A DNA stretch of 64,000 bases, from assembly GCA_010093515.1 (NCBI GenBank), contig MU001709.1, positions 7,812 to 71,811 on the forward strand, in the 5' to 3' direction. Under the pieces are notes generated by a model. The model saw only the letters and a list, made by a program, of their open reading frames with translations, did not search any database and was not told the DNA's origin. Source of the DNA: Lineolata rhizophorae. Lineage: Eukaryota; Ascomycota; Dothideomycetes; Lineolatales; Lineolataceae. This document shows, in pieces, positions 1 to 64,000 of this stretch (its first letter is position 1; each line of letters begins with the position of its first letter). The position numbers were made by a program, and so were the translations under genes.

Positions 1-1513
1 GGTGGAGAAAATTGAGATGTAAGTTGATGGGCGCGCCAGGATGGCTGGGTGGGCCACTAGGTGGTGTGGGCCACTAGGTGGTGGATTACGTTACTGTGTA
101 TTTGTTATTGAAGTTGTAGATATAGGCGGGGGATGTCATACGTCGGCTGCCAGGATTTGTCTAGATAGGTGAATCGGCACAAAAGTCCGTATCATGGGTT
201 TGAAATACAATAAATGGTATGGAACATCAAGCATATATTCCCATCTCCTACCAAAAGGAGGACGGGAAAGAGAAAATAAAAAAGTAAGTTTGAACGAGAG
301 TATTTCATTGGCGGTAGCAAGCTTTGACTAAGTACTACAGTATGGATGGACTTTTTAAATAATCGATAATTGTCTCGAACCGACATTGTCCCCCAGCAAC
401 ACCCGAGAGACGTCTAATTGACCTATCATTGTGAGCAAAGCGTACGATTCCGGAAGGAGTTCAGTCAAATGGCACAGATAGAGTCGGTCACGCAAGGTTC
501 CAAGGCACTACAAGGGTGGTTTAGATCCCATTTTTGTTGGTCTTTCGGACGGTTGTTGTGTTGTGTGGTTTTCTGCTGCATGGAGAGGAGAAGGAGTGAG
601 TGTACCATGGATGCCGCGTTTAGAGCTTTTTTGGGCGAGTGGTCTTGAGTGTGAGTTTTGTTCAAAGGCCGATGAAATACCTCGTTACGAGCTTCATCGT
701 TGAAACTATTGCAAGGCATAACATCTTAGCTCTATACCGAAGTATCCCATTGCTCGAGCCATGTCTACATTGCTCTACTTCATGTTGAAGTCTGTTGCGG
801 AGTAGACTTAGACTTATGGGCTATCTCCCCATATAAGGCTTATTAGAATTGTTTAAAATACAACGCTATGAGTATGCAAGATCGAGGATTCTGGAGAAGA
901 AAATAGAGCCACGGAGTTTTCAACTGCGCAAAGCTGTGCGATCTTTCCCTTCGCACTGCCAAAGCCCTAAACACTGCCACATATTAATAGAGAATAGAAT
1001 AGGAGCATCATGTCACATAAACAGCTCTACATCTGTTTGCTAATATTCCCTCTATTCCCTAAAAGCCCTAAGCTCATTTATACATAGTCCATAGATACAT
1101 ACAAATCATCATCTTCCCCTTCAATCGTGTAAATCCTCCTCTTCGTCAGTAGGTCTTCCTCAGCTCGTTCCAATGTGATCTGTCACAAGCCAGGCATTCA
1201 AAACATTACATGTGGCCTCCTTCCCATCATTCATCTTTTACATGGATGCTCATTCGTGACGCCATAACTATGCAAGAGTACAGGGCGCCATAAGATGGGA
1301 AGGAATATGAGACGAAGAATAATAAGATAAAAAAAGACACCTAAGAAAGGAAAAAGAAATCAAGACAAGAAAAGAAAGAGAAATTCTAAAATGGCAAAAG
1401 GGGTATAATATATATACAACAGAAGATCAAAAAGCAAATAAGAGGAAGGGCTATAACTCATACATCTCAAATCGAAATGCAAAAGATTTCCAGCCACATC
1501 AACTGGCATCTAC
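1..1513. other. Gene-poor left flank
   Basis: No convincing coding region is visible on either strand; the open frames are short and without codon bias. A 17-bp unit is tandemly duplicated at 51-84 (gggccactaggtggtgt, two copies). The last 500 bases are AT-rich and probably include the 3' untranslated region of the minus-strand DUF3433 gene that ends at 1514. Confidence 0.6.
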
Positions 1514-4354
1514 TCACCGATCCAAAATCGTCATCTCCCTCGTTCCCACCCTCCTCACCCTATCTACACCCAGATGTTCACGCCCATCCCTCCCCAAAAA
1601 CACTCCAAAACCATACCGCACATCCCCTGGCTCAACCAACGAGTCCCGCGCCGGCAATGGCCTCCTCAACGCCTCCGCCTCTTCCGCCTTCCTCGCCGGC
1701 CTCTTCTCCTCGTTCATCTTGACGACGTTGCGCTGCGACGACGACGCCATGCCAAGCGCGACCATGGAGCGGCCCCAGGGCCCGCCGACGGGCGCGCCCA
1801 CCAGCCGCGTCACCAGCTCCGCCTTCGTGTGTGGCTCACGGAACGCGCGGTCCGACAGGAGGCGGCTCTGGTAGAGCCAGGAGACTGCGTGGGCGGGCGC
1901 CGTCAGCGCGTGCGGGAGCGCGAGGCGCGCGCCGCGCGACGGCAGCGACGGGACTAGCAGCGCGACTACGGCGAGGGCGTACAGCGCGAGGAAGGCGCAG
2001 AGAGCGATGAAGCCGGGCAGCTGGGCGGCGACGCGGATCGTGTTGCTGGGAGGGTAGTATTGGGTCCAGAAGACGCCGCCGGCGAGGGTTGGGAGCACGG
2101 AGGCTAGTAGCGAAGCGAAGCTGAAGAGGGCGACGCGGTAGTGTCTGTTGAGGAAAGCGGAGATGGTGATGGAGAAGGGGAGGCGGAAGGGATAATCGAG
2201 GAGCAGGGACATCTCAGCGGTGGCACCACGTGGCGAGGAGAGCTCGGCGAAGGGAGTAAGGCGGCGAAAGGCAAAGTCGACGGTCTGAATGAGCAGGTAC
2301 AAGAGGAGGCCGATAGTGGCGGGGACGAAGGAATAGAGGAAGTTGGAAGCGGAAAACCCGGCTGAGAGTTTACGAATTAGCTCTGGTGTCCAAGAGATGA
2401 AACAGGGGAAAAAAGATAATGCGCACCGCGATCAGAGGTGGGCTTACCGGCATTCGTAGCCACGGGCACATCCGGCAGGAAGCCGCGCCCGACTGCACGA
2501 TTCACAAAGCTGACGACGAGGAATGCGATCAGGAGCACGAAAACGATAGTGATCCAAGCCACAACAAACGTGTCCTTGAGATACCAAGGAAGATATCCAC
2601 GTCGGACTTCAGGTGAATAGAGATCCGGTCTTTCGTCGTCATAAGGATGGCTTTCGAGATCCATGAAGCTCATCTCCGGCGCTTTCTCTCTGATCTTGCC
2701 TTGCTCGATCGAATACATTCTTGTAGCGCCACCGGGCTCTCCAATTCCGTAAAAGATATCGCGTGGACGCTTCGACGTGTGCCAATACCCGAGTCGATCC
2801 GTTCGGTGCGCTAGCCTGTAATGGAATTCCGACTTTGAGGTAAAGGCTTCCGAACCAGCGTAGTCGTTCATGATATTGGATCGCTCCAGCATGCAAATGA
2901 GGTCTGCAAGCGACCGAGGATCCCACTTCAAGCCTGTATCTCTCCTCCATATAACCAAGCAAAGAAGAACAAGAGCAAAGATTAGAAATACATAAAGGAC
3001 TACAACAGTCCAAATGACTCCTTGAACGGCGACCCATCTCCAAAGATTTGGAGACGTATTCGTGAAATAGCGGACATTATATGAGGAAGCAAGAAGAGGG
3101 ATGGTAAATGGGAATAGCCAGAATATTACAAAGCAGGCGCCGAGTATTGGTTGGCCTGCCCTGAAGTATTGAAACTTTGGTACAAGAAATTCAGAAGGGT
3201 ACATGTCTAGAAGGATTCCGGGAGTCCGAGCCGTATTGCTGTGATCCGCCATGCTCATGAATGGCACAATTCGCATGACGGCGATCTGAATTTGAAACAA
3301 CCAAACGAGTATGATTGTGTCAATTAGAGTCGGTAAATATTGGAAGACAAAATACCGACTACCTCCGAAACCGTCGTAGTCCCACAGTCCGTTGCGTCGA
3401 AGCGACCAAACGGCCGAGACAATAAGGAGGACAAGCACCGCAAGGCATAGAAACATGTAGAGTCCAAGCATGTGCGGGCGGAGAATGGAAGGGAGGAAGT
3501 TGAGTGTCGGGTGTTGTAGTGACTTGACTTGAGGGTCAATGGGAACAAACATGTCTCGACCTACTAATAAAAAGAAGCTTAATGTTAGCGATTCCTATTC
3601 CATGCCGGCAGCACCGACAAACCTACCTGGAGACTCGGATTTCCGAGGCGGCTCCTCGCTCCGTGGAGGAGCCTGAGCAGCCGGAGGCGCGACATCTATG
3701 TACCCCATCGCTGGGTCCGCTATTATCCTATCCACCGGGTAATCGTCTTCGTCGTCGAGGCCATGGTATAGACGCGTCCCTCGAATTTCCTCATCGCGAG
3801 TGAGCTGGTCGATCGCAAAGCGAATGTATGGCGTCTCGTCAACCCCTGGGGTAGTCGCAGGCGACATCCCAGGATCCATCTGTCCAGCGTGTTCCTCCGG
3901 AATAGGCGACGCGGCAGGGGCCTGCTGCAGGTACGGTGGTGAAGGTTGCTTTTTCAGACTCTTCTCGCTGCTGGTCCCCGCCGCTGGTTCAGGAGCGGAA
4001 GGGCCCGCGGCCGCGTCCCTCGAGGGCCGCCTTTGTGGTCTCAATGATTGTGCAAGACTGCTTTGTGACTGCTGTAAAAGCTCATGGCTTTGCTGCGGCG
4101 ATCTGAATCTCGAAGGCGGCGTGGCGTAGTGGCCCGGTCGCTGGGATCTCTCATCGCTTTCACTGGACCGCGACTCAGAGAGCGAATAGTAGTCTTCGGA
4201 CGCAGTGATGCTGTGCTGCGATTCGGCGTGCGCGAGCTGGGGGCGATTTACTACGAACGCCGGGGTTAGCAAGAGTCGAGTTGAAGTGCGCGCAACCAAA
4301 ACAAGATGACATACCGGTTGTGTTCCTGAGAGAGAACGACTCATTCGAGTTCAT
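1514..4354 (-). CDS. DUF3433-domain multi-pass membrane protein
   Basis: Four exons read on the minus strand: 4354-4315, 4250-3627, 3560-2448 and 2361-1514, giving about 874 residues. All junctions keep frame and have good GT/AG signals. The first 13 codons lie in their own mini-exon. The N-terminal ~200 residues are polar, Ser/Pro/Gln-rich and cytosolic in character, and end in a conserved stretch around TPYIRFAIDQLTRDEE. Two DUF3433-like membrane units follow. One starts after LWDYDGFGGSRYFVF (exon 3); the second begins at the exon 3/4 junction (FSASNFLYSFVPATIG). Between them is a loop containing LKWDPRSLADLI, a signature of the family. The C-terminus ends in a conserved-looking YGFGVFLGRDGREHLGVDRV. 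The biochemical function of the family is unknown. The family assignment is by remembered motif and is strong; the exon 1 start is inferred. Confidence 0.86.
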
Positions 4355-5034
4355 GTCGCTAGAAAATAACAATAGTGAGAGAGCGAGGGAGTTGCGGTGA
4401 AAGCGACCATGAGCGCTACCTGCAGGTACCTGGGCTATGTACCTCTTAAAGCGGGTGCGGCGCCCACTGTGGTGGGGAGCGGCTGGTGTTGTGCCAGCGT
4501 TCGAAACACGATGGCTGGTGGGGTGGCTGGTGAGTGGAGCCTTGGCACGCCACATGTCACACCGTCACCACTAAACCACCCACACATCTCATCGCCCGCG
4601 GACAACGATTCGCAAGGAACAGCAGAATCTTGATCCGGTGCGTCCTTCTTCTAGAGACACTTGCCGAGTACGCGAGCACAGGCGCATAATTGTAAGATAG
4701 GCATACAGAATTACTAGTTAGGCTACGGACTCGAACCGTCATTTTCTGTACTCCACACTACCTTTCATCTTGTTCTATATCTATATTCTTGGCAAGCGGC
4801 TTTAAATTTCATCACATTAAAAGTGACACGGTCATGGCCACTCGCTATTGTCCAATGAGACTTTTGCAGGGCGGGGGCCCAGCGCCGCAAGAGATATCCA
4901 CCTACGCTTGCCTCATGTCATCCCTCCTTCGTTCTCTTTCGCAACACGTCTCTATGACTGTGTGATCGTACCAACACGACTGCATCTCATATACTTCTTT
5001 CTTTCTAAGTACGTCTTTAAGATTTCTTCGCAAA
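4355..5034. other. Intergenic: promoter of DUF3433 gene and upstream of the NLR relic
   Basis: No gene seen. The first ~200 bases should hold the DUF3433 promoter and leader. A sequence resembling a tRNA B box on the minus strand (4725-4735) has no matching A box or acceptor stem. From about 4650 the base composition becomes more AT-rich towards the decayed gene. Confidence 0.5.
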
Positions 5035-6510
5035 ATGGCCGGTCGCGACCTCAAACTGCTGTGCTTGGATAGGGGCGGCGTTCGAGGACTTTCCTCGTTA
5101 TACATCTGTACATCCTCAAGGTCCTAATAGACTCTATCAACCCTGCGAAACCTCCAAACCCATGTGAATGCTTTGATATGATATGCGGGACTAGTACAGA
5201 GGGGCAAATGAAGTGGTTCTGAGTTCTATGAGGTGTTTAGTGCCTAACTCCGATACGCAGCCTGAACGCCATCATGCTGGGCCGCTTGTGCACGGATGTC
5301 AGCAGCTGCATCGACACGTATTTGCAGCTTTCGGAGAATGTATTCAAAAAGACAAAGAGAAAAGTGCCCATGAGCGCGAAATTCGGAATTCAAGGGAGAT
5401 ACGACAGTGAGATGTTGAACGAAGTAGTCATCGGAAAGCCAAGGATACAGCAAGGGTGTCTCTTCAAAGATTCTTACAGTAATTGCAAAACGTGAGGGAC
5501 TTTCGAAGACCTGACTCATTGAAAAGCAAGACTCTAACGCGCATCAGGTTCGTATTTACTACGAGCGGTCAAACTTCATCCATCGTTTTTCTTAGGACCT
5601 ACCGATCTCGGGACTCTTCGGACCTTACAGCTCTACAAAAATTTGGAGGCAGTTCTTGCAACATCCGCTGCGCCGTCAATTTTTGACCCAGTGAGGATCG
5701 GCCGTTACGGTCGCAAATTTGGCGACGGTGGGACTGGAGCAAATAACCTAATTGACGAGCTATGGAATGAGAATATCGATGTGTGCAAGGCCCGCTCGTG
5801 GGAAAACTGTCCTGTATTGTATCAATTGGTACAAGAGTCTCAGATGTCCAAGAATTTAGTGAAGGTCTTGTGGGCCCTGTTTGTGCTCTCAAACGCATAT
5901 CGACAGACATTGAGAACACGGCCGACAGATTTCGCCGGGGGCATCCAGAGCTTATAGTAACGGCCAGAGGTATTTTCGGTTCAACGTATCCCGTGGCCTT
6001 GCTAGCAACTTTGCTCTATATGAGGCTTCTCAAAATGCCTTAATCCAGGAAATGACAAGCAGATGTCTCATATCACAACCAACATGAGAGCGTCAGGAAG
6101 TGTGCAAAAATCATTGAAAAGCATCAAGAAGCACCACAAGCGCTGGTTTTGAGTCACCAAATATCTCATGCTCTTGTCTGCTCAGACATTCTTGGGCGAT
6201 CAGAATAGAAGATTGTGCTCTAAAAACTCAGGTACAGGTCCTGCAATGGACTCTATTCCCTCTCAGACTACAGCCCCGGAAGGATGCACAAGGCGAATCT
6301 TGGATGGAGTGTGCCCGGAGACTACTCTCTGGCTACTGAGCCATCCGATATTCTGTTCCTAGTTAGGTGGGATCGGAAATCGCTGCCTCTGGTTGTCCGG
6401 CATGGCGGGAGGTCGCAAAACACTCTTGAGCTTGACGGCAGTAGGGACTGCTTGCCGACATCACGAAATTCACGGCCATGCTTACGCGCATGGGTTTTAT
6501 GATGACACGA
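5035..6510 (+). pseudogene. Decayed patatin-NACHT (NLR-type) gene
   Basis: Pieces of one gene can be followed through all three plus frames. Starting at ATG 5035, a patatin-like phospholipase N-terminus reads LKLLCLDRGGVRGLSSL; the family oxyanion motif is DGGGxRG, so one Gly is replaced by Arg. A frameshift follows within about 30 codons. Next comes the nucleophile segment CFDMICGTSTEG (family GTSTGG; the Ser is kept). At about 5640-5760 there is AVLATSAAPSIFDPVRIG and then FGDGGTGANN, matching the catalytic Asp region. At 6000-6060 a fragment reads like the usual patatin end (FALYEASQNALIQE). Further on, 6320-6440 contains LWLLSHPIF and then CLWLSGMAGGRKTLLSLTAV, which resembles the linker and P-loop of fungal NACHT NLRs, with the GxGKT motif damaged. 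No open frame covers more than a fraction of the gene. In fungi patatin-NACHT proteins are NLR-like candidates for non-self recognition. The identity of the patatin part is firm; the NACHT part is likely. Confidence 0.78.
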
Positions 6511-7123
6511 ACAGAACCTAATTGACGGCAATGGCTCTATTTGAAAGCTACACAAAGCAGCTTCTATTCATTCAAGATATCCGGAGCAAGAAGCGTGATC
6601 GCGAGGTCAATGGATCTTAGAGTCTTATAGTACCGGAAGGCAGCGATCGACTACCATGGCCAAATTAACTAGAAATATTTTCTTCCTACTTCTAGGAAGC
6701 GTCGGGCTCGCTATGTTTAACATCCGCCGTCGATGCAGACATAACCTCACTAGAAAGACTCATAGAATAAGAATTAAAGCATTCAACGCCGAGGAGACTC
6801 TTGACTCAATACCAATGCGCCTCTACAGATTCGTAGCAAACGCATGAAAGTTGGAAGACGCGAAAACTATACCGGGTTGGGCCTCCATACAACAATTCGC
6901 CAGCCCACATCTATGTACCCGCCTGAGCAATCAACCTGTCCGCCCCGGTCCACGATCCAAATCCAAACCCAGTCCAAGCAAGGCCACAAGACCACCGTCC
7001 CTTGCACACTTATCCCTAGCCCCCAGACTCCAGGACCCGTTAAAACTCCCATAATACTCAGCCCAGCACCTTGACCTCCCAGCCACATCCAAAACAATGA
7101 CCGGATCACACGCCACACCTTCT
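6511..7123. other. Intergenic, no gene seen
   Basis: Only short frames without family signal. Part of it may be further eroded sequence from the NLR relic, but no NACHT or repeat-domain motifs are legible beyond about 6.5 kb. From about 6.9 kb the sequence becomes C-rich on the plus strand, as expected of the 3' end of the following minus-strand gene. Confidence 0.4.
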
Positions 7124-7684
7124 TCACCTCACAGGCCCCAACTCACTCCCCTCATCATCGTCCTCATCGTCCTCACCACTGCTCTCGCCCTCTCTACCTT
7201 CCGAAATAAACAACCCGCTGAACCGCGCCGGTCCTTCTCCACTACTCCGTCTCGCCACATTTCCTAGTTGTTGCGCCTCTTCATGCACGGGGGCCCCCTC
7301 CGCGCCGCCCCGGAGGCCTTGCTGGTGCTGCCGCCGAACGCCCTCGTCCGCCGGTTCGACGTCACCGACGTCATCTTCATCGTCGCTGTCGCTGCTGCTG
7401 CTCCCGACGCTGACTTCGCTGATGGCAACCTCGACGTCTCGTAGCGCCTCGGCATTTCCGGGCCCCGCAGCGCCGCCGCCCAGGCCACCACTTGGGTTCG
7501 CAATGGCGCTGAATGCCTGACCGCCGTGGGCGTCGCTGGTGTCTTCGAGGCCGCTCTGCTCGCGTTTGCGCTGCGCGAGGCGCGCGGCAAATTGACGGCG
7601 GGCTCGGGAAGGTCGGATGGCGAGCGGAGGAGGTACGTTGGTGGACTGTACGGGAAAGATGGTGTTAGCTGTATCCGCCTTCAT
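7124..7684 (-). CDS. Small acidic hypothetical protein
   Basis: One minus-strand open frame of 186 codons from ATG 7684. The start is basic and looks structured (around SRARRQFAARLAQRKREQ). It is followed by a Gly-rich stretch, a Ser/Asp/Glu run (GSSSSDSDDEDD), and a second acidic run near the C-terminus (SSGEDDEDDDEGSE). No known domain is recognised. The basic start and acidic runs suggest a nuclear or cytosolic disordered protein, but that is inference. A competing frame on the same strand is also open for about 100 codons. The choice therefore rests on the ATG and the protein-like N-terminus. It could be an exon of a longer gene or a non-coding transcript. It lies about 1 kb downstream of the SAPS gene on the same strand. 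Confidence 0.45.
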   Translation of the reverse strand: MKADTANTIFPVQSTNVPPPLAIRPSRARRQFAARLAQRKREQSGLEDTSDAHGGQAFSAIANPSGGLGGGAAGPGNAEALRDVEVAISEVSVGSSSSDSDDEDDVGDVEPADEGVRRQHQQGLRGGAEGAPVHEEAQQLGNVARRSSGEGPARFSGLFISEGREGESSGEDDEDDDEGSELGPVR

Positions 7685-8677
7685 GTGAGAAGACAAGATA
7701 TGATAGGATGTGGAGAATATGAGTATAAATGAACGGAGCGAAATGAAACGTGTAAGCGTTAATAGAGAAAAGAAAGCTGAGGGATGTCGGTAAAAAAAGG
7801 GTGAAAAATGGCGTCATGTATGCCTAAGAACAACTTGCAGTGTGGGGTGGAGTGATGTAGCATGGTTGATGAGCATGGTAGGCGGCAATGGTGGCAGTGG
7901 TAGCAGTTATCTGACGGTGGTGACGGCAGTGCGCGACGCCACTAAAGTACGGAGCCCACGACTTGTGGCAGTGGACATTCGAGCTATGACTAACTCCGTA
8001 CGTGGCGTTGCCTACCCGTCCAATCTGTTGGGCTGGATACTTGTGTCCTTGCTTGAGTGCGGCTACGGCTGCTGTGGCTGCTGGCTAGCGAAAGCAAAAA
8101 ATGGGGAAGGGGAAGACTGTGTACAGAGATACAGACAGGTAAACAAGTGAGGTAGGTAGGTAGGTATCATATTGACAAGCTAACAAGGACGCAAACACTA
8201 TTGGGTATAATAGGACCTTGCGTGATGAATGGCTCGCGAGAAGAATGTGAGAGATGTGTGGTGGGGACATAAAGGGGCTTGACGTTGATATCTAAGTAGA
8301 ACGAAAACATAGGAACAGGATATCGTATTTGTCGGAGAGACAAGAGAATGTGAAGTCATGTAGTCGGATCAGTCGTAGCAAGCAGTCCTTTCATGTGCAG
8401 CTGGTATACCCAAACATCGTTGACCAGGAACTCTTTCAGAAGCCCAATACAAAGGAGGGAAAAAGTGAAGCAAAAGGGAGGGTGACCATACATAGTGTAG
8501 TGTAAAATAATGAGACGAGGTAAAACCAAGGGGCAAGGGCAAAACAAAACCAGTACCCACAGCCAACGTTGCGCACTGCACCACGCACTGCACCTGCACC
8601 GCACCGCACAGCACACCGCAAACCACGCACAACTCACCACTGCCACCCCTCCACCACCAACCACACTACCATCACCC
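7685..8677. other. Intergenic between SAPS gene and small acidic gene
   Basis: About 1 kb with no supported gene. It contains a short GGTA tetranucleotide run at 8151-8167 and an A/C-rich strand bias from 8500 on, where long overlapping frames on both strands arise from simple composition. It probably holds the 3' region of the SAPS gene and the promoter of the 7.1-7.7 kb gene. Confidence 0.5.
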
Positions 8678-11600
8678 TCATCGATACTCCATCTCCACAT
8701 CTTCAAAAGAGAGTTCACCCACTTGATCAGCATCCCCCACGTGCTCCCCTACTCCCTCCACCCCACCGTCCTCCATCTCCTCGTCCTCCTCATCACTCGA
8801 ATGACTGAATCCAGACAACAATCCTGCACCACTGACCCCTCCTCCGTATGCGCCTCCACTTGCGCCCGCCCCAGCCCCTCCACCCAACTCCATGCTATCG
8901 AGCCCGATGGAGCCGTTGCCAGAGCTGACGCCGCCACCGCCGCCGCCGAAGCCGCCTCCGCCCGCCACTGCGTTGAGCACGGCTTGCCGCGGGCCGACGC
9001 CCAGGTCGGGCCGCACGCCGCCCAGGATAGCGTTGTCGCGCTCGCGCGTCTCCGCCAGCGTCGTCTCCACGTACGTGACCCACTCGGCCGATGTGACCTT
9101 TTGGACGACCGAGGGTGCGAGCGGCTGCGGCATCAACAGCTGATGAGACGGTGACGACCCCGTGGCTGCGGCGGCAGCCATGCTAGCATCGTGGGCGGCC
9201 GCAGAGGCGGCGGCGGAAGTCTCACCGGCCGCTGCGGTGGCCTGCGCGTGCTGTGCGGCAGCTTGAGCCTGGGCTTGGCGCTCGGTGAATTTGACGACCT
9301 CCTCGGCGATGAGCGTTAGGTGGCCCATGTAGCCGAGGCGCATGTGAGTCTCGTCCTGTGCGCGGTCAGAGGCGCGCTGGCCCTCGACGATGCGGTCCGT
9401 GATGGCGCCTGTTTCGAAGAGATCAATAGCAAGGCCACGGTTGAAGCCGCGATCCATCTGGCCGTTGAAGACCTGCTGCACCACATCGTAGACGACGTTG
9501 TGAAGGAAGTTGTTCCAGGGAAAGCGGAAGAAGAAGTCCTGTAGAATACTATTAGAAGAGAGGAAACTTCGATGGGCATATTGGATACTTTCGACTCACT
9601 AGGATGGTCGGCACGACCCTGTTTTCCACGAACATAATCTTCAACATATCACCCACCACCGGCGTCCCATCAATGTCCACCTCGTAGTAAACTCCATACG
9701 GCCCCTCCCTCGTTGCCTCCACCGTGCCCATTTCCTGTCCCTCCTCTTCGCCCACGGCCTTTTTCGTTTCCTCCGCCTTCCTGTCATCCCTCTCGCCCTT
9801 AACCACACCTCCCTTCTTTGCAAACAGTGGCGGGGGCTTATCCTCGGGATGGGGCGACATGCCCGACGGTTCCTCGAATTCCTGCCGACGTTCCTTCTTG
9901 ACCTTAGGCTCCTTTGCGGTCAACTGTTGCGACAGCAGGGACTTTCCTCCGGCAGATTCCTGCTTATCATCTTCCGCCATAACGGTATCGCTGTCTAGCT
10001 CAATCCCGCCCACCCTCTCGGTGACCCCTGCTGCAGTCGGGCTTTCCGCATCCTTCTTCCCCTTCTTTCCCCTGGTGTCCTCTTCCTCACTACTCCCTTC
10101 ATCCTCATCCCTTGCAAACACTTCCCTCCCCTCGACCCTCTCGAACCCTTCCTCCTCGGCTGAGCCCGCCAACTTTTTCCGAACCTCGTCCGCTTCCTCC
10201 TCACTGGTCGCCGACGGGAACCTGGCATGCGTGAACCCTTGAGAATCCACGCTCTTGCTGAACTCCTCCCTGCTCTCAGCACTTCCGGAGCTTGCTCTTC
10301 TCCTGCGGCCACCGACGCCCTCATCCTCGCTATCCTCGACATCCTCGCTCAACACGTCTTCGTCGGCGCCGCCCTCGCCTCGGCCCTGCGCCAGCACGCC
10401 GAGCTTGCCCTCGCGCTTCAGGCGCTCGCGCTCGGCATCGCGCCGCGCCACGTCGGCCTCGGCGCCGCGCTCGTTCAGCAGCGCCATATTGGAGCAGTGC
10501 AGCAGCTCCGCCATGAGCTCGCACGTCTTGAAGCGGTCGAAGCCGAGTGGCTCGATCTTGCCGCCAAACGCCGCCTTGAGCTCGCGCCTGCCCGTCGAGA
10601 TCGTGCCGTCGGAATGCGTTATGGGCGCCACTTTGTCACCCCGTAGGATTAGGTCCATGAAATCGGGCACATTCTCGGCGAACTGGCGTAGGAGCGTGCC
10701 GAGATAGATCGGGTCCGAGGTCTTGGGCACGGGGCCCGCTTGGTTCTCTTGGTCGTAATCGGAGTTGTTTTTGCGGATGACTTCGATGACGATACCGACG
10801 CCGACAGTAAGCGGATTACCGCCGCCAAGCATGTCCGATATAAGGCGGCGAACGCAGGGCGCGGACACGAGTTGGCGGGTTAGCTCGTTGGGTCCAATGA
10901 CCGACTGGTCAGCTGTGGTTGCGTTGGCGCTGATAGTAATGATGGCTTTGAGGAAGTCCCCAGCGGAGGTTTGGACGGAAGGGGGGTGTTGCGGAGAAAG
11001 ATAGGAGAGGAGAATGGGGATGAGGCTTTGGGATTGTAACCACTGCAGCGCAAACCGTTAGCAAATGCATCCATCGTTAGGTAGTTCGTGCGTTGGGGCT
11101 TGTCTGCCCACAACGGTGACAGAAAACAGAGAGAACTTACGTCAACGATTCCCTGCCCACCTTCTGCTTTCTCCAAACTCACAATCTTCAGCAGCAAATC
11201 CATTACCATGGGACAATCCACATGCTGCAGCATATCCTCCACCACGCCATCCAGGCTTTTGAAGAATTCCAACATCTCCTCCGTCTTCCTATCGAGGAGT
11301 GCCTCATTGACCTTTGTAAAATACCCAGCCTGCACGGGATCCAGCTGCGGAGGTTGTTTCAAATACTTCCAGAACTCGCGCAGCGTATCGCGGCTCTCGA
11401 GCAACGCCTCCGAAATAGACCAGACCTCGGAAGCCAGTATCTCACAGGCCACGTACGCGTACTTCAGTCGCTGTTTGTCCTCTTTGGATTCGTCACTGTC
11501 TGCAGCGGCGCCCCCCGAGGTAGCGCGGCCTTTATTAGACGACGTGGATTTCGAGCGACCGCGGCTCTTGCTGAACAGGACTTCAATCCCTCTCTTTTCG

Positions 11601-11932
11601 CTCTTCTCGCCCTCGTCCTTCTCTAATTTCGCGCCTGGAGAGTCTAATGCACCCTTGTCATCACCCTCGTCATCAACACCCGCCTTTTCTTTCTCCGGCT
11701 CCGCACCATCGCCGTTGCCCCTCGCAGGGTCCTTCGGCGGCGCAACCACGTATTGCAACAGGCGCTCGAGCACCTTCGGGTCGCGCAGGTACTCGATCAG
11801 CTTGGAGTTCTGCTGCTTGAGTTCCTGGATGAGGTCCGACTCGTCGAGTAGCTCCTCGACAGTGACATCGGGCTTATCAAGAATGCTATCGAGGGTGCTG
11901 ATGTTGGCGTAGCCGCCGAAGCGCCAGAACAT
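8678..11932 (-). CDS. SIT4 phosphatase-associated protein (SAPS family)
   Basis: Three minus-strand exons: 11932-11141, 11042-9600 and 9538-8678. They are all in phase and give about 1031 residues. The ATG has a good context (gccaccATG). The N-terminus MFWRFGGYANISTLDSILDK, followed by an EELLDESDLIQELK segment, is the hallmark of SAPS proteins (yeast Sap155/185/190, vertebrate PP6R). The helical-repeat core continues across the introns (IYLGTLLRQFAENVPDFMD, RFPWNNFLHNVVYDVVQQVF). Long acidic, Ser-rich inserts interrupt the core in exons 1 and 2, and the last ~150 residues are Ala/Gly-rich and disordered. In yeast SAPs bind the PP2A-like phosphatase Sit4 and direct it in TOR and G1/S control; the same role is inferred here. 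It is divergent from the Vps60 gene, with 1.3 kb between the start codons. Confidence 0.93.
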
Positions 11933-13230
11933 GGTGGCGGTATTACCTGTTTGCAGCTCCTGTCGTTTGGCGTAGGTTGAGGCGGAAAGGGAAGTGGAAC
12001 GAGGGTGGCAGGCTTCTCGTAGCCTATTACCGGCTCCGACTGCCTGCGCGCGGCTGGTCTATCGTCTGACCGACGGAAACCGGGTATGCGTCGGGAGGTG
12101 AGAATCGCGGCGTGCTGCGACCGGGAAGAGCGAACAGGAAGGTAGGCAGGATAGGTGTAAGGACGAGGTAGAATCACCGGGGGTCCGTCATGCGTGGGTG
12201 CGTTGTCCGGCCCGGCAGCCCGGAGCGGATGGATGGACCCTAAGCGTCGGAGAGAGCGCCGTCACCCTCCGCGGAACTACGACAGAGTTTAGATCAAGGT
12301 GGCTACCCGCGATAGGAAAGCAAGATGGAGTAGCGTGCAAACAGACAGACGCGACGCCGTGTCGTGTCGTGCCGTCGGAAGTGAGAGCGGCGCGGATTGC
12401 CTGCTTGCTAGGATGGTGGTGTGGGTGCGTGGGTAGGTACTGGGGTACTGCGAATCGAAACATCTCCGGTCACGTGCAATGTGGCGGGTGTCTTCTCTCA
12501 ACTACGATGCTCGTGATAGCTCCAGATTATGAGTGAAATAAAGCCAAGGGAGCCTACTAGGGCCTGGATGAATCATGTATATTTTATACGTGAGCTTAAA
12601 TACATGTGTAAAAAGATATTAAAATACGCGGCTTTCTTCTTCAAACTTCGGCGCGTCGCGCGGGTCGATTCGCGAATGCATGTAAAATTGAGGCGTAGAA
12701 GGAATGCGTGAAAGCGAGAACTTCCGCCAGTTATACCCAGAAAGCTTTAGCTTTGTGCAGGATCCAAGTAAGATCCAAACAGAACCAAACACTGCCTTTG
12801 TTTGCTGTTATTACATTGGATGTGGACGCAACCTAGAGCATTTAGTTTTTCTGCAACTCCAAACTTGATACCTACACCTACTTTGCTCAGGCCCAACATC
12901 TGCCTGATATCTACCTAGGTAACTGGTTATACCCAGAGAAGTCTATGGAGATACCTTGATGTTGAATCGAAGTTTTGTCATGAGAGCTTATGCATGTGGC
13001 TGATTACAGTCACGTGACATTTCACAAGCCACAATTGTCGAAATGTTGGTCTTGGCGCCAAGCATCACGATCGTTCCCCGCTACCACTGCAACCCTCCAG
13101 GCTTCCGCACTAAAAGCCCCTCCGACACTACCATCTCCAGTCTTTGGTGACGCTTCGGAAGCATAACAACGGCCGCCCTTTCATACGTCTTCGCCTTTGA
13201 TATCCAAGCGCTACTTCGTACATTAAGACC
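11933..13230. other. Shared divergent promoter region, SAPS / Vps60
   Basis: No coding gene is supported. The SAPS side (11.93-12.45 kb) is GC-rich. The middle (12.5-13.0 kb) is AT-richer and non-coding in appearance. No canonical TATA box is obvious near either start, in contrast to the orphan genes elsewhere in the window. Confidence 0.55.
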
Positions 13231-13942
13231 ATGAATCGTCTCTTCGGCGCTAAGAACGCGGCGCCTAAGCCCACGCTCAACAGCGCCATCCAGAATGTGC
13301 GTCCCCTCACCACCGTCACCACCTCTTTCTGACTCTCTAGCCAACGCCTCGCTTATACAGGTCGACACACGCATCGAGAGCATCGACGTCAAGCTGGCCA
13401 AGCTCAACGCCGAACTTACCACGTACCAACAGCGTCTCGCCAAGATGCGTGACGGTCCTGGCAAAACCGCGCTGAAGCAGAAAGCCCTTAAAGTGCTGCA
13501 GCAACGAAAGCTCTACGAGGGGCAACGCGACCAGCTGCAGTCACAGAGTTGGAATATGGAGCAAGCTGGCATGATGCAGGACAACCTGAAGAACACTCTG
13601 GCGACCGTGGACGCGATGAAGACGACGAGCAAAGAGCTGCGGAAACAGTATGGCAAGGTGGACGTGGACAAGATTGAGCGCATGCAGGATGAGATGGCGG
13701 ATCTGATCGACATGGGCAACGACATTCAGGAGAGTCTGAGCAGAAGTTACGATGTTCCGGAGGATGTGGACGAGGCCGAACTGGATGCGGAGCTGGAGGC
13801 GCTGGGCGAGGAGGTCGAGTTGGATACGGCGGCTGCAGATGGCGTGCCGGACTTTATGAAGGACGAGGTCACAAAGGCGCCGCCAACGTTCATTGACGAG
13901 CCGCCGGAGCAAGCGGGCAAGGTGAAAGAAGCGGCGACGTAG
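13231..13942 (+). CDS. vps60: ESCRT-III component Vps60 (CHMP5 orthologue)
   Basis: Two exons, 13231-13296 and 13361-13942, joined by a 64-nt intron (GTGCGT...ACAG), encode 215 residues, normal for the family. The N-terminus MNRLFGAKNAAPKPTLNSAI is diagnostic of Vps60/CHMP5. A Snf7-type coiled-coil core follows (VDTRIESIDVKLAKLNAEL; LKVLQQRKLYEGQRDQL). The second half is acidic (DVDEAELDAELEALGEEVEL) and ends in a Pro-rich tail that carries the region used by MIT-domain partners. Vps60 acts on the endosome membrane in multivesicular body sorting: it binds Vta1 and stimulates the Vps4 ATPase. The ATG is chosen because it gives the exact family start; a frame opening inside the intron would lack it. 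Confidence 0.96.
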
Positions 13943-15064
13943 GTGGAGAGGCTTAATAAGATTCAAGTAGACTTTTGGAGCACGTGCGAGATTGTAGGAC
14001 GGGTCTCTGGATGCGGGCTTGGAGCGTGGCGTCTGGCATGGGTGGTGTATTTGGAACTTTGCCCTGGGGGAAGTGCGGGATGCTTCTAGCACCAAAAATT
14101 CCTATTCATTTCTGGTCTCTTTGAGCAAAAGACCATGCAGAGAATTGCAAATTTGGTGTGTTGTAACTGGCCCCTTCCGCCCCACATTTTTTATGTTTCT
14201 TTAACAACCAATCACACTGCTTAAACGGGACTGACTTCTGCACGGTAGGCCTTTTCTCGTTCGCAGCTCCAATCTAGATTCAAATATTTGTTAACTACTT
14301 ACTGTTACTAATGTCAAGGTAGAAATCCTGCCGGGACGTCATCATATCTTTTCACCAAGGACCGAAGACTCCATTCTTTGGGTAACATTTCTCTTGTGGA
14401 GATCGGTCCTCCATGTCACAAGTACTAAAAGCGCTGAAAGCGATGCGGTTAATTGATATGAGCAAGGCAATGAAGAACAGCAGGCGTTCAATCATCTCTA
14501 CGCTATCATTGCAAACCAAGCACTGATTGGGCGTTTCCCAAGTTGTACTTAAATGGGTACTTCATGAGGCTCACGAGGCTCGGAACGACTACATCGTTCG
14601 ACGGAAGACTAACTCATGACTAGGCAGGCTCGCGACACAAGAATTCCACTTGCCGTCCACCAGAATAGGTACCCAAGAAAGGTTCACATCTGTGCTGAGG
14701 TGGTGGCATGTGACGTGACTCACGGAGATATAAAAGAATAAGAATTCTCGTAAAATCGGTGCTGTGAGAGTAGAGTAAAGACTTAACAAATGCACTGACA
14801 AGGCTCAAAGAACAACTTGCTTACTCTTTCTCAACAATCGCGTCTAAGTTAAACCTTGCCAAGGCATCTCTTTCAGGCAACAACCACTATCACTTCTACA
14901 ACTTGCCGACCTCCGACCGCTTATATTTACTATCCTGCTTATCAATAAGCGGAGCTCTCCAGCTTTTATAGGAAGGCGAGGCAAAGCTCAGGAAGCGGCT
15001 TCCACATCAGTTCCCCAGGCGACAGGTCGCTTCCAAGATTCCATCGTACTTCCCCTCGCCGAAC
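13943..15064. other. Intergenic, upstream of the Cys-rich orphan gene
   Basis: No gene is seen between the Vps60 stop and 15065. The right half carries a TATA box (14729-14736), then a C/T-rich leader-like stretch, and an 8-bp perfect inverted repeat (ccgcttat / ataagcgg, 14918-14953) that could form a hairpin in a transcript. Confidence 0.5.
14729..14736 (+). promoter_or_regulatory. TATA box upstream of the 15-kb orphan gene
   Basis: TATAAAAG, a strong consensus TATA box, lies about 330 bp before ATG 15065. A pyrimidine-rich leader follows (14819-14900). The distance to the ATG implies a long 5' untranslated region or an unrecognised first exon. Confidence 0.45.
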
Positions 15065-17772
15065 ATGGATTGCTACTGCTACCGGTTTTTCGACCCGGAC
15101 TGTATTTGGCGGCCCGTGGTAGTCAATAGTCTGCCATCGAACGACCAGCAATTTCAGCCCCATCTTTATACTACCGCTACTCAACGGAAATCTCGCACAC
15201 GTTCGTTATCGTTACCATCGTCATCACCAGCGACAACAACAACAAAAACACGAATACCGCTACTAGCACCGGGCACACGACCACGCTCGCTATCAATTAG
15301 CACTCCATCAAAGCCACCTGCCCCCTCGCTCACGAGATACTTACCATGTAAGCTCCTATTTCTTCCCTCCCCAACGGATGCTCTTCTACTCAAACTAACG
15401 TCCACTTCGCAAAACAGGCCCTGCCGGGTTATCGTCGTCGTCTGCCGCGACAACTGCTGCCACGTGCACGCAAACGTGTACCCCTGCTCACTTCACTGCG
15501 GCACCCTCATCATGACTCTCCCGACGCGCCTCATATGTGCGCGTACCTGCGCAACGGAATTCATCGACCCGACCGCCGCTTGCCCGCGCAAAGTCTCGCA
15601 CGTGACGCCGCGGCTCTGCAGCTGCGCGGTCCATGGGTGCGTGCCGCAGGAAGAGCTTAAGTGCCCGGACCCGGCCGCGGGATGGATGGATGTGGCGGAG
15701 GAGGCTAAAGAGGTGGCGAAGAAAGAGGAAGCAAGGACAAGGGCAGGTTCTTCGAACTCTCCGAGCAAGGAAAGGGACCCGACGGAAGGCTCCTAGCAGG
15801 GGCAGCCGAGCAAGGAAGATATGGAAGAAACTCCCCGTGGAGATACCGCGGCCCACCACTGCATGGACAGTACTGTCCTTCCCGCCTCTACAGCTAGTCT
15901 AGCCGGCCCTGTCCCCCCTCAGCACGGCCCCGGCACCCGCCATGCGACCTCTAACCTCCCAAGCGCGCGTCTCCGCCTCTGCCCGCGGCACCACCATTTT
16001 TGGCCGCTCGCAATACCGACATGGCTGCCAGGCCTAGCCAACACCCGCAGACAGGCCCGATGTTTCCGAACAGTGGGCCACTTGTGGCAGCCCCCCCAGT
16101 GCGTGCACAATTGGGGCCAGTCCGAAGATACGATATGGTGGGGAGCGAGGGCGACAGAACCGCCGTCGTTTTCCGCGCCGGCCCCCAGCCCGATCTTGGC
16201 CGCAGTCCCAGTCCTACCCCCGGGGCCAACTCCTGCCGCGGCCTCATCTTCGGCTTCAGCCGCAGCCTCTACCACTGGTCTGCCGGCGCCGGCGCCGCCG
16301 TACTTGGGGACGGAACTACCGCAGGGCGCGAATGTCGGCGTTAAGCGCCCGGCCGAGCCGGACGGATCCGAGAAGATGAGAGCCAAGCGGCCGCGGCCCG
16401 AGACGACGGAATCTACAGCGACGGCGCCAGCAACGGCGCTGTCGTCCTCGCAGCCGCCGTTATTCGAGTCGCCGCCGCTGTTCGAGTCACGGCCGTTGTT
16501 CGAGTCGCAGCCGTTGTCCGCGCCGACGCCGTTGTCCGCGCCGACGCCGTTGTTCGCGCCGCAGCCGGTGTCCAAGGCGCAGCCTTCGTTCGTATCGCCA
16601 GCGCCGTCCCCGTCGCCGCCGTTTTTTGTATCGCCGTTCGCGCCGCAGTCGTCGCCGCACCCGTTGTCCGCGCCGCCGTTGTTAACCGCGCTGCCGACGT
16701 TGTTCACGCCGCAGCCGTCGCCCGCTCAGCGCTCGTGGTCCACGCCGATATTGTCATTCTGGCAGTGGTCCTGTTCCGCGTCGTCATCGCCGACTTCCGT
16801 GCGGAGTGAAGTCCCGGTCTCGCCCGCACACCCAGTCCCGCCCGCACACCCAGTCCCGTCCGCACACCCAGTCCCGTCCGCACACCCAGTCCCGTCCGCA
16901 CACCCAGTCCCGTCCGCACACCCAGTCCCGTCCGCACACCCAGTCCCGGCCGCCGCGGCCTCATCCTCGGCCCCCCAGCCAGCGGCGGCACCGCTGAACT
17001 TCGAAACCCAGCTGCCATGGGGCGCGCGGATTAGCGTGTGGACCGAAGACGAGCCGGACGGGTTTAAGGGGATGTCGATGAGAGATGAGGAGGAGTGGAG
17101 GCGGTCGATGGACGGGCTGCGGTGGTGCGGGAGCAGGGCGCTGGGGGAGCACTGGGCGCGGGAGTTGAGGGAGTACGGGTGGACCCGTGCGCGGATTGAA
17201 GAGGCGCTGACATGTATGGGGTTAGGGAATAATGACGTGGCTAGGAAGGAGAGGGGAGCGAGAGAATGGTCGAATGAAAGCGGGCAAAATTGGGTGGATG
17301 ACGCGACCGTGCAGGAGTGGTTGTGGGGGCTGCAGGCGCCTCAAGAGGAGGGGGGAATGGGCTCAGAGACGGAGGCGCAGCAGCGGGTGGAGCCACGTGG
17401 CGGTGGAGAGCGAGATTATGACGCAGAGCAAGGTTGTTCAAACCAAGGCCGTGAAGAGCAAGATCAGGGAGAGCAAGATCAGGGAGAGCAAGCTCAGGGA
17501 GAGCAAGGTCAGAGCGAGCAAGGTCGTAAAGAGCACGAAGGGCATCAAAGTTCACGACAGGGCGTTGAAAAAGAGAGCGAAGAGCGTGACAAGAAGAGTG
17601 AGAGCGGAAAGAGTAGTGAGGTTGATGAAGAGTGAGTATTGAAAATGATGGAAATGATAGGGAGAAAGTGCTGACATTGGCAAGTAGGGAGCAGATGAGA
17701 AGCCGAGAGTCAGAGGAGTTAGACCCGAGCGATGATATTGAGGCTGGAGTGCTCGACTGCTGGCCTAGCTGA
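15065..17772 (+). CDS. Cys-rich, low-complexity orphan protein (model uncertain)
   Basis: Two long open stretches lie in the same frame: 15065-15796 and 15821-17631, separated by one TAG at 15794. The last part splices cleanly (donor gtgagt at 17632, exon 17688-17772) to end in VLDCWPS. The first part has a Cys/His-rich segment (VIVVVCRDNCCHVHANVYPC, then CARTCATEF, then RLCSCAVHGC), perhaps metal-binding. The second has a Ser/Pro/Ala region with PLFES and AHPVP repeats, and then a more ordered C-terminal unit (around ARISVWTEDEPDGFKG and WARELREYGWTRARIEEALT). It ends in Gln/Glu repeats. A possible intron (15348-15417, gtaagc...aaaacag) in the first part would change the frame, so the true N-terminal arrangement is unresolved. 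The TAG may be spliced out, or there may be two genes or a nonsense allele. No homologue is recognised. Confidence 0.5.
16823..16948 (+). repeat. 18-bp coding minisatellite, 7 copies
   Basis: Seven near-identical 18-bp units encode the hexapeptide (P/S)AHPVP inside the 15-17.8 kb orphan gene. The first two units differ from the last five only at the base that changes Ser to Pro. The multiple-of-three unit lets copy number change without a frameshift. Confidence 0.9.
17456..17530 (+). repeat. 15-bp coding repeat, 5 copies
   Basis: Units of gagcaagatcaggga and close variants encode a repeated EQxQG-type pentapeptide near the C-terminus of the orphan protein. Five copies, the last two more diverged. 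Confidence 0.8.
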
Positions 17773-18218
17773 TGGCTACGCGGCCAAATTGAACTCTATA
17801 GTGACCTGGTGCTGCTATTCTCTCTTTTTCACTATTTTTTATTTTATTTTCCACGGTGCTGTGTGATAGTTCATTCTTTCTGTTGCTCTAGCTGCTCGGT
17901 ACGGGTTTAGGGTTTTTGCTTTCAATTCTGTAAGGTGATTGCTAAGTCATGGAGAAGCTCTTCTATAGGATGGTTAATATTCAGAAAGAATCAATCTTTA
18001 TAATTGTTCGTTTCTCTAAGCTTAGTATCGTGTTGGAAACAGGGTATTACGCACGGGTATCTTCTATGAGTAACGTGCCCCTCGAACGAAAACTATGCCA
18101 GCCCCCGCCATGCGAACAAAGTCAAATCAATGACTACGCGAGCAACCTTCCACGGCAGATCTCACTCCTATATACAGGCCCTCCGCCCTTCACACACACC
18201 ATCCTTCCCTCGACCCCC
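17773..18218. other. Convergent intergenic region
   Basis: About 450 bp between the 3' ends of the orphan gene (+) and the VPS62-like gene (-). T-rich just after the orphan stop (17820-17860), consistent with 3' untranslated sequence. No gene seen. Confidence 0.55.
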
Positions 18219-19562
18219 TTACTCCCTTGGTACCTTAATCGGCAGCACAATGCACGGCGGATCATTATCGGGGCAAACCAACTCCCTATCCAGAGTCTTA
18301 AACTTCGGCCCGGTTGGCCCACCCTCATACCTCCTGAACCCAAAGAAATTAAACTGCCTCGAATCGCTATCGGGATACCTGTCGTCGCCCCAGCGGCCCT
18401 TGTAGTTGAGATAAGCGACGGGCGCTCCATCGTAGGGAGTGAAGGTCTGGTCTGAAGGGTTAAAGGAGTACCAGTACGCGGAGAGTGCGGGGTCCCAAAG
18501 CGTGCCCCGCTGCGTGTGGTCCTCGAGAAAGCCGGCTGGTAGGTTGAGGTTGGGGATCGTGTGGTCGTGCGTGCCAGCCATGGCGTAGAGGGCGTGAGTG
18601 CCGTTGGCGGCGTAGGCGTAGGGCTGGAAGCGCTTCTGTTAGATTCCGGGGGGGACTAAATTGGGCAGGATAGGCATGTTTACCCTCTTGCCCTCCTTCT
18701 CAACGGCTTGGTATTCGAAGGCCTGCCCGCGCGAATGCTGCGAGTACCAGAGAGCCTGCGGCTCGCCGTCCTGGAAGCGGATCATGTTGTGTTCCCAGTC
18801 GCCGACGTGGTTGCCTATGTTCAGACCGAAATGCCCCATTGCATTAGCCCACATTTCTCCTCCCTCGCCCTACTTACAAAACTCGCGCGAGTGGCGTCAA
18901 ACTCACCTAAATTTATGTCCAACACGGTGCCACCCCAATTAAACGCCCAGAAATACATGTAAAATGCATCTAGCTTCCCGCCGCCATGGTCGACCGTGAT
19001 GACGACGGCTGTCTTGGCGCCCTCGGTCTCGCCCTCCGCATTCGGCTGTGCGCCCGTTAGCCAGTCCGGCACCGTCGTCACGTCGTCGTTGCTCGTTAGG
19101 TAGACGTTCTCGCCGCCGTCACCGTACGAGTTGAGCGCGTCGAGGTTGGACAGAGTGAGTGGCTGCGGGTAGCCCGAGATGGGATTCCGGTCGACTTTAG
19201 GAGTCGTATGGTCCACTTGGGCGGCGATGTCGGAGGGGCGGTATACGTCGCGGTCGTCAAGCCAAACGAGCGGTGCTTAGTGAAGTTAGAGAGAGATCGA
19301 GTGAGTTCCAACAGGAAGAAGGTGAGAGTGAAAGTGATTTGCATCCTGAATAGAATTTGAGGAAAAAGAAGCAGTGAGGATTTCATTCATCCCAGTGCAA
19401 GAAACGGGAAACGGAAATGGATCCGGACTATGGAAAGAAAAAAGAGGGCTTACCGTAATCAACAACATACTGCGGTACGCCGGATGGTGCGCGCTTGTTG
19501 AACGTTGTCGGGGCCGCAACGGCTGCCGCGCCAAATAGCAATCCGGAAAGGAGCGAGATCAT
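18219..19562 (-). CDS. Secreted VPS62-like protein
   Basis: Four minus-strand exons: 19562-19454, 19275-18907, 18814-18684 and 18623-18219, in phase, for about 337 residues. The last intron is 61 nt and contains a TAG in the exon-3 frame. Using its CTAAC branch site and the cttccag acceptor restores EGKR-PYAYAANGTHALY, which fits the family motif. Residues 1-16 form a clear signal peptide (MISLLSGLLFGAAVAA), and a Lys-Arg pair at 22-23 could be a processing site. The VPS62 family core is visible: the end of a beta-rich region (FWAFNWGGTVLDINLG), then GDWEH at 164-168, QALWYSQHSRGQAFEY, and the NGTHALY segment. Yeast VPS62/TDA6 was found through vacuolar sorting defects, but the molecular role is unknown. 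With its signal peptide this protein probably enters the secretory pathway, possibly leaving the cell. Confidence 0.9.
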
Positions 19563-21781
19563 GATGTTGATCAACGAGGGTCGATCAAACGATGTCAATC
19601 AAAAAGAAAAAGAAAAAAATAAGAAAATGCAGTCGATCTCTAAATTATGAAGCAAGTGAGCGTAAAAGAATTAAAGCATTAAATATTCAAGTCAAGAAGT
19701 AAGCATTCCCAGTGGTTTGAGCGGGAAGCTGCCGGCAGCGACGTTTCCGTCCTTCCTTTTGTCCTTTTGTCCTTATACACCTCAGAATGACGATGTTTAG
19801 AACAAGGGTACCTGCACAGACGATGCGGGGGAGTGAAGGGCCGCCGTTGCCAGGTTTTGCTTTCCATGGCCCGCGACGGCTTTATACATGCACTTATGTC
19901 TCCAGGAGATTTCACTATGTGCCAGGGGAAGCCGGCGCCGTCGGGATTCCAAGGCCATAGCGACGCAGATGAGCGGCCCACGAGAAGATGGCCGCCGGGG
20001 TCAATGATGCATCCCAGCCAACCCACGAGCCCACTCAGGACCCGGCGACCGGCCCGCGCTGTAAACGGGAAACCGCCACGACCGCCCAGAAAGGACCGAG
20101 GGACCGTTTGGGGGGCCCAGGGGCAGGGGGCACGAAGAGAACAATCAAGCACGGCCGAAACGCGCCTCGAATCTGCGCGGCGATTGGCTCCCGCGTGAGA
20201 TCGACGTGGCGGCCGCTTGCTGCTCGCGGCCGGCTGCAGGAACATGGATAATGACGACGGATGGTGTGGCGGGCGCAGCTGCGCGATCGAGACCGTACGA
20301 AGGAGAAACGGCGTCTTTGTTACCACTGCTATACGGGGAGGAAGACGCTTGCCATTTCGACAGGTGACCTCCGTCCCGAGGAACGGCGTCCGTCAAGGTA
20401 GGGAAAACGCGCGTTGGCCGTGTCATTTGACGGTGTAGACTGACTCTGTACCGACATCAGCCATGCAACACCCGTCCTGTGTGCGACGGCGCCAGGCCAC
20501 GATACACACACGTGGGCCTTGCAAGCACCGCACGCTCCGGCGCACACTGGATGCAGGAGACAGCCAGCGTGCCTTCTCCGCGCCATTTACTATCGTCGGT
20601 GATGACCGAGACGCCTGAAGCCCGCCGGCACCAGTCAAACAACAACATGAGAAGTCGACCGAGAAGCTAGCGCGAGCGAATTTTCTTCTTTTCTTCTCCA
20701 GCAATTTCAACCCTCGTCCCATCAGAAGCCTCCAGCCGAATCTCGACGCTGCCATGCCCGCGACGCCAGTGGCTGGTGACCCGCACGGTGCAACGCCGGG
20801 ATGATCGGTGCAGCAGCGCGGAGACGGCGTGCCGATTGGCTGCGAGACCCCTGGCAGGGCCCGAGATTAAGCAGCCACTATGTACCGCCGGGGCCGTTTT
20901 AGCGCCACTCGGGCAGGGGAGAACGGGAGTGGCGCGTAAAGGGGCGTAACATCATCTCGGGGCAGTGATTTGGTGCGAGAGAGGTGCGCCGCGCCGAACG
21001 GCTGCCTCTTCTGGTGCTTGGTCCTGTCGAGCGTCACAGAGTGCACGGTGTCAAAGAGTGGTGAGGTTGCAGAGTAAGAGGTAAAGCCCTTCTCTGTACG
21101 GAGTGAAACCGGGGCCGGCATTACGTGGCCCCGAACTCACGTGCTACTGCTGCCATTTATGATGTCCACGACAGATCCTCCGCGTGGCATTTCAAAGAGA
21201 GCTGGGCATAAGGATGGCGAGCTAGTTCGGGGTAAAAAAGGGAAAGAAAAGGGAAGAGAAGAGCGTTTGGCGGGAATCTTGAGAGCGTTTTCTGTTCGGA
21301 GTTGAACTAGGGACAGCCGGCTCTCGACAGCATCCTCCTTTGTCACGGCGGAGCAGGAAGTATGGTTCCAACTGTGGGTAAGGGAACTCTTGGAGTTCGA
21401 GAGGACAAATTTCAAATCATGCACGACTCGGCTGCTTCCGTACCAACCAAACGGAATTTCTAGCTTTCCTTATCGCCATCACCAACTACCACGAGCTCCT
21501 GATTCTTCTGTTCTGAGACATCAGCTCTCATGTTTCCTATCATTTACCAGATCAAGACTGGAGTTCAGAGCTCCGAGCTCCACCTTCCAAGCAGCTGCCC
21601 CAAAAGTCAAAACACAAACGCAGTCACTACAGAAACTTGCAGTGGTCAATTCCATCAAGCCACCTTCCACACAAAAAAACAACCAAGCCACAGAGAATCA
21701 ACAACCTCCCAATGTAAAGGATTCCCAATACAAACTCCTCACCCGCCAAATATACCTACTCACAAACTTTCCCATCCTCCC
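19563..21781. other. Intergenic, upstream of VPS62-like gene; carries a dispersed repeat copy
   Basis: 2.2 kb without a supported gene. The stretch 19.8-20.9 kb is GC-rich and has many short overlapping frames with no protein-like features. It includes a CCGATTGGC (CCAAT-type) motif near 20830. A dispersed repeat copy lies at 21019-21177. Around 21.4-21.8 kb the plus strand is A/C-rich and non-coding in appearance. Confidence 0.5.
21019..21177 (-). repeat. Dispersed repeat, copy A
   Basis: Read on the minus strand, this ~160-bp stretch aligns with 43041-43204 on the plus strand. Shared blocks include gcagtagcacgtgagttcg, tctgcaacctca and cactctgtgacgctcgaca; the rest differs by scattered substitutions and small indels. 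No coding capacity or terminal repeats were recognised, so the family is unknown. It may be a piece of a longer element. Confidence 0.8.
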
Positions 21782-23153
21782 TCACACCCATCTTCCCCAC
21801 CACACCCCCTCCCCCCGCCCTATCCGCGACGACCTCATCTCCGTCCTCCTCCTCCCATCCCCCCCCTCATCCTGACTATACACGGACGACGCCGGCCTCC
21901 ACCCCGACCCTCGAATCGCGCCCCGAAACCCGACCCCCAACGCCGCGGGCCCTTCCCGCGCCTCGTCGCCCCCGCTTTCACCGCCACCGCAGCTCCCAGC
22001 CTCGCCACCGCGCCCGCGCGCCCCCGCTTCCGCGCCCGCGGCCCCGCCCGCGGCCCCGACCGAGTCGCGGCTCGCGCTGAAGTCGTCGAGCGGCGACGAC
22101 GCGGCGCGGGACCGCGTCGGCGAGGCCGGCGGCGCGACGAAGGCGGGCGCGGCGGCCGTCGACGCCGAGGCCGAGCGGGCGTGCCTTGGCGGGGGGGCGA
22201 GGGGCCAGCTGGGGGGCCAAGCCGTCGTGTTGGCGGTGGTATCCGTGTTGGCGGCGCCGATGGTGTTGCTGTGGGTAGCGGCGGCGGCGGCGGCGGCGCT
22301 GTCGGGCGCGGCGTCCGGAGAAGGAGAAGGAGAGGGGAAGGGGCAGGGAGATGGGGCCGCGCCGGCGCTGGAGCCGAGGCCGAGGATCTCGTGCGAGCCC
22401 ATTTCGTGCCGCCGGACGAGTTCGATCGCGCCACTGCGGGAGTCGCCGCCGCGGGAGTCGTCGGCCGAGTCGGCGCGGCTAGGGCGGCGTCGGAGTCGCC
22501 ACCGACGTCGCATGTAGAAGTATATGCCGAGCCCGAGGAAGATGGCGCCGAGGAGGCAGCCGAGGGCGATGCTGAGGGCGAGGGCTGTGCGCGGGGTGGA
22601 GGAGGTGGTCGGGCTGGTGGTGTCGGTTGTGGTGCTGCTGGAGGGGGTGGTTGGCGTGCTGGTGAGAGCCGCGGAGGAAGCGGGCGCGGGTGCGGAGGGT
22701 GAGGTAGAGGGCGCAGCAGGAGTGCTGCCAACGGTGGTAGCGGTGGGGGGTGCGGCACCAGTGCTGGCAACGGTGGTAGCCGACGCGGGCCTGGATGTAC
22801 GTCGCGTCCGAGTGTCGAGCGTCGACGGCGGCGGTGGGGCGACGACTGTCACGACGACCTGCGATGTCACGGGTTTAGCCTCCAAGTCCGTGGTTTCAGG
22901 CGGTGGGGATGGCGGGGGCAATCACCGTGCTTGTTTCCATTGGTGCGGCTGGGTCTGACTCTATCTGGGGTTCCTGTGTTACGGGAGCTTTGCTAAGAAC
23001 AGGACGTGAGTCGCGTCGATGGACTCCTTGGACGGAGTAGATGTGGTGGTGAGTGTGCCTGCGACGGCGTGACGAGTAGGATGGAGGGATAACTCTGACA
23101 CTGTTGTCGCTCCGACCGCTGGTATGGATTGGAAGTGTTATGGATGATACCAT
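21782..23153 (-). CDS. Single-pass membrane protein with Ser/Thr-rich ectodomain
   Basis: Best model: exon 1 23153-22926, a 67-nt intron (gtgatt...gacatcgcag), exon 2 22858-21782, about 434 residues. The junction reads METST-VVVTVVAPPPP and keeps frame. The outer part is rich in Ser, Thr, Pro and Ala, the usual substrate of O-mannosylation. One hydrophobic segment (LALSIALGCLLGAIFLGLGI, then YFYM) is followed by a strongly basic stop-transfer cluster (RRRWRLRRRPSR) and a ~210-residue cytosolic tail ending near RPASSVYSQDE. This layout resembles fungal Mid2/WSC-like wall sensors or related type I proteins. No WSC or other cysteine module is seen, and no signal peptide is evident at the chosen ATG, so an upstream exon may be missing. 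The TM and tail are secure; the N-terminus is not. Confidence 0.6.
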
Positions 23154-24204
23154 GGGATATCGACCGGGTGGCCAGGGATGTCGCAGTGTCGGAGAACAGA
23201 AGGCCGGTGGTGAAGGGTGTTGCGGTATTGGCGGGTGAGTTGATTGGCTGGGTGCCTTTATCTTTCTGATTGCGCGGGGTTTGCTTGTAGGTGATCGATT
23301 GATTGATTCCGGCGGAGATTCGGTGGTGGTGAAAGAGAAATGTCTATAGGCTTGTTTCAGAAGCCTCGAGAGGTGAAGGATATCAGGTATGTCACTCTTT
23401 TGGTAGACCGGACGCCCTTTGAGCCCGGGCAGGATGGCCTTGATTGTGTTGCCTCAGGTGTTCGAAGCCCATCCGTGACCTAGTTGTCCGTATCCAGGTG
23501 CTTTGCTAGATGGTACTAGCAGTGCAAGAAAAGGGCGAGCATTGGTAGAAGAGATCTATGATCCGAGTGCAATGGACATGTGATCCAGGCTCGTTTGCCC
23601 GTGGTGTATAGCTGCCATATCTGGGAAAGTCTTCTGGTGATAACTGGTTGGCGAAAAGTTTTCATTGTGAAGAATGTAGAAGCTAGTTTTAGTAAAGCCT
23701 TCTATGGGCTTTAGCAGGAATTGGCCTGTATCTTTCCTTTTCACACATTTGACTGCAAACAGACCGTAGGATAACCCTCAGATGTTTGGGTTTTACCCAA
23801 ACGCTATCCACGGTGACCCTGTTCTCTCGGCGTCCGTCGTCCTCGTTTTTAACGTAACCACCATGCTCTCCTCGCTTTCCAAGCCTTCCTCCACCTCCCA
23901 CATCTCCTATCCACCTCCGACTATTCATCCAGAGCTCCAGGCGAGAAGCGCCCTAGTAGGGCAGTGATTTCGATTTGCCTCCACCATGGCATCACCGGAT
24001 AGCCAGGCCCACGGCGGTTGTAAAGTCGACAAGACAAGCCGACATCGATCCAGAACGGACCAGGAGCTTCCAGTAGGGGCAGAGCCGCTAACACGGCTGT
24101 TTGATAAGGACTAGCGGGCCATCGTTTGCAATGTCTACCGTGCGGTCCCACGGCGAATTGCCGGGGCCGTCGCGTGCAGCGCCTTGGATGGGAGACAACC
24201 GCCC

Positions 24205-24253
24205 GTTCCGTTTGAAGAGTCCAAGAAATGGACATGTGAGGCGCGCAGGACCC
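24205..24253 (+). repeat. Local direct repeat, copy 1
   Basis: About 50 bp resembling 24399-24452. Common core: ttccgNttgaagaR, ccaagaaa, tggacaNg and gcgcNggacc, with substitutions and one-base gaps. Probably an old local duplication or two fragments of one eroded element. Confidence 0.55.
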
Positions 24254-24398
24254 CTTGCCCGCCAGTTTGTGCGGAGGTTCTTCCTCTTCATTCCTGAAGG
24301 CAGGGGCCCTTTGCGCGGTTTCTTCGGTGGCGGCGGTTAGCGGTTAGGTGTCCTGAAGGAACCGTTCTAGTGGAGACATACGTATAGGAGGCGGGTAG

Positions 24399-24452
24399 CC
24401 TTCCGATTGAAGAAGCCCAAGAAAATGGACACGAGAGAGGGGCGCCGGACCT
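24399..24452 (+). repeat. Local direct repeat, copy 2
   Basis: Second member of the pair described at 24205-24253, roughly 195 bp downstream in the same orientation. Confidence 0.55.
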
Positions 24453-25312
24453 CGAGGGGCAGTTGTGCCCCGGCTGCAGTGCCAGAGGTCCGGCGCTCCT
24501 TGGTAAGTCGACACAGTCGACTTTTGTCGTTGGAGTTGCTGGGTGGTTGCCCACCTGCGATCTCCCACACGGCCGGACGAACAGAGAAGAAGGGAAAGTG
24601 GGCGAGACGCTGGCTTTATAGTTGAAAGGACAAAGTTTGGTGTGGCGCATAGAACAACAGATAGTATTTCTGCATTAACCAAGGATATTAGGTAGCTAAC
24701 AATGATTAACCAAATATATGAATTTGTATGCTCCGTGATGCTTGCCATATGAGCGATCAAAAGGTCTACTCATACAAAACGTGAAGTTAAGCAAATAAGC
24801 GAAGGATCTAAGGTACAAATTTAGATCTAACTTCTATGTAGAATCACCCCACAAGCATGAGCTTTTGTTTCCTAGTAGATATGTGAAACAAGATAAGAAA
24901 CTGTTCACTACAGACACTGTGAGCCCACAATCGGTCTGTGGTATCGTGCTGTTTGAAAAGGGGGTTAAGGTCTCTAGATGAAGCAAAGTAGCAGCATTAC
25001 CATATTGCACACACTGAATGAGCTATTATCTGAGAATCTAAGAAAAGACAAGTACCATCATTTGACCACAGAAAAGAAGCATGCAAGAACTACCATTTTA
25101 GGCTCAGGTTACTCTAGAGAAGCGATCATAGGAACTCGTTCGAGCACCAAACATATACACGTGCCCATACTAGCCCCGCTGAAATGCTGCATCGCCGAAA
25201 CGCAGTACACGGAAACGCCCAGAGGAACCACTAGCATCTAAAAGCATCACGAAAGCACCTCTAGCACTCCACCACCATTCTCCAACCACGATTACACGCT
25301 CATGGCCTTGCT

Positions 25313-27717
25313 CTACCGCTCCTTCTTCATCACCATCCCTGCCTTCCTCCTCCTCACCTCATTGACGCAAACCGGCGGCCTCTCCCTCCGCTCGGGTGGC
25401 ACCTGCCCCCTATCGACCTTCAACTCGTGCTCCAGCGCCGCCGACAGCCTATCCAGCAACCACTCCGCCTCGGACTTCCTGCTCATCAGCGGGGACCTAT
25501 GACCCAACCAGCTCCAACTCCACCTCGTCCGCCGGCCATCCACCTCGCCATCTCCCTTGCCCAACTCGTGCGGGCGCGCGCGGGGCCCACCGCGGCTGCG
25601 GCTCCGCAGTCGGGCCCCGAAGCGCGGCCGCGACGGGCCCCGCACGGCCGGCTCCCGGTGGTACCGCGGATCGTTCTCGTCCTGGCCCAGCAGCCGCAGG
25701 TAGAAGGCCCAGTCGTCGTACGAGTACTCCTTGGGCGGCGAGGCGTCCTTGTCCGTCAGCAGCTTGCGGATCTCGCGCGCGAGGAGGTAGTGGTAGAAGC
25801 GGCGGTCCTGGCGTAGCTCGTCGTCGTCGCCCTCGCCGCGGCCGCCGCTATTCGGCCTGGCCGCCCCCGATGACGAGGACGCGCCGCCCTTGTCGTTGTT
25901 GGCGGTGAAACTTGCGAAGCGCAGCTCTTCGTCGTCGAGGGCGGCGGCGAGCCGGTCCATGGTCGGGTCGTCGTCCGCGGGCGGGGATTTGTCCTCGTCG
26001 TACTCGGGCCCGGTCTCGTTGTCGTCGCTGCGCTCCTTTTCGGGGTCGTTTTGCTGGGCCCTGACGCGGCCGCGGTTGCCGTCGCGCGGGACGAAGCCCG
26101 GCGGCTGCTGGACGTCGACATGCTGGGTGCGCAGGAAGGGGGAGAAGGAGCGGCCGACGCGGACGGCGGTGTGGGCTAGCGTAGCGCGGAAGCCGCCTTC
26201 CTCGGGCAATAGCGTGAGGGAGCCGAGCCAGATGGTGAAATCGGAGAAGGCCTTGACGACAGTGTCGCCCATGTTGGAGATGAGTATGGTGAGCGTGGGC
26301 ACGGCGAGCATGGTCCAGAAAACGAAGGCGGGCTTGCCCGCGTTGGAGATGAGCGTCAGCTCGCCGTAGCCGATGGTTAGCAGCGAAACGTAGGCGTAGT
26401 ACAGTGCCACGAAGTAGGACCAGCCCTGCCGATGCTCTGAGTACATGAAGACGAGGGCGCCGAGGAACCAGAGCGCGAAGGCGGCCATCGTCGACATAGC
26501 CAGCGCCGTCCAGCGCCGCCGCGAGCTCGCCTCCGCCAATATCACGCGCATCACCTTGAACTCCTGCTCGCGTTTCTGCCGCTCCGTCAACCCGTTCCGC
26601 TCGTACTCCAGCCGCCGGAACAGCCCGACGCGGATTTTCTGGCGGTTCGCGTTGATGTTGGCAAGCACCGCCTCACGCGTCTGCTCTGTCATGCGCGCCT
26701 CCATCTTGAATTTGCCGCGTTCGAGGATCAGCGACCGGATCGACCCGATGACTAAACCGACCATGACGATGCCTCCGATGGCGTACGGAAATAGCAAGCT
26801 CCGCCCCGTGTGCGTCATGGGCGCGAAGTCACCGATGCCGACCGTCAGCAGTGTGAAGTCCGCCCAGTACACCGCGTCCAGATACTGCCAGCCTTCGACG
26901 ACGCTGAACACGAGCGCGCCGAGCAGCAGGTACGCCATGAAAGAGATGGTCTGGAGCATCAGCGTGCGCTGGGCATTCGTCAGTCGGAACCCCTTCTGGT
27001 AGTGACCACGCATGGCTCCGACAATGGTCACCATCATCAAGCTGGCAATGATGAAGTAGAGCCCCGCCGCGATAATACCGTAGTAGTACGCTTGCGTTAG
27101 AGCATGCTCGGAGCGAGGGTCCAACCGGAATATGGGCGTAGAGGCAACGGAAACGAGCGCGATGAGGAGTATCGCGGAGATGTACCATCCGATGACAGTG
27201 ATGGGCTGAGCCACGGCGAAGGAGACACGCCTAGCCATGTTAAGAAGTAGGGCGATGTTGGCGACGAGAGAGCAGACCAATTGCACGGCATTGATGGCGA
27301 TGACCCTAGAAATATTCCAGCAAATTGCAACGCTACTAGAATTGAATTAATGACTGTCTTACCATGACGGATCTTTAACGTTGATTCCATTGTGCTCGTC
27401 CCGCCCCGGCGGGATGTGGACTCTCCAGTTCTGCACCAACGCACAAATACTGAAGGCGTTGGCCATGGGCCCGAACGTGCCGGCGATGAGCGGGCATGCC
27501 GTCGACGCAAACCACCAGCGGCTACAACAAAGAAACAGTAAGCGGCGAAAACTAAAACAACAGATTGAACTGTTGCGAAATAGAAATCAAGGTCCGACCT
27601 CGGGTCAAAATAAGCCTGCTCCTCCTTCTCGTCCTTCTTCCAAGGCTTCTCGTACACGTTACCCTCAATGTCGTCCACCGCGTTGCTCACAGGCTCGTCG
27701 AGATGGGGGTCGTTCAT
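25313..27717 (-). CDS. tok1: TOK-type outward-rectifier potassium channel
   Basis: Three minus-strand exons: 27717-27599, 27521-27363 and 27305-25313, in phase, 756 residues. The plan is that of fungal TOK channels. Exons 1-3 start the first four membrane segments (FASTACPLIAGTFGPMANAF; VIAINAVQLVCSLVANIALL; ITVIGWYISAILLIALVSVA). The first pore loop has TVGIGD at about 247-252 and the second has TIGYGE at about 403-408, each between two membrane segments. Yeast TOK1 is the only known eight-segment, two-pore K+ channel type; it passes outward K+ current across the plasma membrane above the K+ equilibrium potential. The ~330-residue cytosolic C-terminus is acidic and basic by turns, with no recognised domain. 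The start ATG follows a stop and gives a typical acidic N-terminus (MNDPHLDEPVSNAVDDIEG). Two alternative non-ATG extensions were not used. Confidence 0.94.
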
Positions 27718-30700
27718 GATGGGTGAGGTATCCGAGTCGCGTGCCCAGACCAGCCTGCACGCAGCACGCTTAACCGCTGCTGCTGCCGCCGAACACACAG
27801 AGGAGGCTTGTTACATAGGAGTTACAGCGGCGGAGTAGGGGAGAAAAAGAAGGGAAAGATCTCGCCGCGGTGGCTGATAACAATGGGTTTCACCGGGCGG
27901 GATCATGTGGAATAAGGAGCGGCGCGGGCGCGTAGTAGGTCAAATGACGCATTGGCTGCAGCGGACGTCGAGAGTGGCCCGCGCGTGTGCAGCGCCTGCC
28001 AAGTTAGGGTCCAAACGTTTGGCGGGTCCGAGGCCGAATCCAGGCCGGATGGTGCCCTCTGCGCAGGCTAGCGGCGAGCACGGTTCACACCCTCTTTCTT
28101 TCGCGGTGGTGGTGGTTTTGGCCGATGCCGTCATGGGTCTCAGATTCTTGCTGTTGCGTAACGTTAGGACTTGCGCGCCAATCATTGGGCCCAAAAGAAC
28201 ATGCTGCAGCCTTTCAATTGCTGCTTAAATCCGGGTGTAGTTCGTATGTAGCAATCGGAATGGTTCTTCTACACGTGGGGGAATTGACAGCCGTTGGAGC
28301 TGAGAGAACGCCATCAGAGTCTCCGTGTCTCAGCATGGCCAAAGTCTAATGCTTCCGTAACACCCATTCCCAGTCACCAGTGTATTCCCCGATTCAAGCA
28401 ACCTGGCGTGCCTTCTCCGCATCATGCCGTGTAGTTGTTGGGCCCCAGATATGTAGGGCACACACACCTGCTCCTATCGCCGATTGGCGCCGCGGCCGAG
28501 GACGCAAAAGATCGGCATCTTGCAGCTGGCAGCTGGACAGGGCCCCGCCGAGGACGGATAAGAGATCGCAACGCTGCATCTCAAATTCTTCCGTCGATAC
28601 GAAATGGAGACATTCCTATCCCTTTTGATTCGACTTTGGTGGATGTTGCAGTGGCTGATGCGCTCGTGATGTGCTGGTTCCTTGATTCGCAGGAGCGCCC
28701 TGGTTAGTTGTGGTGGCTGTCCTCCGAGGTTGCTGCTAGAGCCCGACTGAAGTCTTACGGTCAACGATCCGATCCTCGGACTTGATTTCTCTGAAGAAGC
28801 TTTGTCCCCTAGTACAGTAGAGTTGTTTTCTTTCAGTAGTTTCATAATACTTTGCTGGTCTTCCTGGGGATGATGCAAGATGATGGGGCGGTGTCTCCTG
28901 CGCCACATGTTCTCCTTGTTCCAGCCACAAAGCCATAGCTCCTAATTTCGCTTAAGCATGTTACAGAAAAGGGTCAGCTTTCGCTTTGCGACAACGGTCA
29001 CCTGGAAGAACGGAGCCACAAACAATGACATCCCACCGAATGCTTCAGTGTTTCCCTTCTCACATCAAGTCTTTCTTTGTCAATGCCTCCACCCCTCAGC
29101 TAGGGTCGCCATGGATGAATGAGAAACCAGTGGGCAGCATGCGATCGTGGATTTCGGCGCCGTGGTGCTGCTTCCTCCGGTCATGAAGGCCCAACTTTCT
29201 TTCCCTAGAATGAACCCTCAAGCAGCAGATCGAACGACTTCCGGTATACTGCCTTCCCTACGATGTCTTACAGCCGACAGCGCGGGTACCATAGCAGCGT
29301 GGCTGGCAACCTCTCGCGCTAAACTGGCCATCGTCGTCGGCACGCACAAGGATTGGGGATCTACGAGGGCTTATCCTTCCGAGTGGGCTCATGCATTCGT
29401 AGCGGGGGACCCGAGAAGGCGGAGCATCGGCAGCCGGATCGGTGCGTCTTTGAACCAGATTTGGCCATGATGGCAACGAAACGTATTTCCTTCGAGTCCT
29501 AGAGCTGTTTTTTGTCTCCATCATGATCATAAGATGGGCTCTCCAAGAGTGATTCCGGTCGCACGTTAAGAAAGAAATAAGAGAGATAGAATAGAGGAAA
29601 AGAAGGGAAAACGAAGAACGAAGAAAAGGTCCACTCTCGACAGGGCAGACTCAGAGACGAGGAACGGAGGGCTTTATCTAGGATATCCGGGTGCCCTCAG
29701 TGATACCCACCGAAGGTTGTTTTCGGAAGAGTCGGCTATACGCGGGTTGAGACCAGGATGCCTTGCATCGTGGATACCTATCTAGGCACGTGAGAGGACT
29801 ACCGCCTGGAGAGGCCTGGAGCATGTCGTCGCCACGCCTAGGCACGGGGGCGCTATGCCACCCGCTGGTCCGGTTCCGAGGACCCCGGAGATACATAGAC
29901 ACCATGAGCCGCCGGCTAGTGTCTCGACCGCATGGTGGCTCAGCCTGCTGTAATCAGCTCGCGCCCATCGGTGGCGGCTCTCCAACGTCGACGTCGCTCG
30001 ACCAATTCAAAGCGGCCTCGTGGGTTGCGAAAGTCGCGGCCAGCATGTCGTGTCGACGTTCGGCCACTAGTGGATCCGTCCGCCACCTAATATATCGGTT
30101 CCGGATCTGTGGTTCCGGTATACCGTGGTAGGCCAATCCCTGGCATAGGACGCGACTTCCACCGGGGGAGCTGGAGTAGGAAACCGCCATGACGCATGGG
30201 CCACGATGCTGCCGACCAACAACGGGGCACCTCGGCCTGGTCATCGTGGATCGATTGCGGACAGGGCCGCGTCGGGGACGGATTGCAACCGTGGGGCCCA
30301 GTCCCAAGGGAGCCCTGCCGCTTCTGTTAGCTGGATGCCCACTACGTGGTCCGAGGTCTGTCCATTCAAGCTCATGGACGCAAGAAAGGGAGGGTTTGGA
30401 TGCTTGCCGACATGCGTTCAATCCCTCCGAATGGACTTGGACTCGGGGCCGAAGAGCACCCAGTAACCTCCACGACCAGATGGAGTCAACATAAGGAGTG
30501 TGCAAAGTCCAGGCGGGAGAACAATGCCTACGAGCCAAGGACCTCTCCCCAGGCATTGCCGCCGTGCTGGGAGGCCTCGCGCCCAGGTCCAATCCTTAGG
30601 ACCCTCACTGCTGGGTGGCCGGCTCCTTAGCACGGTGGCATCACTGCAATTCTTGCCGCCGCACAGCGGTACTCGACCCGCATCACGGGGGTCCATAGCT

Positions 30701-31678
30701 TTGCGGCGGGTCCGGGTGACTCCGTCAGATTGGACGTGTCCCTGGCCAACTCCCGTTTGAGGGACTGCTCCTGCTTGATGCGGCAGCCTCTCGGCGGCGA
30801 GTTTGCCGCAGCGGATCCCTCGTCTCGGCGGCGGCCATCCCTCTTCCCTGGGATTTAAGATCCCGTGAGGGGCCCTCCCCAGGGAAACTTCCCTTTCCAC
30901 TCCTCCACCCGCCCGCCCCCAGCACTTGGATCCAAAGCCACAGCGGTAGGTCGTTGCCTATCTCCAGACCCGACACGGGCCCACACTCGCTTGGCTTCAA
31001 GAAAAGCATCCAACGAGTAAGTCTCCTCCACCCTTTCAGACCCTATCGCCACCTGCACCTACATCGCTCCTGCCTGCACGCACATCTGTTGCCTCCCCCG
31101 CCCCGCCCCAGCCAAGCCCTGTTCCGGCCTCCTTCACCTTGCTCCGCTCCGGCTCGCGCCGACGTGCTTTGGTAGCCTTCTGAAGCATTGTTTTGCTCGG
31201 TCCATCACGTGCGCGTCAGAGCCGGGCGCTGTTGTTTTGGTCGGCTGGGCGCTTGCTATTTCATCGCTTCGACTTTTGCCTCCATCCATCCTTCTTACAC
31301 CTCACCTCACCTCCATCTGCCTTCCGTCCGCCACCCCTGCGCTCCGCGGCAGGTCGAGAGCTTTACGGAGCTGGGCGGCGTCTGCCTCTAGCTACCATCG
31401 AATCTGCGTGTCACGTCCGTTGCACTTCCTGGCCCATCGTTGCCTCCGTCACCGATCCATGTATGCATGCCTGCCCGCCACAGAGATCTGTTCTATTTTG
31501 CTCTCGCTTGTGTTGCCCACAGTCATTTCGCTTGCCAGCTTTGCGTATCACTTTGCCTCCCAGCTCGCAACTGTCCTTTGCCATCCACCACCTCTGCTTC
31601 TCACCACTCTTGGGGTCGCACATCATACTAACTCTCTGGTTCCTTGTCTAGACAGAAGCGCCCATCGCTACTACCAGG
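27718..31678. other. Long gene-free stretch between channel and helicase genes
   Basis: Nearly 4 kb with no supportable gene on either strand. The stretch 27.9-28.6 kb is mixed GC-rich sequence and contains a CCGATTGGCG (CCAAT-type) motif near 28480. The stretch 29.65-30.85 kb is GC-rich with many dinucleotide-poor short frames but no protein-like segment. From about 31.0 to 31.67 kb the plus strand is strongly pyrimidine-rich, as in promoters and long leaders of highly expressed fungal genes. That part is probably the promoter and 5' untranslated region of the helicase gene. Confidence 0.5.
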
Positions 31679-33704
31679 ATGGGTTCAGAGGGCGCACGCT
31701 CGGAGGACCGCTTCTCCGCCCACAGCGGCGGCGCGGCTGCGGGTTCGGAGTCTAGCCCCGAGCCGGTGGGTGGCGCGTTCGAGGCGCCCACCTACGAGAA
31801 GAAGGAGGTCACTTATGACCAAGTTCGCTCGCTTGGGTGGGTGCCGCCCGCCAAATACGACTACTCCGTCTACATGACGGACCACTCGACGCGCAACGAC
31901 CTCGTCGAGGAGGGCAAGGAGCCCAAGTGGCTTTCGCAGGCGGCGCGCTACGAGTGGGATGACGAGTATGGCGACGTTGGCCCTCACGACGAGAAGCTCG
32001 AGGACGAGCTCTTCCGGTCCATGTTCATCAACCGCATCGGCAACAAAATGGATGCCTATGAGTATCGTGTGAACATTCAGGGACCGCAAGATGTTGCTCC
32101 CGTTCGTCGCGTAAGTATCGCGTCTTATTCGCTTTGCCGCTCGTTCGATTTATGTTGACGTCGTTCTTAGTTCATCGATGCTGGCTTGCACCCTGTCATG
32201 CTTGAGAACGTCCATAACTGTGGGTACGATGTGCCGACGCCCGTCCAGGCCTACTGCATCCCGGCAGTCCTTCTCGGTCATGATGTCGTCGCCACGGCTC
32301 AAACCGGTGTGTGAAACATCTCGGTATCCGCTCTTGGCATCACCTGCTTACTCTTTCTCTCCAGGTTCCGGCAAAACTGCGGCCTACCTGATTCCGATTT
32401 TGTCTCGTCTGATGGGCAAGGCGGGCAAGGTGTGCGGTCCCAAAGCGGGAATCAATGGTGCTCAGTATCCCGTTCGCGCCGAACCGATTGTGGTTATCGT
32501 CACCCCCACTCGCGAGCTCACCATTCAGATCTTCAACGAGTGCCGCCGCCTATGCTATCGGACTAAGTTGCGTCCTTGTGTCATCTATGGTGGAGTTCCT
32601 GCTCGCGTTCAGGCCGATGACCTTCGCCGTGGCTGTGATGTACTCGTTGCTACTCCGGGCCGTCTGATCGATTTCATGGAAAAGGCGAACACTCTTTCCT
32701 TGAACCGTTGCAAGTACGTATTACCACTAGATCAAACCATGAGCTAGCATTGACTCGCTCTAGGTTCACTGTCCTTGACGAGGCGGATGAGCTTCTCCAT
32801 ACCGACTGGGAGCCTGAGATGAAAAAGATCATGCGTGGAGCTAGTAAGTCCTAAGTTCGACATGTACTCTTTCGCCATTGCTAATACGTTGCCCTTAGCC
32901 AATGTGCAGGACGACGATCACACGTACATGATGTTTTCGGCGACTTTCAACAAGACTTGCCGCAAGGTTGCTAAGGAATACATGTCGGAGGACCGCATTC
33001 GTGTGACCATCGGCCGGGAGGGCTCGACCCACAAGAACATCTCTCAGCAGGTCATTTGGACGAACGAGGATCAGAAACGCAATGCCCTGGTTGATCTCCT
33101 GCTCTCGTTACCTCCTGCGCGTACCCTCATCTTCGTCAATTCGAGGCGCACGGCAGACCTGCTCGATGATTTCCTCTACAACCAGACCTTCCCGTGCACC
33201 TCGATCCACTATGACCGCACCCAGCTTGAGCGCGAGGAGGCGTTGACCAAGTTCCGCGATGGCTCCACTCCCATCTTGATTGCCACCGGTATCTCGGCGC
33301 GCGGCATCGACGTCTGCAACTGCATGCACGTTATCAACTACGATTTGCCGGCCGCCGACCGTGGTGGGATCGACGAATACATCCATCGCATTGGGCGCAC
33401 GGCGCGTATCGGCAACGAGGGTCTCGCCACGTCATTCTACAACGACAAGAACGAGGACATTGCGGACAAGCTCGTCAAGATCCTGGTCGAGAACGACAAG
33501 CCGGTTCCTGACTTCCTCCAGCAGTACACGCCGCAGGAGGGCGACAAGCTCGATTTCGACGACGAGTCCTTGCCTTCTAGCGACGAGGACGAGTTCGGCC
33601 AGTCTCCTAACGATAATGGCTCCACGGCTGGCTCTGGCGTTGCGGCCCCGGAGTGGAAGGCACCGTCGGATAGCGACGATGACAATGCCAATGTCGCGTG
33701 GTGA
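31679..33704 (+). CDS. DDX3/Ded1-like DEAD-box RNA helicase
   Basis: Five exons: 31679-32110, 32171-32306, 32365-32713, 32764-32843 and 32899-33704, giving 600 residues, all in phase. All helicase motifs are present: Q motif GYDVPTPVQAYCIP; motif I AQTGSGKT (187-194); Ia PTREL; Ib TPGRLIDF; II DEAD (311-314); III SAT (346-348); IV LIFVNS; V ARGID (466-470); VI HRIGRTAR (495-502). These predict an active ATP-dependent RNA unwinding enzyme. The closest known group is Ded1/DDX3/Vasa. The N-terminus differs from Ded1: it lacks RGG repeats and instead carries an acidic region around YEWDDEYGDVGPHDEK. The C-terminus is short and acidic (SLPSSDEDEFG) and ends in NVAW. It may therefore be a lineage-specific paralogue rather than Ded1 itself. 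Role inferred: translation initiation or mRNP remodelling. Confidence 0.93.
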
Positions 33705-34517
33705 GGTGCTCGGCCCGGACGCATCGGCTCTTGTGGTGGAATTTGGGTTCTTGCCTTTGCTTTCCACTACCTTGACAACATGCCTTCCACTGTTGCCTTC
33801 CTTCGCCAATTGCATAGGCCTGTCGGACTGTGCGTTCCTTTTTCTTTTCTTTCTGCAGCTGGGCCTTTGAGCCGATGGAACTAGACCAGGCGTGAGGGCG
33901 GCTACCCTAATATGCTTTATTAAGCTGTCAAACTTGAGGGCTGTCTTCTCTTTGCCCGTCTTCTTCTATTCCATCAAAATTTCAGAAAAGCACAACAAAA
34001 AATTGGGGGGTTCACGAATGTCTCTCTGCTTTGCTTTCTTTCCTCTCTGGCTCTAAGGGCTCTCCAGCGATGCTTTGCGGCTACTTCTCAAGTCAAATAT
34101 TTCTGCGGATCACGCTTCCTTTCACTGGCGGGAGTGCCGTAGCTGGATAGGTAGTTGGTGCTCCTCGGAGTTTTGGAGAGCTCCGGGTTCCATAGGAAAT
34201 TAAACTGGTCTAATGTTAAATTGCTGAAGCGAGGTGAGGAGTGAGATAGGAGATGTACGAATTGCGCGTGGCATTGGTTTCTATATAGGCACATATGCAG
34301 GTTCCGCCGGCCCAGCCCAGGCTACTGCAAGGGTGCGCCCCTCCCGCCTCCAACCCCGCCAGCCCCACCTAACGTCATTGCATGCGCCCAAAGCTTCAAC
34401 GTTTTATCAGGTCGCGCCCAACTCCAGCACCAACAGTTCCTTCCTTCCTCTTACAACTGTTCCTCTAACCCATCCACGCATCCAGCACTTTCATCTGCTC
34501 TCTGCAGCACTCATTGA
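33705..34517. other. Intergenic, helicase 3' region and kinase promoter
   Basis: 0.8 kb with no gene. The first 300 bases are T-rich and fit the helicase 3' untranslated region. A C-rich plus strand at 34.3-34.5 kb fits the promoter and leader of the fructosamine kinase gene. Confidence 0.6.
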
Positions 34518-35762
34518 ATGTCCCTGAGCGCAGCCCGCTACAACCTCCGAAACGCCTCCACCCGCGCAGCCATGAAGGTCGACGAGGCGGTGCTCAAGCT
34601 GCTGTCGCTGGACCCGGCCAAGACGACGGTGTCGTCTCACGGCGGCGGCGGCATGTCCTCGGCGTCGACGTCGCGCATCAGTACAGAGCTAGCCGACGGG
34701 CGGACGAAGAACTATTTCATGAAGACGGGGCGCGGCGAGGACGCGAGGGTCATGTTCGAAGGTAGGCGGGCACTTCTCGTATCATCCGAAACCGCAAGTC
34801 CGCGCCGCGCGGCCGGGAGAAAGCAGTTGCTGACAGAGCTGGCGGCGCGCCAGGCGAGCACGCGTCGCTGTCGGCCATCCACGCGGCGGTGCCCTCGCTG
34901 TGCCCCAACTCGCTCGGCTGGGGCCAATTCGCGTCGAACCCGGCGACGTCGTTCCTAGTGACGGACTTCCTGGACCTGTCGGGGCGCGCCAGCCTCCTCG
35001 GTGGGCCCTCCTCCTCCTCGTCTTCGGCCAAGCACCCGCGCCCGCCGTCCCTCGCGCGCAAGCTCGCCCAGCTGCACTCGTGCCCGGCGCCCGTGCCGCC
35101 CGGCCGCGACCGCCCCGCCTACGGCTTCCCCGTCACCACGTGCTGCGGCGACACGCCGCAGGACAACGGGTACGCGGACGGCTGGGCCGAGTTCTACGCG
35201 GAGCGGCGGCTGCGGTTCATCCTGGGGCGGAGCGAGGCGAGCAACGGGCCGGACGCGGAGCTGGGCCGGCTGGTGGAGGCGACGGCGGGCAAGGTGGTGC
35301 CGCGGCTGCTGGGCGAGGGGCACCTGGGCGGCGCCGAAGGCATCAGGCCCGTGGTGGTGCATGGGGATCTGTGGAGCGGCAACGCGAGTCGGGGGCGCGT
35401 CGATGGCGTGGCGGCGTTCGACGAGTACGGCGGCGTCCCGCAGGATGTCGTGTTCGATCCGAGCGCGTGCTATGCGCATAGCGAGTATGAGTTGGGCATC
35501 ATGAGGATGTTTGGCGGGTTTGGGGCCGCATTTTGGAGGGAGTATCATGAGTTGGTGCCGAAGACGGAGCCGGTGGGGGAGTATGAGGATAGGGTTCGGT
35601 TGTATGAGCTGTAAGTGGCGGAGGTATTGAGATTGATGTTGGGATGGCTAACGAGCTGGCAGGTATCATCATCTTAATCATCATGCGTTGTTTGGGGGCG
35701 GGTATAGGTCGGGTGCGGTGAGTATTATGAAGGACCTGGTGAGGAAGTATGGGAAAGGTTGA
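34518..35762 (+). CDS. Fructosamine / ketosamine-3-kinase
   Basis: Three exons: 34518-34761, 34854-35610 and 35663-35762, 366 residues. A second ATG at 34572 gives the usual family start (MKVDEAVLKLL). The extra 18 residues of the first ATG are Arg/Ser-rich, so an organelle signal or a longer leader is possible. Family features: a nucleotide-binding lysine segment (NYFMKTG), MFEGEHASL across the first splice junction, the catalytic loop VVVHGDLWSGN, DPSACYAHSEYELGIMRMFG, and the end YHHLNHHALFGGGYR. These enzymes phosphorylate ketoamine adducts on glycated proteins or free fructosamines; the product then breaks down and the amine is restored. The glycated target is not predictable here. It is tail to tail with an MFS transporter, stop codons about 230 bp apart. 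Confidence 0.95.
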
Positions 35763-35990
35763 AGAGCGATAGGATGAGAGTATATGGCGTTAAAATGAAC
35801 TTCTTCAAGCCCGACTTTCTTGGGCGTTTTATTCACGTTGCAGAATGCTGTTCTAGAACAATGTACCACCACTTAGCTTTTCTTTGCGCCTTTTCTATTT
35901 GCAGCCACGTTATGCACTAATATGGAGCACTTCTCGAAGTCCTTATCAAATTCCCTGTAATGTTTTCCCCTTCGAACTCGTTCGCATTTC

Positions 35991-37695
35991 TCATCTCGCA
36001 CCCACTTTCCCATACCTCCGCCTGACCCTCCACGCATTCCTCACCTCCAACACCAAATTCACCACGCACACGGCACTTGCCGCCATAGCCCACCCGGTAA
36101 ACGCCACGACCCTCGCATACTTGGCCACGCCCTCGCCGTCCCCGCCTCTCACCAGCGCGGCCGCCACCGGGCCGGCAACCACGCTCGCCACGCCTCGCTC
36201 GAAGCTCAACCAGCCGTACAGCGTGACGGCCTCCTCGGCGCTCTCCGTCAGCCCCGCCGCCACCTGCGTCCACAGCACCGAGTAGCTGCCCGTGGAGGCG
36301 CCCCAGGCGGCCGCGAAGCCGAACAGCGCGGGCGCGCCCGTGGCGGGGGCCCACAGCGCGAAGACGGCGGCGGCGGCGAGCGCGGAGCACAGCGTGGGGG
36401 CCAGCGAGGGCGGCGTGTGGTCGGAGAGCGCGCCGAGGGAGATCTGGCCGGCGACTTGGGCGAGCGAGAGCACGGTGAGGAGGAGGGGGCCGGTCGAAGG
36501 GGCGAGGTCGAGCGCGCGGGCGTAGGCGGGCAGGAAGATGTTGGGCAGGAAGGAGGGGAGGCCCTGGACGAGGGTGGCGAGGAGGTGGGGGTAGGTGCGG
36601 GGGCGGAGGAGGAAGGCGTGCGCGCGCAGGAAGGAAGGGGCCGTGGGGGCCGCCGCCGCGGGGCGTCGCCGCCGCCGCTCGCCGCCGCCGCCTCCGTCCG
36701 CGGGCACGCGCGGCTTGATGACGAGGTAGCACGGCCCCGTGCACGCCGCGATGAGCCCGGCGTGGGCCCGCAGCGCGACCCGGAAGTCCCACCGCGCGAG
36801 CAGCCAGCCCGCCAGCTCGGGCATCACGCACCCGCTCAGCCCGCTGGCCCCGAACATGACGCCGTAGGCCAGCCCGCGCCGCCGCTCGAACCACCCGTTC
36901 AGCATCAGCAGGTACGGCGTGTAGCAGACGGCCCAGCCGAGGCCGAACAGGGCGCCCTGCGAGGCGAGGAGGTGCCAGACGCGCGTGGCGAAGCTGGCGA
37001 GGACGAGGGAGCCGAGGCAGAGGAGCCAGCCGACGAGCGAGAGGAGGCGCTGATGGGTCGGGTTGGGGAAGCGGAGGGTGATGGCGTTGGTTAGGGGGAG
37101 GAGGAGGTAGGAGAGGCCGTTGGAGAGAGTGCCGATGACGGGGATGGCGGACGCGTGCGAGGAGAAGAGGGGGTGGTTGGCGTAGTGGGATTGGAAAATG
37201 CCAAAGGAGAGGGCGAAGCCTGTCGATATGATCAGTAAGCTTGTTCTGGCGATGGCACGAGAGCATGTTTGGATAGAAAACGAGACCCAAGGAAAGACTA
37301 AACTGCAACGGACAAGGGACGAAATCAGAACAGAAACTCGTATCCGGAAACTGAGGAGAGAGGATTTCAAGGCCCAAGAGGTTAGAATCTGCGGTGACCT
37401 GACGGCTTGAAAGTGTCGTGGGCGTGCTGAAATTTTGCCAGCTTAAAAATCGAAAATGCCACTAACCCCAGCAAAATGCCTCCATCATGCAGGTGCCAAA
37501 TAAGAACTTCCAAGCGCCCGGCCCGCGGTCTTTTGGGGGGTCAGGGTCTCGCCATTCTTCGCTTCTACCGTTTGAATGCAACAGGAATGTCTCTCGCTCT
37601 TCGGTGGAAGCGTTAGAACCGACTGAGAATCTAGTCGGACTCGATTCGACATCTTTGCGGTTTCCTGGATTGTCTGAGAGACCAGTCGAGCCCAT
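35991..37695 (-). CDS. MFS transporter, monocarboxylate-transporter-like
   Basis: Two minus-strand exons, 37695-37467 and 37219-35991, joined by a 247-nt intron, encode about 485 residues. The junction reads MMEAFCW-GFALSFGIFQSHY. This is the first membrane helix of the fungal MCT-like group, so the long open frame entering exon 2 from inside the intron is not coding. The N-terminal ~50 residues are polar (an ERETFLLHSNGR segment). About 12 membrane segments are visible, including SQGALFGLGWAVCYTPYLLM and the loop NGWFERRRGLAYGVMFGASG, which matches the conserved MCT motif after helix 4. A Gly/Arg-rich central loop separates the halves. Likely a plasma membrane proton-linked carrier; fungal relatives include riboflavin and monocarboxylate carriers, so the substrate is open. 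Confidence 0.9.
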
Positions 37696-39403
37696 TTCGA
37701 AAGCAGACCAAGTTGTCAGCTATAACTCGGCTTGCGCTTGATTGCCGCAAACTTAACATGTGTTGGTATGGGAGGGACCGAGAAAATCCGGAAGTATGCT
37801 TTCGATGGTGAGCAAAGAACTGGCAATGATGCATCTAACAGAGCGTGCGTCAAAAGTGGGATGCTGTGGGCTCCACTCCAGAATGCCGATCATGCACGTG
37901 ACTCTTGTATTTCCATTAGACGGCGATTCCATTCTACGTAGAACTCATGTAAATGTGTGGCTCCAGAGCGTCAAATTGATTTGACTAAACAGCTACTAGC
38001 TCTTTTTTTCATTTCTCTAAAATAAACGGATAAACTGGTCGAGAATAAAGCAGAAAAACAAGCCACCGCCTAGCAGTTGGGGGGCGCACTCGAATAGAAC
38101 TGTACCTAAGCCCGAGCGTCAAAGTCAGTCCCTCTCATACGCAAACGGGTACCCTCTTTTGTTAGTCCATTGGGAGATGACAAGTAGTCTGGAAAGAGTT
38201 ATCGTTAGTTGATGTGCCTCTCTATTTGTGCAGTTTCGGTACGTGGTCAAGTTGGTCACTCAATTTCATTAGCAGAACTTGTGGACCAACATCATGAAGG
38301 CAGGAGTCATTATCTATGTAGAATGGCCTTAGCTAGCCTCAATGTTGTACAACTAGACTGGTCCTACGGACAACGTTCCTCAGTAGACGACGCAATACGG
38401 GTAACTAGACCCTTTCGCCTCACCCTTTAACTGACTCCCACATGAACTTTGGCAAGTATATATCTCCGAAGGATCTGAACATAAATATGAGGCTATCCTT
38501 TACTGCAAGTACCAGTAAGTTGCTTTACCTTTGCTACAAGCTCCTCTAGAAACTAGAACTATATAAATTTTTCTCCCCATTTGTTGCTTGAACTGTTTCG
38601 GTGAGTATTCGTGATTGATAGCACGCAAAGCTTATTTCTCTTTATAGTACTGTTGCTTATAGATGCCCCACTTCCTACTTTTTTTATTGGAGAGTATTTC
38701 ACTTTACAAGTTGCTCTGGAACTCTATTGGGTCTATCAAAGGATTGATTAAATACTTTCTAGAATCACGCCCGGCAAATATACAGCTCAGCTGTTCGCCT
38801 GCCAAATACAGTGACCTATCTATTTGGTAGGCGGAAAACCCCGCAATAGCAACAAATTGCAAGATCTAGGGTCGCCGGCGAGGTCGAAAGTGTGAGTAAT
38901 GGCAAGCCTCACACGATCTTGTTTCTTGACATAATCGATGATGCATATCTTGGTTTTTCACACGTCTCCAAGCCAAGTTTTTTTATAGTGTCAGCATTCA
39001 AGATATGTGAACTCACTCCTGCTACTCACAACGAGGCGACTCACTTTTTGGGGTGCTCATCGAGCAAGTGAGCTCTCCGTGGCATCCTTCTTCACTGATC
39101 GTGTTTGAATGTTGATACTTAATTGCTCTGGGTCACCGCCATTGCACTCTTTACTCTTGCAATTTTGCAAGGTGAGTAATGCATGATGGGGGTTATTCAC
39201 ACCGCTATGAGTGTGCGAAACTCTGTGTCTAGGAGTATAAATATCTACCCGAATATGGTAGATGCTGTGTTCTTTCCTCCACCAAGCAGCACACACAGCA
39301 CACAGAGACACAAAGCTACTCATACCCGAGCATCTCTCCATTGCATACCAAATTTCAGCAGCTTCCACGTTCCCCATTTCCTCACCAGGCTTTAGCAGTC
39401 ATC
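37696..39403. other. AT-rich gene-poor stretch
   Basis: 1.7 kb with no supported gene. The composition becomes clearly more AT-rich from 38 kb. A TATA-like sequence with a CT-rich tract follows near 38560, but no open frame comes after it. Confidence 0.5.
39236..39243 (+). promoter_or_regulatory. TATA box of the 39.4-kb small Cys-rich gene
   Basis: TATAAATA located 168 bp before ATG 39404, followed by a C/A-rich leader. Position and sequence fit a core promoter. Confidence 0.6.
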
Positions 39404-39732
39404 ATGTCGAGCAAGTGCGTCTTACTCTCTACCCTCTTCTCCTTATTCATGACTGGATTTGAAATTTGCTTACTCTGATCAGGCGTCTTACCATCAAGTA
39501 CATGCTGGACGGCAATTGCATTTATCAGCATTTAACACTTTGTCCCACCCACCGCGATAGGATTACTACTAGTACGAGCAACGAGGTCTGTGCCGACATC
39601 TCGATTGCGACTCAAAATGTCTCTAGCGGCGAGGAGACCAACTGCTCGTGCCGAATCTCGGGCAACACGTGGACTGGATGCAAAGACCACTCCGGTCTGT
39701 CCTCCGCCGTCGTGAGCAAGTACCTTGTTTAG
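39404..39732 (+). CDS. Small Cys-rich orphan protein (86 aa)
   Basis: Two exons, 39404-39414 and 39483-39732, with a 68-nt intron (gtgcgt...tgatcag) just after codon 3, encode 86 residues. Six cysteines (about residues 16, 24, 40, 58, 60 and 70) are spread through the protein, with a CSC pair. There is no signal peptide: the start is MSSKRLTIKYML. Support comes from the well-placed TATA box, a good ATG context (tcatcATG), a clean intron and an uninterrupted exon 2. No family is recognised. The plan (early intron, paired cysteines, no secretion signal) resembles the orphan genes at 44.1 and 61.3 kb in this window. It lies in an AT-rich, gene-poor region next to a HET gene. Possible metal- or ligand-binding protein; function unknown. 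Confidence 0.55.
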
Positions 39733-40445
39733 GTACGTCAATGTAACCAAGTAGCTCGGCTCTTGTTCCTTTAGGAAGCATTCTAACCGCATAGATGCAG
39801 GTTGGGACGTTGCTCCCCATCCTCCGCCAAATTTCTTCTCCGAACATAAGCAACGATATTTAGACAATCATTTCGGAGAAGTTTGGCGCCGTTGAGCATC
39901 ATAGACCATGATGGAGTCTAGAAGCTTTGGACCGGATATTATGAGAATGGGTAGACGATATGCACAGGAATGGCGTAGGCCCAGGTACTCTTTCTGGCAC
40001 CTTTAGACCCAATCATGTTTCCTTGTTTGGTCATCTCGTGGCGAGCGTGGGCTGCCTAGAGAGCTCACTCTTAGCTCACCCAGTAGAAATATTCCAACAT
40101 TTTTCAATACAACATAATTCCCCAGTTTGAACATACTTCTGCCTTTTTTTGCGTGAGCCTCCGGAGCTATTCAGTGTGTCCCGCAGACCTTGTAAGCAGC
40201 CTGTTTGGTTAAACTTCCCCATGTTTCACGACTCTTTTATTGTACCGTCCATTGAGTTTGATACCAAGAGCGACACGTAATCCTTCACACTGGCCTCTTT
40301 GTTGGATTTAGGTCTTGCATCCATCTGAGCACGTTGACTAGGCTCTCACCGTGTGATCAGAGAGAGACACGCCAATTTCACTTCGTATCTACTAATTTAC
40401 CTAAAATAGAATATTTCGGCGATACGTCTTTTTTTCATGTAAGCA
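39733..40445. other. Intergenic, convergent 3' ends
   Basis: 0.7 kb between the small Cys-rich gene (+) and the HET gene (-). AT-rich, with no supported gene. Confidence 0.55.
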
Positions 40446-42494
40446 TCATATAATCTTTAGAGAAGCGATCAGTCCATTACTTTTCCATTTTGACTTTTCA
40501 ATCTCCCCATATCCAATCCTCAAAAACATATTCAATTCCTCAGGGACTTGTTTCAAAACTAAGCAGTGATAGAAAGGCTTTCCGTTCTCTGTGTAGAATG
40601 GGTCGGACTCAGACACAGCTGCAGCAATAAAGGGTTCGTGAACCTGGCTTTCCTCATCGAATGCAGCCCACCCGATTCGTTCCAAGACACCGACGTCCCT
40701 TCCCCGGCCTAATAGTGCGAAACAGTTTCCATGCTTTCCAGGATCCAGTTCGTAAACGTCACCGTGGAACAACCTACTATCCTCACCAGAACCACGGATA
40801 ACGTGGTCTTCCCGTTCCACCGCCAAAACGTACCCACGGAACTCCACCCAGCTCCCGACCAATAACTCGTCTCCTGGGCCCAGCTCGAAGAACATGTCTG
40901 GGATATCTAGTTCACAGCAGGGAGTGGCATGCAACGTCGATGCCTCCCACCGGAGCGCCCCATCAAGCGCAGCCCACGACCACGACGGCGCGCGCTTCCG
41001 CCGCGGCCTGCGCAGGGGCCCATCCGCTCCGCACCAGAGCACATGCAAATGCACACTCTCACGCCAGACGCCCGCACAGTACCTCTTGCCCGTCCTCGCG
41101 GCCATGTCCCTTGCGAGCCCCTCGACCGCAAACAGCTTGTCGCGCTCCTTTGTCAAGCCGCGCCGCGAGTAGTCGGCCACGAGGCTGCACCAGGACCAGG
41201 CGTCGCCCTGCGGGAGGCCAGCGCCGTACCGCTTTGGCTGGTAGATGCCGAAGTCGCGGCCGTCTTCGGCGCGGGCGTGGCGCCGGCACTCGAAGAAGGT
41301 CTGCCCGGCGCCGAAGTAGAGAATGCGGCGCGAGAGGTTGCACTCTTGGAGGACCCAGCCGCGCGAGGCCCACGTCGCGCTGTGGATGCAGGTGAAGGCG
41401 TCGCAGCGCGAAGGCGTCACGAAAAAGCTATTGAGAGCGTCTTGCTGGACGGGATGACTGTCCTGTTGAACGGTGGTTTCGTGTGCGTATGGGAAGGGGA
41501 TGATGGGCCGCGACACGTCTTTACGCTCGATGAAGAGCCCACCGCTGGATGACTCGGATCCAGCCGCTGCGAGAGTGAGGAAGGAGTCCCTGTATATATT
41601 GCCCATTTCGATGGCTTCCTTCTCCCATTCGGCGGGATCATCCTGGACAATACATAGAGCATCGATCCAAAGAAAGCGGAAGCCTAGTCTCCGCGTGGTG
41701 AGAACAGCGTGCTGCAAGGTGAGCGGCATCTCCTCGACCAGGATGGCGCGTTTATGGGCCGCTAAGTTCTGTCGCAAGGTCACAAGTGGTTGGTTTTCTC
41801 CCCAGCAGTAACTTAGCGTGAGATATTCCTGTTGCGCATCATCACCGTCCACCAACGCGCATGAATCCGGATGCTCGGAAGAGACATTTTTGACGTCGAG
41901 TAACCGAGATGGGAACTGGCGATGTTTTTGCTGAGTTAGATTTGTGGTCGGGGCGCACTCAGGGTGGCCAGTACGACATTCCACTATCCAGGACTGCAAA
42001 AGGTCGAAAGACTCTTCCGAACCAGCATCGGAAGCCAACTGACGACCACAGACATCGCCGGAAAGAGCGGCTCTAGACCCTACCAACGCTGTCAGTATAG
42101 TTTGACTAGTATTATTGGAACTTGCTTCTTGAATTGACAAAAACGATTACTGACTAGGCATTGCATATACGCAGAAATAGGCTCTCATAGTCGACTGCTT
42201 GACCAAAGCAATGATAACTGCCAGCCGATGGCCCCTCCTCTGGCTATCCGGTGTTGGCACTCCTGTGAGAAGGATGCGATGGGCTTCGTAGCCTTTCCCC
42301 CTTTTAAATTTCCCACGAAGTTCTTGCAGAAGCAGAGCACACATAGGACACCGTTCGGCGGATTCTGGCAAGTCTTTGTAGTCACGATGCAAATAGCCGT
42401 AGACGTCGGTCTGGGTCCCAGCGCGGTTCTGTACCGGGCGCTCTGCAAGAAGCGTACTGGGAGATATATTGCTGCAGAAGCTACAAAGACTCAT
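40446..42494 (-). CDS. Heterokaryon incompatibility (HET) domain protein
   Basis: Two minus-strand exons. Exon 1 runs 42494-42155. Exon 2 begins at 42079 (or, with the alternative acceptor, 42088) and ends at 40446. The product has about 657-660 residues. The N-terminus MSLCSFCSNISPSTLL and a later CPMC are typical of HET proteins. The HET domain starts near LTLSYCWG (about 202-207) and includes LWIDALCIVQDDPAEW (about 250-265), IYRDSFLTLAAAGSESS and RGWVLQECNLSRRILYFGAGQ. All key motifs are intact, so the gene looks functional. HET domains trigger cell death on contact between incompatible strains and may signal downstream of NLR-type receptors. The last ~200 residues have no known domain. 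It is divergent from the 44-kb orphan gene, 1.6 kb apart. A longer non-ATG upstream frame was not used. Confidence 0.92.
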
Positions 42495-43040
42495 GGTTTT
42501 GGTCAGGGCTTTTGGAGCCGGAGGTGTGTAGAAAGTCAACGGTGTCCTGCTATTTCAGCGAACCAGTCGAGAAGGTCGTCATTTGGTGCCAAACGGTCGC
42601 GGCAGCCTCAGGGAGGAAAAACGCACTGAATAAGTGGCGGTATCTTCACTCAAGAAGTGCAAATATAAATGTTTTTCAAGATAGGAAACAAAAGTCCAGC
42701 TAAAGCGCTGGAATGTTCTGAAGGAATCGGATGCAAATGTGTTGCCTAGTTCCAGCATGCACGTAAGCCTTGGCAGCCAGGGTCGTAAGCGCCTATCAGC
42801 GTCACCAAATTGCTTAGACGTACGTAGTACTGCTCGTTGTTGTTTTTCTCTTTAATTTGTTTTGATCTCAACTCTAAGCCTTGGTACGTCACAGATGATC
42901 TTCCGAAAAGGAGACAAGAGGCAGAAGGTGTGACATCCAGCCTTCGCTTGTTGTCGCTCGCTCAAATAGTATTCGCACAATTGTGGCTCGGTCATATGGG
43001 AGCATACAGGGCCCAATGCGTTATACGACGTGGTAGAAGC

Positions 43041-43204
43041 GACCTGTCGTGAATATCATAGATAGTAGCAGCAGTAGCACGTGAGTTCGGGGCCATGGAG
43101 CGCGGGCCCCCGCTTCACTCCGCAGAGTAGAGCTTACCTCTCTCTGCAACCTCATCAATACGCTCTGTTTGACACCGCACACTCTGTGACGCTCGACACG
43201 ACCA
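43041..43204 (+). repeat. Dispersed repeat, copy B
   Basis: Aligns over ~160 bp with the minus strand of 21019-21177, from the shared ctgtcgtg and atcata blocks at the left to gctcgaca and acca at the right. Some differences in the left part (for example gtggacatc versus gtgaatatc) are C-to-T/G-to-A changes in this copy, as repeat-induced point mutation would give. The sample is too small to prove this. Confidence 0.8.
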
Positions 43205-43956
43205 TTTGCTAATATACGTACCTTTGCATTACCGAGACGACCCCGGCTTTGAAAGTATGGTTTGATGCCTGTCCGGGCTTAGCTTTGCTGAAATTTAATG
43301 AGTTTATTAGCTTGAATTTTGGGCTTGCTTCGGCCATGCATTTGAGCTTACTTTCACCTTCAGGCCCAAACAATTAGTACTACCAGGGCTTGCATGCGCG
43401 TTGAAAAGGCCTAAGAGGCTTTAGAAGGCTTTGTGGAGGTATATATGGCAACCTTCCAAGTAGAAACGGCCCCTGGGTCTTTATAAGAGGGGCCTGGAAC
43501 AACTTCTGAGCTGAAAAATAGGAACTATATTGAGTATACCCTTGATTCCATCAAAATTGGCCTCCTTTTAGGACCTCAATAGGCGAGCTTATATGGTTCA
43601 GCAACCCATAGGAACACTCAGCTAATAACCCCGTAATATTCAAACTGAAAAATTTGCTCTCAGACAAGTGACATTAAATAAGCATCAAGCACATGGGCTT
43701 AGGTAGTGTAATTACCTATGAATGTCAGATATGTATTCACTTAAGCGTGCAAATATGCACGTATTAGTAGTGGCCGTGCGAAATGTTGTGTGGTCGCCAA
43801 GCTATTTTGATAGTGGAGTACCATTCGATTCAACGGCCAAGAGGCTTCTCTTTGGGCATACCAGAGTTCTCGATTCTAATCAGTTTTAATGCCCGGGCTC
43901 TGAGACAATGCATGGTTCAAATTTGATCGTTACCAGGAAATCTTGTCCTCACGCAC

Positions 43957-43964
43957 TATATAAG
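43957..43964 (+). promoter_or_regulatory. TATA box of the 44-kb orphan gene
   Basis: TATATAAG located 113 bp before ATG 44070, followed by a CT-rich leader (agctctttcaacctttttc). Good core promoter position. Confidence 0.65.
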
Positions 43965-44069
43965 CTTGAAGTGTGCGGACTAGAACTCGACAAGCTCTTT
44001 CAACCTTTTTCATAATCCGTACTCTTCGCAAATACTACTAGCATTTCTTTCCACATCGCAAAACCGAAC

Positions 44070-45612
44070 ATGGTCAAAATGGACTGGAGGGACCAAAAAC
44101 CAAGTGGACCTGAAATCGATGCGACAAAGGAAGAGTGAGTCTTTGCTCCAACCGCCGAACTCTAGAGTCCAAACGTCCTAACCACTCACATCCTACCACA
44201 GTCCACACCCGACTTGCCGCTGCGAGCCCCTCGTCGGCGATGATGGGGCCCCTCGCTGTGTCAAACTCGTCTTTTGTCACACGCACCAACGTGGCTTTCC
44301 CACCTTCAGCGTCAATCGTGAGCTCACCTACAAAGTTTGCCGGAGCATGGGCACGGACAGCTACGAGAGCGAGCACCCGCCAGTCACACAGTGCGGATGC
44401 CCAGTCGGAAGTGGCTCGTTTTACGTGTGCAGAACGCACTCGACCTGGCGGGGGGCCCCGTATCTGTTCGTCGGGCCGAGCGCTTTCGCGGACACGCGCG
44501 TCGGGCCATGGCAAGACCCACGTGAGAATCCGCGACTTACGGCGGTAAGGATAGACAAGCGGCCGAAAGAATCTTACTCCGAGCGTAGGTGGAGGAAAAC
44601 AAAACAGGCTTTCTTGGAGCGTTGGAGGGCGGACTTGATGATATCGCAACCACCACCGCAACAATTACAACAGAACATTGGCTCGGGTGCCGCTGTCGCA
44701 GCGCCGGGAGAGACGTCGAGGGCCGAGGCCAAGCGGGTGCGCTCGCAGCAGTGGCGCATTATTGCATCCATAGAAAGGATCATGGAGAAGTTGGGATGGA
44801 AGAGGATGCACCCGCAGCAGCAGCGGTTTTGGCGTCGGATCGGGAGGTCAGAACAGAATGGAAGCCAGTCGTCTGTTGACTGTGCTCAAAGCGACAGTGA
44901 GCGGTCGACTGGTGAAAATGGAGATCAGCGTCCTCTGTCATACTTTGAGCACCCACAGGTGGCCTTCAAACGTGCTGACATGCGTCCTCAAATAGAGCGC
45001 TCGAGCTGGCAATCGTCCCACCAGGACGAATGCCTCCTTTCTGGACTTTGCCCCTTGTACGACTCGTTATCCCTCGGAACGAGCCAGGACTCCGCTTTGC
45101 ATCAAACCCTTCAGAAAGAAACCCGCGCTCGCAGTTGCCAACATCAACATGCTTCCCCTCTGTGTTCCCTCAACAATGCCCATGCAAATCCACCTAACTT
45201 CCAACCCCGCAGCCGCGACAGCACCGCGCCCAGCAGCACGTCCTCACAACTAGCGCCGCCTACGTTGCCGCCGACGCCGCGCCGGCCGGGGTTCGAGCTG
45301 GCGCGGCATGCGGACTTTGAGGTATGGGCGAGGAAGATGGAGAAGGCGAAGAGGATGGAAGAGGTGCCGGCTGAGTTGCAGCGGAAGTCGAAAGCGAAGA
45401 CGGAAGAGTGGCATGCGATGGCGGCGGCGGCGGCGGCGGTGGCGCGGCTGAAGCCGAAGTCGCGGAGTCGGGAAGCGCGGCAGCGGAGCGCCGTGGAGCG
45501 TCCGAAGGCGACGCAGCGCCAGCGGCCGGCGGTGCTAGAAGAAGACACAGATGACGAGCTGTACGCGCCGCCGCCGCCTAAGCCGAAGCCGGAGAGCCGG
45601 GAGTCGCGGTAG
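44070..45612 (+). CDS. Cys/His-rich orphan protein (491 aa)
   Basis: Two exons, 44070-44134 and 44202-45612. The 67-nt intron has a GTGAGT donor, a CTAAC branch site and an acceptor cacag. The N-terminal ~110 residues hold paired cysteines and histidines: CRC at 27-29, C41, CHTH at 47-50, C68, CGC at 86-88 and CRTH at 98-101. This spacing would suit one or two zinc sites. A basic helical stretch follows (SERRWRKTKQAFLERWRADL), then a Gln-rich region and a second basic segment (AEAKRVRSQQWRIIASIERI). A long disordered part comes next, and the C-terminal ~100 residues are Ala/Lys/Arg-rich. No signal peptide or known domain is seen. The basic character and putative zinc module suggest a nuclear protein, but this is inference. 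Start is chosen by TATA spacing, ATG context (ccgaacATGG) and the clean splice. Confidence 0.7.
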
Positions 45613-46419
45613 TAGTCCGCGCCGACGGAGGTAAAGCGGAAGCCGGCGGAGAAAGACGACGACGACGACGACCATGGACAAGGCGCACGGCGCACTTATA
45701 CCAGCAAGTTAGGGCGCCGGAGGGAGACGGAGTAAAGAGCATTGGAACGAGTAGGGCTTCGGAGGAAGGGGATGTAGACGCCGTAGATCGGATTTCGCAG
45801 CTATGTAGTCAGTTTAGACAGGAATCCGTGCTGCAGACACAAACATTCAAATCGTGAGCAAGTGAGTAGTGGGATACCTGGCAGGTCCAGCGCAGCGGTC
45901 CTAGTCAATGCTCACCTTGCATTTTTCCCTTTTTCGCGTCCAAGGTGCCGCAAACCAAACACCACTCCCCATGCACCACCACAAAAGATCCAATCATTTC
46001 ACACTTACATTCATATTCAGATGCTTTTACCTACTTCTACTGCACTCCATCACCCCTGCCCTCCCTTCGCCTTCCCATCCTCTCACCACTTTCTCCCCTC
46101 TCTTCTTTCCCCCACTAACCCTCCCAATCCATGCTCATGCCCTCTTCTTCACTTCAACCACCATACCCACCCCGCCGGCGCCAGACCCGCCTATCTTACA
46201 AAGGAAAAGTAGAACCCGAACAACACTAGAAGAAGAAAAAAAGAAGTAAAACAAATCAATCTTCAAGAAAGGAAGAGCAAAAGAAAACAACAGGGATACT
46301 ACCACTCTCAACCCGCCGCACCTAACTGAAGAGAGCTAGCAAAGAGGAGCCCTTCCGAGAGCCCACCCCTCGCAAACCCCAGACGAAGCAAAAAAAACCC
46401 CCAAACTATCTCCTGCCTC
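45613..46419. other. Convergent intergenic region
   Basis: 0.8 kb between the orphan gene (+) and PMT1 (-). C-rich plus strand at 45.95-46.2 kb gives chance frames only. No gene seen. Confidence 0.55.
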
Positions 46420-49400
46420 CTACCCCGTAGCCTCCCTCCCCTCGCTCCCGGGCCGCGGGCCCTTCTCCCCCTCCGCTTCACCCACCGTCCTCTTCTCCTC
46501 GCCCGGCGCCCCTCCCGGCTCCCTTCCCACCGTCTCGGGCTCGCCCCCCATAACATCCGGATGAGGCGGGGCCTCGCCCTCGCGGACCCTGCCATCCCGC
46601 TCCCCCTGAGCCGCACCACCGGCCTCGCCGGCCTCGCCGGCCTCACGCACCTCCTCGCGCACCACGTTGCCCTCCCCGTCCAGCAGCCGCGTGCGCGTCT
46701 CGTACCGCGTCCGGAACGACACCTTGCCCTGCAGCGCCGCCACCGCCGCCTCGTCCAGCACGTTGCCCGCCTCGTCGCGGAACTCGACGCGCTCGTCGCG
46801 CGACAGGAGCTGCGAGGCCGCGGCGGCCTCCGGAGGCGCCTGCGGCGTCACTTCTTCTTGCTTCTGCTGAGGCGGTTGCTGGGCAGCGAGGGGCTGCTGC
46901 TGCTGCTGCTGCTGCTGTGCCTGGCGGTTTCCGCCGGCAGGCTGCTGGACGGCCGGCGCGGGGGACGACGCGGGCGTGGCCGACGCGACGGGCGGGCTCG
47001 CGACCGAGCTATACTGGTCGTACTGCAACGCGCGACGCCCAAGCGAAATTAGCACAACCAAGCTCGAACGAAATGGAAACGACCATCCGCTTATGCCGGA
47101 TCACTCACGCTCTTGTAAAACGCGTTGCAATCCCAGTCCCACTTCCCGAGCAGCTTGGCCCTCCTGCACTCCTTCTGCGTCCACGGGTTCCCGTACGCCA
47201 GCGGCGCGTAGGCCCAAAATGCCACCACGCTCAGCACCAGAAAGCCGCCGAGGATGGCCCAGCCGAGCGCGGGCCGGCTTCTGAGGCCCAGCGCCGCGAT
47301 GCGCGCCGTCGCGTAGTCGAGCGTGACGCAGAGGCCCAGGACCGCGAAGTAGAGGGCGGGAAAGTAGTGGTGGAGGAAGAGCTGGCGCTGCATGAGGAAG
47401 AAAGGGAAGTAGTGGAGGGCCCAGCCGAGCGCGAGGGCGCCGACGTCGTAGTCGAAGCGCTTGAAGACGACGCTGCGCTCGTAGTCGGCGTAGCCGCGCT
47501 GCCAGCGCAGCACTGCCACCGCCTTGAAGAGCGCGTACAGCACCACCGCCGCCGTCGACGCCCACCACACCACCGGGTTGCCAATCAGGTAGATCTGGCG
47601 GTGGTCCTTGCCCCAGAAGTTGATGCCGCGCTTAAGCACCGGCCACGATGGCGGCCGCGAGTCCCACGCGTGGCTCTCCACCAGGCCCGCGTTCGTCCGC
47701 CACATCACCTTCTGCAGCTCCCAGAACTTGGCCAGGAAGCCGGGACGGCGGTAGTTGACTTTCTCAGCCGTGTCCGGCAGGTGCGGATGCGCGTTGGTCT
47801 CGATGAACCAGACCGAGTTGGGCAGCGTGCCGCCGCGCGCGCACGTCACCTCCTGCTGCTCGTAGCCCCAGTCTGGCAGCTTGACCTTGTGCGAGAAGAG
47901 CGCGCACCCCGTCATCAGGTGCACTAGCCGGAACTTGGTTTGAATCGTGCGTACGCGCTTCTTAGCCTCGTCCCCATCCGACAGGTGCTTGACGATCTCC
48001 ACGCGGAACAGGTCGTTGGCATCGCCCTCGAAGCCCTCGTAGCCGTAGGCCGACACCTCGTTTTGCCAATCGGCCTCGGTGATGGGCGGACGCACGTCGT
48101 GCGAGTGGAGGCGGCGGTGCGTCGTCGCGTGGTAGAGACGAATGATGGCGCCGTCCTCGATCATGGTCGGGTCGAGCTCGTCCCACGCCTTGGGACCTTC
48201 GATCTTGCTCCCGTCTGGAAGCTCCGGCTGCGTCTGGTTCTCCAGCAGCCAGACGTTGTTGTCGTCCTTGTGCGGGTACAGCGTGATCTGCTGCTGTTTG
48301 GAGCCGCCGGGGTACATGTGGGGATGCGAATGGAGGTATCCGCCCTGTGTGTTGTGGTGGCGCAGGGAGACGCGCGAGCCAAAGGCCACATCGGCGGGGA
48401 CGTCCTGCATGCCCTTGCTGTTGAGCGTGGCTTGGAACTCCGACGACATGAAACCGTCACCCTCGCCCGGGTTGACTAGACACACAAAGTGGATCGCGAA
48501 CATGGCCATGTAGAATGTCAACGGAATGACGATGAGGCAGAAGAGCCTCGCGAAGAAGTGCTTGAACCAGAGGCGCGGGGTCACGGTTTTGGCGTCGCCC
48601 AGGAGAACCCAGAGTTGCAGCACGGTGAGAGCGCCGACCCACGCGATGGTAAAGAGCCCGACCCATTTGACGCTGACGGTCGCGCCGAGACACAGCCCCG
48701 TCGCCGCGAGCCAGAACCACCACGCGGGCTGGAACGCCTTGCTAGGGCCTTGCTCGTGCTGGTTCATAAAGTTCGTCCAGGCGAGCGCCGTCATGGCCGT
48801 GAAGACGACGAGCGGCGAGTCTAGGAGGATGAGACGGGCCTGGGTAAGGAGGCCATTCTCTGCGAAAGTACCATGTTAGCACCCAATCCCAATAGGCAAC
48901 GCCCTACCCGGCAAATTTCCGTACCAAAAATGATGAGCGCCGCGCCGAGCGCCGCCGTCGCGCTCTTGCACCCGATCGCCTTGAGTGTGAGGAACGCGGT
49001 GGGCACGAGCAAGATGCCGCAGATGGCGGGCAGCAGGCGCATGGCCACGTAAGGCACGCCGGGCTCGAGGTAGTCCTTGCCAATTTCCTTGAAGTCGAAG
49101 TTGCCATTGAAGCCGGCGAGCCAGCCGGCGAGCGTGATGAGCAGCTTGGCGAGCGGCGGGTGCACGTCCATGAAGAACTTGCCCTTGATGTATTTGGAGG
49201 CGAAGCCGCCGAAGCTGTTGTGGGCCACCAATTGTTAGCAGTTGCATTCGAGAAGGCCAGAGGGGCTCATTGCATCGGGTCAGCCAAGAAGACTGGCGTT
49301 GAACGAATGGTGCGGAAAACGTACTGGACTTCGTCGAAGACGACGCTGCTCGGCTGGGATATCCGGAACAGCCTTACGGCGGCACCGACGAACGTCAGCG

Positions 49401-49554
49401 CGGCAAGGATCTGCCAATCCGTCCCCGGCAGGTTGAGAACATTGTGGTCCTTGACGCCCTGCGAGGTGTAGTCCTTGGGCTTGGGGGCGGGCTTTTCTCC
49501 CGCAACGCGGCCATTTGGCGCGGCGGCCGGCTGGGGTGACTGCCGTTGCGCCAT
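46420..49554 (-). CDS. pmt1: Protein O-mannosyltransferase, PMT1 subfamily
   Basis: Four minus-strand exons: 49554-49325, 49214-48925, 48859-47109 and 47022-46420, in phase, for about 957 residues. The first splice restores VVFDEV-HFGGFASKYIKG, and the second restores ALIIFE-NGLLTQARLILLDS. Both are diagnostic of PMTs; FGGFASKYIKG and the following FFMDVHPPLAKLLI point to the PMT1 rather than the PMT2 or PMT4 subfamily. The DEVH segment includes the catalytic Asp-Glu. Three MIR repeats lie in the lumenal loop (for example VSLRHHNTQGGYLHSHPHMYP and IIRLYHATTHRRLHSHDV), and multiple C-terminal membrane helices follow. The enzyme moves mannose from dolichyl-phosphate-mannose to Ser/Thr of proteins entering the ER, usually as a PMT1-PMT2 dimer. 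Exon 4 adds ~200 residues of Gln/Pro/Glu-rich cytosolic or lumenal tail with an eight-Gln run. Divergent from SF3A1. Confidence 0.96.
46893..46917 (-). repeat. CAG/CTG trinucleotide run in PMT1 tail
   Basis: About eight consecutive CAG codons on the coding (minus) strand, encoding polyglutamine in the C-terminal tail of PMT1. Likely length-variable between strains. Confidence 0.85.
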
Positions 49555-51268
49555 CGCGGCGGCAGTAGAGCGGACCGAAGACAAAGAATTGGGCTGAGTT
49601 GCTTTAGGGTGGGTTCGACTAGATGCTGTTGTAGAGATGGCTAGGAGGCGCAATGCGCATGTCCCTTGCGGGAGAAGCAGTGCGAGAAGGCGAGGCTGGA
49701 CGGAGTGAAGGGGGTGAAGGCCGAGTAGAGCAAGGCGTCTGGGCGTGGAGGGAGCTGCCCGCGTCAGCTCTCGGGAGGGCAAAAGAAGCAAGGGTAGAGA
49801 AGGTGAAAGAAATGAAAGAAGGAGAGAAAGAGGCCGTGACTAAAGAGTGTAGAGAAGTGGCGGGCGACCGTTTTGGTCGAGTCTGGCGATGAGAGCGACG
49901 GGCGCGGATGGACGGCGGCAGAGGGCGACGATGGGGAGGGGGTTGGACAGATGGCAGGATGGCGAGGAGGTTTGGTTTGGCGGCGCCGTGTTTCTCGATG
50001 TGGCCCGTTCGCGCAGCTGGGTCCGGTGGCCTGTTCGGTTCCAGGGGTCCGCGCGCCGGCAGCCTCCCCTGGTTCGCCTCGCCCAACCGGGAGTGCCCGC
50101 CCGTGTCTCGCTGCGCTTTGGCAAGGCTAGAGACGCTCCCTCGCGGGCCTGGTGCTTTCTCTCGTGACGTTGAATGAAGAAGGATAAAAAGCCCAAAAAA
50201 AAGAAAGAAAGAAGAAAAACAATAATTGCCGACGCGGGCAGCGGCTGCAGATGCAATGCTGTGCGGGGCGCAGGATGGCAGCTTTGCAAAACGTGTTCTT
50301 TGCGGCGTGAATACCTGCCCTAGGTAAAGGTGAACGTAGTACTATCCCGGAGAATGCGGGAGGACTCCATAGAAGTGGAAGCTGTGAACGCATGCAGCGC
50401 TTGGTCCAAAGGCTACGGACGCTTGGTCGAATCGCAGTTCTATTTCCGCTCCTTCTGCTCGACCCGCCGGCGATGGTGTAATGGCGCAGCGGCGGCAGGC
50501 CCTGGCGCAGAGCGTGCAGCGCGCCCGAAATAGATTCGGGGAGTTTTGCGCGGCCGGGGAGGAGACGACGGGGCTAGGGACACAGCAGCACCTCCCGTCA
50601 GCCGCAGCGAGCTCGGCGCCAAGCCGGGCGGCTCCGTCCCTCGTCGTCTTGGCGGCCCCCGGGCGGAGCGGAGCGGGCGAGGGGCGCCTCACCGCCCACG
50701 TGGTCGCGCAACGAGGCCCAAGCGCGTCGACTGAATCCGGCAACCACCTTCGACCTCGCGCGCCTGCCTGCTCAACTCGCGCGCCAAAAGTCAATTCAAG
50801 GTCTTTGCCACCCGCGCCCCGCCTTCTTCCCTCCTTCTTCCTCCTCCACCCGCCTCCTCTCTCACCCTCTCCGCTCTGCACGCGTGCTTCACAAGCACAA
50901 CTTCTCTCGTGCAGAATTCTCACCACACCTCCATCCCGTCTCTTGCGGCCCTTTCGGCCCTTTTTCTGCTTCCTTACCATCCGCAGTTTGAAGCTTCGAG
51001 CTCTTCTCTCTTTTCGACGAGCCTTTCGGCCTGCACGCGCGCCCTCCGCCCCGCGGACTCAACTTCTGCTCGCCGGACGCGTCTTGTCGCGCGCAATACC
51101 CAAGCTCCGCTCGCCATTAAAGCTGTCGCACCCAAGACTCCCTCCGGGTTTCGCCTGCGCCGCGTTTCAACGCACGCAGCTCTCCTGCTCTCTTTCTCGT
51201 AAGCTTTGCATCGCGATCCCCTCCCCTTCGTTTGTTTTGTGCGAAAGGACGCAGTTACGACCGCAGCC
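49555..51268. other. Shared divergent promoter region, PMT1 / SF3A1
   Basis: 1.7 kb of GC-rich sequence with no supported gene; long overlapping frames here lack protein character. The SF3A1 side (50.8-51.2 kb) is strongly C/T-rich, a common leader type. A sequence resembling a tRNA A box near 50473 has no B box. Confidence 0.6.
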
Positions 51269-53227
51269 ATGAAAGCCGATAGTCCCGCGACCCCGGTGTC
51301 TTCCGGATACCACGTCATGTACACCCTCGACTCCGTCCCCAAGCCGCCTGAGGGCGTTCCTATCCCACCGCGCGAGATCCGCAAGTACATTGAGCGCACC
51401 GCGGGCTACGTCGTGCGCAATGGCAAAGTCTTCGAGGACCGCGTGCGCGACCAGAACGCCAAAAACGCAAAGTTCTCCTTCCTTCGTGCCAACGACGAGT
51501 ACCACGCCTACTACTCCTGGCGTGTCGAAGAGATTCGTGCCGGCCGCGGCACCGACGTGAGCGCCGGCCACGACCGCGGCAGCGGCGGCGGCGTCGTCGG
51601 CCAATATGCGATGACCAATGCCGAGGAGGAGTCGAAGGGCCCGCCCGCTCCTCCCGAGTTCGAGTTCAGCGCGCGCATGCCTCCGATCCACCCGCTGGAC
51701 CAGCAGGTCATTCTCATCACTGCACGTCACGCGGCCAAGCACGGGCGCAGCTTCATCACCCAGCTGTCGCAGAGGGAGGCCAACAACCCGCAGTTCGACT
51801 TCTTGCGCCCCAACCATAGCCTGTACCAGTACTACACGCGCATGGTTGACCAGTACGCGTCCATCATCAACGGCGCCACCGCTGACGACGGCAAGGTGCA
51901 GCGCGAGCGCATCGCTAGGCTGCAGGAAGATTCCAAGAACTGGCTCGGCGTCGTCGACCGCGCCAAGCAGCGCGCCGAGTACAACAAGCACGTGCAGTCG
52001 CAGCGCGAGGAAGAAGAGAAGAAGCGCGAGGAGGAACGCATCGCCTACGCTCAGATCGATTGGCACGACTTCGACGTGCTTGACACGGTCACGTTCGGCG
52101 CTGTGGACCAGACCATGGACATGCCCCCGCCTCCCACGCTTCAGGAGCTGCAGTCGCTGTCCCTCGAAGAAAAGTGGAAGCGCGCCGCCGACCCGGGCGT
52201 GCAGCGCATCGAGGAGGCCATGCCAGATGTGGAGATGATGGACGCGCCGACCTACGGCTACGAACAGCAGCCCATCACCCCGGCCACGGCGACGCCGACG
52301 CCCCAGCCGACAGCTCCACCTTCCGCCACGCCGCAGCCCGTTGCAACGCACCACAAGAGTGCCGCGGAGGAGGAAGAAGAGCAGCGCATCCGCGAGCGTG
52401 CCGAGGCTCGTGAGCGTGCCGCCCAGGCTCAGGCCGCCGCCAAGGGCGCTGGTCCGATGCGCATTAAGAGCGACTACGTCCCGCGTGCGCAGGCCAAGCG
52501 CCAGGCGGCCAACACCGCCATGTGCCCCAACTGCAAGATGCAGATCCCTTACGACGAGTTGGAGGCACACATGAAGAGCAAGTGCCCCCCTCCCCCTCCC
52601 ACCCCTCCCGCCTTCACTTCCCTGCCCTCACGTCTTCGAGACGGGAGTGGCTTTTCCCCTTCTCTCTCCCCTCTCCCCCCTCTCCTCACCCTCTCCCTCC
52701 CCTTCCGCCCAAACGCTCAGGCAGAGAGCGCGATGCTGATGGGAGCGCCGCCTACTACCCCTACAGTCGAGCTCATCGACCCCCGCTGGAAGGAGCAGCG
52801 CGAGAAGGCCGACGCCCGCCACGCCACCACCAACCTCTCGACCTCGGACGTGGCCAACAACCTCAAGCGCCTCGCGTCGCAGCGCACAGACGTCTTCGAC
52901 CCCGTCACGGGGCAGACGCTGTCGGAGGACGAGCAGGCCCGCCGCAAGCGCCTCGCGTCGGCCGCAGCCGCGGCCCTCGGCGCCGCCGCCAACGAGCAGC
53001 AGCAACAGCAGCAGCAACAGCAGCTGCAGCAGGGGCAGCAAGGTGCGCCTGCGGGTGCGGCGGGGTTTGCGGCTGCGGTGCCGCCGCCGCCGGGTGTGCC
53101 GGGCATGCCGGGCCCGCCCGGCGTGGGCCAGCAGGCGCAGGGCCAGCAGGGCGGTGCGGGGGCTGGTGGACAGGGTCTGTCGGTGGAGGAGCAGATCCGA
53201 CAGATCCACCAGAAGTTCAAGCAGTGA
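51269..53227 (+). CDS. Splicing factor 3A subunit 1 (Prp21/SAP114 orthologue)
   Basis: U2 snRNP component of the SF3a complex, acting in prespliceosome assembly in the nucleus. Read through, the frame from ATG 51269 has 652 codons. With the GC-AG intron 52578-52766 removed (see findings), the product is 589 residues. SURP module 1 covers about residues 35-86 (IRKYIERTAGYVVRNGKVFE) and SURP module 2 about 143-195 (LDQQVILITARHAAKHGRSF). The PRP21-like region follows (IDWHDFDVLDTVTFG, MPPPPTLQELQSLSLEEKW). Then comes a CPNC...H segment (CPNCKMQIPYDELEAHMK) joined to IELIDPRWKEQ, as in the human EHMR-IGLLDPRW region. A Gln/Ala/Gly-rich linker separates this from the C-terminus LSVEEQIRQIHQKFKQ. 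There is no ubiquitin-like domain, as usual in fungi. Start chosen at the first ATG; upstream frame uses non-ATG codons only. Confidence 0.94.
   Translation: MKADSPATPVSSGYHVMYTLDSVPKPPEGVPIPPREIRKYIERTAGYVVRNGKVFEDRVRDQNAKNAKFSFLRANDEYHAYYSWRVEEIRAGRGTDVSAGHDRGSGGGVVGQYAMTNAEEESKGPPAPPEFEFSARMPPIHPLDQQVILITARHAAKHGRSFITQLSQREANNPQFDFLRPNHSLYQYYTRMVDQYASIINGATADDGKVQRERIARLQEDSKNWLGVVDRAKQRAEYNKHVQSQREEEEKKREEERIAYAQIDWHDFDVLDTVTFGAVDQTMDMPPPPTLQELQSLSLEEKWKRAADPGVQRIEEAMPDVEMMDAPTYGYEQQPITPATATPTPQPTAPPSATPQPVATHHKSAAEEEEEQRIRERAEARERAAQAQAAAKGAGPMRIKSDYVPRAQAKRQAANTAMCPNCKMQIPYDELEAHMKSKCPPPPPTPPAFTSLPSRLRDGSGFSPSLSPLPPLLTLSLPFRPNAQAESAMLMGAPPTTPTVELIDPRWKEQREKADARHATTNLSTSDVANNLKRLASQRTDVFDPVTGQTLSEDEQARRKRLASAAAAALGAAANEQQQQQQQQQLQQGQQGAPAGAAGFAAAVPPPPGVPGMPGPPGVGQQAQGQQGGAGAGGQGLSVEEQIRQIHQKFKQ
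52578..52766 (+). other. Probable in-frame GC-AG intron of SF3A1
   Basis: Donor A|GCAAGT at 52578, branch candidate CTGAT at 52736-52740, acceptor CTACAG ending at 52766. Length 189 nt, divisible by three, with no stop in the reading frame. Removal joins EAHMK to IELIDPRWKEQ, the conserved SF3A1 order. Retained, it inserts 63 Pro/Ser/Leu-rich residues into the conserved motif. The nearest GT donor (52582) paired with the acceptor at 52720 would shift the frame. Confidence 0.75.
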
Positions 53228-54949
53228 GTGGGTGGGTGCATGTGTAGGATAGGGTGGGTGGGAGAGGCTGCGATGGGGATGTGGAAAAGTAATTTTGAGA
53301 TGGGGGGAAGAGCATGGGATGGTGTTTGAGGCGTTTCTTGTACTACTTTTTCTGTAATGGGGAGTTTTAGTGCGATGGGATCGGAGGGGGTCTGGGGGAT
53401 GCGAGTGAGACGGGAAGAGGCGAGCTCACTCCATTATTATTATCTTGAGGGCAGGATGAGAGACTGGGACGATGCTTGCACTACTGGCTTGTAAGCGGGG
53501 ATGAGTTCTGTGGGGATGAGGTGCGAGATGAGCGGAGAAAAGCCGAAAGTAATCAAAATCATTATTCTTATCTTGTGGTATTGTTATCGCGTTGTGATGT
53601 TAAGAGTCGATTGATGAGCCGGGAGCCGGTGTGATGGTTTGGGTGGATTAGGGGTATGTTGTTGGGTAGGAAGGAGGAGGGAGGCTTTGGAGTTGCATCG
53701 AGGTGTTGTATGGCTGGAAGCATGAGATATGCTCTTGGTGCAGTTCTTTGCTTCTGCGCGAGTATATGTGTGGGTTGCCTTTCTAGAGCTATGGCTTGGG
53801 GGTTGAGGTTGCGAGGTGGTTAGTCGCGGCTGTCTAGGTCTGCAAAGTTACATGGCAGTTTGAATGCACATGTATCGCTTGGCGCGCGGCGATGGGTGCA
53901 GTACGCGGTCTCGCCGCTGGAGCCCGAAGCTGGTATTCTCAGGTTGTGGCCGCGCTCGAGCTGGGTTCTATGCATCGGCCCCATTGCGATCGTTCGGCAT
54001 TTTTAAGAATCGCATAGGCGTCTCTCGCGCGTAGAGTATGCGACGATGGTTTCAAGCGGCGGTTTGCGCTTTAGCTTGCTTGGGAATTACTAGGCGCGTT
54101 GCGTGAAGGTCGCGATAGTATTATTGCGTCATGTCCCTCTTTCTGCTACGAGCTTTCAACAACTGTTTAGTGCGTCGTCTTGGTCTAGTGATGACATTTC
54201 ATATAGCTTTGGAACACTATGTCTCGAGATATTGCGCGCTCCTAGTAAGAGCAATATAATTTCTTAAAACCCTTCTCTTGTCTAAAGTTGGCATTAGCAA
54301 TATGAGAGTAGTGTTGTTGCGCAGCTGTTCAGTAAATATCTTTTAGGCTTGCCCTTGCCTCGATCTAGGAAGCCGTTTCTATTAGTCGATACTGTTTACT
54401 GCTTAGATGCGCATTTTAGAACTGCGTGGGCATCTAGCGCGTTCCCGGATGTAAGTTTTATACCCGTGGTTGCTATGTTTTGTTCCTTTACTTTAGCCTG
54501 CGCGCTAGTATTATGGGATTGTAAACGGCACTTAAACTCGCAGTTAGTTAAGCCAATGCCTCTGGAGTGTCCAGCTTCTATTCGTTATTTTTAAAATGCA
54601 GCTATCTTAAACGGTTAGCACTCGTTACCGCATTCCCATTTCCCGTTCACGCTTAAACTTATCCCCCCTCGTCCCAAATCATTCTCGCTAAGTTGTCTCC
54701 CACACATTCTCGCGCATTCCTGTTCTCAGCACCACATTCTAACTCTCAGATCACAGGCGGATCAAGAACAAATTGCATAAAAGGTACACGGTCTCTATTC
54801 GCAAAGGCTACCAACTACCACCATATCTCCTTCCCTCAACCGACAGGTGCGCAACAAAGGAAATTTAGCCACGAGGGACATCTGTACAGGAGCTCCCAGC
54901 CGCCCCTCGCCGACGGGAACGGGCACTCTGATGGAGGACTGAAGCGCGC
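53228..54949. other. Convergent intergenic region
   Basis: 1.7 kb without a supported gene. The first 600 bases are G-rich on the plus strand and may include the SF3A1 3' untranslated region. The stretch 54.1-54.65 kb is AT-richer and has only short frames without protein features. Confidence 0.55.
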
Positions 54950-55582
54950 CTAGTACTCGGACGGGTCCTTGCCGTACTTGTTCCACTTGTCGTGAAGGTG
55001 CTACAGCGCAACACACCCAGATCAGCTTGCTGTCCATGCGTCCGAAAGTGCGACATGGTATGAGGCGGGGGAAGACGACATACCTTGGGCAGGGTGACGT
55101 TGGGGATGACGACCTCGTTGAGCGGCGAGGGCGCGTCCTTGACGCCCTTAGACGGGTCGCCGCCCGGGTGGTACTGGTACTTGCCCGACGAGCCCGTCTT
55201 CCAGGGCTCCGAGTCGGTGATCTTAGTCACGGCCTTCTCGTCCGTCGACGACGTCGGGCTGCGCGAGAAGTGCCAGCCCGCGAGCGTGAAGACGCCGGCC
55301 ATGACGGCGAACAGGACCTGTCGGACGCAAGGCCCGCGTCGTCGTCAGCAAAGCGTTCTGCTTCCAATGTCGAGGCGCCCTGTGCGCCCGCCTCCCCCTC
55401 CCGCCGGGAGAGCGCAGTCGACGTACGTAGAGCTCCGGGTCGCGCCTGGCGCCCTGCCGGAGCGCGCTCTTGGACGCCTCCTTCTCGGCCGTCGGCTGGG
55501 CGCCGGCCGTGGGCCCGGCGGCGTAGCGCAGGCGCGGCGAGGCGCGGAACAGCGCGCGGCGCGCAACCACCGACGACATCAT
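54950..55582 (-). CDS. Small mitochondrial single-pass membrane protein
   Basis: Three minus-strand exons, 55582-55427, 55317-55084 and 55000-54950, encode 146 residues; all junctions fall between codons. The N-terminus (SSVVARRALFRASPRLRYAA) is basic and hydroxylated, a typical mitochondrial targeting sequence. After RDPELY comes one membrane segment (VLFAVMAGVFTLAGWHF). A conserved-looking soluble part follows, with KYQYHPGGDP, SPLNEVVIPNVTLPK and the end HLHDKWNKYGKDP. I have seen this arrangement in uncharacterised proteins of other moulds. The most likely location is the mitochondrial inner membrane, perhaps as an accessory subunit or assembly protein of a respiratory complex, but no role can be claimed. 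A second ATG directly follows the first; either could be used. Divergent from the palmitoyltransferase gene. Confidence 0.85.
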
Positions 55583-56602
55583 CGTAGAGTCCGGCTTGAC
55601 GTGTGGGGGAACGGGCGAGGGGTCGAACAAAGTGCGGTCGGTCGGGTCGATGGGCCGCAATGGCTGGGTGGAGGGGAGGTCGAAGCTCGGAGCGGTGGTT
55701 CGATGTCATCGGGAGCTGCCGAGCGCGAGAGGGCTCCTGGCACGTGACCGCCCTTACTCAGCAACGGGGGCAGGCATCACGTGAGCGCGCCGTCGGATCA
55801 ACGGAACCGCCGATCCGCGGTTCCAGGCGGGCCGGGGCCGGGCGCGACGCGCAGCGATTGGCCGGCCGCGAGCCGGGCGCGGCTGATTGGCGCGCCCGGT
55901 TGCCGTTTTGCGCCCGCGATCGTCCGCTCCGGCCTCACTGTTCCGGCCGCCTTCAAGCCGGGAAAAGCGCGAGAGACCGGCCCCTGAGTCCTGCCCGAGC
56001 CGGCGGTGCCTGGCCAACCCGTTGCTTCGTGGCGTCGGGCCTGGAGGCGTCGCGCACTGTGCTTCAGCTGCTCCGCGCGCGCTCATTCGACGCCCTGGCG
56101 CATCACCCTGCCGAGACAGGCCAGCCTCTTGCGCTCTCCCTTTCCGTCTGGCGACCTTTTCTGCTTCTCTCTTCCCGACTCCCCTCTGTTCCACTCTCTC
56201 CCTTGGCCCGCCTCTTCTTCCTTTTCCGCGCGCGCTCCCTTTCGGACTCCCCAATTTCACCGTCGAAGGGTTAGGCCGGCCTTTTGGTGGACGCGGCGCC
56301 GGCATACGCTCTCTAAACCCCCGTACACCCCCCAAACACGCCGGAACGTCAGCCGAAATTGAGGTCATGCATCCAGCCATCACACCCGCGCCAACCACGC
56401 AGTCCGTCCCTTCAAGCGTCGACCTTCAGCTTGCACCCTTCGCGATTCCCTCCCTCGGGTCATGACGAGGCCTCTCACCGTCGTCGTCTAAGGTAGCAAT
56501 ACCGGACGGAGATACCACCGCTACGCACACGCCCGCGACTACGTGGACGAATCCCAGCACTGCAAACACCACAGCAACACACGCCCACCAACAACGATAA
56601 TA
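55583..56602. other. Shared divergent promoter region
   Basis: 1 kb between the starts of the small mitochondrial protein gene and the ERF2-like gene. GC-rich, C/T-rich on the plus strand from 56.1 kb. No gene seen; frames open here have no family signal. Confidence 0.6.
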
Positions 56603-59600
56603 ATGTCCGACATCACATCCGCTAGCGGCGCGCCCACCGCGCCGCCGGCCTCACACCAGCAATCGCAGCACGAACTACAGGAATCGTCGCAATCACAGCC
56701 ACAACCGCAGCAACAAACCGCCTCACCCCCCTCGACATCAGCACACTACCCCCCCAGCACGACCGGCCCGCCCGGCTCCCCCGGCCTCCCGCCCTCGCGC
56801 CCTTCCTCCGCCGCAACCTCCGCCGCCGCCCACAAGCGCGGCAGCGCCCCCCAGCGCACGCCATCCACGGCGACCTCTCACGCGCACCCGCCGCCGCCGC
56901 CGCCCTCGTCGCGCCGCGGCACCGGCCCCGGCGCGCCCACAAATAGCGTGGCTGGCAGCGTGGTGTCCGCCGGCGGCGGCGGCGGGGTGCGCCCGCCGAC
57001 TAGTAGCTCCTCGTCTCGTACGCACGTGCCGTCGCTGACGCCGCACGCCTTCTTTCGGCCCATGAGCAGCCAGCGGCTGCAGGCGCAGCGAGGGCCGCGG
57101 CCGGGCAGCAGCGTCATTGGGAGCCCGCCGCCGCCGCGGCCGACGTCGCCACCGCAGCAACAGCAGCAGGGGCTAGGGCTAGGCGGAGGACTTGGCGGAG
57201 GACTAGGAGGAGGAGATGCGGACGACGGCCTTAGCGACGCGGCGAGTAGCGTAGCCGGGTACGCCCAGTTGCAGCAACAACAGCAGGCCGCGCAACAGCA
57301 ACAGCAACAGCAACAGCAACAACAACTGGCGCGCCACAGCAATGGCTCCGCCGCGACATCAGCCGGCGGCACGGCGCCCCCGCGCTCCGTGCCCGGTAGC
57401 TTCATCCAGCAGCCCTTTCCGGGCCTCTCCGGCTACAATAACAACAACCACCAGGCGGTGGCGGCGCCGCCCGGGAGCGGCAGCAGCCCTACCACCGCCG
57501 CCGGCGCCGGCGCCGCGCCGGGCGGTCCCATGAGCGGCCCGCCGCCGCCCTCGCGCGGCACCGACTTCACCGAGCGCGAGGCCGACGCCTACTCGTACGG
57601 CGTCGACCGCACGACGGCCAACACGACGCCCACGGGCGCGGACACGGTGCGCTCGCGCGGCGAGAGCGTCACGCCGCTCAGGCCAGGCCTGCCGGGCGGG
57701 ACGGCGGCGGGCGTGCGGACGAGCGGCGGGCCGGCATCGCCTGCTGGTGGCGGACGAGGAGGCGGCGCGGGGGCCGCGGGCGGCGGAAGCGCCGGAGGTG
57801 GAGGTGCGGGGGCCGCTGAGGGCGCGGGCCCAGGCGCCGAGGCGGGCGATGCGCGCGCCGAGGACGCGAACGCGAGCGCGAACGCGAACGCTGCTGGGGC
57901 GGGCGCCAGGAAGAAGGACCGCAAGTCGGCGGGGCCGGCGCGGCTGAGTCTGGACAAGGCGCTGAAGCTGGGGGCGGGCGGTCCCGGGGCGGGTGGGAAC
58001 GCGCCGAGCAAGAGCCCGCGGTCGTTCAGGAGTAGCTTCATCTTGCCGAGTCGGAACGGGCGGGGCGGGTCGGAGAGGAGTTCGGTGAGGGGTAGCGGGA
58101 TCGGCATCGCGGGGATTGGGCGCACGGGGATGGGGGTCGGCGGCGGGGCGGAGAGGCATCGGGAGGGGCATGAGAAGTTGGAGAGCGAGGCGAGTTCGCC
58201 GAGGGAGGAGGACGAGGAGGGGAGGAGAGGCGCGGGAGGGGAGGGGGACGCGACGGCGGATAGAGATGAGGAAGATGATTTAGATAGGGACGTCGCGCTG
58301 AAGAAGGTCCGGGAGAGGGAGAGGGAGAAGGTCAAGAGGCAGATGCAGTTGGGCAAGAATTACGAGTACTTCACGGGCAACACGGTGTTTTGCTGGGGAG
58401 GACGGCTGCAGAATGCGAGGGACAGGCCGATCAATATCGCCACGGGCATATTGGTGCTGGCGCCGGCGGGGCTGTTCTTTGGCTTCTCGTGAGTCGTTCA
58501 TCTTTCTTTTCTTGAGCTGTGTTTGCCTGTCGAGGTGTGGTCGTAGGCTAATTGCTCTTAGTGCACCATGGCTCTGGCGAAACATTTCGCCTGCGATTCC
58601 GATCGTCTTCGCCTACATTTTCTGCGTCTGCATGTCCTCGTACTTTCACGCGTCCGTGACAGACCCCGGAGTAAGTTTCACTCGAGCGGACATCTGTCTT
58701 TCTGGTTACATTTCCTTCATCTAACGCAAGATATCAAAACAGATCCTGCCCCGCAACCTACATCCGTTCCCGCCGCCCAACCCGCGAGAAGACCCGCTCA
58801 CGCCGGGCCCGGCGACGACGGAATGGACCATGGTCATCAGCGCCACGTCGCCGTCGGCCGCTATGGAGGTGCCCACCAAGTACTGCAAGAGTTGCAACAT
58901 CTGGCGGCCGCCGCGGGCCCACCACTGCCGCGTCTGCGACAATTGCATCGAGACGCAGGACCATCACTGCGTGTGGCTCAACAACTGCGTCGGACGACGC
59001 AACTACCGCTTCTTCTTCGCCTTCGTCGCGGCCGCGACGATTCTGGGCCTAATGCTGTTTGGGTGCAGTCTGGCACAGCTGCTGGTGTGGCAGCGGCAGC
59101 GGCGGCAACCCGGCGGCGGCGGCCCGGGCTTCGGCGACGCCCTCGATGCCAACCGGGTGCCCTTCGCGCTCATGATATTCGCCGTGCTGGGCACGCCGTA
59201 CCCGGCCAGCCTGCTCGCGTACCACCTCTTCCTGCTCGGGCGGGCCGAGACGACGCGCGAGTACCTCAACAGCCACAAGTTCGCGCGCAAGGACCGGCAC
59301 CGGCCCTTCGACCGCGGCTCCGCGTGGGCCAACTGGGCCGCCGTGCTGTGCAAGCCGCGCGGGCCGACGTACCTGCGGTTCAAGGACCGGTACGTCAAGG
59401 GCGACAGGCGGTTCGGGGACAGACGCAGGGGCAGGGGCGAGGACCCGAGGGGAGGGAAGGGCGGGGGCGGCTCGGCGGCCAAGGGGTTGGGGTTGGGGCT
59501 CGGGCTCGCGGGGAAGGGCGAGCCGCCGGGCCTGGAGATGGTAGATGTGAGTGGGAAGGTGGCGAGGCAGGGGCAGCAGGGCGGAGGCGGGGGGAGGCCG

Positions 59601-59702
59601 CCGGCTTTCGAGGGGCCGGTGGGGAGGCCGCCGTTGGGGACGCCGAGGGCGGGGGCGGGGGGTGAGGAGGGGAGGGGGGGTGGTGGGGAGGAGAGGAGCT
59701 AG
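56603..59702 (+). CDS. erf2: DHHC palmitoyltransferase, ERF2-like
   Basis: Three exons: 56603-58488, 58562-58670 and 58743-59702, 984 residues. The membrane core begins near residue 590 (GKNYEYFTGNTVFCWGGRLQ), with helices GILVLAPAGLFFGFS and IPIVFAYIFCVCMSSYF. The Cys-rich domain follows (CKSCNIWRPPRAHHCRVCDN), with the active DHHC at about 738-741 (ETQDHHCVWLNNCVGRRNYR), and then two more helices. The enzyme adds palmitate to cysteines of membrane proteins; yeast Erf2 with Erf4 modifies Ras at the ER. The first ~580 residues are low-complexity (Pro, Ser, Gln, Gly, Ala), far longer than in yeast Erf2. They include a broken polyglutamine run at 57271-57328. The C-terminus is Gly-rich. An in-frame GTG at 56543 was not taken as a start; the ATG at 56603 is the first in frame. 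Confidence 0.93.
57271..57328 (+). repeat. CAA/CAG glutamine repeat in ERF2-like N-terminus
   Basis: Mixed CAA/CAG codons encode two runs of glutamine separated by Ala-Ala. Mixed codons suggest selection for the amino acid rather than simple slippage. Confidence 0.8.
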
Positions 59703-59862
59703 ATGGTTGGTTGGTTGGGAGGTCGTTCTTTGAGGCGTCTTCTCTTTCTCTTGCTCTTGCTATTCGAGTTGTGGTTTCTTTATCCTAATAATTCGTTTCA
59801 TGGGGCTGAGGCGGTAGTGGTTATACCCTTGGTAGAGAGATGGAAAAGCGGAATGCGCTCTC

Positions 59863-59893
59863 TATTTTTATTTTTATTTTTATTTTTATTTTT
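59863..59893 (+). repeat. (TTTTTA)n microsatellite
   Basis: About five tandem copies of a T5A hexamer just downstream of the ERF2-like stop codon. Confidence 0.85.
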
Positions 59894-61164
59894 CACTCTG
59901 AACTTTCCCTCTTGCGCAGAGGTTGTATTATTTTTCTTCGTGTCAGGGCTAGCAGCCGCTTTGTTTTCTTTCTTTTTAAACCTTTCTCATTTCACGGGTT
60001 TTTGTGCCTTGTCCGATGTAAGTTTTGTCTGTATTTGTATGTACGTTGACGTGGTCCTTTGGGGGTGGAGTCCCGATTGGCGAGTCGGCCGGCTTGTACG
60101 ACGATTGAGTCCAGCGGAGCAGCTGGATCGATGGGGGCGTGTTCCGGGGGGTAATCCGACGTATTCCACGTGTAAGGCCGGTTTCCCAGGGGTAATGATA
60201 CGGGTAGCGTTGTAGACCCAAGTTTAGCTTCTAGGCTAGTGCAGGCGTATGTAGTAGACTATCGCCCGGGCTTGCGCTCGCCGCCCAGGCGGGCGACAGG
60301 GCTTGCGCGTACGTCGTAGCGTTGCTTGTACAGATCTACCGTATATCCGGAGCAATTTGTGTCCAACCTTCATGCATTCCGGGGCCCACTTCCGACTAGA
60401 GCCGAGTGCTAACGCCATAGATCACGATCTTGATGAGTACGACGAGTGGTGCAAGTTTCCTTAACTAGATACTAGCCTGGATGAAAGCCTTCTGAAGTAC
60501 TAGGTAAGTAGCCTCGTCTAGCCCGATTTGACAGTGATATTTTCACTATTCCTGCTATGAGCTCTGAGCCAGAGAGAATCCTCACTGCGCTCAATAGGGC
60601 GAATAAGGCCCCCACATTACCCACTGAGCCCAAGAAGAAGCATACCAAGACCCAAGGACGTGTGACGGTCGAAGACGACCGAGTATTCACGATAAGCCCA
60701 TTGATGCTCAGATTGAGCGAGAATTAGCGGAGGATGTTGCTATAGTGGTGCGGGCATGGGACAGCCTCGGAGATATGTCGTTCTGTCCCCTCCTCCTACC
60801 ACCTCCATTTTCCATCATCCTAGGTTTCTCCTTGTTCTCAATCCTACCCAATTGTTAGGCGAACCTGCATGCTATACAGCTGCACAACGCCCGCCGGTCC
60901 GATTTTGCGTCTTGTTGTCAACCCATACTGTTACGAACGGACAATGTAGCTCTTCCTAGCCTCCATGCCGAGAAGGCGGAGCGGCTGCTGCCTGGGCGAC
61001 ACCTTTTCTAACAGGACGGTAACACGGGCGAGATTGCAACCAGTATCGTCTTAAGCAGTAGCTCCTTATTGTCCAGTTGATTCCTCAGTCAATCAAGCTC
61101 GGGTATTAACGGTCTAAGTGCCGCCCAATCACGTCCGAAAAGCTGCCAAATTCTCCAGGCGGGC

Positions 61165-61170
61165 TATAAA
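61165..61170 (+). promoter_or_regulatory. TATA box of the 61.3-kb small Cys-rich gene
   Basis: TATAAA 125 bp before ATG 61290, in the context gggcTATAAAttg. Position fits a core promoter. Confidence 0.5.
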
Positions 61171-61289
61171 TTGCTGCGCTGCTGCTGTAACAGTTCTACA
61201 GCAATCAATTTCCACTTTAGCCCAGCACGAGTCATCAGAACTTCTTCGTCCCTCTGAGGGTGTCACTTCCTTACCTTATCAAATGTACC

Positions 61290-61514
61290 ATGTGCAAGGA
61301 GTATAGGACTACATACATCTATTCTGGGGGTGGCTGCAAGATCGGAGAATGCGACGAAATCAAGTACACGGCAGACCCATGCGACGAGAAGCCTGCCAGC
61401 GGCATCCGAAATTGCCACAGGTACCAGATGATACATTCTGCATCAACTAGGAGGAAAGGTCCGCGTCCGGGACATAATCACGGTGACCAAGGTGGAAGCT
61501 CCAGCTCGGCTTAG
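61290..61514 (+). CDS. Small Cys-rich orphan protein (74 aa)
   Basis: A single exon from ATG 61290 gives 74 residues: MCKEYRTTYIYSGGGCKIGE, then five further features: CDE, a Tyr, PCDEK, NC and a His/Gly/Ser-rich tail. Cysteines are at about 2, 16, 21, 31 and 42. This pattern (MCK start, aromatic strand, Cys...Cys...C) resembles a loose class of very small fungal proteins with four to six cysteines and no signal peptide that I have seen in moulds; their function is unknown. The frame is open upstream of the ATG, so an earlier exon could add an N-terminus. Evidence is the TATA box and the Cys pattern. It lies in the same AT-rich end region as the kinase-like gene. Confidence 0.5.
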   Translation: MCKEYRTTYIYSGGGCKIGECDEIKYTADPCDEKPASGIRNCHRYQMIHSASTRRKGPRPGHNHGDQGGSSSSA

Positions 61515-61866
61515 GTAGGTTGGTACAAAGAAGTTAGTTGAACCCGGTTGTCTGCTAGCATGTTTCTCAAGGATGTACCATCTATGAGGGGTCAAACATT
61601 GGATGCGCCCACTATCGTCACTTGGTCAAGGTCCATTTGGCTTGATCGGCCTAAGGCAAATTGAGTGCTGGCATCGTTCGCTTGAAAGGGCGCGTATAGA
61701 ACAAGATAAGGATGAGGTCGAACGAGTGGCTCGCATTCTCATGGAACGGTCACTTTAATTGAGATTTATGTATTTAGCATTTATGTTTGAACCACGCTCG
61801 TTAGACAATATATGATTCCATCTACATCGTTTCTTGTGGGGCAAATACCCAGCACCAGAATATAGC
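61515..61866. other. Convergent intergenic region
   Basis: About 350 bp between the small Cys-rich gene (+) and the kinase-like gene (-). AT-rich, nothing seen. Confidence 0.55.
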
Positions 61867-62676
61867 CTACTTCTCTCTCGTCTCGTAGGTTTCCTTCGTT
61901 TCCTTCGATCTGAAGACATTCTTGCCGTAATCGAGGATGTCTTTGGCAGAAGAAAATTTCGCCTTCCAGCAGCCCATAATGATATCCCTAAGCGGGAGGC
62001 CTTCTGTGCTCGGAAACTTTCCTTTTTCAAATAATGACTCGATGAATTCGTTGCTCAGGCCTTCGTAGGGGGTCTGGCCAGCCACGAGTTCGTAGAGTGA
62101 AGAACCCAGTGCGAAGAGGTCCGACTTTACCGTGTTATCCGCCCCAGCATCTCGAGGGAGGCAATGGCTTGGGGCCTCAAGTCCTTGTGCCGGCCTCCCT
62201 TTCAATCCAAGGTCCGGCTGGTTGTCAAATCCTGATGCGTTGAAGTCGCTAAGCCGGGCGTTGAGGCATGCGTCCAACAGCCACTGGTCGAGCCTGAGAT
62301 CAGAATGCCTGACACCCTTGGAATGGATGTATGCGACACTACGGATCATTTGGTAGGTCCAGCGCTTCAGATTCGTTTCTGTGATGCTTGCCCAATGCTC
62401 TCGGATGTATTCCTTAAGGTTGCCGTTGGGATAGTACTCGAGCTCAATATATTCCTTTTCCAGACCAATAGACAAGCACTTGGTGATAAGCGGGTGGCTG
62501 CCTAGAATGAGGTAGACGTCGGCTTCCATTTTGCATGCCTCTATGTTCTGCTCTGTGATGCCTTTGTCATTACCGAGTATATGACATTCCTTCCTGACGG
62601 TGTTTCCGATGCGGTAAGTTTTGGCGCTCATGCCTACCATGAGCAGCTCGCGTTGTGGCTGCGTAGATAGTGGCAT
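61867..62676 (-). CDS. Protein kinase-like protein with atypical HSD and DFN motifs
   Basis: One minus-strand exon of 269 codons. The second half is a recognisable protein kinase fold. The catalytic loop reads GVRHSDLRLDQWLLD (HSD at 124-126 in place of HRD). The metal site is SDFNASG (DFN at 144-146 in place of DFG). A late-lobe segment follows with the APE-region equivalent and SDLFALGSSLYELVAGQTPYE. An EADVYLILGSHP segment at about 51-62 corresponds to helix C with its Glu. The N-lobe is short, and no glycine-rich loop or clear VAIK lysine is seen. The catalytic Asp residues are kept, so activity is possible but not assured. I recognise this group as a mould-specific kinase-like family of unknown function. 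Other in-frame ATGs at codons 13 and 16 could be used. It has no intron and ends in a Lys/Glu-rich tail. Confidence 0.82.
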   Translation of the reverse strand: MPLSTQPQRELLMVGMSAKTYRIGNTVRKECHILGNDKGITEQNIEACKMEADVYLILGSHPLITKCLSIGLEKEYIELEYYPNGNLKEYIREHWASITETNLKRWTYQMIRSVAYIHSKGVRHSDLRLDQWLLDACLNARLSDFNASGFDNQPDLGLKGRPAQGLEAPSHCLPRDAGADNTVKSDLFALGSSLYELVAGQTPYEGLSNEFIESLFEKGKFPSTEGLPLRDIIMGCWKAKFSSAKDILDYGKNVFRSKETKETYETREK

Positions 62677-64000
62677 AATTTAGACGTCGAGGTAAAGAAT
62701 GTGTGCCGGGCCTAAGATAGGATAACGGGCAGGCGCAGGAATTACTGGTAATAGAGGCACATCGGAGGAAGTGGTTGCGGCACGAGCGTATTAATCACGT
62801 GATCTGCCCCCCTGAAGCTAAGTTAGGCCTTCTAATTTGAGATGGGGGTAACGCATGGTTTGGTTTGGTTTGGTTTGTTTCATTTACCCTGACCTCTCCC
62901 TGCTACGGGATATGCAGGCTACAACTACTCGGCTATCTCTACATGGGTCTATGAAAAGTACTAGTACATGCAAAAGGGTGGTCTATCGTGGTCTGTGGTT
63001 TGATTGTGTGTTTGGGTTTTCGTCCGTTCTAGGTGTAGGAGAGCTCTGTGTCTGGTCCCTGTCTGATGCTCTTCCGATGAAGCGTTGTGACTCTATTGCG
63101 AAATCCAGGACTGCATCGAGGTCTTTCTTGGGGATTTTCCATTTCTGGGCGCCTTGCCGGTTGGTCTGTTGGCGGGGTTTCCCTCCTAGCATCAACGAGA
63201 TTGAGTTGAATCGCGATCCTATTTGCTGTCGTAGCCTCTGTCTGGGGGGGGCAACGCATAGGTGCCACAATTGGTCCCCGCTTAGTATGAGCAGCGGAGC
63301 GAAAAGATGTCGCCAAAAACATTTGGATGTTTTTTATTTCGCTGGATGGGGAACAGATAATTGTGTGGGGAACGCACGATCGCGAAACGATCCACCATGC
63401 GCAAGCTCCATAAAATTCCGGCCTGGTCTTCGCCGTACCCACACTTGAGATGCGAAGTCCTTAGTTCCTAACTCCCAACTCGCCTTCCCATCTTCCCTTC
63501 TGCTGCAGCCTCCCCACGATTTCTCATCCCTATGGAAGGCTACCTCATATAGTTGCCCAATGAATGCTCCCACATGTACAGTCCTCCAAAGCATCCCGCG
63601 GCTGCTGCCTAGAGCGCCGAGGTAGTGCTGCGCTCGACACCTTAGGTTCGGTCGACCGTGTAGAGAAAGAGCTCCCTTCAACAGCCGCAACAGCCACCCA
63701 TTTGTTCTTTTCAAGCCCGCAGATATCACTAATACTCCATCAATCACGCGTTTGGTCGCCGCTACATATCCTAGTTGGGCGGCGCAATCTAATTGCAAAA
63801 GCTCAGTTCATCCAGAGGTTACGTCAGCCTCTTTGCGAGATCGGTACACAGAGGACGATGAGAGTAGCATAGATTCGACTTTAAGTTCATTAACCCTAGT
63901 GCAGCAAAAGACGCAGACAACTGGTTTGGCCGATCTTGGCATTGAAAGCTGAAGGAAGACACGCAGGAGGGCCTAATACGGAATCTGATCACAACATCGC
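62677..64000. other. Right flank without supported gene
   Basis: 1.3 kb. A GGTTT pentanucleotide run at 62857-62877 begins the longest plus-strand frame, which therefore looks fortuitous. Minus-strand frames at 63.3-63.8 kb have no family signal. A gene continuing past the window edge cannot be excluded. Confidence 0.5.
62857..62877 (+). repeat. (GGTTT)n microsatellite
   Basis: About four tandem copies of a pentamer about 180 bp upstream of the kinase-like start codon. Confidence 0.85.

Follow-up and report, generated by a model that had tools for sequence, protein, structure and literature searches.

The interval 52578-52766 (+) of the window, by which we mean the whole stretch of 64,000 nucleotides of Lineolata rhizophorae DNA analysed here, is very probably a U2-type GC-AG spliceosomal intron in the gene for the U2 snRNP protein SF3A1 (Prp21). 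Judging from the genomic sequence, we put at about 0.86 the probability that it is an ordinary intron of this type, spliced from the majority of SF3A1 transcripts, if not all, in this fungus, and we infer both the occurrence and the efficiency of its splicing. As an intron the interval exceeds what chance would give, whereas as a stop-free multiple of three it does not. It adds one more case to a kind of intron already known, and regulation is not needed to explain the sequence.

The coding span of the gene, from ATG to stop, occupies positions 51269-53227 (+) of the window, which lies within contig 40 of a genome of 31.0 Mb and 48 contigs from one strain. The product of 51269-53227 contains two SURP modules and a PRP21_like_P domain according to Pfam, has a Gln/Pro-rich tail, and finds its best solved relative in human SF3A1 (E 2.9e-59), in agreement with the gene assignment made in an earlier note on this DNA. 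The coding part of exon 1 (51269-52577, +) ends in phase 1 at ...CATGAAGA, and the coding part of exon 2 (52767-53227, +) carries the IELIDPRWKEQ block and runs to the stop codon.

Directly after ...CATGAAGA the intron begins with the 5' splice site GCAAGT (52578-52583, +), which is the top-scoring frame-compatible donor. It ends with CCCTACAG at the 3' splice site CAG (52764-52766, +), identified from the letters and by the splice model, and exon 2 follows with TCGAGCTC. These boundaries are letter for letter the A|GCAAGT donor and the CTACAG end that the earlier note had given. GC donors usually take the form GCAAGT. The branch-site candidate CTGAT (52736-52740, +), also based on the letters and the splice model, has the CTRAY form found in most of the homology-anchored introns described below. 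Its A at 52739 is located 26 nt from the A of the acceptor AG, as had been noted, and 27 nt from its G, the last base of the intron. A single AG is present between branch and acceptor (52744-52745, in GGGAG, 5-6 nt past the branch A). Judged by motifs taken from general knowledge, a U12-type donor is absent (2 of 9 letters) and no U12 branch is found near the acceptor, the best branch-like match (7/9) being about 141 nt away from it. The intron as a whole consists of 50% C and 71% C+T, and the pyrimidine-rich stretch between donor and branch (approximately 52584-52720, +) of 81% C+T. This tract is placed like 83% of the polypyrimidine tracts in Fusarium core-gene introns, which are reported to lie between donor and branch (PMC5677156).

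The donor matches GTAAGT in five of six positions (+1 to +6), and 22 of the 45 homology-anchored GT introns match fewer. When compared with CAG|GTAAGT over nine bases, the donor gives 5/9 matches, with 16 of the 45 GT introns matching five or fewer. Its weakness is confined to the second base and the exon side, and the description of the intron as weak in the earlier note needs this qualification.

Several lines of evidence place the exon join at these sites. In a six-frame search of the genome, PRP21_like_P was found in two pieces flanking the interval (profile positions 8-174 and 173-213), and its score rose from 144 bits in two stretches in the retained protein to 170.2 bits in one stretch in the spliced protein. 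For 46-residue fragments around the junction, the same domain scored 21.1 bits retained and 54.8 bits spliced. The spliced product ...AHMK-IELIDPRWKEQ... is aligned without a gap across the join to human SF3A1 (...EHMR-IGLLDPRWLEQ...), and the restoration of HMK-IELIDPRWKEQ in the human order, which had been claimed before, is borne out by both the alignment and the domain score. Neither human SF3A1 nor the Pfam model contains the 63-residue stretch, and a search with the complete retained protein, run up to an E value of 1, gave no Pfam match to it.

Frame-compatible GT-AG and GC-AG pairs no more than 54 nt from the break were scored with a scheme of our own. The proposed GC-AG pair was the top model (10.6) and matched the expected residue count exactly; the second-best model (3.6) kept the GC donor and used the AG at 52744-52745 as acceptor. 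The best GT-AG model at the break reached only 2.2, compared with 10.6 for GC-AG, and no GT donor competes with GCAAGT. Coding scores, for which the SF3A1 gene was excluded from the training set, were 0.5, 4.0 and 5.7 in the three 189-nt scoring segments mostly inside the interval and 11.4-30.4 in the remaining 26 segments of the gene. The interval itself scored -1.15 in the retained frame, and 5.7% of 1168 segments of other long open frames scored as low or lower, which is the low end of coding sequence but still inside its range. Since domain join, human alignment, splice models and coding scores agree, we read the interval as an intron. U1 would then recognise GCAAGT, tolerating the one mismatch at +2, CTGAT would pair with U2, and cleavage at CTACAG would join HMK to IELIDPRWKEQ.

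For comparison with other introns of the genome we used 59 hand-picked gaps in conserved families (11 UQ_con, 19 Ras, 9 proteasome and 20 kinase; other gaps, mainly kinase, were omitted). Nine that were open in frame, and thus ambiguous with protein insertions, were removed to leave 50, and five more were dropped for scores under 9, GT being the best donor in all five. The 45 confident introns were all GT-AG, with GC-AG in 0/45. Ten mitochondrial-carrier regions were also fetched and nine of them scored (L094 was left unscored); they added three confident introns, all GT, bringing GT-AG to 48/48, and among the remaining six scored regions GC was the best donor in two (scores 4.2 and 0.3). The scheme favours GT over GC by 3 points, but removing this bonus changed none of the 45 introns, the smallest GT lead being 3.4. 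GC-AG introns are rare in this genome, consistent with the fungal mean of 1.009% of annotated introns (PMC7072748).

In other respects the SF3A1 intron is ordinary for the genome as regards length, CTRAY branch and YAG acceptor. The anchored introns are 55-254 nt long (n=45) and four exceed its 189 nt; 37 of them have CTRAY as their top branch candidate, and 42 have a YAG acceptor. Their branch distance has a median of 18 (range 10-55, one intron without motif), compared with 27 here. The SF3A1 intron is among the most C-rich, with a higher C content in 1/45 and a higher C+T content in 3/45.

Ab initio counting of introns was also tried as a measure of GC-AG frequency, over 264 kb made up of the window and 20 regions of 10 kb each, and was rejected. 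At thresholds of 8 and 3, relaxed donors yielded 37 calls for GT and 49 for GC, the SF3A1 intron being listed with GCAAGT, while the decoy dinucleotides yielded 20 (GA), 32 (GG), 25 (CT) and 30 (TC). Given this decoy background, the comparison relies on the homology-anchored introns alone. When the donor was restricted to the strict hexamer NNAAGT and the thresholds were kept, two GT calls, one GC call and none for any of the four decoys were obtained.

The interval was confirmed to be 189 nt long, a multiple of three, and free of stops, with the gene frame open throughout. Such an open frame is not exceptional. In dinucleotide shuffles of the intron the frame stayed open in 26%, which with one third for the length gives about 9%; among annotated introns, 13.3% of fungal GC-AG and 9.2% of fungal GT-AG introns are reported to be both multiples of three and stop-free (PMC7072748). 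A C at the second donor base is given for 1% of Fusarium core-gene introns (PMC5677156). From these base rates and the shuffles it follows that the combination of GC-AG ends and open frame needs no function, and the open frame would result from chance and a C-rich, stop-poor composition. Nine of the 45 anchored introns are free of stops when read in their own frame, and 14 have a length divisible by three; that no intron combines the two is partly by construction, because such introns land among the nine open gaps that were removed. One of these gaps, L031 (UQ_con), resembles a stop-free GT-AG intron of 111 nt with a score of 12.2, so that stop-free introns of a multiple of three are seemingly not special to SF3A1 in this genome. 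L031 is located on the minus strand of G000:C12 between matches 891168-891353 and 891462-891698, and its 111 nt are likewise a multiple of three. Another open gap, L066, gave a borderline GT model (9.0), and four others, with GC as the best donor and scores of -0.9 to 5.6, were taken for insertions.

GC-AG introns of euascomycetes, and their misreading in automated gene annotation, have been reported (Rep et al. 2006, as quoted in PMC8703528). The SF3A1 intron shares with them the GC donor, the AG acceptor, the location in a conserved gene and the restoration of the protein upon removal, and differs in being open in frame as well. SF3A1 of Drosophila (CG16941) also contains an intron with GC-AG ends, which has been assigned to the U12 type (PMC2831892). 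Gene and GC-AG ends are the same in the two cases, but the fungal intron is without U12 motifs. In a literature search, a GC-AG intron of fungal SF3A1 was named in no title or abstract opening among the matches listed.

The interval is a stop-free stretch inside a coding exon, as are exitrons (Marquez et al. 2015, PMC4484396), with which it also shares a length divisible by three and a somewhat weak donor. As neither human SF3A1 nor the Pfam model has the stretch, it looks more like an intron than like ancestral coding sequence that became spliceable. Its significance is mainly for annotation, as GC donor and open frame together risk a wrong model of a conserved U2 snRNP protein. A gene finder without GC donors could give a protein of 652 aa, with 63 foreign residues in a U2 snRNP protein and no warning.

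Autoregulation through an intron usually acts via a stop codon that the retained intron brings in, followed by transcript decay. The earlier note had taken the weak, non-canonical and translatable intron in a core splicing factor as a candidate for splicing autoregulation or for two protein isoforms. Retention brings no premature stop here, the frame staying open to the normal stop codon, and hence there is no basis for autoregulation by a poison intron; base rates suffice for the combination that had suggested it. We consider it unlikely that the intron is regulated, the GC donor making splicing sensitive to the supply of spliceosomes and retention giving a second SF3A1 of 652 aa whose PRP21-like block carries a Pro-rich insert. 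The poor exon side of the donor (5/9 matches) and the open frame would fit such a role, the splice sites of exitrons are described as weaker than those of other introns (PMC4484396), and a regulatory role has been proposed for GC-AG introns of human genes (PMC7242645). However, the insert splits a conserved domain, the RNA fold of the intron is no stabler than that of shuffles (z = 0.36), and stress-induced retention in the fungus Blastocladiella was judged random rather than regulatory by its authors (PMC2773782). If retention were regulated, the SF3A1 gene would offer a simple test of whether a subunit of the spliceosome can use a sub-optimal donor to sense its own activity, with no need for transcript decay.

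Two protein isoforms may be made, one of 589 aa from the spliced and one of 652 aa from the retained form; the difference is the 63 residues that retention had been said to add, and the intron is in phase 1. In the retained form, A|GCAAGTGC, the donor included, encodes Ser-Lys-Cys in the intron's phase, and this places a Cys four residues past the His of CPNC-x11-H (H-x4-C), beside a PPPPPTPP stretch. It would be most improbable that regulated retention makes a working second SF3A1, with a fourth possible zinc ligand and as part of a variant U2 snRNP that offers a new contact surface and by its amount reports the efficiency of splicing at weak donors. The only hint in this direction is faint, a gain in zinc-domain matches with the insert. 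The best such match was 16.2 bits in the retained fragment (cut-off 27) and 15.7 in the spliced one (cut-off 25.6); IBR_1 went from 14.9 bits spliced to 16.2 retained (cut-off 27), and CEP104_ZnF and zf-TRAF matches appeared with the insert, both below their cut-offs. For CPNC-x11-H, the zinc-like segment of the earlier note, all Pfam zinc matches are thus sub-threshold, and its two cysteines are absent from human SF3A1.

The donor could be GT in nature and the GC a sequencing error or a variant private to the strain, as GCAAGT is one transition from GTAAGT and the confident anchored introns are GT in 45/45. We hold this to be very unlikely, given that GCAAGT is the usual form of a GC donor. 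About 1% of fungal introns are, moreover, reported to be GC-AG (PMC7072748).

That the interval is instead a lineage-specific insertion, rich in Pro, Leu and Ser and translated at all times, is extremely improbable: such an insertion would accord with the open frame, with a coding score (-1.15) that is low yet within the coding range and with the in-frame insertions of this kind seen among the open gaps of other families, but both limits of the insertion, as judged against the family, coincide exactly with splice signals, the scores inside the interval fall below those elsewhere in the gene, and the insert has no Pfam match.

With the protein of exon 1 as query, the viral collection gave no pattern match and the prokaryote collection 32, among which there was no SF3A1 relative (0/32). 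Rfam at gathering scores and a tRNA scan gave no matches in the whole window. Neighbours of the SF3A1 gene encode, all on the minus strand, a protein O-mannosyltransferase (47091-48794), an ion channel with two Ion_trans_2 stretches (25313-27286) and a SAPS phosphatase-associated protein (9552-10868). The window also holds genes for a HET-domain protein (40446-42140, minus strand, 2e-30) and a DUF3433 protein (2377-3552, minus strand), two families whose presence is suggestive of filamentous ascomycetes. Upstream of the SF3A1 start codon, at 50800-51200, a C/T-rich stretch was observed in which GC skew goes down to -0.525 and which has the same flavour as the pyrimidine tract of the intron.
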